A DNA stretch of 50,204 bases from Verrucomicrobiota bacterium. GTDB lineage: Bacteria; Verrucomicrobiota; Verrucomicrobiia; Opitutales; Opitutaceae. Made by a program: the position numbers and the translations under genes. Under the pieces are notes generated by a model. That model searched no databases, was not told where the DNA came from, and saw nothing but the letters and a program-made list of their open reading frames with translations. Shown piece after piece: positions 1 through 50,204 of this stretch (the stretch's first letter is position 1; the number at the start of each line of letters is the position of its first letter). The stretch spans positions 1-50,204 of the forward strand of contig JAUWBF010000017.1 of the NCBI GenBank assembly GCA_030601755.1, read 5' to 3'.

Positions 1-1350
<1,350 letters not shown>

Positions 1351-1359
1351 TCGACCTGC

Positions 1360-1899
1360 TCAACTCGGTGTGTCGGTGCAGTCGCAGTCCAAGCACGCGC
1401 CCTTTGCGCAGTCGCCGCAAAAACCCTCCAAGCGTCGGCGCAGTGTCGCCCGTGCGCGATGCAGTGCCACGCTGGCCGCTCCTCCCGACATCCCGAGCGA
1501 CCGGGCAACCTCCACCACCGCCTCATCGTTCAATTCGACGCGGCGCAACAGCTCGGCATCGCGCGGTTTTAGTTCCGGCAGAAGTCGCTCGAAACAGGCG
1601 CAGGCCGATCTTTCGATCTCTTCATCGCGGGAACCGACCTCCGTCATCCAGGCTTCGTCACGGCGCACGTTCGCCGAACGACTGCGCACATGGTCGATCA
1701 TGGCATTGCGCAGCAGGCGATAAAACCAAGCCGTCAGTTTCTCGGCATCGTCCACCTCGCCTGCCGAACGCATCGCCTTCAGCAGTCCGTTTTGCAGCAC
1801 GTCATCGGCATCGGCTTCGTTGCCTAGACGCGAAACAAGAAACGCGCGAAAGCGAGAACGCTGGGCCAGCAAAGAGTCGAGGGAGCGGACGGGTTCCAT
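1360..1899 (-). CDS. ECF sigma factor with CxC linker and Cys-rich C-terminus (CorE-like)
   Basis: Predicted RNA polymerase sigma factor, 179 residues from ATG 1899; an in-frame ATG at 1926 would add 9 residues and neither has a clear Shine-Dalgarno site. Region 2 (about 15-75, with DADDVLQNGLLKA and AWFYRLLRNAMIDH) and region 4 (about 105-155) are recognisable. Two features are unusual: a CxC pair at residues 100 and 102 in the linker between regions 2 and 4, and five cysteines at 161, 164, 169, 172 and 174 in the tail. This is the arrangement of CorE-type (ECF44) sigma factors of Myxococcus, in which the cysteines bind Cu or Cd/Zn and switch the sigma factor without an anti-sigma protein. 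The convergent copper ATPase gene fits that role. Metal identity is inferred. Confidence 0.85.
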   Translation of the reverse strand: MEPVRSLDSLLAQRSRFRAFLVSRLGNEADADDVLQNGLLKAMRSAGEVDDAEKLTAWFYRLLRNAMIDHVRSRSANVRRDEAWMTEVGSRDEEIERSACACFERLLPELKPRDAELLRRVELNDEAVVEVARSLGMSGGAASVALHRARATLRRRLEGFCGDCAKGACLDCDCTDTPS

Positions 1900-2093
1900 G
1901 TGGTTTATGAAGCAGAAGGCACCCATCAGATTAGTGCCCGGCCCTTGTCTTGCAACCCGAGTGATGGCCTCACCCGAATTGCTCCGATGTATTTTATTGC
2001 CAGATATACAATGAGATAGCCTAGGCCCGCCGAAGGTTTTGTAAAACGTGAGGGGTTCGGCCGACCGGCGGTGTATTATTGGAAGAAACCACC

Positions 2094-2408
2094 ATGAAAA
2101 CCCATCCCCAAGATGACGCCCTTCGCCGGTTACTCCAGCTTTGGACGGTCGAACCCCGGCGAAATCCCGGATTCCGGGCGGCCGTTTGGGCACAGATCGA
2201 CTCCGCGCGTCGCATGCCCGCGACCTGGAGCGGCTGGCTGAGATTAAACGTCGCCCGTGTGTCCTATTGCGCGGCGGCCAGCATCGTCTTCGCCGGCACC
2301 GGAGGCGGCCTGCTTGCCGCCTCTCAGGCCAACCGCGAACGCGAGCAGCTTATCCAGCGCTACGTCGTCAGCATCGATCCGCACCAGCAGGTCAACGCCC
2401 CCCGCTAG
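2094..2408 (+). CDS. Small single-pass membrane protein, candidate anti-sigma factor (CnrY-like position)
   Basis: 104 residues from ATG 2094, with GGAAG at 2081-2085 as a possible ribosome site; a TTG five codons upstream is also in frame but unneeded. The first half is basic and polar (roughly 1-58), followed by one hydrophobic segment (about 60-85, ending GTGGGLLAAS) and a short polar tail. Cytoplasmic N-terminus plus a single helix is the layout of short anti-sigma factors such as CnrY. No family is recognised from sequence alone; the role is inferred from its place as first gene of a set that continues with a periplasmic sensor-like protein and an ECF sigma factor. It is divergent from the Cys-rich sigma gene. 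Confidence 0.65.
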   Translation: MKTHPQDDALRRLLQLWTVEPRRNPGFRAAVWAQIDSARRMPATWSGWLRLNVARVSYCAAASIVFAGTGGGLLAASQANREREQLIQRYVVSIDPHQQVNAPR

Positions 2409-2410
2409 CC

Positions 2411-2917
2411 ATGAACTACCGCTGGATCACCGCCGGTGCGATCATCGCCCTCGCCCTTCTGGCCGGGGGCGCGTCCTACCTCTGCTTCCACCACACCATG
2501 TCGGTGTCGGCTGGACAGGGCCACGACTCGCTCATGTGGGTGCGCCACGAGTTTAAGCTCTCCGGAGAGAAACTCGCCAAAGTGGAGGCGCTCCATGAAG
2601 CCTATGAATCGGTTTGTGCCGAGCACTGCATCGCCATCGCCGAATCCCGCGCGGAACTGAAACGCTTGCAGGAGGCCAAGGCTGCGCCGGCCGACATCGA
2701 GGCCGCCTCCGCCAAAGCCAAGGCCGTTGATGCCCGCTGCATCGCCAGCACCGAAGCCCACGTCAAGGAAGTGGCGGCGCTCATCGGCGGTGAAGAAGGC
2801 CGTCGGTATCTGTCCATCGTGCTTCCTCGCGTGGTGATGTTCGACCACGCCGGCCCCGCCTCGCTCGACCTGCATTCCTTCACCACTTCCGCGCATGACA
2901 TCCCAGCCGGAAAATGA
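2411..2917 (+). CDS. Membrane-anchored periplasmic metal-sensor-like protein (CnrX/Spy-like)
   Basis: 168 residues, starting 2 bp after the previous stop. An N-terminal membrane segment (about 5-27) leads into a largely helical periplasmic domain rich in Glu, Lys and Ala. Candidate metal ligands are visible: HH and M shortly after the membrane helix, then VCAEHC near residues 68-73, a further Cys near 105 and His in the C-terminal tail. This shape matches the CnrX/heavy-metal-resistance family, whose members form periplasmic four-helix hooks that bind Ni, Co or other metals and control release of a CnrY-type anti-sigma factor. The gene order (membrane protein, this gene, sigma factor) is that of cnrYXH in Cupriavidus. 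Metal specificity cannot be read from the sequence. Confidence 0.7.
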   Translation: MNYRWITAGAIIALALLAGGASYLCFHHTMSVSAGQGHDSLMWVRHEFKLSGEKLAKVEALHEAYESVCAEHCIAIAESRAELKRLQEAKAAPADIEAASAKAKAVDARCIASTEAHVKEVAALIGGEEGRRYLSIVLPRVVMFDHAGPASLDLHSFTTSAHDIPAGK

Positions 2918-3497
2918 CCCCTGCGAGGTTACCGACGAGGCGCTCATGGAAGCGCTGCAAAACGGCGACGACCATGCCTTGGCCACGTTGATGCACCGTT
3001 GGGAGCTAGGCGTGAAAGCCTTTCTCCTCCGCCTCGGCGTGCCCGCCGCCGATGTAGAAGACGTGGCGCAGGAAGCCTTCGTCCGACTCTACCAAAAACG
3101 CGACCGTTACCGTGCCGGGGCCGCCTTCAAACCGTGGTTGCTCACCGTGGCGGGCAACCTTGGCCGCAACCGCCTGCGCTGGCGCTTTCGCCGACGCGAA
3201 GACAGCATCGAGGCGATGGACGAGGCTCAACCAGGAGGCTTCGATCCCGTTGATACCTCTGCCCGCCCAGCTTCCGATCTGGCTGAAAAAGCGAACCTCG
3301 CCCGCGACGTGCGAAAGGCGGTCAACGCACTTCCTGACAACCTGCGTCAAGCGGTCCTTTGCGTGGAATTGGAAGATCTCAGTTACGTCGAAGCCGGCCA
3401 GGTCATGGGCTGTTCACCCAAAGCGGTGGAAACACGACTCTATCGCGCCCGCGAATTACTCCGCACAACGTGCAAGGCCCTGCTTGGGCAAAATTGA
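2895..3497 (+). CDS. ECF sigma factor (CnrH-like position)
   Basis: 200-residue sigma-70 family factor. Region 2 is at about residues 20-95 (with VEDVAQEAFVRLYQKRDRY and AAFKPWLLTVAGNLGRNRLR) and region 4 at about 135-195 (LPDNLRQAVLCVELEDLSY, then the helix-turn-helix VMGCSPKAVETRLYRARELLR). It overlaps the upstream sensor-like gene by 23 bp, so translation is probably coupled. As last gene of the three-gene set it is the likely output, released when the sensor detects metal in the periplasm. Its target genes are not visible: after its stop come about 180 bp of unassigned sequence and then an integrase remnant, so a downstream pump operon, if there was one, may have been displaced. Confidence 0.88.
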   Translation: MTSQPENDPCEVTDEALMEALQNGDDHALATLMHRWELGVKAFLLRLGVPAADVEDVAQEAFVRLYQKRDRYRAGAAFKPWLLTVAGNLGRNRLRWRFRRREDSIEAMDEAQPGGFDPVDTSARPASDLAEKANLARDVRKAVNALPDNLRQAVLCVELEDLSYVEAGQVMGCSPKAVETRLYRARELLRTTCKALLGQN

Positions 3498-3679
3498 CGG
3501 GAAACCAGAGCTTGGCGGCCGACACCAGGCGGGCGAACGAGGCGCTGTGCGAACTGCTGGCGGAGGCGCTCGGGGTGCGGACAATGCGCTGGAAATCGCG
3601 CACGGTGCCAGAGGCTTTGATGCCAAATGGGGCAGTAGATCAATTGCCGCTGCGAAAAGGGTGGGGCGTGGGGTATAGT
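3498..3679. other. Intergenic stretch between sigma factor gene and integrase remnant
   Basis: No gene can be supported here. One plus-strand frame (about 3513-3680) reads like protein, with a segment similar in texture to a helical domain (TRRANEALCELLAEALGV), but it has no start and runs on antisense to the integrase remnant. It may be the decayed end of a gene cut by insertion of the neighbouring element. No copy of the tRNA-Glu 3' end was found by eye, so it does not show the expected left attachment site. Confidence 0.3.
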
Positions 3680-4423
3680 TCATCCGTGGTTCAAAGGTTC
3701 TGGCTCCCGGTTGGGGCTGTCTGGTGCTTTCCGCCTCTTCTTTCCGGGCGTTTCGGTTGGCTCAGGCAAGTCGTGTTCCGTGGCCGGTGGTTCGTCTTTC
3801 ATTGCGGCAACAGAGTCCGGTGTGACCGCGAACCACTTCTGAGCTTGGGCATCTGGGGCGAGTTCTCGGTAATGCTTAAAGATAATGTTCGGAGAATTGC
3901 CGCTATCCAGCGCGACCCGGTTCACATCTTTGTCCCGCGCGACCCGGAAGGTGATGTAAGAGTGGCGAAGAACGTTTTGGGGCCATCCAAGTTTCAGCTT
4001 TTTGCCCAAAGCGGTTACTTCCTTCCAAAGCTCGTCTTCTTTCATGACGAGTCCCTTCCCGAGGCGGGCAAGTAGCCACTCGCGCAGGTTGGCTTCCAGC
4101 GGAACTAGACGGCGAGAAGCGGTCTTGGTTTGTCCCGCCTTGAGCTCGATAAAGCCGTCCTCAATGCGAACCGCCTCCCAGTTCAGACGATGAATCTCCG
4201 CCGAGCGGAGTCCGGCAAACGCACCGAGAGTAATGAATGGGATCAACTCCGATGGTGCTGCCTTGAGCAGTCGCGCGATTTGATCCGGAGTGAAGATTGA
4301 GATGTCGTTGTCTGTGACTTTCGCCTTGGCGAGTCCCTCGGCTTCCGTTGGCAGGTGCTTGGGCAAATACCGCCCTCGGCTTCGTAGCCACCCTCGAGAC
4401 ACCTCATAGCTAAAAAAACGCAC
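3680..4423 (-). pseudogene. Tyrosine recombinase, 5'-truncated
   Basis: Up to 247 residues holding essentially only the catalytic half of a phage-type integrase. Visible catalytic elements are the first Arg (AFAGLRSAEIHRL), a beta-hairpin Lys (QTKTASRRLVPL), the NVLRHS box and KHY near the end, so the active-site set is nearly complete. The N-terminal core-binding and arm-binding domains are absent: the frame opens with a GTG at 4423 lying inside the hairpin terminator of the neighbouring operon, so no sensible start exists. The complete integrase at 12001-13251 is about 416 residues and of the same broad family, with LRHT/LRHS boxes and KHY. I infer a remnant of an earlier integration or of element rearrangement. 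Confidence 0.75.
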
Positions 4424-4442
4424 CCGTTGCCGGTGTGCGTTT
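4412..4442 (-). terminator. Rho-independent terminator at end of the DUF932 unit
   Basis: AAACGCAC (4416-4423) pairs with GTGCGTTT (4435-4442), with CCG/CGG inside; read on the minus strand the stem is followed by seven T. It ends the transcript coming from 5885 down to 4458. Confidence 0.85.
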
Positions 4443-4457
4443 GAAAAGCCGCGCCGC

Positions 4458-4685
4458 TCACCTCACCCCCGCTTCGGCAAGGGCCTGAGTGAGCGGCACG
4501 GCGGTCCACACCTTCGCGTAGAGGCGATGCACCTCTTCGAGCTGTATGCGGACGTGGTCCTCGATGCGGTCATAGACGAAGGCTGCGCGCGGGTCGCGAT
4601 GCAGCGCCACCCCGCCATACGGAGCGACGCCGACATACAGGCCTTCCTCGGTGCGGATCACCACACGTTCATCCCGGGCACTCAT
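4458..4685 (-). CDS. Hypothetical protein, 75 aa
   Basis: Small soluble protein with no family I recognise. It starts MSARDERVVIRTEEGLYVGV and has a mixed, mostly polar composition with no membrane segment and no cysteines. Its ATG (4685) overlaps the stop of the preceding gene (4682), so it is translationally coupled. It is the last gene of the unit 5885-4458 and is followed by a strong terminator, which supports it being a real gene. Confidence 0.65.
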   Translation of the reverse strand: MSARDERVVIRTEEGLYVGVAPYGGVALHRDPRAAFVYDRIEDHVRIQLEEVHRLYAKVWTAVPLTQALAEAGVR

Positions 4686-5140
4686 GGCTTCACCTCCAAC
4701 TTATCGCCGTCACCTTCGCCGGACGTCGCTGCCCAGCATCGCAAGTTGAACGAGAAGCGAGCGACGACTTCGCCCTGGTGGTCCCAGACCCGGCCGCTGC
4801 TTGGCCCCCAGTTGCCCGCGCCGATGAGGTCAGCGTTTTCTTCCAGGTAGTCGCGCACCGCCGCCTTCGCAGCAGACATGGTCTCGACCACCGCCCACTC
4901 TGGCGGAACCGGCGGCGCGGTCTGTCCATGGTCGGGGTTGCCAACCGTGCATAACTCCACGCCGTAGTAGCCGAGCGGAATCGGCCCGGGCAGCGCGCGC
5001 AAGTCGGGCACCTCCCACAACTCTGCCCCGATCTCGCGCTCGGCTACCTTGATCACCTTGGCGATGCGGCGGTCGAGCGCGGACAGCGAGCGGAGCTTGG
5101 CCGTGAACTGAATCACGAGCTTCCCGGTGTAGCCCTTCAT
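4682..5140 (-). CDS. Hypothetical protein, 152 aa
   Basis: No family recognised. The N-terminal part (about 1-45) is basic and reads as beta strand then helix (GKLVIQFTAKLRSLSALDRRIAKVIK); the middle has PGPIPLGYYGVELCTVGNP, and the C-terminal third has several Trp and Gly residues (GNWGPSSGRVWDHQGEVVARF). No signal peptide or membrane helix is seen. It lies 4 bp after the DUF932 gene and overlaps the next gene by ATGA, so the three form one unit. Confidence 0.7.
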   Translation of the reverse strand: MKGYTGKLVIQFTAKLRSLSALDRRIAKVIKVAEREIGAELWEVPDLRALPGPIPLGYYGVELCTVGNPDHGQTAPPVPPEWAVVETMSAAKAAVRDYLEENADLIGAGNWGPSSGRVWDHQGEVVARFSFNLRCWAATSGEGDGDKLEVKP

Positions 5141-5144
5141 GGCC

Positions 5145-5885
5145 TCAGTTCCTTCCGGCCAAGCCGACGTAGCCGTCCATCAGGCCGTGCAGGGCTTGGG
5201 TGCGCGCGGGGAGCAGGCCGAGGTTTCCCTTCAGGGCTTCGGTGAAGCCGTTGAAGAGCGACCAGACCGTGCGCTCGCGAAACACTTCATGGCTCGGCTC
5301 GCGCCACTCCTGCACGACCCTCGGCAGCACCGTCACCGGGCACACGCCAACGTCCACCGCCCGGACCATGAGGTCGTGGGCGTCGCGGTCGGCGAGGGTG
5401 TGCCCCATGTAGCGGTCGATCCGCTTTTCCTGGCAGTGCCACGACTCCTGAAGCTGGCCGATGGCCCGCTCCGTGAGCAGCGGCAGATCGCGGCCGATGT
5501 TGCGAGTATGCTTTCGCGACAACTCCACCTCCCCGTGGAAGCTGAGATTGTCGCAGACGAACACCTGCGCGCCAGCCACGAGTCCCGCCGGGAAGCGTTT
5601 GTCGTGGCTGTTGCGCAGGCCGAGAACCAGCGAGTAGTCGCGGTTGCTCCGCCCGGTCTCGACCTGGATCAGGCCGAAGTAGCGGTCGCCGCCATGACTG
5701 AGCGCGTGGGCTTGGTTGACGATTTCCAGGCTGGCCGCCCGGAGCGCCCGCTCCACCTGCTCGACGAGCCGGAGGTGCGGGATGGGCGTCCAGGTGGGCG
5801 TGGAGATGGGTGTGGGAACAGAGCGCACTTGTGCGCGCTCGACTGCGGCAGCGCCGCAATGAAGGACGAGATTGCAGGATTTCAT
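5145..5885 (-). CDS. DUF932 family protein
   Basis: 246 residues. The central block LVLGLRNSHDKRFPAGL, then QVFVCDNLSFHGEVELSRKHT (about residues 85-125), is the signature of the DUF932 (phage/plasmid-like, TIGR03299-type) family. Such proteins are common on plasmids, phages and integrative elements; their biochemical role is not established as far as I know. Start ATG 5885 lies downstream of a hairpin terminator, so the gene begins its own transcription unit with the two small genes that follow. No membrane segment is present. Confidence 0.8.
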   Translation of the reverse strand: MKSCNLVLHCGAAAVERAQVRSVPTPISTPTWTPIPHLRLVEQVERALRAASLEIVNQAHALSHGGDRYFGLIQVETGRSNRDYSLVLGLRNSHDKRFPAGLVAGAQVFVCDNLSFHGEVELSRKHTRNIGRDLPLLTERAIGQLQESWHCQEKRIDRYMGHTLADRDAHDLMVRAVDVGVCPVTVLPRVVQEWREPSHEVFRERTVWSLFNGFTEALKGNLGLLPARTQALHGLMDGYVGLAGRN

Positions 5886-5900
5886 GATGATGACGGGTTG

Positions 5901-5949
5901 AAAAAACGACGAAGGCCGGTCCTCCGCGTGGGAGAAACCGGCCTTCGTC
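5901..5949 (-). terminator. Hairpin terminator between 5970 gene and DUF932 gene
   Basis: A perfect 13-bp stem: GACGAAGGCCGGT (5908-5920) and ACCGGCCTTCGTC (5937-5949), 16-nt loop, followed on the minus strand by six T. It ends the clamp unit. Confidence 0.88.
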
Positions 5950-5969
5950 AGGTAGGAACTGTAGGATAT

Positions 5970-6227
5970 TTATTCGTTACGGCGGAGGGAACGCGCAGGG
6001 GCCGTCTCCAGCCACTCGCGGTATTTTTGGTCGAAGAAGCGGTCGATGGCTTCGAGGTATTCAATCTCGGCCCAGTCGGTGCTTCGGTGCCGGGTCTCAA
6101 ACTCCCCGGCCCAGTCCACGCTCAGCTGCACGATGTCCCGGCTGTTGGCCGGAATCTGCGGCTGAAACAGGAACTGAGCGGTGAGGTCGGACACGGCTTC
6201 GCAGAGGGCATACGGGATGGTGAGCAT
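5970..6227 (-). CDS. Hypothetical protein, 85 aa
   Basis: Small acidic soluble protein starting MLTIPYALCEAVSDL, rich in aromatic residues (several Trp, Phe and Tyr), ending EWLETAPARSLRRNE. No family recognised and no membrane segment. The ATG at 6227 is preceded by GAGGAT, one of the few plausible ribosome sites in this element. It follows the 77-aa gene by 10 bp and precedes a strong terminator, so it closes the clamp unit. Confidence 0.65.
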   Translation of the reverse strand: MLTIPYALCEAVSDLTAQFLFQPQIPANSRDIVQLSVDWAGEFETRHRSTDWAEIEYLEAIDRFFDQKYREWLETAPARSLRRNE

Positions 6228-6237
6228 GGTGTGATCC

Positions 6238-6471
6238 TCAGGCGGCTTTCTTGACGCGGGGCACGGCGCGGTAAGGCGTCTGCTCCTCGGCCACGGCGAG
6301 CACTGGTTCGGGCGCGGGCTGACCGGGCATGACCTCCTCCAGCCTTTGCAGGCCGAAGCAGATCAAGCGGTCGGCCAGCACCGTCATCGGCACGCCGTAG
6401 TATTTGCTGAGTCGATACAGACGCGGGCTGTGCTGACTCACGTCGGGACTATACATCGCGGGGCGGGGCAT
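6238..6471 (-). CDS. Hypothetical protein, 77 aa
   Basis: Small protein with a central helical stretch (SPRLYRLSKYYGVPMTVLADRLICFGLQRLEE, about residues 15-46) resembling the texture of a small DNA-binding or ribbon-helix-helix fold, followed by a Pro-rich, basic tail. No family is recognised with confidence. It lies 26 bp downstream of the clamp gene with no terminator between them, so the two are probably co-transcribed. Confidence 0.6.
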   Translation of the reverse strand: MPRPAMYSPDVSQHSPRLYRLSKYYGVPMTVLADRLICFGLQRLEEVMPGQPAPEPVLAVAEEQTPYRAVPRVKKAA

Positions 6472-6497
6472 GGTGTGAAGGCGTCGAGGGTGACGAC

Positions 6498-8054
6498 TCA
6501 GACCGTGACCTCGCGGAGCGCGCGGATGTTTTTCTTCAAGGCCTCATGATCGCGCTCCAGCGTCCGGTAGGAACGCTGCTGCTCTTTCACGAGGGCCTGG
6601 ATGTTCGCGAACTCGTTACCGGCCTCGCGCAACAAATCGCGGAGGCGGTTGAGCCGCTGGTTGATTGCTTCCACCACCGTTACCGGCTGGGCCGGAGCGG
6701 CAGGGATGCGGGAAACGACCACGACGGGGGCGTCGTTGTCACGGGTTTCACGGGCGGGTTGGTTTTGGGTGTTGGTGGCGACCATGGTGGTGGGTGGGTT
6801 GTGGGCGGGATTAGGATTATGGTTTTCGCTGACGGGTTGATTTTCGCTGACGGGAACGACCGGCATCGGGCTTTCGCTCGACGGGTCGGAAGAGGTGGGC
6901 GCTTCGGGCGCGGGAGATGGTTCGGCGGACTCGGCGGCAGGGGGCATTTCTGCCGTCACGGGCGGGGCGGAGTTCTCGACTCGCACCGGCATCCAGAGAT
7001 GCACCCGGCTGTAACCGGTAAGCATCACGGGGCTGACGGCATCGCGAACGCGCAGCTCACGGGAGTTGGTCTGCAAGGCGCTGAGGAAGAGCTTGGCGTT
7101 GAAGCCGACACTCACCGGGGCCTTGCAAACGATGTCGCTGTGTTCGAGCGCAACGTGGACTTTCGGTCTGCCGGGCGCGGTGTGCAGGCTCGCGCCGTCG
7201 GAGTCGATGCGCAGCACGATGGGGCTGTTCGTGTCCTTAAATCCCGGCAGTTTCGGCAGCACGGCTTTGATCCGCGCCACGTCCACTTCGCCGAGATGCA
7301 CGAGAGCGGGATACTCCTCGATGCGCGGGATCACCTGCTGGTAGTTGGGAAAATTCCCGTCCAATAGTTTCGTGGTCCAGCGCCAAGGGCCGACGCTGAT
7401 CTGCGCGAAGGAGCGTTCGTGCTCGGTGGTCCAAATCCACAAGTCGGCGGCGAGATCCGGCAGCATGTCGATGACGCTGCTGTTGGGGAAAATCGCGCCG
7501 CCTTCGCGGATCGGCAGTTCGAGGCTGTTGCGGCGATAGAGCTGACGCCCGTCCGTCGCCACCACCGCGTGAGCGTCCAGAAGGACGCTGTTGAGGAGGT
7601 AGCGACTGCTGTCGGTGCTCGCGCAGCCCAGCGCCTCTTTCATGGCGGCGATCACGCCCTCGGGCATGGCGATGACCTCGCCCTCGGCAGTCGGTGTCGC
7701 GGGGTATTCCGCGAGGTCGATCAAGTCGAAGGGCAAGGTCACCGGAAGTCCCGCCACCTGGTAGGCCAGGGTCGGAGACGGTCCGCCGGTGAGGACGAGT
7801 TCGCTGCCGGTGTCGGCCTGTTTGGCGGCGTTGGCCAGCAACTCGTAGGGCACGAGCAACTGGGTCCAAGCGTCGGAGGCGGCCACACTCTCGTAACGAA
7901 TAACCTGATCGAGATCGGTGCGCTCGAAGTGCAGGAGCGTGTCACAGCCGGTGACGCGCACGCAGTGCAGGGCCGGCATGTGATGACGGCCAAGTTTAAG
8001 AACGCGCAGACCGGTGAGGGCCTCGCGGAGGGAGTCTTTGGAGAAACGAATCAT
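6498..8054 (-). CDS. DnaN-like sliding clamp with Pro-rich linker and coiled-coil tail
   Basis: 518 residues from ATG 8054 (a GTG at 8096 in the upstream hairpin region is in frame but less likely). Residues about 1-365 follow the three-domain bacterial beta clamp: a NSVLLDAHAVVATDGRQLYR block like the conserved clamp motif around VATDGHR, DGNFPNYQQVIP like GxFPDYxxVIP, and a final strand YSRVHLWMPVR like the clamp C-terminus. Unlike a normal clamp (about 370 aa) it continues with a Pro/Ser/Glu-rich linker (about 370-455) and a basic coiled coil of about 60 residues. Clamps tether polymerases and repair enzymes to DNA. This copy is element-encoded, so it may serve element replication or recruit element proteins. 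The clamp assignment is firm; the role of the tail is unknown. Confidence 0.85.
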   Translation of the reverse strand: MIRFSKDSLREALTGLRVLKLGRHHMPALHCVRVTGCDTLLHFERTDLDQVIRYESVAASDAWTQLLVPYELLANAAKQADTGSELVLTGGPSPTLAYQVAGLPVTLPFDLIDLAEYPATPTAEGEVIAMPEGVIAAMKEALGCASTDSSRYLLNSVLLDAHAVVATDGRQLYRRNSLELPIREGGAIFPNSSVIDMLPDLAADLWIWTTEHERSFAQISVGPWRWTTKLLDGNFPNYQQVIPRIEEYPALVHLGEVDVARIKAVLPKLPGFKDTNSPIVLRIDSDGASLHTAPGRPKVHVALEHSDIVCKAPVSVGFNAKLFLSALQTNSRELRVRDAVSPVMLTGYSRVHLWMPVRVENSAPPVTAEMPPAAESAEPSPAPEAPTSSDPSSESPMPVVPVSENQPVSENHNPNPAHNPPTTMVATNTQNQPARETRDNDAPVVVVSRIPAAPAQPVTVVEAINQRLNRLRDLLREAGNEFANIQALVKEQQRSYRTLERDHEALKKNIRALREVTV

Positions 8055-8089
8055 GGTGATGGTGGGTGTTGGATTTCGTGTGGATGTGG

Positions 8090-8135
8090 AAAACACGACG
8101 GCCCGCCTCCCGGGTGCGGAGAGCGGGCCGTCGTG
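8090..8135 (-). terminator. Hairpin terminator between methyltransferase and clamp genes
   Basis: A perfect 13-bp stem, CACGACGGCCCGC (8094-8106) and GCGGGCCGTCGTG (8123-8135), followed on the minus strand by TTTTCC. It separates the methyltransferase transcript from the clamp unit. Confidence 0.82.
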
Positions 8136-8164
8136 AGAGTGGTGAGATGCGGGAACGATCCGGC

Positions 8165-9787
8165 TCAGGCCGCCGCCAGCATGGGCAGCGAACCGAGGCC
8201 GAGTCGGAGATTGGTGCCGAAGAAACGCGCGGCGTCTTCGTCACCGAGTTCGTCGGTGGCTTCCTCGCCGGACTTGATCCAGCCGCGTAGGCGTCCGACC
8301 TCGACGTTGAGCGCGAGGGCGAGCTTTTGGTGGATGCGCAGGTGCAGGTTGCCGTTCAGAAAGGCGCGGACCTCGAAGAGCACTTCGTTGCCCCCACCGA
8401 AGAGAGCGCGGAAGGCCTCCAAGCTGCCGGTGCTCCAATGCGAACGTCCGGGACGCGACAAGCGGTAGTCGGTGGTGTCGCCCCGAAATCCCAGACCGTG
8501 CGCGACGGTCAGCAAATCGCGGAGAAACTCCGAAGCCGATTCCGACAAGCCTTTCTCCCACGAATACCCGCGCCCGATGCCGCCCACGTTTGCCAGGACG
8601 AGCCGATATTCGAGCGCGATGTGGGTGGGCTTTTCCTGGTTGTAGCGCCAGCGGTCGTGGACGAAGGGCCGCTGGTTGGACCGGTAGTTCCGGACGTTGG
8701 CCTTGGCCACCATCTGGTCGAACAGGTCGAGCAACTGCTCGTCGAGGTAGCCGTTGGCGTTCTTCAAGACCCAGATCAGGACCGCGTGGATGTTCGTGAG
8801 CGTGAAATCCACGTTGCCGCTGGTGTTGAGCCGATTGAGGAGCGCGTTGCGTTTCTTGGTCGTGAGCCGGTTGGTGACCGACTCCATGTTGGAGAACAAC
8901 TCCCGCCAGTAGAGGTTGCGCAGCCCGGCGAGCCGGGCCTTGAGGCAGCCGAGGATACGGGCGGGATGGACCTCGAATTCACGCAGGAGATCGGCGTCGA
9001 GTTCACGCACGAGGTCGTAGTTACGCCGGACGTGGTCGAGTTCCTCGTTGTAGAGGGCGACCAAACGCTCCGGGTAGTTTACGCCGACCACGAGAGCTTC
9101 GAGCTTGGGGTTCCTCTTCGGCTCTGTCTTGCGGTCGGAGTCCTCAGATTTGGGCGTTTTAAACTTCGCATTCAGATCCGCGAATTGCTCCGCGAAGAAA
9201 CGGTCGAAGGCGTCGTCATGCTCCGTCGATAGCTCGACGCGCAGGAGGTGAACCTTGGCCCGGGCCGCGCGATCCTCTGACGCGAGGAAATCGAAATGGC
9301 CGACGACCTGGGTGCTGGCTTCCCGGTAGCGAAGAGCCTTCGCGATAGACGCCGAGTTGCCCCAGCGCTCGGGAATGACGAGGTAGATCAACCGGGACGC
9401 AGACTCACGGATCACCTTCACCGTCCATTCCACGAATTCGGAATACGGCGGATTGCAGAAGGTGAGATCGACCTGCTTGGAGACCAGCGACTGTTCCTGA
9501 AATTCCGTGCCGACGATGAAGATGTCGGGGGACATCTGCTCGCAGAGCAGGGTGGATTTCTCGATGGCGTAGAGGCTGCGCAGGTCGGCCTTTTCACGCA
9601 GGGCGCAGAGCACTTTCCCGGAGCCCGCCCCGATGTCCAAGGCGGACTCGATGCGGCCGTAGTCGGAAAAACGCTCATCGCGGAGGTAGGCGAGATCGGC
9701 GACCAGACGGTCGATGATTTCCTGGGTGGTGGGGTAAAATTCAAAGTCTTGGGCGGACTCTTTGAGGACGGAGACAAGTGGGTTCAT
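8165..9787 (-). CDS. DUF4942 DNA adenine methyltransferase
   Basis: 540 residues. The N-terminal domain is a class I SAM-dependent methyltransferase: the SAM-binding motif ALDIGAGSGKVL (about residues 49-60), then the catalytic NPPYSEF motif (about 112-118) typical of N6-adenine or N4-cytosine enzymes. A charged helical middle region (about 200-360) leads to a C-terminal domain (about 365-530) with RPFVHDRWRYNQEKPTHIAL and LNGNLHLRI, which matches DUF4942, a domain usually found fused to such methyltransferases on plasmids and phages. It is monocistronic, with hairpin terminators on both sides. No restriction endonuclease is adjacent, so it is better read as a solitary or anti-restriction enzyme. 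The target sequence is not predictable. Confidence 0.88.
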   Translation of the reverse strand: MNPLVSVLKESAQDFEFYPTTQEIIDRLVADLAYLRDERFSDYGRIESALDIGAGSGKVLCALREKADLRSLYAIEKSTLLCEQMSPDIFIVGTEFQEQSLVSKQVDLTFCNPPYSEFVEWTVKVIRESASRLIYLVIPERWGNSASIAKALRYREASTQVVGHFDFLASEDRAARAKVHLLRVELSTEHDDAFDRFFAEQFADLNAKFKTPKSEDSDRKTEPKRNPKLEALVVGVNYPERLVALYNEELDHVRRNYDLVRELDADLLREFEVHPARILGCLKARLAGLRNLYWRELFSNMESVTNRLTTKKRNALLNRLNTSGNVDFTLTNIHAVLIWVLKNANGYLDEQLLDLFDQMVAKANVRNYRSNQRPFVHDRWRYNQEKPTHIALEYRLVLANVGGIGRGYSWEKGLSESASEFLRDLLTVAHGLGFRGDTTDYRLSRPGRSHWSTGSLEAFRALFGGGNEVLFEVRAFLNGNLHLRIHQKLALALNVEVGRLRGWIKSGEEATDELGDEDAARFFGTNLRLGLGSLPMLAAA

Positions 9788-9800
9788 TTTTGGTGGGAGA

Positions 9801-9848
9801 ATTAAACGACGAAGCCCGCGTCCGGTGAGGGAGCGCGGGCTTCGTCGG
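9801..9848 (-). terminator. Hairpin terminator after the nuclease/membrane-protein unit
   Basis: A perfect 14-bp stem, CGACGAAGCCCGCG (9808-9821) and CGCGGGCTTCGTCG (9835-9848), followed on the minus strand by TTTAATT. It closes the unit running from 11889 to 9866. Confidence 0.82.
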
Positions 9849-9865
9849 TTGCTTGGGTGGTGGGT

Positions 9866-10063
9866 TCAGTGGCCTCCGCCGCGACGGCGGGGGCCGAAGT
9901 GGGAGATGTGTTTGAAGGACGGACGGTCAGGCGCGGACGGGTTGAGCCAAACGTGCCATGCGACCACGAGGGCCGCGCAGACGATCAACGCGAACCACAG
10001 TCCCGCGCCCACGAAGACCCCGGCGACAAAGGCGCCGAGGCAGGGGAAGAGATGCGTCTTCAT
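9866..10063 (-). CDS. Small membrane protein, 65 aa
   Basis: Starts MKTHLFPCLGAFVAGVFVGA and has one long or two short hydrophobic segments (about residues 6-40), followed by a basic tail ending HFGPRRRGGGH. The ATG at 10063 overlaps the end of the preceding gene (10060). No family recognised. It is the last of three tiny membrane-associated proteins translated in tandem behind the Fe-S nuclease. Confidence 0.6.
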   Translation of the reverse strand: MKTHLFPCLGAFVAGVFVGAGLWFALIVCAALVVAWHVWLNPSAPDRPSFKHISHFGPRRRGGGH

Positions 10064-10254
10064 CGGTGGAAAAGCTGCTTCACCGCGTAGCCCACTCCGA
10101 AGAGCAGGATTCCACTGGAGAGCAGCATAAACGGGCTGAGGGTTTGCTCGGCTTGCTGGGTCATGGCCTGCGCCCAAATGAAGGGCGTGATGGTTGACCC
10201 GGCGATGTAGGCGAGCACCGCCACTGCGACAAAACGAAGGATCAGGCCGGGCAT
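10060..10254 (-). CDS. Small membrane protein, about 64 aa
   Basis: Two hydrophobic helices (about residues 3-22 and 40-58) separated by a polar loop (TQQAEQTLSPFM), ending KQLFHR. A GGAGG lies 8 nt upstream of the ATG at 10254, which favours this start; the ATG at 10260 is in frame and overlaps the preceding stop as ATGA. The two-helix, about 65-residue shape resembles holin-like or VirB2-like small proteins, but no family can be assigned. Confidence 0.6.
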   Translation of the reverse strand: MPGLILRFVAVAVLAYIAGSTITPFIWAQAMTQQAEQTLSPFMLLSSGILLFGVGYAVKQLFHR

Positions 10255-10256
10255 GG

Positions 10257-10463
10257 TCATTTCCTCCGGTTGCGGCTGGCGATGACGAGTCCGGCGGCAC
10301 CGCACACCGAGCAGAGCACCCCACACACCCCGAGCCATTTGAGGGCCGAGGCAAGCTTGGGCGCGTCGATGGTGGGCGGAGGCGGCGGCTTGCCCCCGTC
10401 GCAACCGACGAGGCCGATCACCACGCAGGCTACTACGGCCAGAAGGATGATACGGGTTTTCAA
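10257..10463 (-). CDS. Small putative lipoprotein with TTG start, 68 aa
   Basis: The start is probably TTG at 10463, which overlaps the stop of the nuclease gene as TTGA; it gives MKTRIILLAVVACVVIGLVGC, a clear lipoprotein signal with lipobox LVGC. A GTG at 10490 would put nine extra residues before the signal. After the Cys comes a Pro-rich stretch (DGGKPPPPPT), a second hydrophobic helix (about 40-60) and a basic end (ASRNRRK). A lipid anchor plus a C-terminal membrane helix is unusual. Function unknown. Confidence 0.6.
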   Translation of the reverse strand: MKTRIILLAVVACVVIGLVGCDGGKPPPPPTIDAPKLASALKWLGVCGVLCSVCGAAGLVIASRNRRK

Positions 10464-11326
10464 GCCGCACCGCCTTTCCACGCCGAGCACTCCGAGCGGT
10501 GTTCACACCACCCGCAGTGCATACCCGGTGACGGGTAATAGTGATCGTTGGCCACGCCGTTGGCGTAGGTCTCGACCAAGCGGGCGTAGCGGTCTCGTTG
10601 CACCTGGTCGGGCGCGGGCACGCGATGCGAAATCACCTTCGGCGTCTTGGTTTTCACGAGGAAGACCAACTCGTTGCCCGGCGACGGTTCGCCAGTGGCT
10701 TCCTCGATGAGGAGCGAGTAGGTCGTGAGCTGGATCTCGTGCAACCAGGCTTCGAGTGACAGGTCGGGCGTGCTCGCCACCGTCTTGTAATCGACGGCGG
10801 TGAGGTCGGCCTCGACCAGGTCGATGATGCCAAGAAGCGGAAGCGCGAGGGAGGGGAGTTCGGCCCGAAGGCTCAGCTCCACCCCCATGGGCTTTTTCTC
10901 CGGCGCGATCTGCTTCGTGTTCAAGAAGGCCCGCAGGAGCGGTTCTCCCTTCGCGCGCAGCGTGTTTCTGTCCTCGTCGCTCTCGAAGGCCACCGGCTGG
11001 TTGTGCTCCGGGTGGTCGAAGGCCTTTTCGTAGGCGGCAATAACGGCCGTCTCCGACCGGTCGCCGTCACGCCAGCGGGCCTTGTTGTAGTGCTGGAGCC
11101 CCGCGTGGACCGCCCGGCCGAAGTGGAGGCTAGGGCCGAGCGGTTTGGGGAGCGCCATCACTTTCTCGAAATAGAACCGAAGCCGGCAGGTGAGGAACGA
11201 TTTGAGGCGCGACGCGCTGATGTATTCCAGCGGGTCGCCACCGAGGATCGTCTCGTCGTGCGGCAGGTGTCCGTTCGATCCGGCGGGCGGGGCCGGCGTG
11301 GGAGGGGGCGGAGGCGTGGCGATCAT
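10460..11326 (-). CDS. PD-(D/E)XK nuclease with Fe-S cluster motif (Cas4/AddB-like)
   Basis: 288 residues from ATG 11326, which overlaps the previous stop as ATGA and has GGGGGAG upstream. The N-terminal block YISASRLKSFLTCRLRFYFEK carries the first cluster Cys. The nuclease core shows LLGIIDLVEA and AVDYKT, giving the Asp and D-x-K of the PD-(D/E)XK fold, followed by QLTTYSLL. Three cysteines close the protein (CGWCEHRSEC), completing the 1+3 cysteine layout of a 4Fe-4S cluster seen in AddB, Cas4 and RecB-family exonucleases. The first about 25 residues are Pro-rich. With no helicase or Cas gene nearby it probably acts in element recombination or DNA processing. Confidence 0.88.
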   Translation of the reverse strand: MIATPPPPPTPAPPAGSNGHLPHDETILGGDPLEYISASRLKSFLTCRLRFYFEKVMALPKPLGPSLHFGRAVHAGLQHYNKARWRDGDRSETAVIAAYEKAFDHPEHNQPVAFESDEDRNTLRAKGEPLLRAFLNTKQIAPEKKPMGVELSLRAELPSLALPLLGIIDLVEADLTAVDYKTVASTPDLSLEAWLHEIQLTTYSLLIEEATGEPSPGNELVFLVKTKTPKVISHRVPAPDQVQRDRYARLVETYANGVANDHYYPSPGMHCGWCEHRSECSAWKGGAA

Positions 11327-11889
11327 TGGCGGCTCCCCCTTCCGGCGTAGGCACGGGAGTAGCCCCCGCGCCGTTCGCCCCCGACGTTGCCACGACCGCG
11401 CCCGTTGCCGGGGCCGCCGTGGGTTTCGATGAGTTCGTCGATGAGCCCCGAGGCTTGCAGCTTGTTGAGCTGTTTGACCCCGGTGCCGTAACGCTGGCGG
11501 GCCAGCGCATCGACCTCGCCTTTGTCGAGCTGATGCTCCGCGACGATCTTGAGGATCAAATCGCGTTGCTTGTCCGAGCACCGCCACGGCTCGCTGTCGC
11601 CACCACCGTTGGGAGCGGAGGCGGACGGCTGCGGGGCGCTGGGGTGGTTCGGATGGGCGGCGCCCGGGCGGGATGCGGGGGCGGGGGCGACCGTCTCGCC
11701 GGGCACGAAGCCCGGGTTGATGATCTGCCCGTCCACCGCCTCCTGGAGTCGCGCGTAGAGGTCCGCGCTCGCCTGGGGCAGCTGCGTGAGGTCGGTCAAC
11801 TCGGCGCTGACCTCCACGCTGTATTGATGAGACGAATACTGGGGCAGCCCCAGCTTCTTGACGTAGGTGGCCTTGATGAAGACGGCCAT
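11323..11889 (-). CDS. Hypothetical DNA-associated protein with RG-rich tail, 188 aa
   Basis: Three parts are visible: an N-terminal domain (about 1-60, MAVFIKATYVKKLGLPQYSS onward), a Pro/Ala linker (about 65-98), and a helical domain (about 100-155, starting CSDKQRDLILKIVAEHQLDK) of the kind attached to phage recombination and single-strand DNA proteins. The last 30 residues are rich in Arg and Gly, suggesting nucleic-acid contact. It is first in the unit and overlaps the Fe-S nuclease gene by ATGA, so a pair of a DNA-binding protein with a nuclease is plausible. No family can be named with confidence. Confidence 0.68.
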   Translation of the reverse strand: MAVFIKATYVKKLGLPQYSSHQYSVEVSAELTDLTQLPQASADLYARLQEAVDGQIINPGFVPGETVAPAPASRPGAAHPNHPSAPQPSASAPNGGGDSEPWRCSDKQRDLILKIVAEHQLDKGEVDALARQRYGTGVKQLNKLQASGLIDELIETHGGPGNGRGRGNVGGERRGGYSRAYAGRGSRQ

Positions 11890-11920
11890 GGTGAGTCCTT
11901 TCCTGGCTGACCGCGTAAAT

Positions 11921-11955
11921 GAAAACGCCCCGGCTGCGGTCGGCAGGCCGGGGCG
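11921..11955 (-). terminator. Hairpin terminator after the integrase gene
   Basis: CGCCCCGGC (11926-11934) pairs with GCCGGGGCG (11947-11955), followed on the minus strand by TTTTC. It isolates the integrase transcript from the downstream nuclease unit. Confidence 0.75.
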
Positions 11956-12000
11956 AGTGAATAGGACGACAATGTCCTGTTCAGAGGTATATAACGCGGT

Positions 12001-13251
12001 TCAGGGGGCCGTTGCGGGGGTGAGGCGTGACTGCTCCTTCGATTTGGCACGGCGTGCTGCTTTGGGGGCTCCATCAACCCCGGCGGGGTAAATCTCCCAA
12101 AATGCCTTGGCTTCGTCCGGAGCGACCAAGTTCAGGTAGTGTTTTTTGATCATGCTCTCCGAGTTGCCCGCCTGTAACGCGGTATCGGACATGCTGCGGA
12201 ATTGCCCGACGTGCATGCTGATGAACGTGTGGCGCAAGACATCATGGCCGAGGGCGAACTTCTGGCGCACGGCGGTGACCTCATCGAAGGCGTTGGGCGG
12301 TAAGATCGGGTATTTTTCTAACGGGTATGCTCTGAGCCAGGACTTTAGGTTGGGCTGGAGGGTGATTTGTCTCACGTCCTTGGTCTTTGCGATTTCGGGC
12401 GTGATGCGGATGACGCCGGTCTCGAGGTCGATGATGCGAGTATTGTCCTTGAGTTGGCCAATACGCACCAACTCCCCGCCGTTAATTGCGGGACGAATTC
12501 CGGCAAACAGGGCCAAGCTGAAGTAGGGCACAAGGAAGCCGGCCGGTTTGGGTTGCTTACCGGTGCCGGTGTAGGTTTCCAAAAAAGCCATCAGTTCGCG
12601 GGCGAGTTTGGTCGAAATCACCTCGGGAAGGCCCCGGGCAAGTTTAACGGGCTGAACCTCTTCGGCAGGATTGTTGGCGATCCATTTTCGAGGCGGCTTC
12701 TCGCACCACGTGAAGAAAGCGCTTATGTCCGCGCGGGTGTTGTTCCAGGATTTACCCTTCAAGTTCCGGCTCTTGAGGAAGGATTGGATGTCTTCGCCGC
12801 TGATGGCGGGCAGGGCACGATCTTTGGTGAACACACCGAAGGCCTTCAGCGAACTCGTGTAGTCATCTACCGTGCTTTGGCGGACGTGGGGCTTACGGTC
12901 ATCGATGAACTGCGGGTAGGCCTCGGTGACGGAAAGCTTGGTGAGCGTGTCCCGGTAGGTGTCGAGATACCACTCGACCGCCGCGAGAATGGATCGGTCG
13001 CCCAGTCGCTTGAAAGCAGCTTCTGCTTGGCGAAGTTGCTCGGCGGTGAGGTGGGTGACGCTGGGGCGTAGCTCTTGGGAGCAGTTGATTGCCTCGACCT
13101 CTTTGCGTTGCCGATAGCCCTCGGCCTCTTCCTTGGTCGGGAAAAACTTCCTGATTCGGCTGCCGTTTAGCCTGCCTTCCACCTTCCACTGGGTGTAGGT
13201 GTAGCCGTTGGCGGTGACCTTGATCCGTTTGGTGGAAAATACGGAACTCAT
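12001..13251 (-). CDS. Tyrosine recombinase/integrase of the tRNA-Glu element
   Basis: Complete 416-residue phage-type integrase. The N-terminal about 60 residues look like an arm-binding domain (VTANGYTYTQWKVEGRLNG), followed by a core-binding domain (about 100-190) and a catalytic domain (about 205-395). Catalytic elements are Arg in FAGIRP, Lys in AKTKDVR, the DVLRHT box and Tyr in KKHYLNL. The gene starts 74 bp from the 3' end of tRNA-Glu, the usual arrangement for elements that insert in a tRNA gene. It should mediate integration and excision. A truncated relative lies at 3680-4423 in the same orientation. Confidence 0.93.
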   Translation of the reverse strand: MSSVFSTKRIKVTANGYTYTQWKVEGRLNGSRIRKFFPTKEEAEGYRQRKEVEAINCSQELRPSVTHLTAEQLRQAEAAFKRLGDRSILAAVEWYLDTYRDTLTKLSVTEAYPQFIDDRKPHVRQSTVDDYTSSLKAFGVFTKDRALPAISGEDIQSFLKSRNLKGKSWNNTRADISAFFTWCEKPPRKWIANNPAEEVQPVKLARGLPEVISTKLARELMAFLETYTGTGKQPKPAGFLVPYFSLALFAGIRPAINGGELVRIGQLKDNTRIIDLETGVIRITPEIAKTKDVRQITLQPNLKSWLRAYPLEKYPILPPNAFDEVTAVRQKFALGHDVLRHTFISMHVGQFRSMSDTALQAGNSESMIKKHYLNLVAPDEAKAFWEIYPAGVDGAPKAARRAKSKEQSRLTPATAP

Positions 13252-13324
13252 ACTTTGGTCCGGGAATATTGCCCTGGCCGTTGGCCAATATTCCAGCCAA
13301 ATTACCTCTGTCAGAGGTGGAAAT

Positions 13325-13401
13325 TGGCGTCCCCACGGGGATTCGAACCCCGGTTACATCCGTGAAAGGGACGTGTCCTGACCGGGCTAGACGATAGGGA
13401 C
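13325..13401 (-). tRNA. tRNA-Glu (anticodon UUC)
   Basis: Read on the minus strand, acceptor GTCCCTA pairs with TGGGGAC, discriminator G is followed by an encoded CCA (13325-13327), the T-arm carries GGTTCGAATCC, and the anticodon stem CGTCC/GGATG encloses the loop CTTTCAC with anticodon TTC. Its 3' end faces the integrase gene, so it is the likely attachment site of the element. Confidence 0.95.
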
Positions 13402-13492
13402 GTGCTGACCGGAATGGCGAAACGTAGGTCTCGACCGCTCTCGCGCAAGGCAAAAAATGCGGTCTTTTCCCACGGGCAAATCCACCCCGAAA

Positions 13493-14584
13493 TCAGACCT
13501 TCACCGGCGCGCCGGCCTCGTCCGAGGCGAAGCAGGCGTCGAGCACCTTCTGCACCTCCGCGCCACGGGCGAAGTCGGGCTGGTCCTGCACCCCCGTGCG
13601 GATTGCCTTGATGAAGCGTTCGTAGTTGTTCGGCGTCGGCTTCACCTCGACCTCTCGCCAAGCGGACTTGTCGAGGTCGTCGCCGGTGCAGATACGGTAG
13701 CCGGCGGTGGTCTTCTCGGAGTCGATCTCAATGGTGCCCTTGGTGCCGGCGATCTTGAGGAAGAGCCGGTTGCTGTGGCCGCCGCACCAGCGCGTGGTGT
13801 GGATCGTGCCGAGCGCGCCGTTGGCAAACTCGACCGTCATCACCGCGGAGTCGTTGGCGTCGAGCTCGTAGTCGCCGATGCGGTTGCCGGGGGCCTTGTC
13901 GAAGGCCTTGAGGCGGCAATACACGTTCCTGATCGGGCCGGCAGGGAACGTCGCGAAGTCGACGATGTGCACGCCCACATCGCCGAGCACGCCCTTGCTG
14001 CCGTGCTTCGAGGACAGGCGCCAGAGCCAGGCGGGCGTGGTGCGCCAGTCGCCCCAGACCTTGCTCGCGAGCCAGGCCTGCAGGTAGCTGGCCTCGACGT
14101 GGCGGATCTCGCCGAGCGCGCCGCGACGCACCAGCGTCTCCACGGCCTGGATACAGGGCCAGTCGCGGTAGGAGAGGTTGACCATGTTGATGACCCCGGC
14201 CTTCTTCGCGGCGGCGACCATGCGCTTCGCGTCGGCGTGGTTGAGCGCGAGGGGTTTTTCGCAAAGCACGTGCTTGCCGGCCTTGAGACAGAGGATCGAG
14301 AGCGTGGCGTGAAACGCGTCGGGTGTGACGATGCTGACGGCGTCGAACTCCGCGCCGGCCAGCGCCTCGGCCACGGTGGTGAAGGCGGCGGGGATCTTGT
14401 GCTCGGCGGCGAATTTCTCGGCGCGCTCGCGGTCAACGTCGACCGCGGCCACGACCCGGCAACCACGGATGGCCGCGAACCTGCGCGCGTGGCTGTTGGC
14501 CATGCCGCCGGTGCCGATGATGGCGAGGCGGACGACGGACGATTTGCGGGACGGGGCTTTCTTAGCGGGGGATTTTTTCGACAT
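13493..14584 (-). CDS. Gfo/Idh/MocA family oxidoreductase
   Basis: 363 residues from ATG 14584. After a basic lead (MSKKSPAKKAPSRKSS) the Rossmann motif LAIIGTGGMANSHARRF binds NAD(P), and the family EKP motif appears as KHVLCEKPLAL (about residues 100-110). The C-terminal substrate domain has GDVGVHIVDF, with the conserved His region of this family. Such enzymes oxidise or reduce sugars, inositols or other polyols. It lies downstream of a ThuA-like gene, a pairing common in Verrucomicrobiota and linked to carbohydrate use. There is no signal peptide, so it is cytoplasmic. The substrate is unknown. Confidence 0.9.
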   Translation of the reverse strand: MSKKSPAKKAPSRKSSVVRLAIIGTGGMANSHARRFAAIRGCRVVAAVDVDRERAEKFAAEHKIPAAFTTVAEALAGAEFDAVSIVTPDAFHATLSILCLKAGKHVLCEKPLALNHADAKRMVAAAKKAGVINMVNLSYRDWPCIQAVETLVRRGALGEIRHVEASYLQAWLASKVWGDWRTTPAWLWRLSSKHGSKGVLGDVGVHIVDFATFPAGPIRNVYCRLKAFDKAPGNRIGDYELDANDSAVMTVEFANGALGTIHTTRWCGGHSNRLFLKIAGTKGTIEIDSEKTTAGYRICTGDDLDKSAWREVEVKPTPNNYERFIKAIRTGVQDQPDFARGAEVQKVLDACFASDEAGAPVKV

Positions 14585-14696
14585 GGCGATGAGATGGGTT
14601 GGAGGAAGGCGCGCTGGTGCCGCGATCAGGAAACCGCTGCGCGCGAGGTGGCGTTGCAACGGGAACCGGTTGTCGGCGCGACGCGAACCGCCGGGC

Positions 14697-15467
14697 TTAT
14701 TTGTGACCGACGGTGGGACGCGCGTTGGCCTCGGCGTCGGCGGGGAGCGGCTCGAGCGGCTTGGCGTTGGGGCAGGCGTCGGGGATGCACACGGTGGCAC
14801 GGGCCCAACGCACGGCGTTGACGATGACCTTTTGCACCTCGGTCTGATGGTAGGTCGGGTAAGTCTCGTGACCGGGGCGGAAGTAGAAGATGCGACCGTT
14901 GCCGCGCTGCCAGGTGGCCCCGCTGCGGAAGACTTCTCCACCGGTGAACCACGAGATGAAGATCAACTGGTCGGGCTCGGGGATGCCGAAGGGCTCGCCA
15001 TACATCTCCTCCTGCGGGATGACGAAGTGCTCGCCGATGCCCTGGGTGATGGGGTGGGCGGGATTGATGTTCCAGATGCGTTCCTTGTCGGTGGACTCTC
15101 GCCACTTGAGCGAGCAGGTGGTGCCAAGCAGGGCCTTGAAGATCTTCGCGTAGTGCGCGGAGTGCAGCGCGACCAGACCCATGCCCTCGAGCACACGGGT
15201 CTTCACCTTGGCGACGATCTCATCCTTCACGTCGCCATGCGCCATGTGCCCCCACCAGATCAGCACGTCCGTCTCGGCAAGCACGTCACCGCCGAGCCCA
15301 TGGTCGGGCTCGTCAAGCGTGGCGGTGCGCACGATGATGTCGGTCTCCTTGCCGAGAAACGCGGCTATGGTCTTGTGCATGCCTTCGGGATAGATGGCGG
15401 CGACCTTGGGATTCTTTTTCTCGTGGCGAAATTCGCCCCAGACGGTGACGCGGATGGGAGTGCTCAT
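14697..15467 (-). CDS. ThuA-domain protein (glutamine amidotransferase-like fold)
   Basis: 256 residues from ATG 15467. Visible family features are [23 protein letters not shown] near the N-terminus, [12 protein letters not shown] (about residues 66-77), [10 protein letters not shown] (about 98-107), and a C-terminal block [16 protein letters not shown]. The family is named for trehalose utilisation and is common in sugar-degradation clusters, though its activity is not well defined. It sits 112 bp upstream of the Gfo/Idh/MocA gene on the same strand and is divergent from an AraC regulator, which suggests a small regulated catabolic operon. Confidence 0.85.
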
Positions 15468-15612
15468 GGTAATCTTTCGAAGGACAATTGTTCGCCGGCT
15501 GCGCGGCGAAAGAGGAGGGGTGAAGGTTTTCAGCTCTGAAAAGAACCAAATCCCGCCGTTTTTCCAAGAACCGCGGATCGCATTTCTCCGGAAATTATAA
15601 TAAAAATCCGAC

Positions 15613-16542
15613 ATGACCGCCCACTCCGTCATGTCCGCCCAGGAAGAGTTCGCACGCGACCTGCGCAGGACGCTTGCGCTCCTTCGCGCCGGCAGGCTCA
15701 AAATCCACATCCCGCCGCAACGCGATCTCTACCGACGCAAACCCGAGGCAAAGTTTCACGCCACCCCGGAGCTGTTCATCCAGACCGGCGGGGCGACGGA
15801 CTTCGACTGCGCCGGACACTCGTTTCGCCTGGCTACCGGGCAGGTCTGCGTGATGCCGCGCGGCTTGCCCCACGCCGAGACGCCGATCGACCGCAGGACC
15901 CGCTACGGCATCCTGGTGTGCATGGCCGCGCGCGACGGTTTTTTCCTTCATCGCGGCAAGGCCGACCCGGCGCGCCGCATTCTCGGCTACGGCACTCATC
16001 TGGTGGTGTCGCCACGGTCGCCGCTGCGCTACATCGACGACATCGCCGAACACGAGACCATTCCCAGGGGCGACCGGCCCGCCTACGTGCGGACGCTGCT
16101 CGAGACGTTCCTAATCAAGACGCTCGCGGAGCTCGCCGACCCCGGCTCGGCGCACGCGGGACAGTCGTCGCCCTTGGTCACCCAGACGCAGAACTACGTG
16201 CGCACGCATCTGGCCGACATCGACCTGAGCATCGCCGGCGTGGCCAAGGCGCTGGGGTGCTCTCCGGATCATCTGTCGCGGCAGTTTCACCGCGAGACCG
16301 GGCTGAATCCCTCCGTGTGGATCGCGCGCGAACGCATCACGCTGGCGCGTGACCTCCTGGCCAGCTCGCGTCTCAACGTGGCCGAGATCGGCTGGGCCTG
16401 CGGTTTCAACGAGCCCTCCTACTTCATCCGCGTGTTCCGTCGCCAGGTAGGCACCACCCCCCGCGCCTACCGCGCCCTCCACCTCCCGGCCCACGCCATG
16501 AATGCCCCTACCCCACCAAGTCCGTTGTCACTTAATAAGTGA
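15613..16542 (+). CDS. AraC family transcriptional regulator
   Basis: 309 residues. The N-terminal domain (about 40-110) has cupin-like motifs ([12 protein letters not shown] and [13 protein letters not shown]), suggesting a small-molecule sensor. The C-terminal about 100 residues hold the two helix-turn-helix motifs of AraC proteins: [19 protein letters not shown] and [21 protein letters not shown]. It is divergent from the ThuA/oxidoreductase pair with a 145-bp shared upstream region, so it most likely activates that pair in response to a sugar. Its last codons and stop lie in the left inverted repeat of a small palindromic element (16525-16610). Confidence 0.9.
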
Positions 16543-16610
16543 CAACTCGAAAGGCTTATTTTCGCCTGATTCATAACAACTTAATCACAACGTAACTTAT
16601 TAAGTGACAA
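16525..16610. repeat. 86-bp inverted-repeat element (MITE-like)
   Basis: The 16-bp sequence TTGTCACTTAATAAGT at 16525-16540 recurs inverted at 16595-16610. The left arm is itself palindromic through 16545. The interior is AT-rich compared with the surroundings. A 15-bp match to the outer arm (GTTTGTCACTTAATA) occurs at 26224-26238 at the edge of an IS element. The remaining stretch up to purC at 16785 holds nothing else I can identify. Confidence 0.7.
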
Positions 16611-16784
16611 ACTCTCCGGGACGGGTTCGCCATGGATGAGAGTGGGCGGCGAAGTCGGCGGCGGAGTTTGTCGGCGGGCGGCAGGCATGGAGCAGACGGG
16701 CGGAAGTCGGCGCGGAGTGGTGGTTGTTTTCCGGCTTCCGTCGCGGCGCGGACGCGTTCTGAATCCGGGATTTCACCTCACGCC

Positions 16785-17705
16785 ATGCCCATGTTGTCCG
16801 CCGCCGAGATCACCGCCACCCTGCCCGCCCAAGCCCGCACCACCATCGAGGGCCTGCCCTTCCCGCGCATCGCCTCGGGCAAGGTCAGAGAGATCTTCGA
16901 CCTCGGCGACGCGCTCCTGCTAGTCGCCACCGACCGCCTGTCGGCCTTCGACGTGATCCTGCCCGACGGCATCCCGGGCAAGGGCATCCTGCTCAACCAA
17001 ATCAGCCTGTGGTGGTTTGAGCGCACGACCGGCATCATCGGCAACCACCTCCTGCCCGACCAGGCCGGCGAGTTCGCGCGCCGCGGCATCACCGACCGCG
17101 ACCTGCAGCTGCGCTCCATGATCGTGCGCAAGCTCAAGCCCCTCGCCATCGAGTGCGTCGTGCGCGGCTACCTCGTCGGCTCCGGCTGGTCCTCCTACAA
17201 GAAGTCCGGCGAGGTCTGCGGCCACGTGCTGCCAGCCGGTCTGCGCCAGGCGGACAAACTTCCCTCGCCGCTCTTCACGCCGACGACCAAGGCCCCCAAG
17301 GGCGAGCACGACGCGCCGATCAACGACGCGCAGGGCGCGGCCGCCGTCGGCGCGGCGCTCTACGAGAAGGTCAAGGCCACCAGCATCGCGCTGTATTCAC
17401 TGGGTCACGACGCCGCCGCCAAGGCCGGCATGATCCTCGCCGACACGAAGTTCGAGTTCGGCACCGACGCGGCGGGCAACCTGATTCTCATCGACGAGGT
17501 GCTCACGCCCGACAGCTCGCGCTACTGGCCGGCCGACGAGTATCGCGTCGACTGCTCGCCGCCGAGCTACGACAAGCAGTTCGTGCGCGACCACTTGCTG
17601 GCGATCAACTGGGACCAGACCCCGCCCGCGCCAGCCCTGCCGGCCGACATTATCCGCCGCACGCAGGAAAAATACCTCCAGGCCCTGCGCAACCTGCTGG
17701 GCTGA
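16785..17705 (+). CDS. purC: Phosphoribosylaminoimidazole-succinocarboxamide synthase
   Basis: 306 residues from ATG 16785; the frame is open further upstream but the extra sequence does not look like protein. The enzyme joins CAIR and aspartate using ATP in purine synthesis. Diagnostic motifs are GKVREIFDLGDALLLVATDRLSAFDV (about 25-50), PLAIECVVRGYLVGSGW (about 118-134), the substrate block LPSPLFTPTTKA, and ILIDEVLTPDSSRYW (about 230-244). Length fits the longer, about 300-residue form of the family. It stands alone, without other pur genes nearby. Confidence 0.96.
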   Translation: MPMLSAAEITATLPAQARTTIEGLPFPRIASGKVREIFDLGDALLLVATDRLSAFDVILPDGIPGKGILLNQISLWWFERTTGIIGNHLLPDQAGEFARRGITDRDLQLRSMIVRKLKPLAIECVVRGYLVGSGWSSYKKSGEVCGHVLPAGLRQADKLPSPLFTPTTKAPKGEHDAPINDAQGAAAVGAALYEKVKATSIALYSLGHDAAAKAGMILADTKFEFGTDAAGNLILIDEVLTPDSSRYWPADEYRVDCSPPSYDKQFVRDHLLAINWDQTPPAPALPADIIRRTQEKYLQALRNLLG

Positions 17706-17748
17706 GTCCCACCGCTCCATAGTCGCGCCGCCGGCCAGGCGCCGTCGT

Positions 17749-17955
17749 TCACTCCTTTCGCACCGGAAACAAACACCCGCAGCCTTTGCCGCAGCAATCG
17801 GAACGCCGCAGGCACACGTAGCGGCGCACCCATCGCCACAGGACGAAGAGCGCGATCACCGCGATCAGGATCGCCGCCAGCACCGAGACCGCCAGCAGCA
17901 CGCGATCCTCGCCCGCAAACGCGACACCTCCTTGGGCCGGAGATCCATCGTTCAT
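17749..17955 (-). CDS. Small membrane protein with Cys-rich tail, 68 aa
   Basis: One membrane helix (about residues 20-43), then a basic segment (RRYVCLRRS) and a Cys cluster, CCGKGCGC, near the end. The layout resembles the FeoB-associated Cys-rich membrane protein family, but no feoB is present. The ATG at 17955 overlaps the stop of cinA as ATGA, so it is translated from the cinA message. Possible roles are metal binding or membrane anchoring of a partner. Function unknown. Confidence 0.7.
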   Translation of the reverse strand: MNDGSPAQGGVAFAGEDRVLLAVSVLAAILIAVIALFVLWRWVRRYVCLRRSDCCGKGCGCLFPVRKE

Positions 17956-19298
17956 TGCGGCAGCTCGGCGCCGAGGTTGGGCCGCGCGGCGTTGAGACCG
18001 TGGCGGCCGCGCACCAGTTCGCGGCGCAGCCAGTCCAACGCGGCGGCGACGATCCGCTCCTTCACGGCGGAGCGCGGGCCGGGATAACAAAGTTTTTTCG
18101 ACCACACGCCGCGCGGCGAATACAGCGCGATGTAGACCGAACCCACCGGGTTCTCCGAACCGCCGCCGCCACAGGGCGCGTTGTAGCCGGTGACCGCCAG
18201 CGCATAGTCGGCACCGAGGCGTTCGGCGGCGCCGGCCGCCATGGCCACGACGCTCTCGTCGCTGACCGCGCCGTGCTGGATGAGAATGTCCTCGGGCACA
18301 TCGAGGAGCTGCATCTTGGCCTCGTTGGAGTAGCAGACGCAGCCGCCGGCGAAGAATTTCGAGGCGCCGCAGATGTTGGTGAAACTGTTTGCGAGGCTGC
18401 CGCCGGTGGCGGTCTCGGCGACGGCAAGCGTCATCTCCTGGGCGCGCAGCAGATCGGCGCAAACCTTGGCCGGCGAGTCGTGACCGAAGCACAGAAAATC
18501 CTCGCCGAGCAGCGTGGCGCATTGCTCGGCGATGCTCTCGAGCTGCGCGCGCGAGAGCCGACCGCAGGGCGAACTGACGCGGCAGTCGACCTGACCCGAG
18601 TGCGCACAGAAGGCGATGCTGAGCTTTTCGCCGTAAGGCTCGAAGAGCGGTTGCAGGCGTGTCTCGAGCGCCGACTCGCCGACGCCCGCGGTGCGGATCT
18701 GCACGTAGGCCTCGCCCTCGGCCACGAGTCCGCGCGCGGCCAGACGCGGCATCACCTGGTCGGTGAACATGGGCTGCAATTCGTTGGGCGGGCCGGGCAG
18801 CATGACGAGCACCTTGCCGTCACGCTCGAACCACAGGCCGGGCGCGGTGCCGTTGGGATTGGGCAGCACGTCGCCGCCGGCGAACGCGTAGGCCTGCTTA
18901 AGGTTGTTCTCGGTCATCACGCGGCCGAGCCGGTTGAAACGCGCCTCGATGGCGGCCTTGATCGCCTCGTCGAACACCAGCTCGACGCCCAGCACCGCGG
19001 CCACGGCCTCGCGCGTGCGGTCGTCGCAGGTCGGCCCCAGTCCGCCGGTCGTGATCACCACGTCGGACCGGAACCAGCTCTCGGTGAACTGCCCGGCGAT
19101 CGCGTCGGCGTCGTCGGTCACGGTGATGTTGCGCGAGAGCCGCACGCCGCCGCGCCCGAGCTGGCCGCCGATGAAGGTCAGGTGCCCGTTCGCGGTGAGC
19201 CCCAACAGCAACTCATCGCCGAAGGTGAGCAGCTCGTAACGAATGGAGTCCAACGGACGCGACGGTCCGGCGGAAGATGCTGGGGTGGACGAAACCAT
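17952..19298 (-). CDS. cinA: CinA family protein (competence/damage-inducible, nicotinamide-nucleotide amidase)
   Basis: 448 residues with the two domains of full-length CinA. The N-terminal MoCF-like domain (about 20-195) shows GDELLLG, VVITTGGLGPTCDDRTREAVA and VLVMLPGPPNELQPMF. The C-terminal amidase domain (about 285-440) shows VAETATGGSLANSFT and YALAVTGYNAPCGG. The family hydrolyses ADP-ribose and deamidates NMN in pyridine-nucleotide salvage and is induced with competence in some bacteria. The usual ESCTGG of the amidase site is ETATGG here, a Ser-Cys to Thr-Ala change near the catalytic Ser position that could weaken the amidase. It is divergent from uvrC. Confidence 0.92.
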   Translation of the reverse strand: MVSSTPASSAGPSRPLDSIRYELLTFGDELLLGLTANGHLTFIGGQLGRGGVRLSRNITVTDDADAIAGQFTESWFRSDVVITTGGLGPTCDDRTREAVAAVLGVELVFDEAIKAAIEARFNRLGRVMTENNLKQAYAFAGGDVLPNPNGTAPGLWFERDGKVLVMLPGPPNELQPMFTDQVMPRLAARGLVAEGEAYVQIRTAGVGESALETRLQPLFEPYGEKLSIAFCAHSGQVDCRVSSPCGRLSRAQLESIAEQCATLLGEDFLCFGHDSPAKVCADLLRAQEMTLAVAETATGGSLANSFTNICGASKFFAGGCVCYSNEAKMQLLDVPEDILIQHGAVSDESVVAMAAGAAERLGADYALAVTGYNAPCGGGGSENPVGSVYIALYSPRGVWSKKLCYPGPRSAVKERIVAAALDWLRRELVRGRHGLNAARPNLGAELPQ

Positions 19299-19336
19299 AC
19301 TTTGCTAAAGCCCAAATGTGGATAACGTCCGCCAAA

Positions 19337-20839
19337 ATGCCAGCCCACGAGTCAATTCCCCTCAAAGAGAAAGTCCGCCAGCTTCCCGACAAGCCGGGGG
19401 TCTATCTCATGAAGGACCGGCTCGGCCGCATCATCTACGTGGGCAAGGCCAAGAGCTTGAAGAAGCGCGTCTCGTCCTACTTCACGCCCTCGCGCGCCAT
19501 GACCGTGCACCCCAAGATCCGCGCGCTCATCGCCAGCATCGCCGACCTGGAGACCATCGAGGTGAAGTCCGAGCCCGAGGCCCTGCTGCTCGAGGGCCGG
19601 CTCATCAAGCAGTGGAAGCCCAAATACAACACCGACTTCACCGACGACAAACGCTTCCTGCTCGTGCGCGTCGACCTCGCCGAGCCGTTGCCCAAGTTCC
19701 GCCTCACCCGCCTGCGCAAGGACACCCACTCGCGCTACTTCGGCCCCTTCGCCCACAGCGGCCTGCTCCGCAAGACGCTCGCGCAGATGCGCCGTCAGTT
19801 CGGCATCCTGCTCGCCGACGCCACTCCGCAACGCCTGCCCGACGGCCGCTGGCAACTCTACGACGACGTGCGCCAGGAACTCTATGGCTTCGACAACATC
19901 ATCGCCGCCGACGTCTACCGCGCCCGCGTCGAGCAGGCCTGCGAGTTCCTCGACGGCAAGTCCCGCGAATGGATGGAGACCGTGCGCGCCGAGATGATGG
20001 ACGCCGCCGCCAAACAGAATTTCGAGAAGGCCGCCGAGCTGCGCGACATCCTGCTCGCCCTTGAAAAAACCCTCGCCAAGACCCGCCGCTTCGAGCGCAA
20101 CCACCCGGTCATCCGCACCGACGACGAGGCCGCCGACGAACTCGCCGCCGCGCTCGGCCTGGCCGCCCCGCCGCGCACCCTCGAGTGCTTCGACATCTCG
20201 CACATCAGCGGCACCTTCGTCGTCGCCTCGATGGTGCACTTCGCCGACGGCCGGCCCGACAAAAACAACTACCGCCGCTTCCAGATAAAAAGCTTCGTCG
20301 GCAACGACGACTTCCGCGCCATGGAGGAGGTCGTCGGCCGCCGCTACCGCCGCCTGCACGAGGAAGGAAAAACCTTCCCCGACCTCGTCGTCATCGACGG
20401 CGGCCGCGGCCAGATCGGCGCCGCGCTCAAGGCCTTCGCGCTCATCGGCGTCGAGCCGCCCGCGCTCATCGGCCTCGCGAAAAAACACGAGACCATCATC
20501 TTCCCCGACGAGCGCGCCCCGCTGAACCTGCCCCTCACCTCCCCCGCGCTCAACCTCCTGCAACGCCTGCGCGACGAAGCCCACCGCTTCGCCAACACCT
20601 ACAACGCCGACCTGCGCTCCAAGAAAATCCGCGAGTCCGTGCTCGACGACTTCGAAGGCCTCGGCCCGGTGCGCCGCAAGGCCCTGCTCGATCACTTTGG
20701 CGGCATCGACCGCCTGCGCGCCGCCACCCCGCTGCAAATCATGGAGGTCCCCGGCATCGGCGAAAAATTCGCCGCCGACCTGCACGCCTTTCTGCACGGC
20801 GCCGATCAACCGCCACCGTCCGACGAGGCGACCGACTGA
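19337..20839 (+). CDS. uvrC: Excinuclease ABC subunit C
   Basis: 500 residues from ATG 19337 (in-frame alternatives at 19316 and 19277 add residues before the conserved start). UvrC makes both incisions around DNA lesions in nucleotide excision repair. In order: the GIY-YIG domain (GVYLMKDRLGRIIYVGKAKSLKKRVSSYF, about 20-48), the UVR coiled coil (NFEKAAELRDILLALEKT, about 218-235), the RNase H-like half (ECFDISHISGT and PDLVVIDGGRGQ), and tandem helix-hairpin-helix motifs at the end (LGPVRRKALLDHFGG and VPGIGEKFAADLHAFL). It is about 100 residues shorter than E. coli UvrC, mainly in the middle, but all domains are present. Confidence 0.95.
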   Translation: MPAHESIPLKEKVRQLPDKPGVYLMKDRLGRIIYVGKAKSLKKRVSSYFTPSRAMTVHPKIRALIASIADLETIEVKSEPEALLLEGRLIKQWKPKYNTDFTDDKRFLLVRVDLAEPLPKFRLTRLRKDTHSRYFGPFAHSGLLRKTLAQMRRQFGILLADATPQRLPDGRWQLYDDVRQELYGFDNIIAADVYRARVEQACEFLDGKSREWMETVRAEMMDAAAKQNFEKAAELRDILLALEKTLAKTRRFERNHPVIRTDDEAADELAAALGLAAPPRTLECFDISHISGTFVVASMVHFADGRPDKNNYRRFQIKSFVGNDDFRAMEEVVGRRYRRLHEEGKTFPDLVVIDGGRGQIGAALKAFALIGVEPPALIGLAKKHETIIFPDERAPLNLPLTSPALNLLQRLRDEAHRFANTYNADLRSKKIRESVLDDFEGLGPVRRKALLDHFGGIDRLRAATPLQIMEVPGIGEKFAADLHAFLHGADQPPPSDEATD

Positions 20840-20889
20840 CAACGTTTTCCGGTCATCAAACCTTGCCGAGCATAGCAATCCGCGCATGG

Positions 20890-22422
20890 ATGACTGCTCC
20901 CATGCGTAGCATTACCCTGCCCTGTCTGGCACTTCTGTGCCTCGGCGTCTCCGCGCACGCCGACGTGACCCCCGCACCGTTGTTCACGAACAACGCCGTG
21001 CTCCAACGCGAAAAGCCGATCCCCGTCTGGGGCAAGGCCGACCCCGGCGAAAAGGTCTCCGTCACCTTCGCCGGCCAGACCGTTTCCACCACCGCCGGCG
21101 ACGACGGCAAGTGGATGGTCAAGCTCGACGCCCTGCCCGCCCGCACCGAGGGCTCCGACCTCGTCATCCAAGGCAACAACACCATCACCCTCGGCAACGT
21201 CGTCGTCGGCGAGGTCTGGATCGCCTCCGGCCAGTCCAACATGGAGTGGACCATGCCCGGCACCTACGACGCCGCCATCGACATCCCCGCGTCGGCCAAC
21301 TTCCCGCTCATCCGCCACGTGAAGATCAAACACACCGTCGCCGAGTCGCCGTCCGACACCGTCGAGGTCCAGTATGACGGCTGGAAGATCCCCGACGCCG
21401 AGACCACCAAGACCTTCTCCGCCGTCGGTTACTACTTCGCCAAGGACATCCACCTGCTCACCGGCGTGCCCGTCGGCATCATCGGCAGCAACTGGGGCGG
21501 CACCCGCGTCGAAGCCTGGATCAACCCCGAGGCCTACGAAACCATCCCCGACCTCGCCGCCGCCACCAAGGCCTACTGGGACAAGGTCCTCGCCGAATAC
21601 CCCGAGAAAAAGGCCAAATTCGACGCCGACCTCGCCGCCTGGGAACAGGAGCGCGACGCCGCCAAGGCCGCCGGCGAGCCCTTCAACAAGCGCCGCCCCA
21701 ACGGCCCTTGGGGCCCCGGCCACCAGGCCGCCCCCTCCGGCCTCTACAACGCCATGATCAACCCGCTCGTGCCCTACGCCATCCGCGGCGCCATCTGGTA
21801 TCAGGGCGAGTCCAACGCCGGCCGACCGCAGGAATACCATCCGCTGTTCTCGGCCATGATCGAAGGCTGGCGCGACCAGTTCGGCCAAGGCGACTTCCCC
21901 TTCTACTGGGTGCAACTCGCCAACTACAACAACCCCGAGGGCACCAACTGGGCCTTCCTCCGCGAGTCGCAGACCAAGACCCTCGCCCTCCCCCACACCG
22001 GCCAGGCCGTGATCGTCGACATCGGCGACCGCCGCGACATCCACCCGCGCAACAAGAAGGACGTCGGCCGCCGCCTCGCCCGCCTCGCCCTCAAGAACGA
22101 CTACGGCTTCGACGACCTCGTCGCCCACGGCCCCGCCATGGAAAAGGCCGAGCGCGTCGACGCCGGTTTCAAGGTCACCTTCACCCACGCCGACGGCGGC
22201 CTCATCGCCCCGCTCAACGACCTCAGCGGCTTCGAACTCGCCGGCGAGGACAAGGTCTTCAAACCCGCCGAGGCCAAGATCGAGGGCAACACCGTCGTCG
22301 TCACCAGCGCCGAGGTCACCGAACCCGTCGCCGTGCGCTACGCCTGGCGCGACGCCCCCGTCGCCGGCCTCTTCAACAAGCACGGCCTGCCCGCCGTGCC
22401 CTTCCGCAGCGACGACTGGTAA
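20890..22422 (+). CDS. Secreted sialate O-acetylesterase (SGNH-type)
   Basis: 510 residues from ATG 20890, or 506 from ATG 20902, which gives the cleaner signal peptide (MRSITLPCLALLCLGVSAHA). It removes O-acetyl groups from sialic acids or plant/algal polysaccharides in the periplasm. The catalytic Ser lies in the WIASGQSNMEW block (about 112-122), GGTRVEAWI follows, then AIWYQGESNA, and the DIHP motif (about 378-381) carries the catalytic His. The N-terminal about 90 residues form a beta-sandwich with PVWGKADPGEKVSVTF. It is transcribed alone and is followed by a strong terminator. Confidence 0.93.
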   Translation: MTAPMRSITLPCLALLCLGVSAHADVTPAPLFTNNAVLQREKPIPVWGKADPGEKVSVTFAGQTVSTTAGDDGKWMVKLDALPARTEGSDLVIQGNNTITLGNVVVGEVWIASGQSNMEWTMPGTYDAAIDIPASANFPLIRHVKIKHTVAESPSDTVEVQYDGWKIPDAETTKTFSAVGYYFAKDIHLLTGVPVGIIGSNWGGTRVEAWINPEAYETIPDLAAATKAYWDKVLAEYPEKKAKFDADLAAWEQERDAAKAAGEPFNKRRPNGPWGPGHQAAPSGLYNAMINPLVPYAIRGAIWYQGESNAGRPQEYHPLFSAMIEGWRDQFGQGDFPFYWVQLANYNNPEGTNWAFLRESQTKTLALPHTGQAVIVDIGDRRDIHPRNKKDVGRRLARLALKNDYGFDDLVAHGPAMEKAERVDAGFKVTFTHADGGLIAPLNDLSGFELAGEDKVFKPAEAKIEGNTVVVTSAEVTEPVAVRYAWRDAPVAGLFNKHGLPAVPFRSDDW

Positions 22423-22465
22423 GTCCCCGCGCGAACGCCGGACCACCGGCCCACGCGCCCCACTC

Positions 22466-22508
22466 AACGGCCGCCCGGAGCCCACCGCTCCCGGCGGCCG
22501 TTTTATTT
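22466..22508 (+). terminator. Terminator after the sialate O-acetylesterase gene
   Basis: ACGGCCGCC...GGAG pairs with CTCC...GGCGGCCGT, directly followed by TTTTATTTT. Confidence 0.9.
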
Positions 22509-22517
22509 TACCTCCCC

Positions 22518-22587
22518 GGAGAACGGACATTCTTGTCCGTTCCGTCGCACGCCCTTGCCCCCGAACGGATAAAATTGCCCGTTCTCC
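22518..22587. repeat. GGAGAACGGACA-type palindromic repeat, copy A
   Basis: Starts GGAGAACGGACA (22518-22529) and ends with the near-inverse GCCCGTTCTCC (22577-22587). An internal palindrome, ACGGACA..TGTCCGT, spans 22523-22540. The same element occurs at 27735-27800. It occupies the short gap before the DUF2959 gene. Confidence 0.8.
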
Positions 22588-22596
22588 CCCGCCCCC

Positions 22597-23253
22597 ATGA
22601 AATCCCTCCTCGCCCTCGCCATCCTCTCCGTCGCCTTCTGCGTCTCCGGCTGCTCCTCCGCCTATTACGGCGCCCTCGAAAAACTCGGCTACGCCAAGCG
22701 CGACCTTCTCGTCGACCGCGTGGCCGACGCCCGCGAATCCCAGACCGAGGCCAAGGAACAGTTCGCCGACGCCCTCGAGCAGTTCCTCGCCGTCACCAAG
22801 ACCGACGGCGGCGACCTCCAGAAAAAATACGAGGCGCTCAGCGCCGAGTTCAAACGCAGCGAGGCCCGCGCCGCCGAGGTGCGCGACCGCATCGACGCCG
22901 TCGAATCCGTCGCCGAGGCGCTTTTCAAAGAGTGGGCCGCCGAGCTCAAACAATACTCCAACTCCGCGCTGCGCTCCGAAAGCCAGCGCCAGTTCGACGC
23001 CACCCGCCGCAACTACGACAACGTCCTGCGCCTCATGCGCCGCGCCGCCGAGCGCATGGACCCCGTGCTCGCCACCTTCCGCGACCAGGTGCTTTTCCTG
23101 AAGCACAACCTCAACGCCCGCGCCCTCGCCTCGCTCGACTCCACACAACGCACGCTCCAAGCCGACATCTCGCGCCTCGTCGCCGACATGGAGGCCTCCA
23201 TCCGCGAATCCGAGTCCTTCATCAAGACCCTGCAGGCGCCCGCCGCGCCCTGA
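22597..23253 (+). CDS. DUF2959 family lipoprotein
   Basis: 218 residues. An N-terminal lipoprotein signal ends at SGC (lipobox CVSGC, Cys 19). The YYGALEKLGYAKRDLLVDRV block followed by DARESQTEAKEQFADALEQF is the DUF2959 signature. The rest is almost entirely charged helix, with long coiled-coil character and no further membrane segment. It is expected in the outer or inner membrane facing the periplasm. The function of the family is not known to me. It starts 10 bp after palindromic repeat copy A, whose hairpins could affect its mRNA. Confidence 0.88.
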   Translation: MKSLLALAILSVAFCVSGCSSAYYGALEKLGYAKRDLLVDRVADARESQTEAKEQFADALEQFLAVTKTDGGDLQKKYEALSAEFKRSEARAAEVRDRIDAVESVAEALFKEWAAELKQYSNSALRSESQRQFDATRRNYDNVLRLMRRAAERMDPVLATFRDQVLFLKHNLNARALASLDSTQRTLQADISRLVADMEASIRESESFIKTLQAPAAP

Positions 23254-23473
23254 CACGGCACCCTCCGAGTCAGCCCCCGATTTCGGTTCGCGCGCCGTCT
23301 CCCGCGCGTGGATACATGCCGACACATCGACTAAGTATGTTTGTGCATACTCGAATGAAATTTAATTAGTCGGGCTTCTTAAGCCTTGTCGGTGGGACGG
23401 AACGGACATTGTATCAGCTCAACCGCCCCACACGTGATGGGTCGGCATCATTAAACCCCTAGGATCTAGACCT
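23254..23473. promoter_or_regulatory. Upstream region of the peptidoglycan-binding repeat protein gene
   Basis: About 220 bp, AT-rich from 23325 to 23400. It holds the inverted repeat AGTATG..CATACT (about 23332-23350), an AATTTAATTAG stretch, and a fragment (AACGGACATT, 23402-23411) of the GGAGAACGGACA repeat family. AGGAT shortly before ATG 23474 may be a ribosome site. A promoter is likely but no clear -35/-10 pair can be fixed. Confidence 0.4.
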
Positions 23474-24565
23474 ATGAAAACATCCAGAATCGCGTCCTTG
23501 TTGCTGATTACTTCGATGGCCGGCGCCTCGGTCGCCAACGCCGCCGCCTACGATGGCTACGGAACCTTGGACGGCCGCCACTTCCGCTCTCCCGCTCGTT
23601 ACGGCGGCGCGCCCGCCCAAGTGAAGGAAGCCGCGCCCGCCCCCGAAGCGGAGCCGGCCAAACCCGCCAAAGCGACCAAAGCCGCCCCTGTCGACGACTC
23701 GCTTTTCCCCCCGTCCGGCAAACCCGGCGAATGCTACACCCGCGTGCTCGTTCCGCCCGCCACCTCCGAAGTCACCGAGCGCGTCCTCGTGAAGGAGGAG
23801 AGCACCCGCCTCATCGAAGTCCCCGCCGTCCTTGAGGAGGTCGAGGAAAAAGTGCTCGTGCGCGCCGCCACGCAACGCCAGGAAATCGTCCCCGCCACCT
23901 TCAAGCAGGTGGACGAAAAAGTCCTCGTCGCCCCCGCCTATAAAAAGCAGATCCCCGTGCCCGCCACCTACGAGACCCGCACCGAGCGCGTCCTCGTGAA
24001 GCCCGAGCGCAGCTACTGGAAGAAGGGCGCCGGCCCCCTCGCCAAGGTCGACAACACCACCGGCGAGATCATGTGCTACGTCACCGAGCCCGCCGTCTAT
24101 GAGAACGTGAGCCGCACGGTCCAGACCGCCGCCGCCACCGTCCGCGAGGAGGAGGTCCCCGCCGTCTACAAGACCGTCAAACGCACCGTCGTCGACCAGC
24201 CCGCCTCGATCAAGACGATCGACGTCCCGGCCGAATACGCCACGATGAAGGTCTTCCGCGTCAAGACCCCCGCCTCCGTCCGCCGCGAATCCATCCCGGC
24301 CGAATACCGCACGGTCACCAAGCTCGTCACCAAGGGCGAGCCCCACATGGAATGGCGCCGCATCATCTGCGAGACCAACGTCACCCCCGCGCTCGTCTCC
24401 GACCTGCAGGCCGCGCTCAACGCCAAGGGCTTCGCCGCCGGCGAACCCAACGGCACGATCAACGCCCAGACCCTCAAGGCCCTCGAAGGCTACCAGGCCG
24501 CCAACCGCCTCCCCCAGGGCGGCGTCACCATCGAGACCCTCGCCTCCCTCGGCGTGAAATACTGA
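23474..24565 (+). CDS. Secreted repeat protein with C-terminal peptidoglycan-binding domain
   Basis: 363 residues. A signal peptide (1-23, ending ASVANA) is followed by an Ala/Pro/Lys-rich linker and then about ten short repeats of the form V-P-A-x-Y/F-x-x-V-x-x-x-V-L-V-K, spaced 20-25 residues apart (about 85-300), as in VPAVLEEVEEKVLVRAAT and VPATYETRTERVLVKPE. The last about 60 residues form a peptidoglycan-binding (PG_binding_1) domain: LVSDLQAALNAKGFAAGEPNG then TLKALEGYQAANRLPQGG. It is likely a periplasmic or outer-membrane protein anchored to the cell wall. The repeat region suggests an extended beta rod. Confidence 0.85.
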   Translation: MKTSRIASLLLITSMAGASVANAAAYDGYGTLDGRHFRSPARYGGAPAQVKEAAPAPEAEPAKPAKATKAAPVDDSLFPPSGKPGECYTRVLVPPATSEVTERVLVKEESTRLIEVPAVLEEVEEKVLVRAATQRQEIVPATFKQVDEKVLVAPAYKKQIPVPATYETRTERVLVKPERSYWKKGAGPLAKVDNTTGEIMCYVTEPAVYENVSRTVQTAAATVREEEVPAVYKTVKRTVVDQPASIKTIDVPAEYATMKVFRVKTPASVRRESIPAEYRTVTKLVTKGEPHMEWRRIICETNVTPALVSDLQAALNAKGFAAGEPNGTINAQTLKALEGYQAANRLPQGGVTIETLASLGVKY

Positions 24566-24609
24566 GCCCCGGTCCACGACCGCACGGTCAGGAATCCCCG
24601 GACCTTTCC

Positions 24610-24652
24610 CTCGACCCGCCGGACGCTTGTCTGGCGGGTCGTTCGCTTTCAT
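24610..24652 (+). terminator. Hairpin terminator after the repeat protein gene
   Basis: CGACCCGCC pairs with GGCGGGTCG around a 12-nt loop (about 24612-24643), followed by TTCGCTTTC, a weak T-run. Confidence 0.65.
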
Positions 24653-24669
24653 AACCTTCGCGCCGCCCC

Positions 24670-25332
24670 ATGCCGTTTTCCTCGCCGCACCGTCTCGCGC
24701 TCCTTTGCCCCGCCCTCGCGCTCCTCGCCCCGGCCGCCTTCGCCCTCGCTTGGGAAAACCCCGAGCGCGATCTCAAGATCCAGGCCGGCGTCGCCGAGGT
24801 CGTCGTCGAGTTCCCCTTCAAAAACGAATCGGCCGCCCCCGTCTCCATCCTCGAGGTCAAATCCGGCTGCGAATGCTCCGTCGCCGCCCTGCCCGACAAA
24901 CCCGTCCCCCCCGGCGGCTCCGGAGTCCTCAAGGTCGCCTACCATCCCGGCGACCGGCCCGGCCCGCGCACCATCCCGCTCGAAGTGCGCACCGACGAAC
25001 CCGGCGCCGCCCCCGTTGTCCTCCGCATCAAGGCCGAGCTGGAGCCCGTCCTCGCGATCACGCCCGTCCTCCTGCGCTGGACCCGCGGCGCCGCGGCCGA
25101 CGCTCGCTCCGTTTCCATCCGCGTCGCCGGCAAGACCGCCGTCGCCTCCCTCTCGCTCGCGACTCCGCCCCCCTCCGTCGCCGCCACCCTCTCGCCCGGC
25201 GCGCAACCCGGCGCATGGACCCTCTCCGTCGCCCCCGCCTCCACCCGCGACGAGGCGACCGTCCGCCTCGACCTCAAGGCCCGCGTAGACGGACGCGACC
25301 TCGAATATCACGTCTACGTGCTCGTGCGCTGA
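24670..25332 (+). CDS. DUF1573 (HYDIN/ASH-like) secreted protein
   Basis: 220 residues with a signal peptide (about 1-27). The first Ig-like domain carries the DUF1573 pattern: VEFPFKNESAAPVSILEVKSGCECS, then PVPPGGSGVLKVAYHPG and IPLEVRTDEP. A second beta domain follows with no clear motif. DUF1573 proteins are frequent in Bacteroidota, Planctomycetota and Verrucomicrobiota and are probably periplasmic scaffolds. It is first in a compact operon with rhodanese and MauE-like genes, which suggests a part in periplasmic sulfur or disulfide chemistry. Confidence 0.85.
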   Translation: MPFSSPHRLALLCPALALLAPAAFALAWENPERDLKIQAGVAEVVVEFPFKNESAAPVSILEVKSGCECSVAALPDKPVPPGGSGVLKVAYHPGDRPGPRTIPLEVRTDEPGAAPVVLRIKAELEPVLAITPVLLRWTRGAAADARSVSIRVAGKTAVASLSLATPPPSVAATLSPGAQPGAWTLSVAPASTRDEATVRLDLKARVDGRDLEYHVYVLVR

Positions 25333-25340
25333 TCCGCCGT

Positions 25341-25796
25341 ATGCACGATCCGGATACAACCTCGCTTCGTCCCCCGCCCCTCCGCGCCGCGCGGGTCGCC
25401 TGCGCGCTCCTGCTCGCCGCGCTCGTCCCCGCCCTGCTCTCCGCCTGGCTCCATCCCCACGCGCCCTCATGGACCCGGACCGCCGACGCCGGCGATCTCT
25501 CCTGGGCGCAGGCGCGGGCCCTGCGCGCGGCGCTCTGGATCGACGCGCGCCCCGCGGACCAGTTCCACCGCGCTCACGTTCCCGGCGCACTCTCGCTTCC
25601 TGCCTCGGAATGGGACTCTCGCATCGAAAGCGTGCTCGCCGCCTGGCGCCCCGGCCTCCCCGTCGTGGTCTATTGCGACGGCCACGGCTGCCAGGCCAGT
25701 CGCGCCGTCGCGCAACGCCTCCGCGATGAACTCGGCCTGCCCGACATCCACGTCCTCGCCGCCGGCTGGCCGCCTCCGGAAACCCCCGCGCCATGA
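25341..25796 (+). CDS. Membrane-anchored rhodanese-like protein
   Basis: 151 residues from ATG 25341, 8 bp after the DUF1573 stop. One N-terminal membrane helix (about 17-37) places the rhodanese domain (about 50-148) in the periplasm. Family features are ALWIDARPADQFHRAHVPGAL and the active-site strand VVVYCDGHGCQASR, in which YC starts the catalytic loop, followed by IHVLAAGW. The loop is C-D-G-H-G-C rather than the common CxxGxR, so it has two cysteines and resembles a thiol-exchange site as much as a sulfurtransferase. Its stop overlaps the MauE-like start by ATGA. Confidence 0.85.
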   Translation: MHDPDTTSLRPPPLRAARVACALLLAALVPALLSAWLHPHAPSWTRTADAGDLSWAQARALRAALWIDARPADQFHRAHVPGALSLPASEWDSRIESVLAAWRPGLPVVVYCDGHGCQASRAVAQRLRDELGLPDIHVLAAGWPPPETPAP

Positions 25797-26236
25797 ACCG
25801 CCGCGCCATCGTTCTCTGCGTCTGTCTCGCGCTCGCCGCGCTCCTCGGCTGGTCCGGCGCGGCCAAGGCCCTCGACCCCGCCGCGTTCGCCGAGGCCATC
25901 CTCGGCTTCCGCCTCGTGCCGCACCCGGTCGCCGTCGCGCTCGCCCTTTATCTGCCCTGGCTGGAGCTGTTCGTCGCGGCCGCCCTGCTCGTCCCCCGCT
26001 GGCGCGCCGGCGCGTTATGGGTCGCGGCCGTGTTGCTCGCGCTCTTCGCGCTGCTCTGGGCGGTCACCTGGCTGCGCGGGCTGGACGTGAGCTGCGGCTG
26101 CTTCGGCGGACAAGGCCGCTCCTCCGCCGCCTGGTCCCTCGCCCGCGCCGCCCTGCTCGCCGCCGCCTCCTGGTTCGCGCTGTTCCTCTCCGCCCCCAAC
26201 CACCGCAGACCGCCCGCCGGCCCGTTTGTCACTTAA
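25793..26236 (+). CDS. MauE/DoxX-like membrane protein
   Basis: 147 residues with four hydrophobic helices (about 5-25, 45-65, 70-92 and 115-135). The motif VSCGCFG between helices 3 and 4 and the FAEAILGFRLVPH block are typical of the MauE/DoxX redox-associated family, which is linked to disulfide formation in periplasmic proteins. It is translationally coupled to the rhodanese gene. Its stop codon (TAA 26234-26236) touches the left end of an IS5-family element, so the natural C-terminus or a fourth operon gene may have been lost. Confidence 0.85.
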   Translation: MNRRAIVLCVCLALAALLGWSGAAKALDPAAFAEAILGFRLVPHPVAVALALYLPWLELFVAAALLVPRWRAGALWVAAVLLALFALLWAVTWLRGLDVSCGCFGGQGRSSAAWSLARAALLAAASWFALFLSAPNHRRPPAGPFVT

Positions 26237-27693
26237 TAGTCGGTCCTGAAGAAGTGAGTTTACGCGAAGCAGGGTGAGGGAACGGGCGGGAAGAGTGCGG
26301 TGAGCAGGAGGCGCCAAAAGGCCAAAACGAAGCGCAGGAGCTTCGCGAAGTTCATGGCGGCGGCGCTGAGGAACACGTTGAGGGCGTCGCCCACGCCACC
26401 CTTCAAGCGATTCCGCTCCAGGCGGTAATCGCTCTTGAGGTGCCCGATGGTCGGCTCCACGGCGGCGCGGCGTTTCATCCACCGCCAGACTCGTTTGGGG
26501 ATCTCACCGCGCCGCCGTCGGTCGACCAAGACCTCGGCGGGGCCGTCGTAGTCGTGCCCGCGATAGCCCATGTCCACGTGGATCGTTTTGATGCTCTTCT
26601 TTTTGATACAAACCCGATCCACCTGCGCCATCTGCTCCTTTAGCGTGTGGCCGTCATAGGGATTGCCCGGCATGCACTTCGCCCCGACCAGCCAGCCGCC
26701 CTTGCTCGTCGCCGCCACGCTCGCCTTCTGGCCAAACTCATACTTCCGGCCCGCCTTGCCCTTGGCGATGCACGCGGTCTGTGGCTCGTGCACACTGTAA
26801 ACCTTGGATTGGTCGCCGCGTTTCTGGGCGTGGAGGCGCTTGCTTGTATCAAACAACAAACGCAAGGCCTCCGGCACTCCCTGCCGCTCGATCTCGCGCA
26901 GCACCCGCCCCAGGTTGGTCCTCAGCTTGCGGGTGCAGGCCTTGGAGCGGCGCATCTGCCGGGCGTGCGCATACCGGCCGGCCATCATCACCAGCCGCCG
27001 GCCCACCCGTTCGTAGCTCTGTTTGATCGTGAGCCCCGCTTGGCGGGCCTGCTTGACCAGGCGCTCCCGCGCCCTGTCATAAAGCCGCGCATCCGTCGGA
27101 TGACGAATGGCTTTGGTCTGCACCGTCGTGTCCACATTCACATGCGCCACATCCGAGGGCCTCAGCGCCTTCATCGCCTCCGCCGCTTCGAGGGTCGCCT
27201 TCAACATCGCCTCCGCCCCGGCCTCGCCCAGCCGCTTGCGCCACCTCGTCATGCTCGACGGATCTATCGGCATCTCATGCTCGAAAAACTGCCGCCCGCT
27301 GAAGTGCTGCCAATAGGGATTCTCCACCCAACGCGCCACCACCGCCTCGTCGCTCAGGTCGTGCTGATACTTCAGATAATGCAGCGCCACCATCAGCCTT
27401 GTATCAACTCCCGGCGCTCCCTGCGTCGCATGATACGTCGCACCCAGCAACTCATCGAACTTCGCCCAGTCCAGCTTGCCGCCCGACTTCACCAAGGGGT
27501 GCTCCGCATCCACCAGCATCGTCAACTCCACTCGAAACAACTCTCACTGCGGCTGGTGGACGCTCTTCTTCGGCTTCATCGTGTTTTCCCGGATTTGATT
27601 TATAAAAAGGCGGCTTTCCGGGAAAACGAAGAGGCGCAATCCTTAATCAAGACATTATATTTGAACGACTTCGGATTATTTCAGTAACGACTA
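26237..27693. mobile_element. IS5-family insertion sequence, about 1.46 kb
   Basis: The ends are imperfect inverted repeats: left TAGTCGGTCCTGAA (26237-26250) and right TTCAGTAACGACTA (27680-27693). CTTA lies just outside both ends (26232-26235 on the left with one extra A, 27694-27697 on the right), a possible 4-bp target duplication. Inside is a single transposase gene on the minus strand. A GTTTTCCCGG/CCGGGAAAAC inverted repeat lies upstream of it (about 27581-27625). Confidence 0.85.
26260..27540 (-). CDS. IS5-family transposase with a likely nonsense codon near the N-terminus
   Basis: DDE transposase, 426 residues from TTG 27540. The N-terminal domain has HPLVKSGGKLDWAKFDELL and GVDTRLMVALHYLKY; catalytic Asp and Glu lie in NVDTTVQ, IHVDMGYRG and RRAAVEPTIGHLKSDYRLERN. 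The same frame continues upstream to ATG 27579, giving MKPKKSVHQPQ, then a TGA (27544-27546), then ELFRVEL. Because related IS5 transposases begin MKPK...LFR..L without a break, the TGA is probably a mutation. Translation could restart at TTG 27540 or ATG 27519, so activity is uncertain. Confidence 0.9.
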   Translation of the reverse strand: MFRVELTMLVDAEHPLVKSGGKLDWAKFDELLGATYHATQGAPGVDTRLMVALHYLKYQHDLSDEAVVARWVENPYWQHFSGRQFFEHEMPIDPSSMTRWRKRLGEAGAEAMLKATLEAAEAMKALRPSDVAHVNVDTTVQTKAIRHPTDARLYDRARERLVKQARQAGLTIKQSYERVGRRLVMMAGRYAHARQMRRSKACTRKLRTNLGRVLREIERQGVPEALRLLFDTSKRLHAQKRGDQSKVYSVHEPQTACIAKGKAGRKYEFGQKASVAATSKGGWLVGAKCMPGNPYDGHTLKEQMAQVDRVCIKKKSIKTIHVDMGYRGHDYDGPAEVLVDRRRRGEIPKRVWRWMKRRAAVEPTIGHLKSDYRLERNRLKGGVGDALNVFLSAAAMNFAKLLRFVLAFWRLLLTALFPPVPSPCFA

Positions 27694-27734
27694 CTTACAG
27701 AAACAGGGATGAAACCCCACGAGACATCCACGCC

Positions 27735-27800
27735 GGAGAACGGACATTCTTGTCCGTTTCGTATGGCCCCCATCTGAACGGACAGGAATGTCCGTTCTCC
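27735..27800. repeat. GGAGAACGGACA-type palindromic repeat, copy B
   Basis: GGAGAACGGACA (27735-27746) and its exact inverse TGTCCGTTCTCC (27789-27800), each containing an inner ACGGACA..TGTCCGT palindrome. It lies just beyond the 3' end of the giant PEP-CTERM gene, where it may also act as a transcript end. Copy A is at 22518-22587. Confidence 0.85.
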
Positions 27801-27813
27801 TCGTCATGCTCCG

Positions 27814-30800
27814 TCAGGCGCGGAGGCGGCGGCGGAAGGCGACGAGGCCGACCAGACCACCGACCAGGAGCGCGCCGGTCTCGGCGGGCTCGGGCACGGG
27901 GGTGATCTCGTTGTTCCACTCGGCCCACTTGGTGTTGGAGCCGTTCCAGCCGGCGAAGACGATGTGGTTGAGCGGGGCGTCTCCGCGCGTGTCGAAATCG
28001 GGGATCTCGGTGCCGTCGCCGTTCTGCACGGAATCGGCGTAGAAGTAATCCATCCACTCCTCCCAGCTGGTGATGGTGACCTGCTGGCCGGCGCCGAGTT
28101 CGATGATGAGCGTGCCAACGGTCAGGGTGGAGTTGCCGCCGAAGTCGATGATGGCGTCGCCGGTGAGGCGCAGGGTGGCGACGGTGAAGTCGATGTCGTC
28201 GAGGGCAAGCGTGCCGCCGTTGAGGTTGAATTCGCCGCCAAAGGTGATCTCGCCACCATTGCGAGTATCGGAGGAGAAGGTGAGCGTGCCGTCGCCGGTC
28301 TTGGTGAACACGCCGCCGTCGCTGCCGCTGAGCACACCGGAGAAGGTCATGTCCGCATCGCCCGAGCCGACGATGAGCTGGCCGGTGCCGATCATGATGT
28401 GGCCGTTGCCATTGACCGCGGCGAGGGTCTCGGAACGGCCGTTGAGATCAAGGGCGCCGTCGCTGTTGAGCGTGATCGTCGCAGAGTCGGGCAGCTGGTT
28501 GCTCTGCGCCCAGCGCAGGGTGGCGCTGTCGTAGGCGCCGACGCCGTCGCCGACGGTGATCGGACCATTGGCGATGGCGTTGGTGCCGGCGCCCTTGTTG
28601 AGCACCACGGTGCCGTGGTTGAGCTGCAGGCCGCCGCTGAAGGTGTTGGCCGAGGAACCGGCGAGCGTGAGCGTGCCTGTGCCGTCCTTGGTGATGGCGG
28701 TCGTGCCGGTGCCGGACACGACGCCGGAGAGCGTGGTGTTGCCGGAGCCGCCGACGTTGAGCGTGCGGGTGCCGAGCGCGGTGTTGCCGGCGAGGGTGAG
28801 CGTGCCGCTGTCGGACTGGATGCGGGTGTTGCCCGCCAGGGTGACGCCGCCGGTCACGGCGTTGTTGCCGGCGATGTTTTGGAAGGTGCCGTCATTGGAA
28901 CCGGTGCCCGTGCCGTTCAGCGTGAAGTTGTTGGCCATGCTGATGCCGCCCTGCACCTGCAGGTTGCCGCCGCTGTTGATCGCGACCGCGCCGTCGCCGA
29001 GGCTGGCGCTGTTGGCCGCAGTAACGACGCTACCGATAGTGCTGCCGCCGGTGTAGGTGTTGGCGCCGCCGAGATAAACCGAGCCGGTGCCGGCGGTCAC
29101 GAGCGAGCCGTCGCCGGAGATGACGCCGTTGATGTTGCTCACACCGGAGCCGGAGAGCGTAAGGGTGTCGGACGTGCCGATGGAGACCGTGGTGCCGGTC
29201 GACGTATCCATTTTCCGGATAGTCTGGTTCACGCTGCCGGATCCGGAGAGCGTGTAGGACCCGGCCGTGAGGGTGACCGTGGTGCTGGCGCCGATCTGAC
29301 CGGAGGCCGTCTGGCTGACCGCGCCGCCGGCGATGACGAGGTCGCCGGCCACGGCCACGGTGTTGTTCGACTTGGAGAGCGCGAGCGTGCCGCCGGTGAC
29401 AGTGGTATCGCCGGTGTAGGTGTTGGCCGAGTTGCCCGAGAGCGTGACCGTGCCGGTGCCGTCGACGGTGACGCCGCCGGTGCCGGTGCCGACCACGCCG
29501 GAGAGGTTGATGTTGCCGGCGCCGCCGAGCGTGAGCGTGCGGCCCGAGCCCGTGACCGTGCCGGAAATATCAAGCGTGTCCTGCGCGGACTCGACGCGGG
29601 TGGCGGCGGTCAGCGAGAGGTTACCAGAGAGCTCGTTGTCGCCGGAGAGGTTGTTGATGGCACCGTCACCACCCACGCCCACGCCGGACAGGGTGATGTT
29701 CTCGGAAATGTCGATGTTGTTGGAAAGCTGGAGGGTGGCGCCGGAGTAGATGGTGGTCGCGCCGGTGCCGAGGGCGGAGTCCTTGCGCGCCTCGACGATG
29801 CCGTTGTTGATGTAGACGCCGCCGGTGAAGATGCTGTCGGTGGAGCCGCCGAGGACGAGTTTGCCAGCACCGTTGCCGTCCTTGATGAGGGCGGCGGTGC
29901 CGCGGATGCTGGAGTTGAGGACCAGGTCACCGGCTCCGGTGATGTCGGCGACGGTGGTGGCGCCAAGCGTGAGACGCTGGATGTTGATGGTCTGGGTCTG
30001 AGCGCTCTGCTGCTGGATGTAGGGAACCGTGCCGGTGAGTGTAAGTGTGCGGTTGGAATTGTTGCCGTTGATCGTATAACCGACGGTGGCTCCGGCGCCA
30101 AAGCGGATGCCCGCGATGGTGTCGTCCCTTTCAAACGAAACGGTGGAGCGGCCGATGCCCAGATCGTCGAAGAGCGCGATCTGGGTGGTGGAGGGCTCGC
30201 CGGGAGTGGTCCAGTTGTTGTCCTTATTGTTGGTCCACTCGTCGCTGTCACTGCCGTCCCACTCCTTTTCCGTCGCGATCACGGGGCGCAGGAGATACCT
30301 GCTGCCACCGTAAACGTTCACCGTGCCGTCATAGTCGGCGACGCCGTAGCCGGAGATGTAGATGCCACCGTCGTTGATGGAGTCCTGGTTGTTGTAACGG
30401 GTCGCGAGCACATCGAGATCGTCCTCCCAGTTGTTGATGATGAGCACACCACTGGACGGCGCGGTGTAGTAGTCGAAGAGCAGCGTGTTGGCCCCCGAGG
30501 AGGAACCGAAATTGATCGATGCGCCTCCGCCGGAAGCAGTGAGGTTGTCGATGCGCTCGGAGAAACCGTTGAGATCAAACACACCGGAAGAGGAGATCGT
30601 CACGTCGACCGAGTCGGAGAGCCGGTCGGAGCCGCCAAGCGAAACCGTGCCCTCGTTGATGTCGAGGGAGCCCGAGAATGTGTTGTTGCCGGACAAGACG
30701 AGCTTGCCGGTGCCTGTCTTGGTGAGATTACCCGCGGACGAGCCGCCATTGGCGATGACCCCCGAGATCGTGGACGTGCCGTCGGCGACCTGCACGGTGA

Positions 30801-32490
30801 GGGTCCGGCCGGTGTTGTTGTTGGAGAGATTGAGTCCGCCGGCATGGGTCGCGCCATCCATCGCGAGTGTGTAGCTGCCACCGGTCTGGGTCAGCGTGCC
30901 TGTGGTGGTGATGCCGGACAGGCCGGAGCTGGCGGTCAGCGAAATGGTGTTGTTGACGGAGCTGGCGTTGGTCGAGCCGAGGTTGCCTCCGGCGAGGCCA
31001 ACCGTGCCGGAGCCGAGGGCGTTGGCGTGGTTGGCATTGAGCCTGCCGGCGGTGATGGCGGTGCCGCCGGAGTAGGTGTTGTTGCCCGACAGGGTCGTGG
31101 TGCCGGTGCCGGTCTGGGCGATGGAACCGCTGCCGGACACTACGCCGGTAAGGGTGGTCACGCCGCTGCCGTCGAACGCGATTTCGTGGCCTCCGGTGGC
31201 GACGTTGCCGCCGAGGTTGAGCGAACCGGCGCTGTTGTTTTTGATCTCGATGTCTTGGTTGAGCGAGAGCGCCGAGTTGATGGTGTGCGTCGCGGAGCCG
31301 TGGGTCTGCGAGACAAAGATGCCGACGGGGCCGGCGATGCCGCCGTCGTTAAAGGTCAAGGCGCCGTTGTTGAGCGTGTAGCCGAAGGGCGCGTCGATTT
31401 GCAGGGAACGGATGATGCGGTTGGTGGCGACGTCGATGGTCTGCGCGGAATCAACGTAGGTGTTGTCCAACAGCACGTCGGCGTAGCTCTCGGGCACCTG
31501 GCCGCTGGGGTCGCCATACCAGTCGTTGCCGGTGCCCCACTTGCTGTCGCCCTCGGCGTTGGTCCAGAGGTTGGCGACGACACTGGAGAGCGCCACGTTC
31601 TGCACCTCGTGGATGTTGGTCGAGCCACCGGTGCTGCCGGTGAATCCCATGATGAGCTCGTCAGGCCGGGCGTAGCCGGACAGATCGATGCTGTAGAGCG
31701 TGACGAAGTTTCCGGTCGCACCGAAGTCGGCGAAAACCGTGAGCTGATTGGTGGCGGTGATGACGATTTTGTAAGTCGTCTCGGTCGGACGCGTGCCGGA
31801 ACCAGGCGAATCCAACGAGGTCGGCAAACTGCCGGTGCCGCCCAGATAGTCGTAGCCGGTGAGTCCGTCACCCGGGCCACGCACGGAAACGTTGTCGGCA
31901 TAAAAACCGATGCCGCCTTCACGACCTTCGGTCGGGTTGGAGTAGTTGCCGAACTCATCGATGCCGAGACCGATGTAGCCACCGTTCATGCCGTTGATGT
32001 CGGCGCCACCGTCTCCGGCGACGGTCTTTTGCGCATAACCGAGTGAACCGCCGTAGGCGCCCACGCCAAAGGTCTTGCTCGCATCGGCCAGGAAGAAAGT
32101 GATACCGTCAGCACCCGTGCCGCCGTAGGAGACGTAATTGAAGGAAGCGGTGATGGTGGCGTTTTTGCTTACGAACGACGTCGTGTCGTAGGCGTAGGTG
32201 GCCTGATTTCCACCGGCACTGGTGAGGCGTAGCCAACCGCTGCCGCTCGAGTCGATGTTGCCACCGGCAGAGGACGCCGTGAGCACGGGCGTGAAACCGG
32301 AGCCACCAACCGTCCAGCCGGAGTCCAGCGTGTTGCCGGTAAACGATCCGCCGAGCACCACGGTCTGCGCATCAAGCCTCGGACAAACAGAGACTAAAGC
32401 ACACTCCAACAACAACTTAAGCACGCACCTACCTACCACCCCCATGCCGGGAACGAATCGAATAACATGTGCTGACGTGCTCCTATTCAT
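27814..32490 (-). CDS. Giant secreted protein: lectin-like domain, beta-strand repeats and PEP-CTERM tail
   Basis: 1558 residues; an alternative start at 32445 gives a neater signal peptide (MGVVGRCVLKLLLECALVSV). After the signal comes an L-type lectin-like domain (about 45-300) with GADGITFFLADAS and GGYIGLGIDEFGNYS. The remainder (about 380-1500) is built of autotransporter-associated beta-strand repeats of the type G-T-G-x-L-T-L-S-G-N-N-T-Y-x-G-G, more than a dozen copies, forming a long beta helix. The end, VPEPAETGALLVGGLVGLVAFRRRLRA without the first residues, is a PEP-CTERM signal: PEP motif, one helix and basic tail, for exosortase-mediated sorting. It is likely exposed at the cell surface or in exopolymer and may bind glycans. 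Confidence 0.9.
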   Translation of the reverse strand: MNRSTSAHVIRFVPGMGVVGRCVLKLLLECALVSVCPRLDAQTVVLGGSFTGNTLDSGWTVGGSGFTPVLTASSAGGNIDSSGSGWLRLTSAGGNQATYAYDTTSFVSKNATITASFNYVSYGGTGADGITFFLADASKTFGVGAYGGSLGYAQKTVAGDGGADINGMNGGYIGLGIDEFGNYSNPTEGREGGIGFYADNVSVRGPGDGLTGYDYLGGTGSLPTSLDSPGSGTRPTETTYKIVITATNQLTVFADFGATGNFVTLYSIDLSGYARPDELIMGFTGSTGGSTNIHEVQNVALSSVVANLWTNAEGDSKWGTGNDWYGDPSGQVPESYADVLLDNTYVDSAQTIDVATNRIIRSLQIDAPFGYTLNNGALTFNDGGIAGPVGIFVSQTHGSATHTINSALSLNQDIEIKNNSAGSLNLGGNVATGGHEIAFDGSGVTTLTGVVSGSGSIAQTGTGTTTLSGNNTYSGGTAITAGRLNANHANALGSGTVGLAGGNLGSTNASSVNNTISLTASSGLSGITTTGTLTQTGGSYTLAMDGATHAGGLNLSNNNTGRTLTVQVADGTSTISGVIANGGSSAGNLTKTGTGKLVLSGNNTFSGSLDINEGTVSLGGSDRLSDSVDVTISSSGVFDLNGFSERIDNLTASGGGASINFGSSSGANTLLFDYYTAPSSGVLIINNWEDDLDVLATRYNNQDSINDGGIYISGYGVADYDGTVNVYGGSRYLLRPVIATEKEWDGSDSDEWTNNKDNNWTTPGEPSTTQIALFDDLGIGRSTVSFERDDTIAGIRFGAGATVGYTINGNNSNRTLTLTGTVPYIQQQSAQTQTINIQRLTLGATTVADITGAGDLVLNSSIRGTAALIKDGNGAGKLVLGGSTDSIFTGGVYINNGIVEARKDSALGTGATTIYSGATLQLSNNIDISENITLSGVGVGGDGAINNLSGDNELSGNLSLTAATRVESAQDTLDISGTVTGSGRTLTLGGAGNINLSGVVGTGTGGVTVDGTGTVTLSGNSANTYTGDTTVTGGTLALSKSNNTVAVAGDLVIAGGAVSQTASGQIGASTTVTLTAGSYTLSGSGSVNQTIRKMDTSTGTTVSIGTSDTLTLSGSGVSNINGVISGDGSLVTAGTGSVYLGGANTYTGGSTIGSVVTAANSASLGDGAVAINSGGNLQVQGGISMANNFTLNGTGTGSNDGTFQNIAGNNAVTGGVTLAGNTRIQSDSGTLTLAGNTALGTRTLNVGGSGNTTLSGVVSGTGTTAITKDGTGTLTLAGSSANTFSGGLQLNHGTVVLNKGAGTNAIANGPITVGDGVGAYDSATLRWAQSNQLPDSATITLNSDGALDLNGRSETLAAVNGNGHIMIGTGQLIVGSGDADMTFSGVLSGSDGGVFTKTGDGTLTFSSDTRNGGEITFGGEFNLNGGTLALDDIDFTVATLRLTGDAIIDFGGNSTLTVGTLIIELGAGQQVTITSWEEWMDYFYADSVQNGDGTEIPDFDTRGDAPLNHIVFAGWNGSNTKWAEWNNEITPVPEPAETGALLVGGLVGLVAFRRRLRA

Positions 32491-32600
32491 TGCTGAACGG
32501 AGAACGCATAGGGTATTTACCCCTGTTACTTCAAGTATATTAAGGTCTATTTACTTGAGCCTAGTAGCTAAATAAACTATTAAAATCAGTGCTGACGTAT

Positions 32601-33734
32601 TCATTTTCTCATCTCGAACCGTCCGTCTACGCGCTTAACCAAGGCCCGCTTTAATTCCAGCATCATCAGTGTCGCCGAAAGCTCCCCGACACCGAGGCCA
32701 GTCTGGCCGGCCAATTCATCCAAACCGGGCATCGCACCGCCCGCGAAACAGTCCATGACGCGCCGCTCGATGTCGGTCCACTGCGCTCTACTCTCCCCGC
32801 GCAGATCCAGCCCCCCCGCCTTTTCCGGAATCGGCTGCGGGCGCAAACCGTCCAGATAGTTCAGCTCGCTGAGAATATCGTCCACCCCCGTCAACAACGT
32901 CGCCCCGTCGCGGATCAATTGGTGACACCCCGCGCTGCTCGGCTGGTCGATGCGCCCCGGCACCGCGTAGATCAACCGCCCCTGTTCACCCGCGAACCGC
33001 GCCGTGATCATCGAGCCCCCGCTCACGTCGCTCTCCACCACCACGATCGCCTCGCAAATGCCGGCGACGATCCGGTTGCGCATGGCGAACGACTGCTTGT
33101 CCGCCCGCCGCCCGAACGGGAACTCGGCGCACACCGCCCCCGCCTCCTCGATGCGCCGGTAGAGCGCCAGGTTCTCCGGCGGGTAGATGATGTCGATGCC
33201 CGTGCCCAGCACCGCCGCCGTCACGCCCCCGCCCTCCAGCGCCCCCTCGTGCGCCGCCGTGTCGATGCCCCGCGCCAGCCCGCTCACCACGCAAAACCCG
33301 AGCCGCCCCAGGTCCGCGCCCAGCCGCCTCGCCACCGACTGCCCGTAGAGCGTCGTGCGCCGGCTGCCCACGATCGCCACCGACGGCCTGTCGAAAGTGT
33401 AGTTGCCCTTTCGATACAACCCGATCGGCGGGTCCGGGATCTCGCGCAGCAGCCGCGGATAGTCCGGCGCGCCGTTCGGCACGAAGGTCACCCCCGCCTT
33501 CGCCATGCGCGCCTCCTCCTTCTCCAGATCGAACAACTCCCGCCAGCGCGCGACGTTCCCGCTGATCTTCGGCCCCACCCCGCGCACCCGCTCCAGCTCG
33601 GCCGGCGTCGCCGCCAGGATCGCGCGCGGGTCGCCGCCGAGCTCGGCCAGCAGACGGTTCGTCGTGATCGGCCCGATGTCGGGCAACGCGTTCAACACCA
33701 AGGCGGCCTGCGCAACGGTCAACTCCTCGCTCAT
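32601..33734 (-). CDS. dprA: DNA-processing protein DprA
   Basis: 377 residues from ATG 33734. DprA loads RecA on incoming single-stranded DNA in natural transformation. An N-terminal helix-hairpin-helix region (LPDIGPITTNRLLAELGG and VRGVGPKISGNV) is followed by the Rossmann-like DprA core: PSVAIVGSRRTTLYGQSVARRLG, GFCVVSGLARGIDTAAHEGAL, TAAVLGTGIDIIYPPEN, FPFG...FAMRNRIVAGI and SGGSMITARFAGEQGR. A C-terminal winged-helix (DML1-like) domain ends the protein. With cinA in the same window, competence genes are present but not clustered. Confidence 0.96.
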   Translation of the reverse strand: MSEELTVAQAALVLNALPDIGPITTNRLLAELGGDPRAILAATPAELERVRGVGPKISGNVARWRELFDLEKEEARMAKAGVTFVPNGAPDYPRLLREIPDPPIGLYRKGNYTFDRPSVAIVGSRRTTLYGQSVARRLGADLGRLGFCVVSGLARGIDTAAHEGALEGGGVTAAVLGTGIDIIYPPENLALYRRIEEAGAVCAEFPFGRRADKQSFAMRNRIVAGICEAIVVVESDVSGGSMITARFAGEQGRLIYAVPGRIDQPSSAGCHQLIRDGATLLTGVDDILSELNYLDGLRPQPIPEKAGGLDLRGESRAQWTDIERRVMDCFAGGAMPGLDELAGQTGLGVGELSATLMMLELKRALVKRVDGRFEMRK

Positions 33735-33891
33735 GCCCGCCACTACGCCGCACCGCCGCGCGCAAGTCCAGCCTCGCCGCACACTGGCGTTCCGCCCCCT
33801 CCAGCCACAGCTTGCCTCTCCACGCGCCTCCCGCCCCTCCACGCGTTCTCCCCGCCTTCACGCCCCCCACCCCCTCGACCCACCCGCCACC

Positions 33892-34650
33892 ATGCGCCCC
33901 CTCCCCGCCCTGCTCCTCGCGGCCCTGCTCGCCGCCTCGCCCGCCTTCGCCGACACCCCGGCCGCATCGCTCACCCTGCGCACCGTGCTCATCGACGGAC
34001 AATCCCAGCTCTTCTCCATCGCCGACTCCACCGGCGCAGGCCGCTGGGCCACGCTCGGCGACAACGTCGACGGCTGGCGGCTCTCCGCCTACGACGACGC
34101 CCGCAAGACGCTCACCCTCGTCCGCGGCGACGAGAAACTCGAACTCGGCCTCGCCTCCGCGCAGATCACCGACGACCGCGACGCCCGCCAAGCCACCCTC
34201 GCCGAGGCCGACGCCCTCCTGAAAAAAATGCGCTTCGAGGAGATGATCGGCGAAACCCTCGAAGCCCAGCAGGCCGCCATGGCCAAGAACATGGGCCGCA
34301 TGCTCGGCGACAGCCTCAACGAGCAGGAACGCGCCGAGTTCGTGGAGTTTCAAAAAAAGGTCATGAAGGTCATGTTCGACGAGATGGACCTGCCCGGCAT
34401 GCGCAAAGAACTCGCCCAGGTCTACGCCAACACCTTTTCGCAGTCCGAGCTCAACGCCATGAGCGATTTCTACTCCACGCCCGCCGGCCGTGCCATGATC
34501 GACAAACAGCCCGCGCTCCAGCAACGCATGACCGAACTCATGATGCCCCGCATGATGCGCGCCATGCCCAAGGTCCAGGAAATGGCCCGCGCCCACGCCG
34601 AGGAACAGGCCGCCAGCAAAAAGGCCGCCGAAGCGAACAACACAAAGTAA
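33892..34650 (+). CDS. DUF2059 family secreted protein
   Basis: 252 residues from ATG 33892. Signal peptide at about 1-20 (LLLAALLAASPAFA). The N-terminal part (about 25-85) is a small beta domain of unknown type. The second half matches DUF2059: LKKMRFEEMIGETLEA, VFDEMDLPGMRKELAQVYANTFSQ without its first residue, ELNAMSDFYSTPAGRAMI, and QQRMTELMMPRMM. The C-terminus is Ala/Lys-rich. It is predicted periplasmic and helical; function unknown. Gene on its own, divergent from dprA. Confidence 0.85.
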   Translation: MRPLPALLLAALLAASPAFADTPAASLTLRTVLIDGQSQLFSIADSTGAGRWATLGDNVDGWRLSAYDDARKTLTLVRGDEKLELGLASAQITDDRDARQATLAEADALLKKMRFEEMIGETLEAQQAAMAKNMGRMLGDSLNEQERAEFVEFQKKVMKVMFDEMDLPGMRKELAQVYANTFSQSELNAMSDFYSTPAGRAMIDKQPALQQRMTELMMPRMMRAMPKVQEMARAHAEEQAASKKAAEANNTK

Positions 34651-34670
34651 ATCCACCGCCCGTCAGTTCC

Positions 34671-34773
34671 GCGTAGGGGCCTTGCTTGCAAGGCCCGTCG
34701 GATGCTCCGTTCAGAAACGAGCGTTCCCCCGACTGCCGCGCACCAACGGGCCTCGCGAGCCAGGCCCCTACGC
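34671..34773. repeat. 103-bp MITE-like element with 28-bp inverted ends
   Basis: Left end GCGTAGGGGCCTTGCTTGCA.. (34671-34698) is an imperfect inverse of the right end ..CCAGGCCCCTACGC (34746-34773), with four mismatches in 28 bp. The 47-bp centre has no coding sense. It lies between the DUF2059 gene and glpD. Confidence 0.85.
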
Positions 34774-34829
34774 CGACACCATCGTTTTGCAGGCGGTCTT
34801 GGGATGGATCACCGCGACGCGCCTCCCGC

Positions 34830-36470
34830 TCAACGTCCGCTCCGTCCGCCCGCCCGGCTCGCCGGGTCCGTGAACACGTAGCCGCGCGCCAACTCCGTGT
34901 AGGCCGACACCTGCGCCGCCACCCACGCCTCGTCACGCCCCAGCTCAGCCGCCAGCAGCCGCGCCACCGCCGGCGCCGCCTCGATCGACGCCCGCGCGTC
35001 GAGCAACAACGCCCGCGTGCGCCGCGCCAGCACGTCCTCCACCGTGCGCGCCATCTCGCGCCGCGCGTGCCAAACCACCTCGCACCGCCGATACGGCAAT
35101 GCCGGGTGCAACCGCTCGCCCAGCGACGCGTCGCCCTCGGCCAACGCCTCCACCGCCGCCGCGTCCGCGCCATAGACGCCGAGCCACCGCTCGCCACCCG
35201 CCCCCGCCCCGCCGGCCGCGCCCGCCATCGCCGCCGTTTCCTGCGGACCCGCCCAGCCATGAATGCGCAGGTCGTGCGTGCGGCAGGCCCGCGACGCCAG
35301 TCCCGCCACCGTCTCGGCCTGGTCGACCACGTCCTCGGCCATCTTGCGGTAGGTCGTCCACTTGCCGCCCGTCACCGTCAGCAGGCCGCTCTCGCCGATC
35401 AAAATCGTGTGGTCACGCGACAGCGCCGCCGTGCCCCCGCCGTCACCGCCCGCCTTCACCAGCGGACGCAGCCCCGCATAGATGCTCAGCACATCGTCCG
35501 CCGTCGGGTCGGCCGTCAGGTATTTGCAAGCGTGCTCCAGCACGAACGCCCGCTCCTCGTCCAGCGCGCGCGGCTCGACCGACGCCCCCGGCAACGGCGT
35601 GTCCGTCGTGCCCACCACCACGCGGTCGTGCCACGGCACCGCGAACAGCACGCGCCCGTCGGCGGTCTTCGGCACCATGATCGCCGCGCGCCCGGGCAAA
35701 AACCGCTTCGGCAACACCAGATGGATGCCCTGGCTCACCGCCACCACCGGCCGCGCGCCCGCGTCGTCGCGCCGGCGTAGTTCATCCACGAATACACCGG
35801 TCGCGTTGACCACGCACCGCGCCCGCACCGTGAACTCGCGCCCCGTCTCCGCGTCGCGCGCCTCGGCGCCGGCCACCAGCCCGCCCTCCTTCACCAGACC
35901 CGTCACCGCGCAGTGGTTGACCACCGCCGCGCCCAGCTCCGCCGCGGTCTGCGCGAGGTTCACCGCCAACCGCGCGTCGTCGAACTGGCCGTCGTGATAA
36001 ATCACGCCGCCGGTCAACCCGTCCGTCTCGATCGTCGGGATGTGGGCGACCGTCTCGTCGCGGTCAAGGTGCCGCGACGGCGCCAGGCCGAGGTTGCCGG
36101 CCATGCGGTCATAGACCTTCATGCCGATGCCGTAGAACGGCCCCTCCCACCAGTGATAGTTGGGAATCACGAACGCCAGGTCGCGCACCAGATGCGGCGC
36201 GTTGCGCGCCAGCCGCCCGCGCTCGCGCAGCGCCTCCAGCACCAACGACACGTTGCCCTGCCGCAGGTAGCGCACGCCGCCGTGCACGAGCTTGGTCGAG
36301 CGGCTCGACGTGCCCTTCGCAAAATCGTCGCGCTCCAGCAACGCCACCCGGTGCCCGCGCGCCGCTGCATCGACCGCCACGCCCAGCCCCGTCGCCCCGC
36401 CGCCGACCACCAGCAGGTCGAAGACCTCGCCGCCGTCCGCCAGCCGCTGCATCGCCGCCGCTCGGTTCAT
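34830..36470 (-). CDS. glpD: Glycerol-3-phosphate dehydrogenase (FAD-dependent)
   Basis: 546 residues from ATG 36470, overlapping the glpK stop by ATGA. It oxidises glycerol 3-phosphate to dihydroxyacetone phosphate at the membrane, passing electrons to quinone. The FAD-binding motif [20 protein letters not shown] (about 21-40) is followed by the family block [19 protein letters not shown] (about 57-75); later come [30 protein letters not shown], and [16 protein letters not shown]. The C-terminal domain (about 420-540) is the usual helical cap, followed by a Gly/Arg-rich end. Confidence 0.96.
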
Positions 36471-37975
36471 GCATCCTCCGGCTTCGCCCAGCCCTTGGCG
36501 CGACCGAGCGCGCGGTCCCAGCCGCGGCGCAGGTCCGCCATCTCGGCCGCCGGACGCTCCGGCGCGAACGTTGTATCCACCTGCCAATGACGCGCGATCT
36601 CGTCGCGTCCCGGCCAGAAGCCGATCGCCATACCCGCGAGGTAGGCCGCGCCCATCGCGGTGGTCTCGATGTTTCTCGGACGCACCACCGGCACGCCCAG
36701 CAGGTCCGCCTGGAATCGCAGCATCGGCGCGCTCCGCGAGGCGCCGCCGTCGACGCGCAGCTCCTTGAGCGCGATGCCGCTGTCCTTTTCCATGCACGCG
36801 ATCAAGTCGGCGCTCTGAAACGCTATCGCCTCCAACGCCGCCCGGCAAAAGTGCGCGCGATTCGTCCCGCGCGTCATGCCCACCGCCGCGCCGCGCGCAT
36901 ACGGGTCCCAGTGCGGCGCGCCCAGCCCCGCGAACGCCGGCACGAGGAACAGCCCGCCCGCATCCGGCACCGACGCGGCCAGCGCGTCCAGCTCCTGCGC
37001 CGACTTCACCAGCTGCAGCTCGTCGCGCAGCCACTGGATCACCGCGCCGCCCACAAAGACCGAGCCCTCAAGGGCGTATTCGGTTTTCCCCGACACGCGC
37101 CAGGCGACGGTCGTCAGCAAATTGTTCTCTGACGCCACCGGCTCGGCGCCGGTGTTCATCAGCAGGAAACAACCCGTGCCGTAAGTGTTCTTGGCCATGC
37201 CCGGCGCGAAGCACGTCTGCCCGAAGAGCGCCGCGTGCTGGTCGCCCGCCATGCCGGCGATCGGAGCGCCGCCCGGGAACAGGTTGCGGTCGACCTCGCC
37301 GAACACCTCCGAGTTGGAACGCACCTGCGGCAACATCGCGCGAGGCACGCCAAATAGCTTGAGCATGTCCTCGTCCCACTCGCCCGTGCGCAGGTCGAGC
37401 AGCAGCGTGCGCGACGCGTTGGTCACGTCGGTCGCATGGACCCGCCCTCCGGTCAGCCGCCAGAGCAGCCACGAGTCGACCGTGCCGAAGAGCAGCTTGC
37501 CCGCCTCCGCCCGGGCGCGCGCGCCGGACACGTTGTCGAGAATCCAGCGGATCTTGGTCGCCGAGAAATACGGGTCGAGCAGCAGCCCCGTGCGCTCCGT
37601 CACCAACGGCTCCGCGCCGTCGGCCTTCAGCTTCGCGCAAAAATCCGCCGTGCGCCGGTCCTGCCAGACGATCGCGTTGTAAACCGGCCGGCCCGTGTCG
37701 CGATCCCACACGATGGTCGTCTCGCGCTGGTTGGTGACCCCCACCGCCGCGATGGACGACGTGCCGAGATTGGCCTGGGCCAACGCCTCGCCGATGGTCG
37801 CGTTCTGACTCGACCAGATCGCCATCGGATCATGCTCCACCCAGCCCGGCCGCGGATAGATCTGCGGAAACTCCCGCTGCGCGCTGCCGACCGCCTGCCC
37901 CGACTGATCAAAAACAATCGCGCGCGACGACGTGGTGCCCTGGTCCAAGGCGAGGATGTAGCGGGGTGTGCTCAT
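36467..37975 (-). CDS. glpK: Glycerol kinase
   Basis: 502 residues from ATG 37975; GTG/ATG codons up to 37996 are in frame. FGGY family kinase that phosphorylates glycerol. Diagnostic elements: [16 protein letters not shown] (about 8-23), [58 protein letters not shown], and [10 protein letters not shown] with FQADLLG. With glpD it forms the pathway glycerol to glycerol 3-phosphate to DHAP. No glpF transporter is seen. It is divergent from a TetR regulator that probably controls other genes. Confidence 0.97.
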
Positions 37976-38071
37976 GGGGCTTGGCTGATTCAACACCGCT
38001 CCGTTCCAAGCTCAACCCGCAGAGCCGCTTCCCCGCAAAATTCACCTTGGTCCAAACTTTTCGCTTGAAAT

Positions 38072-38087
38072 TAGACTAAATAGTCAA
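38072..38087. promoter_or_regulatory. TetR-family operator, copy 1 (own promoter)
   Basis: TAGACT-AAAT-AGTCAA, an inverted repeat 16 bp before the TetR start. The extended form ends in TAGA/TCTA (38072-38094). The second copy is at 38790-38805; 16 bp (ACTAAATAGTCAACTA) are identical in both. It overlaps the likely core promoter (TTGAAA at about 38065). Confidence 0.75.
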
Positions 38088-38102
38088 CTATCTAGGCGAA
38101 TC

Positions 38103-38714
38103 ATGGGACGCACCTCCGACGCCAAAGAACGCCTGATGGCCGCCGCGACCGAGCTGATCTGGGAAGACAGCTACGGCGCCGTGACCATTGACGACATCTG
38201 CAAGCGGGCCGACGTGCGCAAGGGCAGCTTTTATTACTTCTTCCCCGGCAAGGCCGAGCTGGCCGTCGCCGCCATCGAGGACCTCTGGGTCCGCGAGTGG
38301 CAGCCCTTCATCGCCCGCCACCTCTCCCCCGAGCTGGAGCCCGCCGAGCGCTTCCGCGGTTATCTGGAGGCGATCGTCGCCCAACAGCACCGGCTCGCCG
38401 AGCAGCGCGGCAAGGTGCTCGGTTGCCCCGCATGCTCGGTTGGCAGCGAGGTTTGCAATAGCCAGCTCGAGCTCCGCGACGCCATCCGCGAGGTCTTCGC
38501 CAAGAAACGCCGCTACTACGAATCCGCCATCCGCGACGCCATCGCCGCCAATGCCATGCCCGCCTGCGACCCAGCCGAAATGGCCAACGCCCTCTTCGGC
38601 CTGATCAACGGCCTCACCACCCAGGCCCGCATCATGAACGACCTCGCCATTCTCAAGCACCTGCCCGACCTCGGCCTGAGCCTCCTGAAACTCAAGACGC
38701 CCGCCACCGCCTGA
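38103..38714 (+). CDS. TetR family repressor (NemR/AcrR-like)
   Basis: 203 residues. N-terminal helix-turn-helix at about 25-45 (VTIDDICKRADVRKGSFYYFFPGKAEL). The ligand domain contains GKVLGCPACSVGSEV (about 101-115), the place where NemR-like proteins have a conserved GC motif with a redox-active Cys; two further Cys are near. NemR senses quinones, aldehydes and hypochlorite and represses an Old Yellow Enzyme gene. The downstream genes here include such an enzyme, and matching operators lie before this gene and before 38815. It therefore likely represses itself and the downstream set. Confidence 0.9.
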   Translation: MGRTSDAKERLMAAATELIWEDSYGAVTIDDICKRADVRKGSFYYFFPGKAELAVAAIEDLWVREWQPFIARHLSPELEPAERFRGYLEAIVAQQHRLAEQRGKVLGCPACSVGSEVCNSQLELRDAIREVFAKKRRYYESAIRDAIAANAMPACDPAEMANALFGLINGLTTQARIMNDLAILKHLPDLGLSLLKLKTPATA

Positions 38715-38789
38715 TCCGTCACCCGCTTCCTCACACCAACACCGACTCCTCCACGCCGCGTTTTGAACGCGTTTTTTTAGCCCACATAC

Positions 38790-38805
38790 TTTACTAAATA
38801 GTCAA
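38790..38805. promoter_or_regulatory. TetR-family operator, copy 2 (downstream operon)
   Basis: TTTACT-AAAT-AGTCAA, ending 9 bp before ATG 38815. It shares ACTAAATAGTCAACTA with copy 1, so the same repressor should control the small ORF, thioredoxin and SDR genes. Confidence 0.75.
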
Positions 38806-38814
38806 CTACACGCC

Positions 38815-39006
38815 ATGAACGTCTATCATCACACCCAACTGCCGCGCACCTACCGCCGCGTTTCCGCCCCCGCCATAACCAGCCTGGCCTCCACTCCAGC
38901 CCAAGCCGCCCGCCTCGCCGCCCTCAGCGGTCACGCGGCCCGCACTCTCTGGGACCATCACCTGATCGACCGCCTGCAGGCCCCCGTCTCCCGCTTCCGC
39001 GAATAA
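38815..39006 (+). CDS. Hypothetical protein, 63 aa
   Basis: Starts MNVYHHTQLPRTYRRVSAPA directly behind the operator, so it is the first gene of the regulated operon. Two short helices can be imagined (ASTPAQAARLAALSGHAARTL and LIDRLQAPVSRF). No cysteines, no membrane segment and no recognised family. His, Arg and Ala are over-represented. Its position argues for translation; it might instead be only a leader. Confidence 0.55.
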   Translation: MNVYHHTQLPRTYRRVSAPAITSLASTPAQAARLAALSGHAARTLWDHHLIDRLQAPVSRFRE

Positions 39007-39043
39007 CCCAGCCACTTCTCCCGTTAACCATCGACCATCCGCC

Positions 39044-39370
39044 ATGAACACCGTCCTCCACCTCACCGAGTCCTCCCTCGCCAACGCCATCGCCGCCTCC
39101 CACGACCGCCCCGTCCTCGTCGACTTCTGGGCTCCGTGGTGCGGACCGTGCAAGGCCCTCGCGCCCACCATCGACCGCCTCGCCGCCGACCTCGGTCAAC
39201 GCGCCGTGATCGCCAAGCTCGACGTCGACGACGCCCCCGAGGCCGCCTCCGCGCACGACGTCCGCTCCATCCCCACCCTCATCGTCTTCCGCCACGGCCG
39301 GGAAGCCGCCCGCCTCGTCGGCCTGCAATCCGCCGCCGCCCTCACCCAGGCCATCGAAACCGCCGCCTGA
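39044..39370 (+). CDS. Thioredoxin
   Basis: 108 residues with the full thioredoxin fold: VLVDFWAPWCGPCKALAPTIDRLA carries the redox CGPC site (about residues 31-34), then AKLDVDDAPEAASAHDVRSIPTLIVFRHG with the cis-Pro. It is cytoplasmic, with no signal peptide. It lies in the TetR-controlled operon with an SDR and an OYE-type reductase, pointing to repair of thiols after electrophile or quinone stress rather than a housekeeping trxA. Confidence 0.95.
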   Translation: MNTVLHLTESSLANAIAASHDRPVLVDFWAPWCGPCKALAPTIDRLAADLGQRAVIAKLDVDDAPEAASAHDVRSIPTLIVFRHGREAARLVGLQSAAALTQAIETAA

Positions 39371-39413
39371 CCCGCCTCCACTTCTCACTTCTTACTTCAA
39401 ACTTCTTACTTCA

Positions 39414-40172
39414 ATGAGCACTTCCTCCTTCACCAATAAAGTCGCCCTCGTCACCGGCGGCACCTCCGGCATCGGCAAGGCCACCGCCATCGCGCTCGCC
39501 GCCGCCGGCGCCAAGGTCGTCCTCTCCGGCCGCCGCGAACCCGAGGGCAACGCCGTCGTCGCCGAGATCACCGCCGCCGGCGACACCGCCTCGTTCTTCA
39601 AAGCCGATGCCTCCGTCGAGTCCGAGATCGCCGCCCTCGTCGCCTTCACCGTCGAGAAATACGGCCGTCTCGACCTCGCCTTCAACAACGCCGGCGTCGA
39701 GCTCGCCGCTCCGGTCTCCGACGCCACCTACGCCGACTACCAACGCGTCTTCGACCTCAACGTCTGGGGCGTGCTCGCCTCCATGAAGCACGAGATCCCC
39801 GCCCTCCTCGCCGCCGGCGGCGGCGCCATCGTCAACACCTCCTCCGCCCTCGGCCTCATCGGCATGCCCGGCGTCTCCATCTACACCGCCAGCAAACACG
39901 CCGTCGAAGGCCTGTCCAAGGCCGCCGCCCTCGAAGTCGCGAAACAAAAGATCCGCGTCAACACCGTCGCCCCCGCCGTCATCGAGACCGAGATGTTCAA
40001 CCGCTTCGCCGACTCGTCGGAGAAACGTGAATACATGGCCGCCATGCACCCCGTCGGCCACTTCGGCCAGCCCGACGACATCGCCCGCGCCGTGCTCTAC
40101 CTGCTCGATCCCGCCAACACCTTTCTCACCGGCACCCACCTCGTCGTCGACGGCGGCCTCACCGCGCAATGA
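39414..40172 (+). CDS. Short-chain dehydrogenase/reductase
   Basis: 252 residues, classical SDR. NAD(P) motif VTGGTSGIGKATA (about 14-26), an Arg at the end of the second strand (SGRRE) suggesting NADPH use, NNAGVE, the catalytic Ser in NTSSALGLIG, and YTASK with the catalytic Tyr and Lys (about 159-163). The C-terminus ends in LVVDGGLTAQ. It probably reduces a carbonyl or quinone. It lies 43 bp after thioredoxin in the TetR-controlled set. Confidence 0.92.
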   Translation: MSTSSFTNKVALVTGGTSGIGKATAIALAAAGAKVVLSGRREPEGNAVVAEITAAGDTASFFKADASVESEIAALVAFTVEKYGRLDLAFNNAGVELAAPVSDATYADYQRVFDLNVWGVLASMKHEIPALLAAGGGAIVNTSSALGLIGMPGVSIYTASKHAVEGLSKAAALEVAKQKIRVNTVAPAVIETEMFNRFADSSEKREYMAAMHPVGHFGQPDDIARAVLYLLDPANTFLTGTHLVVDGGLTAQ

Positions 40173-40200
40173 TGCCGGCTGTCACCTGAATGCAGAGCTC

Positions 40201-40301
40201 AACGCAAAGGCGCAGAGACGCGAAGGCCGCAAAGCGCCACAGGTGACCTGACGATTGGCCTGAATGCCTCCGCGTCCTTTGCGACTTCGCGCCTTTGCGT
40301 T
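40201..40301. repeat. AACGCAAAGGCGC inverted-repeat element, copy 1
   Basis: AACGCAAAGGCGC (40201-40213) recurs inverted as GCGCCTTTGCGTT (40289-40301). A nested GTCACCTG/CAGGTGAC pair begins just outside the left arm. It lies between the SDR and OYE genes. Copy 2 is at 41574-41652. Confidence 0.85.
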
Positions 40302-40335
40302 AAAACTCCGATCCAAATCCACCGACTCTCCCATC

Positions 40336-41406
40336 ATGCACCTCCTCCAACCCGGCCGCCTCGGCTCCCTCTCCATTCCCAACCGCGTGCTCTTCGCGCC
40401 GCTCACCCGCAAACGCGCCAGCGCCGCCAACATCCCCGGCCAGCTCATGGCCGACTACTACGCCCAGCGCGCCTCCGCCGGCCTGCTCATCGCCGAGGCC
40501 ACCATGGTCGCCGCCGACGCCCAGGCCTGGGAACACCAGCCCGGCATCCACTCCGCCGAGCAGGTCGCCGGCTGGCGCGTCGTCACCGACGCCGTGCACG
40601 CCGCAGGCGGCCGCATCTACCTGCAAATCTGGCACCCCGGCCGCGCCACCCACCCTGCGCTCAACAACGGCGTGCAACCCGTGTCCTCGTCCGACAAGCC
40701 CATCACCGACGGACACATCCACACCCCGCAGGGTAACCAATCCTACCCCGTCCCGCGCCCGCTGCGCACCGACGAGATTCCCGGCATCGTCGACGCCTTC
40801 CGTAAAGCCGCCGCCAACGCCAAGGCCGCCGGCTTCGACGGCGTGCAGGTCCACGGCGCGCACGGCTACCTCATCGACCAGTTCCTGCGCGACGGCGTCA
40901 ACGACCGCACCGACCGCTACGGCGGCTCGCTCGAGAACCGCGCCCGCCTGCTCTTCGAGATCGTCGACGCCGCCGCCGAGTCCTTCGGCATGGACCGCGT
41001 CAGCCTGCGCTTCTCCCCCCGAGTCGACTACAACAGCATGTCCGACAGCGACCCCGCCGCCCTCGTCGAGCACGTCGCCAAGGAAAGCGAGAAACGCGGA
41101 CTCGGCTTCCTCGAGCTCCGCCACCCCAACTACGACGACCCCGCCGAATACGAACTCGCCAAGATCGCCCGCCGCCACTTCAGCGGCGCCCTCGTGCGCA
41201 ACGGCGGCTTCACCCGCGACGCCGGCGAACAGGCGCTCAACGACAACCTCGCCGACGCCATCGCCTACGGAGTGCCCTTCCTCGCCAACCCCGACCTCCC
41301 CCGCCGCTTCCTGCTAAACGCGCCGTTGAATGAACCCGATACATCCACCTTCTACGCGGAGGAGTCGCCCAAGGGATACATCGACTACCCCACCCTCGCC
41401 GCCTAA
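40336..41406 (+). CDS. Old Yellow Enzyme family alkene reductase (NemA-like)
   Basis: 356 residues from ATG 40336. FMN-dependent NADPH reductase of activated alkenes, quinones or nitro compounds. Family features: [20 protein letters not shown] (about 9-28), [30 protein letters not shown] (about 95-108), [19 protein letters not shown] with the His pair (about 172-190), [21 protein letters not shown], and ALVRNGGFT near the end. No membrane segment. With the NemR-like repressor upstream it parallels nemRA of E. coli, although about 160 bp with a palindromic repeat separate it from the SDR gene. Confidence 0.95.
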
Positions 41407-41450
41407 TACCAAACACCCATAGCAAACAGACTTCCCGTCAGCCTGGTTTT

Positions 41451-41523
41451 AACCGCGGATTACACGGATTACGCAGATAAACATATCCTTTTGTAATCCG
41501 CGATCATCCGCGTCATCCGCGGT
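41451..41523. repeat. CCGCGGATTACACGGATT-type palindromic repeat
   Basis: AACCGCGGAT (41451-41460) opposes ATCCGCGGT (41515-41523), with several internal CGGAT/ATCCG units on each arm. It can fold into a long interrupted hairpin. Confidence 0.75.
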
Positions 41524-41573
41524 CAAAGTCCAAAAACAAAAGGCAGTTGGTATAAGAAAAATCAACGCAAAGA

Positions 41574-41652
41574 CGCCGAGGCGCCAAGAGGCGCAAGGCA
41601 CAGACTGTCGGGAAAATTTTCCGCGACCTTAGCGACCTCGCGCCTTTGCGTT
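41574..41652. repeat. AACGCAAAGGCGC inverted-repeat element, copy 2
   Basis: AACGCAAAGACGC (41574-41586) opposes GCGCCTTTGCGTT (41640-41652), one mismatch. Shorter interior than copy 1 at 40201-40301. Confidence 0.82.
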
Positions 41653-41718
41653 AAAATTCCTTTCCCTCCTCACCGACTCACGCCGCACCACCGCATCGCA
41701 CCTCAACCGCACCGCGCC

Positions 41719-42246
41719 ATGCCCGCCACCATCACCGCCACCGAATTGTCCGCCCGTCTGCAGATCTCGCCCGGACTCACGTTGATCGACGTGCGCACCC
41801 CGGCCGAGTTTGCCGAGCTGCATGCCGTGCCCGCGCGCAACCTCCCGCTGCCCGACGCCACGCCCGAGGCGCTGGCCGCCCTCGGTCACACCGACCCGTC
41901 CACGCCCGTTTACATCCTCTGCCAGTCCGGCAAACGCGCCGAGTCCTGCGCCGGCCGTCTCGCCGCCGCCGGCTTTGCCGCCCCCGTTGTCGTCACCGGC
42001 GGCACCGAGGCCTGGGCCGCGGCCAACCTCCCCGTCGTGCGCGGCGCGACCGGCATCGGCATCGAACGACAGGTCCGCATCGGAGCCGGCGCGCTGGTGC
42101 TCAGCGGCGTGGTGCTCTCGGTGACGGTGCACCCCGGGTTTGTGTGGTTGTCCGGTTTTGTCGGAGCCGGACTGATATTTGCCGGCCTCACCGGCTTCTG
42201 CGGCATGGGCCTACTGCTCGCCAAGGCTCCTTGGAACCGCCGGTAA
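41719..42246 (+). CDS. Rhodanese fused to DUF2892-like membrane domain
   Basis: 175 residues. The N-terminal rhodanese domain (about 1-110) has LIDVRTPAEFAELHAVPARNLPLPD, the active-site loop ILCQSGKRAE with catalytic Cys, and VVVTGGTEAW. Two membrane helices follow (about 122-142 and 148-168), matching DUF2892, which is often fused to or next to rhodaneses. It probably transfers sulfur or senses thiols at the inner face of the membrane. Start ATG 41719. Confidence 0.9.
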   Translation: MPATITATELSARLQISPGLTLIDVRTPAEFAELHAVPARNLPLPDATPEALAALGHTDPSTPVYILCQSGKRAESCAGRLAAAGFAAPVVVTGGTEAWAAANLPVVRGATGIGIERQVRIGAGALVLSGVVLSVTVHPGFVWLSGFVGAGLIFAGLTGFCGMGLLLAKAPWNRR

Positions 42247-42313
42247 ACGCCCCCCGCCAGAAGACTTGACGCAAGTGCGATTGGCGGCACGTTTACCCGT
42301 CCGCCAACCTCAT

Positions 42314-42387
42314 TGCCTGATGGTGTAATGGCAGCACAGGTGACTTTGACTCACCTAGTCATGGTTCGAATCCATGTCGGGCAGCCA
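42314..42387 (+). tRNA. tRNA-Gln (anticodon UUG)
   Basis: Acceptor TGCCTGA pairs with TCGGGCA, G discriminator and encoded CCA (42385-42387). Anticodon stem GGTGA/TCACC encloses CTTTGAC with anticodon TTG; the T-arm has GGTTCGAATCC. The last 11 bp of the tRNA plus four more bases recur at 49405-49419, marking it as the insertion site of the downstream island. Confidence 0.95.
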
Positions 42388-42391
42388 CTTT
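42377..42391 (+). repeat. Putative attL: tRNA-Gln 3' end
   Basis: TCGGGCAGCCACTTT, identical to 49405-49419. The two copies bound a 7.0-kb segment. Confidence 0.8.
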
Positions 42392-42397
42392 GGATCC

Positions 42398-42444
42398 AAA
42401 CCCGAACTTTTGCGAAAACCGTAGAAGTTCGGGTTTAATTTTTT
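42398..42444 (+). terminator. Terminator after tRNA-Gln
   Basis: AAACCCGAACTT (42398-42409) pairs with AAGTTCGGGTTT (42425-42436), followed by AATTTTTT. Confidence 0.88.
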
Positions 42445-42470
42445 CGGATATGGAGGTTTACGGCAGGAGT

Positions 42471-42567
42471 AAAACTTTGACGGTTTTTCCGCAGGTTCGG
42501 ATTGGATCAAAGAATTTGGCCTGATTCCCCTCTTGGAGGCTCGGTGGTGGGAAAACCGTCAAAGTTT
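42471..42567. repeat. Inverted repeat at end of the minus-strand island operon
   Basis: AAAACTTTGACGGTTTTTCC (42471-42490) and the near-inverse GGGAAAACCGTCAAAGTTTT (42549-42567 or one base either side), 58 bp apart. The right arm covers the last codons and stop of the 42559 gene. Confidence 0.7.
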
Positions 42568-42975
42568 TTTGGATGGGAAATTCTCGGGTTGGATGCGCCA
42601 CCGGGCCAGCAAAGCGGCGAAAGCCGATTCTTGTTTTTGCACGGGCAAGGCGGCGATTTTTGCGAGGACTCGAAGGCCCAAATGGTAGGCATTCCCCGTT
42701 GCGATCAACAGGTGAAGGGTCTGCTGGATCGTCTGGGTGATGATCCAGATGCGAACGCGACGCCCCTGCGGGTCGGTCGCGGAGCAGGCGCTGAAAATCC
42801 GTTCCCCCGAAACCAGCGCCCGACGGTTGGCCTCCTGGTCCTCGGCGGACATTTCAGACCAGTCCCCCGCCACATGGCGGCGGAGCAGCCCGATCAAGGG
42901 CGCGCCCTGTTCGAGCACGGCGGGGGTGAAGAGGATGCGGCCCGGTTTAAAGAGAGGGACGAAGTCGGTTTTCAT
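42559..42975 (-). CDS. Plasmid/ICE-type hypothetical protein, 138 aa
   Basis: Starts MKTDFVPLFKPGRILFTPAV (ATG 42975; an ATG at 42993 adds six residues). The LLRRHVAGDWSEMSAEDQEANRRAL block followed by GERIFSAC and VRIWIITQ matches a family of plasmid and integrative-element proteins of unknown function that have RHxSGDWGDL and a short C-terminal beta strand. The C-terminal about 45 residues are an added helical tail not usual for that family. No membrane segment. It overlaps the upstream gene by 29 bp. Confidence 0.75.
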   Translation of the reverse strand: MKTDFVPLFKPGRILFTPAVLEQGAPLIGLLRRHVAGDWSEMSAEDQEANRRALVSGERIFSACSATDPQGRRVRIWIITQTIQQTLHLLIATGNAYHLGLRVLAKIAALPVQKQESAFAALLARWRIQPENFPSKKL

Positions 42976-43309
42976 GACGCGACTCCGGGGCATCTGACGC
43001 GAAGCGTCGGCGGTGATGGAGCTCGTGCTCCCAGACGGTCATGACCTCGCAGCGGGCCATCTCCTCCAAGAGCCGCCTGCGGCTGTCCCGATAGCACTGG
43101 GAAACACACTCGCCGTAGACGCGCCGTCCGTCGGGGTGGTGCCACTCCAGCAGGCTGTGGTGAACCCAGTGGCCCGTCTTTCTATAATAGAGGAAGACTT
43201 TGACGATTTGGGCAAAGCGGCGGTTTTGCCGCCGCCGGCGTTTCTGGCGGGCGACCTCCCTCCGACTGGCGGCGGATTTGTAGGAGCCGTGAGGGTGATC
43301 GGTCTTCAT
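42947..43309 (-). CDS. Hypothetical basic protein, 120 aa
   Basis: ATG 43309 overlaps the stop of the PcfJ-like gene (43306). The first 40 residues are strongly basic (REVARQKRRRRQNRRF), then come aromatic and His-rich segments (YYRKTGHWVHHSLLEWHHPDG) and two helical stretches. The composition suggests nucleic-acid binding. No known family. It ends inside the next gene, so it is translationally coupled. Confidence 0.6.
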   Translation of the reverse strand: MKTDHPHGSYKSAASRREVARQKRRRRQNRRFAQIVKVFLYYRKTGHWVHHSLLEWHHPDGRRVYGECVSQCYRDSRRRLLEEMARCEVMTVWEHELHHRRRFASDAPESRHENRLRPSL

Positions 43310-44205
43310 CGTGCGCCCTCCATGAGCCACCCGTTGGTATTGATGCCGTTGCGGTCGCACCAGGCGGTCAGGACCGAGATTTGTTCGATGCTCGGTTCGC
43401 CGTTGGCGTGGGCCCTGGCGTCCACCAGCCACGGTTTGCCCGCTTCCTCCAGCGAGATGAGGAGCGTGCCTGGCGCGGGGGTGAGCATGCGGTAGGCGAT
43501 CTTGTCCCCCGCCATGCAGGCATTGATGTAACTGCCGACGCAGTTGCGCTGCTGCAGACCCCAGCGGGCGAGTTCCGAGCCCGAGCGAATGGCCTCGATG
43601 CAGTGCGGTTCGTCGGTGAACGGGGGCTCGGGGAAGTGGATGGCGAGCAACCGTTCGTAGGTGCGGGCCAGGCTGGTTTCGCTCCGCACCATGCCCGCCT
43701 GCCAGCGCCGTCCGGTCTGCCGGAGAACCTTGTCGATGACGATGAGGTGGTCGGTGACGGCATCCACGGTGGTGGAGTCCAGTTCGCCGAGCCACCGCCA
43801 GAGGGCGGCGTCGTCGCACTCGATCAGATACATCGCCCGCACCACGCCGAGGTTGATCTCCCGACAATGGCGCAGGAAGCGCCCGCACTTGGGTTTCTGG
43901 AGCAGGACGCGCTTCAGCATCGCCAAGTCCTGGGTCAGCGAGAGGGAGCCGAGATGCCCGACGGGCACTTTGCGGATGACCTGGAGCGGAATGCCCAGAC
44001 GCCGCGCGACCTGTCTGGTCGGGAGCGTGTGGAGCGCGGCCCAGGCATCCTCGCTGTCGCAGGGCGTCTGTGTATCCAGCTCGATGTTGATGATATTGGC
44101 CACCGCCCAGGCAAGCATGGGCGAGGCGGCGTGGAGGCGGTCGTAAAACGCGCCATCGAAGGCGCGGAGTTCCTGTTCGGGTCGATTGAAGTCGATGGTT
44201 GGCAT
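43306..44205 (-). CDS. PcfJ-like protein, paralogue 1
   Basis: 299 residues from ATG 44205 (a GTG at 44238 is in frame). The C-terminal part carries the PcfJ core: LQQRNCVGSYINACMAGDKIAYRML, then LLISLEEAGKPWLVDARAHANG. The N-terminal about 200 residues are helical (DAWAALHTLPTRQVARRLGIPLQVIRKV). PcfJ comes from the conjugative plasmid pCF10 and is widespread on plasmids and phages without a settled function. It is about 45% identical by eye to the protein at 48550-49344 over most of its length, which shows a duplication within the island. Confidence 0.82.
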   Translation of the reverse strand: MPTIDFNRPEQELRAFDGAFYDRLHAASPMLAWAVANIINIELDTQTPCDSEDAWAALHTLPTRQVARRLGIPLQVIRKVPVGHLGSLSLTQDLAMLKRVLLQKPKCGRFLRHCREINLGVVRAMYLIECDDAALWRWLGELDSTTVDAVTDHLIVIDKVLRQTGRRWQAGMVRSETSLARTYERLLAIHFPEPPFTDEPHCIEAIRSGSELARWGLQQRNCVGSYINACMAGDKIAYRMLTPAPGTLLISLEEAGKPWLVDARAHANGEPSIEQISVLTAWCDRNGINTNGWLMEGAR

Positions 44206-44295
44206 AAGCGCTTTTTTGTTCCCAAGGCGCGGAACCAAAACCGCCTCGCCCTCCGTCCTGTCCTCCTGTCCTGTCTTGCTTTTCCTCCACCCTGC

Positions 44296-44583
44296 TTACC
44301 TGCCGACGATCAGCAGCGCGATGAGCGCGAGCAGCGGCAGGGCGAGCAGGAGAGCCTCGGTCCAGCGGAACCGCATCAGCGCGATGACGGTCACGGCGCG
44401 GCCGTCGTGGTAGCGGATGCGGTGCAAGCCCGTGACGACGTAGGGCCAGCCGCCGACCGTCACAAAATCTCCGGTGGCCAGGCCGAGGTCTCGGTCGCCG
44501 ATGTGGTGAACGTAGGCCCAGCGCCAGAGCCAGGTGTGCAGGGTGAGGCCGCCGCGCAGCTCGGAGCGTCGGAAGCGTTTCAC
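44296..44583 (-). CDS. Hypothetical membrane protein, 95 aa, GTG start
   Basis: The GTG at 44583 overlaps the stop of the upstream lipoprotein gene as GTGA. The protein has a polar N-terminal half with several Trp and Tyr (GGLTLHTWLWRWAYVHHIGDRD), a short beta-like segment (GDFVTVGGWPYVVTGLHRI) and one C-terminal membrane helix (about 74-93, ending LLIVGR). No family recognised. It belongs to the island operon that continues to the PcfJ-like gene 91 bp downstream. Confidence 0.62.
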   Translation of the reverse strand: MKRFRRSELRGGLTLHTWLWRWAYVHHIGDRDLGLATGDFVTVGGWPYVVTGLHRIRYHDGRAVTVIALMRFRWTEALLLALPLLALIALLIVGR

Positions 44584-44798
44584 CGCACACCTCCGATTTC
44601 CTTCAGCCGTTCCTTGGCCTCGGCCACGGCTTCGGGGTGGCGCTCAGCGAGGGCGCGGAAGGTGGGCTGCGGAGGGTGGCTCGTCGGATGGCGGCACGCC
44701 GAACCGCCGGCGAAGACGAGGATGACGATCAACAGGGAGAGGCGGCGGCAAAGCCGCCGTGCGGACGGTTGGGCGGGAGCGGGTTTGATGTGAGTCAT
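44580..44798 (-). CDS. Small putative lipoprotein, 72 aa
   Basis: From ATG 44798: a basic lead, a hydrophobic segment (about 20-33) and a lipobox ending GGSAC, then a Pro-rich polar region and a charged helix (FRALAERHPEAVAEAKERLKEIG). Its start codon and upstream 17 bp lie in the 29-bp repeat 44787-44815, which recurs at 48501-48529 with the start codon of a cut copy of the same gene. Function unknown. Confidence 0.6.
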   Translation of the reverse strand: MTHIKPAPAQPSARRLCRRLSLLIVILVFAGGSACRHPTSHPPQPTFRALAERHPEAVAEAKERLKEIGGVR

Positions 44799-44815
44799 GG
44801 CGTTTTTCGGTTTCG
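44787..44815. repeat. 29-bp direct repeat, copy 1 (cargo boundary)
   Basis: Begins GATGTGAGTCATGGCG and ends TTTTTCGGTTTCG; identical to 48501-48529. It contains the start codon of the small lipoprotein gene on the minus strand. Confidence 0.9.
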
Positions 44816-44954
44816 AATCGAAAGCCAACGCCCTCCCTGCGAATCTCGGCCTCAGAAAGAGATGTCGCCGCCATCGCATCCCCGTGGACGTTTTCGGGAA
44901 TCGGACGACGGAACGAAAAATCCCCGCGAACCCGCCGGGGAAGGCGGTATCCCG

Positions 44955-45842
44955 CTATGCCGACAACGGTTCCCGCGCCATTCGCCGCCGCGCCGCGCTT
45001 GCATCGCGCAGCGGCGGCGCGCCGAAGAGCCTCCGGTATTCCCGGCTGAACTGCGACGGACTCTCGTAGCCCACATCGAAAGCGATGCTCGCCGCGTCGG
45101 TGTGCTCCGAAAGCAAACGCCTCCGCGCCTCCTCCAGTCTCAACCGCTTCTGAAATTGCAACGGACTCAGATTCGTCACCGCCCGAAAATGCCGGTGAAA
45201 CGTCGGCGCGCTCATCCCCGCCGCCCTCGCCGCCCGCTCGATGCGAATTGTCTGATTGTAGTGCTCGCGAATCCAGTCGATGCCCCGTCGCACCTGCGAT
45301 AGCGGGCTTGCCGGCGCGCCCAGTTGCCGGAGCGTGTCCGCGTGCGGTCCCTGCAAAAGCAGGAACAGAATCTCCCGCTCGATCATCGGAGCCATGATCG
45401 GAATATGCGAGGGGCGGTCCAGCAATCGCAGCAACCGCGCCACCGCGTCAAACAGCCCGTCATCCGCCCGCGCCACCGCCACGGCCTTCGACGGCATACG
45501 CTCCGGCGCGGCCTTCGGCAGTCCCAGCAGAATCTCCGCGATCACCTTGGGATCGAGCGCGAAGGCGAAGCCCAGATACGGGGCCGATGCCACCTGCGCG
45601 GTCAACGGCAGGTTCGCCGACGTGATCAGGTAGTCCCTCGGTCCATACACAAAGTCCTGTTCTCCCAGCCACACCCGCTTGCGTCCGCTCGCTAGCATGC
45701 AGAACAACGGTGCGTAGCTCACCGTGGCAGGCTTCGTGACCCTGTCCGAACGCAGCAGCGTCAGCTTCGGCACCGCGCTCTCCACCGAGTCCGCCGGACA
45801 GTGCCGACGCAGGATATCCGCCAATTCGCTCATGCGATCCAT
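44955..45842 (-). CDS. AraC family regulator (AraC_N type)
   Basis: 295 residues from ATG 45842; other ATGs at 45833, 45857 and 45893 are possible. The N-terminal AraC_N domain has YAPLFCMLASGRKRVWLGEQDFVYGPRDYLITSANLP split over about residues 48-82. The C-terminal double helix-turn-helix shows IRIERAARAAGMSAPTFHRHFRAVTNLSPLQFQK and ASIAFDVGYESPSQFSREYRRLFG. Proteins of this type often control an adjacent oxidoreductase gene; here it is divergent from an SDR gene with 177 bp between them. Cargo of the tRNA-Gln island. Confidence 0.9.
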   Translation of the reverse strand: MDRMSELADILRRHCPADSVESAVPKLTLLRSDRVTKPATVSYAPLFCMLASGRKRVWLGEQDFVYGPRDYLITSANLPLTAQVASAPYLGFAFALDPKVIAEILLGLPKAAPERMPSKAVAVARADDGLFDAVARLLRLLDRPSHIPIMAPMIEREILFLLLQGPHADTLRQLGAPASPLSQVRRGIDWIREHYNQTIRIERAARAAGMSAPTFHRHFRAVTNLSPLQFQKRLRLEEARRRLLSEHTDAASIAFDVGYESPSQFSREYRRLFGAPPLRDASAARRRMAREPLSA

Positions 45843-46019
45843 TCTGGCGCACACCATCGCCGCGTCAAAACCCATCATCCGCCAAATTTCCACCAGGTGA
45901 TCGGATCAGGCAATAACCTGATCGTCCCGATCTACCGCTTCAAACCACGCCTCCGCTAGGATGGGCGCCGTCAGCTCAACCAATCCATCCAATATCAAAC
46001 ACCACAAGGAACCCATCCC

Positions 46020-46910
46020 ATGAACATCGCCGACAACAACAACGTCTCCACCGTCTCCCCCAAAGTCTGGATCATCACCGGTGCCGCCCGCGGCTTCGGT
46101 TTCGAAATCACCCGAGCCGCGCTTGCCTCCGGCGACACGGTCGTCGCGACCGTCCGTAGCCGTCCCGATGAACTCGCCGCCCGCCACGGCAATCACCCCC
46201 GCCTTCACGTCACCCTGCTCGACATCGCCGACGAGACCCAGGCGCGGGAAGTCGCCGCCGACACCGTGGCGCGCTTCGGCCGCATCGACATCCTTGTCAA
46301 CAACGCCGGCTCCGGCCTGCTTTCCGCCGTCGAGGAGGCGACCGACGAAGAGCTTCGCCGCAACTACGACGTCAATGTCTTCGGCCTCATGAAGGTCACC
46401 CGCGCCGTGCTCCCGCATCTGCGCCGCCAACGCTCCGGCCATATCATCAACTTCTCATCCATCGGCGGCCTTCGCGCCTCGGCCGGCTGGGGCCTTTACT
46501 GCTCCACCAAGTTCGCCGTCGAGGGTATCACCGAGGCGCTCGCCCTCGAACTCGCCCCGCTCGGCGTCCACGCCACCGTGGTCGCCCCTGGCTACTTCCG
46601 CACCGACTTCCTCGAAGGCAACTCGCTCACCCGCGCCGCGCAGGTGATCCCCGACTATGCCGAGACCTCCGGCCGCATGCGCGAACTCGCCTCGCAAATC
46701 AGCCACCGCCAGCCCGGCGACCCGAAGAAATTCGCCGCCGCCATCGTCCGCCTCGCGGCCTCGCCCAAGCCTCCCGTGCACCTGCCTCTCGGCAACGACA
46801 CCCTCGCCGCCTGGCGAGCCAAGGTCGCGGCCTTCGACCGCGAAATCGCCGAATGGCACAACACCATCATCGGCACCGATCACGACGACGTCGCCCAAAC
46901 CGCCGCCTGA
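46020..46910 (+). CDS. Short-chain dehydrogenase/reductase
   Basis: 296 residues. Classical SDR motifs: WIITGAARGFGFEITRAAL (NAD(P) site, about 17-35), LLDIADETQ, VNNAGSG, INFSSIGGLRA with the catalytic Ser, and YCSTKFAVEGITEALA with catalytic Tyr and Lys. The C-terminal extension (about 200-290) is longer than in short classical SDRs. It is divergent from the AraC regulator, which probably controls it. The substrate is unknown; the following hydrolase and SnoaL-like genes suggest modification of a small xenobiotic or metabolite. Confidence 0.92.
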   Translation: MNIADNNNVSTVSPKVWIITGAARGFGFEITRAALASGDTVVATVRSRPDELAARHGNHPRLHVTLLDIADETQAREVAADTVARFGRIDILVNNAGSGLLSAVEEATDEELRRNYDVNVFGLMKVTRAVLPHLRRQRSGHIINFSSIGGLRASAGWGLYCSTKFAVEGITEALALELAPLGVHATVVAPGYFRTDFLEGNSLTRAAQVIPDYAETSGRMRELASQISHRQPGDPKKFAAAIVRLAASPKPPVHLPLGNDTLAAWRAKVAAFDREIAEWHNTIIGTDHDDVAQTAA

Positions 46911-47000
46911 TCCCCAATCCCGTTCACACGCCGTCGCGATCATCCCGGTCGCGGCGGCCAACCCGACTCCATCGCCCGCCAATTTGTCACCTTCTCTCCC

Positions 47001-47489
47001 ATGAAAACGCTTCGTCTTTTTTCCTTCCTTCTTCTCGTCAACCTTCTCGCCTCCTTCGCCGTCGCCGCGACCGAAACCGAGACTCGCAACAAAGCCGCCG
47101 TCCATGCCGCCTTCGACGCCTGGCGGGCCGGCACCGGCGGCCCCTTCGCCCTCCTCGCCCCCGACGCCGTGTGGACGATCACGGGCAACTCCCTCGCGGG
47201 GAAAACCTACCGATCCCGCGGCGAGTTCATCGACACCGTCATCAAACCCTTCAACGCACGCCTGACCAAGCCGCTCGTCCCCACCGTGCGCGGCCTGCAC
47301 GCCGACGGCGACACCGTCGTCATTCACTTCGACGGCGAGGCGCTTGCCCTCGACGGCCGGCCCTACCGCAACACCTACGCCTGGTTCATGCGCTTCGATG
47401 GGGATCGCATCGTCGAGGTCACCGCCTTTTTCGACGCCCTCGCCTTCGACGACTTCTGGCGTCGCGTAAAGCCGAACGCCGCACAGTGA
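47001..47489 (+). CDS. Secreted SnoaL/NTF2-like protein
   Basis: 162 residues. Signal peptide about 1-23 (FLLLVNLLASFAVA). The rest is an NTF2-like cone fold: NKAAVHAAFDAWRAGTGGPFALLAPDAVWTI split over about 30-57, GEFIDTVIKPF, and FDGDRIVEVTAFFD near the end. Members act as small cyclases, isomerases or binding proteins. Its export is notable because the SDR upstream and the hydrolase downstream have no signal peptide. Confidence 0.85.
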   Translation: MKTLRLFSFLLLVNLLASFAVAATETETRNKAAVHAAFDAWRAGTGGPFALLAPDAVWTITGNSLAGKTYRSRGEFIDTVIKPFNARLTKPLVPTVRGLHADGDTVVIHFDGEALALDGRPYRNTYAWFMRFDGDRIVEVTAFFDALAFDDFWRRVKPNAAQ

Positions 47490-47581
47490 AGTCTCCGCCC
47501 GCAAACCGATCCCGCAGGCCGCGAGTCCGCTCGCGGTCTGCGAAGCCGTGGCGTCCGCCTGTCCGCCAATCCCTCGTCGTC

Positions 47582-48487
47582 ATGAACCATCGCCCTTCCC
47601 ACCACATCCTCACCCTCCCCGAAACGGAGATCTTTTACCGTGAAGCCGGCGACCCTCAAAAGCCCGCCATGCTGCTCCTGCACGGCTTTCCCAGCTCCAG
47701 CCACATGTTTCGCAACCTCATCCCCGAATTGTCCGGCGATTTCCATGTCATCGCCCCAGACCTGCCCGGCTTCGGCTTTTCCGGCGCGCCGCCGCCGGAT
47801 CGCTTTCGCTACACCTTCGAACACCTCGCCGAGGTCATCGAACAGTTTGTCGAGGCGCTCGGCCTGCGAAAATTCGCGCTCTACATTTTCGACTACGGCG
47901 CGCCGGTCGGCCTGCGGCTCGCGTCGCGCCGCCCGGACCGCGTTACGGCGCTGATCACCCAAAACGGAAACGCCTACGAAGAGGGTTTGAGCGAAGCCTG
48001 GGCTCCGCTGCGAGCCTGCTGGGAGAACCCCACGCCGCAAAACCGCGCCGCCTTGCGCTTCCTCTGCGCGCCGGAGACCACGCGCATGCAATACACTCAC
48101 GGCGTGCCCGACGCCGCGCGACGCATCGCCCCCGAAGCCATCGCGCTTGACCAGTTGTTCCTCGATCTGCCGGGCCGCGCCGAGATCCAGATCGAACTTT
48201 TTCAGGATTACCGGACCAATCTCGCCCTCTATCCGAGGTTTCAGGCCTACTTCCGCACGCGCCGTCCACCGATCCTGGCGGTCTGGGGGAAAAACGATCC
48301 GTTTTTCCTGCCCGCCGGAGCCGAGGCCTATCGACGTGACAATCCCGATGCGCGAGTCGTGTTTTACGACACCGGCCACTTCGCCCTCGAAACTCACGCC
48401 GCCGAGATCGGGGAGGAAATCAGACGCTTTTTCTCCGTGTCCGTCAGCGATTGGCGTGCATCAGCCGCCCCCCAAGCGTCCGACTGA
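47582..48487 (+). CDS. Alpha/beta hydrolase with Asp nucleophile (epoxide hydrolase/haloalkane dehalogenase-like)
   Basis: 301 residues. Oxyanion segment LLLHGFPSSSHMFRNL (about 34-49), then DLPGFGFSG, and the nucleophile elbow LYIFDYGAPVGLRLA (about 99-113), in which Asp stands where Ser is usual, as in epoxide hydrolases and haloalkane dehalogenases. The acid lies in WGKNDPFF and the His in TGHFALE near the C-terminus. Cytoplasmic. It is last in the cargo module and its 3' end runs almost into the second copy of the 29-bp repeat. Confidence 0.9.
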   Translation: MNHRPSHHILTLPETEIFYREAGDPQKPAMLLLHGFPSSSHMFRNLIPELSGDFHVIAPDLPGFGFSGAPPPDRFRYTFEHLAEVIEQFVEALGLRKFALYIFDYGAPVGLRLASRRPDRVTALITQNGNAYEEGLSEAWAPLRACWENPTPQNRAALRFLCAPETTRMQYTHGVPDAARRIAPEAIALDQLFLDLPGRAEIQIELFQDYRTNLALYPRFQAYFRTRRPPILAVWGKNDPFFLPAGAEAYRRDNPDARVVFYDTGHFALETHAAEIGEEIRRFFSVSVSDWRASAAPQASD

Positions 48488-48500
48488 TGAAACCGACGAT

Positions 48501-48529
48501 GATGTGAGTCATGGCGTTTTTCGGTTTCG
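48501..48529. repeat. 29-bp direct repeat, copy 2, with cut-off lipoprotein start
   Basis: Identical to 44787-44815. On the minus strand it contains ATG ACT CAC ATC, the first codons of the small lipoprotein gene, after which the sequence diverges into the end of the hydrolase gene. Confidence 0.9.
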
Positions 48530-48549
48530 GGCCGAGCGCCCGCGCCGAC

Positions 48550-49317
48550 TCATCCCGCACGCCCCGCAAGCCAATCCTCGTAGCCGATGCCGTTCATGTC
48601 GCACCAGACGCGCAGCACGGTCCGTTGCTCCCTGCCGAGCGCGCCGTTGGCGTGACCTCGGGCATCGATGATCCAGGGTTTTTCGTTGGATGCGGTGGAA
48701 ACCAGGATGGTGCCAGGGGCGGGCCGGAGCATCCGATAAACGACCGCCGTTCCCGAGGCGCAGGCGGAGGCATAGCTCCCCGCGCAATTCCTCTGTTCGA
48801 GCGCCCATTTCGAAAGTTCCGCGCCTGTCCTGATGGCTTCGATATGCCTGGGCTCGTCGCGAAACGGCGGCTCGGGGAACGGCGCGGCCATCATCCGTTC
48901 GCAGGTGGCGGCCAGCGTCGCCGCGCTCCTGACCATGCCGTTCTGCCAGCTGCGGCCTTCGCGTTTCAGTCGGTCGTGAATATCCACGAGTTGGTCGGCG
49001 CAGGCGCGGATCACGGCGGGCGGCTCTTCGCCGAGCCATGTCCAAAGGTGCGCATCGCCGCAGTCGATCCGGTGCATGAGATCGACCAGATCGAGGCGGA
49101 TCACCCTAGCATGCCGCAGGAAGCGGGCGCACCGGGGCTTGGTTTGCAACACCTCCCGCAACAGGGCGAGGTATTCGGTCATGGCGGGATACGCGGCGTC
49201 CTCCGCAGGGATCTTTCGCAAGAGCGGAAGCGGGACGCCGAGACGGCGGGCAACGTCCCGTGTCCTGAGGGAGCGGAGTTCGGCCCAGGCCGCTTGGGAG
49301 TCGGAAACTTGACTCAT
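48550..49317 (-). CDS. PcfJ-like protein, paralogue 2 (N-terminally shortened)
   Basis: 255 residues from ATG 49317; a GTG at 49344 adds nine. It matches paralogue 1 from AWAELRSLRTRDVARRLGVP onward, including RNCAGSYASACASGTAVVYRML and WIIDARGHANGALGREQRTVL. The first about 60 residues of paralogue 1 are missing, and the sequence upstream in frame meets a stop after about 13 further codons, so the gene seems to have been shortened at its 5' end. It stands alone between the cargo module and the right att copy. Confidence 0.8.
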   Translation of the reverse strand: MSQVSDSQAAWAELRSLRTRDVARRLGVPLPLLRKIPAEDAAYPAMTEYLALLREVLQTKPRCARFLRHARVIRLDLVDLMHRIDCGDAHLWTWLGEEPPAVIRACADQLVDIHDRLKREGRSWQNGMVRSAATLAATCERMMAAPFPEPPFRDEPRHIEAIRTGAELSKWALEQRNCAGSYASACASGTAVVYRMLRPAPGTILVSTASNEKPWIIDARGHANGALGREQRTVLRVWCDMNGIGYEDWLAGRAG

Positions 49318-49404
49318 TCCGAACCTCGACGACTTTGCTTCCACGAGGAATTCCGAGAGGGAAAACGCCGATTTGCCTCACGAAAGTTCGGATTTCCCGC
49401 CACC

Positions 49405-49419
49405 TCGGGCAGCCACTTT
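49405..49419 (+). repeat. Putative attR: copy of tRNA-Gln 3' end
   Basis: TCGGGCAGCCACTTT, identical to 42377-42391, directly followed by a hairpin terminator. Confidence 0.8.
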
Positions 49420-49420
49420 T

Positions 49421-49448
49421 AAGACCGGCCTCAACAGCCGGTCTTTTT
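49421..49448 (+). terminator. Terminator beyond attR (probably the original tRNA-Gln terminator)
   Basis: AAGACCGGC pairs with GCCGGTCTT around CTCAACA, followed by TTT. Confidence 0.85.
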
Positions 49449-49518
49449 GCTGCCCGAAATGGATGAGAACCATGTTCATGGTGTCAGGCCACTCGCATAG
49501 CTCGTGGACGACGTAGCG

Positions 49519-49671
49519 CAGCAAGGTGGAGCGCATTGTCCCAATGCGCTGGTTCTCCGCCTACCTCGGGCACTCGTCATTGGAGACGACGCTGATCTAC
49601 ACGCACCTGACGGCGGTCAACGAGGCCGGCGCGCGCGCCGCGCTCGACCGGCTGCGTCCGCCGTCCGCCTG
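49519..49671 (+). pseudogene. Tyrosine recombinase, C-terminal remnant
   Basis: After a stop at about 49516 the frame reads ...RWFSAYLGHSSLETTLIYTHLTA and ends with stop at 49669-49671. LGHSSLETTLIYTHL is the box with the last catalytic His and the nucleophile Tyr of XerC/D-like recombinases. Nothing of the Arg-containing front half is present. The upstream part contains a palindrome (GCGCATTG/CAATGCGC around TCC), probably a small repeat joined to the remnant. IS91-family elements often carry such a recombinase gene before the transposase, so this may belong to the following element. Confidence 0.75.
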
Positions 49672-49704
49672 AGCGGGGGTATCGGCTAATCTGATACGCC
49701 GCAA

Positions 49705-50204
49705 GTGACCGCCCTGGCCGACTGGCTGGCGCGGCAGGCGCCGCGGTGGCTGGCGGGCCGGCACGGCACGCTACCTCCGGCGCATCGCCGCGCGCTGACC
49801 GCGATCCTGCGGTGCCGCACGCCCGCCCTCGGCGGGCGCGTCTATGCCTGCGCGGATTGCTCGGGCCACGACTACGCCTATCACAGTTGTCACCACCGCG
49901 CCTGCCCGCGCTGCGGCGGGCAAGGCGCGGCCGCGTGGACCGAGGCCATGCAGGAAAAGCTCCTGCCGGTGCCGTATTACTTCTGGACCTTTACGGTGCC
50001 CGACACCCTGCGGACGGCCTTCGCGGCCGATCCGGCCCGGCTGGCCGACCTGCTGTTCGCCCACGCCTTCGGCGCGTTGCAGCAAGTCGCGCATCGCAAG
50101 AACGTGCTCGGTGCCGACATCGCCGCGGTCGCGGTGCTGCACACCTGGGGACGACAGTTGCAGCACCACCCGCACGTGCACCTGATCGTGCCCGGCGGCG
50201 GCTT
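49705..50204 (+). CDS. IS91-family transposase, N-terminal part (runs off the window)
   Basis: The frame is open from GTG 49705 to the window end (166 residues seen). The N-terminal zinc-binding domain has CADCSGHDYAYHSCHHRACPRCGG (about residues 52-75, key residues C, C, H, C, H, H, C, C). The HUH nuclease motif of Y1 rolling-circle transposases is seen as HPHVHLIVPGGG at the end; the catalytic Tyr lies outside the window. A tyrosine-recombinase remnant sits 33 bp upstream. Confidence 0.93.
   Translation, partial: MTALADWLARQAPRWLAGRHGTLPPAHRRALTAILRCRTPALGGRVYACADCSGHDYAYHSCHHRACPRCGGQGAAAWTEAMQEKLLPVPYYFWTFTVPDTLRTAFAADPARLADLLFAHAFGALQQVAHRKNVLGADIAAVAVLHTWGRQLQHHPHVHLIVPGGG

Follow-up and report, generated by a model that had tools for sequence, protein, structure and literature searches.

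The sliding-clamp gene of a genetic element in a Verrucomicrobiota bacterium (positions 6498–8054, minus strand, of the window, i.e., the whole analyzed stretch of 50,204 nucleotides) very probably encodes two proteins: from the sequence, one is predicted to be a clamp ring with a coiled coil on a tether, the other the same coil in free form. This reading follows from a conserved ATG in the linker between ring and coil, an excess of Shine–Dalgarno motifs in front of it and the existence of copies that have lost the ring. As a rule, sliding clamps are bare rings, and few machines of life are more highly conserved. Here, computation supports the composite architecture of the protein, the conservation of its tail, selection signals on the internal start and the genomic neighborhood of the gene. 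An original prediction for this DNA had proposed an element-borne clamp with a tethered coiled coil, and this is supported; what it missed is that the tail recurs across a family of elements and that, very probably, a free protein arises from an internal start.

Architecture of the tailed clamp

Three parts can be recognized in the 518-residue protein, whose ATG lies at 8054. Residues 1–360 (6975–8054, minus strand) are predicted to form a beta-clamp ring subunit: PHROG 947 (DNA polymerase processivity factor) matches residues 1–360 with profile positions 4–366 of 368 (E 1.5e-25), a profile combining the window protein with 20 relatives hits beta clamps in the PDB, the best of them over positions 1–358, and the mean pLDDT per ten residues in the AF2 model is 85–97 across this part. 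Among the Foldseek matches listed for the model, 50 of 50 are beta clamps, including that of Escherichia coli (2pol_A, TMt 0.83). The modeled protein accordingly has a three-domain clamp fold over about 360 residues, which bears out the clamp motifs previously noticed in the first 365 or so. The clamp is, at the same time, distant from the chromosomal type: PF02768 finds one other clamp in the same genome and no match to this one at E 0.001, and against TIGR00663, the equivalog of chromosomal DnaN, it scores 51.1 bits, under the cut-off of 137.65. It has no match among defense-system families.

Partner-pocket residues are kept: of the 13 columns that are invariant in an eight-row alignment including E. 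coli DnaN, seven are residues that we take to belong to the pocket (L155, G174, L177, P242, V247, M362 and P363). As these are retained, the ring probably still binds partner peptides, and there is no sign of the tail taking the place of such peptides. Behind the ring, residues 361–459 (6678–6974, minus strand) constitute a Pro/Ala/Ser-rich, disordered linker (22 Pro among 99 residues; pLDDT below 60 in nine of ten ten-residue blocks), in line with the flexible, Pro-rich linker noticed earlier. Residues 460–517 (6504–6677, minus strand) are modeled as one 58-residue helix, with pLDDT blocks of 88–93, falling to 80 at the end. The description of this tail as a basic coiled coil holds in a mild form: it has 12 K/R and 9 D/E (pI 10.0), and over 70 tails, the window's included, hydrophobicity peaks at a period of 3.5 residues and the heptad a/d positions are 82% hydrophobic versus 24% elsewhere. 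Profile hits in relatives point to the same helix.

It had been suggested that the tail could occupy or block the partner pocket, or fend off the host polymerase. The tether does exit the ring directly behind MPVR, the strand bordering the pocket, but the invariance of the pocket residues in the eight-row alignment is what would be expected if partners still bind. The window's linker is long and disordered, and linkers vary among tailed clamps from 23 to 99 residues and also in sequence; one of 99 residues does not force docking. This use of the tail is thus credited with a very low probability, and a ring that remains open to partners, with a coil on a flexible tether, is preferred.

Distribution of the tail

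A search of 387 genomes of the phylum with the window protein returned, among the matches listed, ordinary clamps and longer relatives in open frames of about 440–620 aa. The same coil, with no internal gaps, ends 20 other clamps, with variable linkers in between, and 19 of these 20 are 18–26% identical to the window protein (53% in the remaining one); conservation of an ungapped coil on clamps so divergent places the tail beyond chance. A scan of genome contigs added 79 loci, kept out of 87 relatives, but as one of its two patterns was drawn from the tail it favors tailed clamps and biases the tailed share upward. A tail profile made from 21 proteins matches the C-terminal end of 83 clamp ORFs, a count that takes in the window and the profile's own members, and of 70 after near-copies were removed. 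With these 70 non-redundant cases, most of the fetched element-borne clamps of the phylum end in the tail. Run over the 387 genomes, the tail profile finds at least 93 places in at least 59 genomes, a lower bound as at most 16 candidates were scored per genome. The tailed clamp with a putative internal start is thereby found here to be recurrent in many distantly related elements of one phylum.

The 93 places divide into 79 in open frames of at least 400 aa and 14 in shorter frames. A domain shared with other proteins was considered and rejected upon reading 13 of the 14 short-frame places (all but G176), which proved to be clamps cut by the end of a contig, clamps with frameshifts or deletions, decayed clamps and a single tail gene on its own. 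Two tail matches in long frames are weak (G097:C32, E 4.8e-4; G386:C47, E 9.3e-4). One genome, G011, has ten tail-profile matches, suggesting that such elements may exist in many copies there. Tailed clamps also occur in genomes labeled as other phyla, namely a Robiginitomaculum MAG (L129; weak, 26 bits) and a Desulfomonile MAG (L113), reflecting either transfer or binning error.

Chromosomal clamps of the phylum present a different picture. PF02768 detects a clamp in 143 of 144 genomes. Of its 150 matches, 143 have open frames of 364–412 aa, and the 30 best-scoring chromosomal clamps fetched all stop 1–4 residues past the clamp domain. A tail that is a general trait of chromosomal clamps, which would have refuted the original prediction, is rejected by these frame lengths and by the 30 of 30 fetched without it; the one weak exception is G317:C19. 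Seven PF02768 matches fall outside 364–412 aa: G125, fetched, is without a tail; G158, G007, G025, G094:C56 and G317:C55 are not among the tail-profile matches; and G317:C19 (L237; ORF 797–2194, plus strand, 466 aa) combines a PF02768 score of 29.7 bits (cut-off 27) with a weak tail match, making it a possible intermediate by sequence.

Nor does the tail appear in viral or plasmid clamps covered here. Scans of viral contigs gave 14 clamp loci, several of them partial, with the tail in 0 of 14, on which ground a phage origin of the tailed clamp was rejected. Clamps in phage records match the window clamp at 22.7–28.5% identity among the matches listed (20 of 28 records), and no match extends past residue 363 among those listed for phages (again 20 of 28 records) and for plasmids (20 of 38); a second tailed clamp searched against plasmids had no match. 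Thus, the window clamp resembles the phage processivity factors of PHROG 947 over residues 1–360, yet its tail is absent from the phage matches listed. Of nine element clamps scored as untailed, L063, L085 and L111 run up to a contig end, L072, L089 and L131 are broken, and L052, L121 and L124 are truly tail-less. In a clamp tree that took in 32 of the 70 tailed rows, element-type clamps are separated from the 16 chromosomal and four of the five viral ones by a branch supported at 100/100. A single origin of the tail was rejected on this tree, where the tailed label needs 10 changes and is not monophyletic.

A probable internal start in the linker

An in-frame ATG lies inside the linker in 69 of the 70 tailed clamps, the exception being L035, which has no linker Met. 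Initiation there would yield a free coiled-coil product of 68–131 aa in the relatives (median 85). A Shine–Dalgarno match of at least 5 nt precedes the internal ATG in 53 of 69 cases, as compared with 50 of 67 at the main starts and 28 of 447 at the remaining ATGs within the clamp domain; in the 30 chromosomal clamps such a motif stands at 5 of 137 Mets in the C-terminal half. When synonymous codons are permuted gene by gene (n=300), the count is 27.9 ± 3.4 of 69, with a highest value of 37.

The signal was followed through clustering. With one representative per 60% cluster the motif is found in 27 of 43 versus 14.2 ± 2.7 in permutations (highest 22), while at a length of at least 6 nt the 12 of 43 merely equal the highest permutation. 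With one representative per 40% single-linkage cluster, 8 of 15 versus 4.8 ± 1.4 (highest 9) constitutes a weak excess, perhaps because lineages lacking Shine–Dalgarno motifs weigh more among 15 coarse clusters.

Once five rows without one of the two starts are set aside, the main and internal starts concur on the motif in 57 of 65 cases (present at both in 52, at neither in five) and are discordant in eight; one of these eight, L097, was scored at the wrong Met and has its motif at the proper one. In L039, L107 and L117 the motif is at the main start and none is at the internal start, and L098, L107 and L117 lack it internally though their neighbor genes use it (2/4, 3/4 and 1/2, respectively). 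Neighbor genes carry Shine–Dalgarno motifs in 170 of 352 cases (control 28/285) in the 59 loci with an internal motif, and in 15 of 74 (control 4/68) in the 11 loci without one. Folding around the internal ATG has a small effect over all 69 sequences (mean z 0.27, 62% positive). Taken at sequence level, these patterns point to a conserved internal start with initiation signals, the excess being weak at the coarsest clustering.

One might suppose instead that the gene makes a single product, in which the tail is only a tethered coil and the linker Met and its Shine–Dalgarno-like codons derive from a KEE..M peptide or from composition. The linkers are indeed rich in P, T, E and A, a composition that often produces words like AAGGAG; the synonymous null by itself reaches 27.9 of 69, and the excess at the coarsest clustering is weak. 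Against this, the observed 53 of 69 exceed all 300 permutations, and the internal motif is in another codon phase in three of the 59 cases with a match of at least 4 nt, so that a favored peptide is not the whole explanation. Moreover, the window's own family is without the KEE peptide before the ATG, yet keeps the position of the ATG and a dip in structure around it, and two copies without most of the clamp retain the start. A single product is therefore unlikely, and two products remain our preferred reading.

In these two copies, L229 and L230 (the latter, judged by sequence, the same locus as L097), most of the clamp is gone, yet AAGGAG(G), the ATG and the tail remain in frame. A third locus, L232 (G123:C20:37500-42500), has a free-standing tail gene of 87 residues behind its own AAGGAG (2337–2597, plus strand), with no clamp match within the 5 kb fetched around it; its C-terminal end differs from that of other tails. 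L225, L233 and L234 look decayed. The ring-less copies show the predicted short reading frame standing alone; they come from fragmented genomes, and the truncated forms as well as the solitary tail gene may be relics in decay.

Two further accounts have a bearing on the same motif. In the first, ribosomes pause at the Shine–Dalgarno-like word and let the ring fold before the coil emerges, with no internal initiation. The placement of the site between two domains would suit such a pause, but a pause does not call for an ATG, which 69 of 70 linkers have, or for an unstructured ATG lacking a Shine–Dalgarno motif, and the free-standing copy uses the word as a start; there is little reason to favor it, and its probability is put very low. 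In the second, adjacent clamp and coil genes were joined by loss of a stop codon and the old start, now unused, is kept by inertia. This would account for a start and motif at the join, and tail-less element clamps (L052, L121, L124) do exist; however, without selection the start would hardly have survived across clamps that are 18–26% identical and whose linkers cannot be aligned, and neither the synonymous excess nor the 57 of 65 agreement between main and internal motifs favors an inert remnant. Such a fusion relic is hence judged quite improbable, and a start that is in use, giving a second product, is preferred.

The lineage of the window

In the window itself the proposed internal start codon is Met424 (6783–6785, minus strand), which lacks a Shine–Dalgarno motif and from which a free coiled coil of 95 aa (6498–6785, minus strand; 10.8 kDa, pI 10.0) would be made. 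The linker holds two further Mets upstream, Met370 and Met397; Met424 was chosen over them because the other nine intact genes of the family have an ATG at that position. The family was gathered from 252 genomes, of which nine matched at E <= 1e-15, the window's own included; it comprises 11 places, with ten intact genes after L153, which diverges after residue 353, was left out. An ATG stands 82–96 residues before the end in all ten (eight read MVA), and the family as a whole is without a Shine–Dalgarno motif there. Neighbor genes in the window likewise rarely have one (1 of 18; control 2 of 17).

What the family has in its stead is a particular composition and weak structure: the 30 bases before the internal ATG are 77–90% A+C (90% in the window, 6786–6815, minus strand, a weakly structured stretch by composition and folding), and in ten of ten genes the RNA near the ATG folds less strongly than synonymous permutations do on average. 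A scan along nine genes, a near-copy having been dropped, peaks at the ATG (z 1.6, 9/9) and drops to between −0.1 and 0.4 at 45–60 bases from it, with lesser bumps at +75 (z 0.81, 8/9) and −135 (z 0.78, 5/9). Codons near the internal ATG are kept in 6 of 8 cases versus 282 of 402 elsewhere in the closest pair, which is not clearly above, there being too few sites.

Neighborhood and a possible Red-like module

The gene lies, as had been proposed, in an element; an integrase, a tRNA-Glu, a nuclease and a methyltransferase-like gene are found with it. In the window's family the gene order runs from the small protein through the PD-(D/E)XK nuclease and the small ORF to the clamp and DUF932, all on the minus strand in the window. 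The small protein (11323–11889; 188 aa) is modeled with a C-terminal three-helix domain (residues 101–160) that may resemble the C-terminal domain of lambda Red-beta: its three best structure matches are all of this domain (Z 8.5, 8.1 and 7.8; next 5.1), the first with rmsd 2.3 over 59 residues. These values are under the Z of 13 that the tool advises for helical bundles, among which lower scores can be common, and the corresponding Foldseek E is above 0.5 (0.56). The exonuclease (10460–11587) matches PF12705 and PHROG 69, and we take it to belong there and not in the lambda exonuclease family; its ORF runs into the end of the gene upstream, and as the homology begins about 90 residues in, the annotated start is probably wrong and the true one probably lies inside the ORF. 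The small ORF upstream of the clamp (10060–10506) is matched in nine of ten family loci searched, and the DUF932 protein (5145–5885) is placed in the module by family match and neighborhood.

Over the 69 tailed loci, the Red-beta-CTD-like gene is found in 57, the nuclease in 49, DUF932 in 44 and at least one of the three in 60; in the 40 loci longer than 9 kb the figures are 37, 34, 29 and 37, respectively, the three profiles having been built from members in some of the loci counted. A clamp beside an exonuclease and a Red-beta-CTD-like protein suggests, from gene order and models, a clamp-tethered, Red-like recombination module.

The explanation that we consider likely as a whole is that of a two-product clamp gene, with the proposed coil assembly serving as a recombination hub. 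The first product would be a clamp of the beta type, its partner pocket intact, to which a coiled coil is joined through a long flexible tether, and the second the same coiled coil, free, from the in-frame start inside the linker. In lineages that use Shine–Dalgarno motifs the internal start would usually be served by one, and in the window's lineage by an unstructured A/C-rich stretch instead. Tethered and free coils would assemble together, and the ring on new DNA would become a docking hub for the exonuclease and the Red-beta-CTD-like protein of the element, with the free coil as linker, stabilizer or competitor that sets the ratio. The second product, the tethering, the coil–coil assembly and the use as a hub are what we infer from the above patterns.

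A more specific version is put forward tentatively, as it is more doubtful than probable: a clamp with a second subunit encoded inside itself, whose ring-plus-coils assembly, built from one gene in elements across the phylum, might keep a Red-like recombinase and the exonuclease attached to DNA that has just been replicated, with free coils cross-linking or extending the tethered ones, such that recombination of the element would be tied to its own and not to the host's clamp. Apart from this version, a clamp family with a conserved coil and, very probably, a free copy of it from the same gene would constitute a new control over what gathers on a clamp, and it offers a direct test of whether a dedicated clamp can hold recombination proteins at replication forks. 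The second protein would escape any gene finder that assigns a single product to each reading frame.

Comparison with known systems

With chromosomal DnaN (TIGR00663; 2pol) the window clamp has the fold, ring length and partner-pocket residues in common; unlike it, the window clamp adds a linker and coil and is borne by an element, with a separate, ordinary clamp gene elsewhere in the genome. E. coli beta* is a short form of DnaN from an internal start. The in-frame internal start is alike in both, but beta* is part of the ring, whereas the proposed short form in the window would be the coil without the ring. Nested genes are also described for cas8/cas11, e.g., Cas11b of Haloferax arising from an internal in-frame Met, according to PMC11899642. 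A small protein made via an internal in-frame Met would be common to both, while the proteins and their purpose differ and the present case is drawn from sequence. In the clamp literature, no tailed or nested clamp is described among the matches listed, as far as titles and the beginnings of abstracts go. The lambda Red/SynExo pair offers the closest parallel to the neighborhood: by the title of PDB 6m9k the C-terminal domain of lambda Red-beta binds the exonuclease, and in the window module the exonuclease gene adjoins the gene of the candidate Red-beta-CTD-like protein. The window module differs in that a clamp and DUF932 belong to it and in that no annealing domain was identified in it.

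Borders and cargo of the element

At one end of the element a tyrosine integrase (12001–13251, minus strand; family match) adjoins a tRNA-Glu(ttc) (13325–13401, minus strand), the likely integration site; L033 is likewise beside a tRNA-Glu(ttc). A second copy of the 3' end of the tRNA-Glu, as an integration repeat, was not found within the window. At the other end is a second, apparently truncated tyrosine recombinase (3680–4423, minus strand; 247 aa). The upstream neighbor of the clamp is a DUF4942 methyltransferase-like protein (8165–9787, minus strand), with a relative in one of 29 neighborhood loci searched: a distant element, L045, carries it at 12986–14893 (plus strand) with 34% identity to the window protein.
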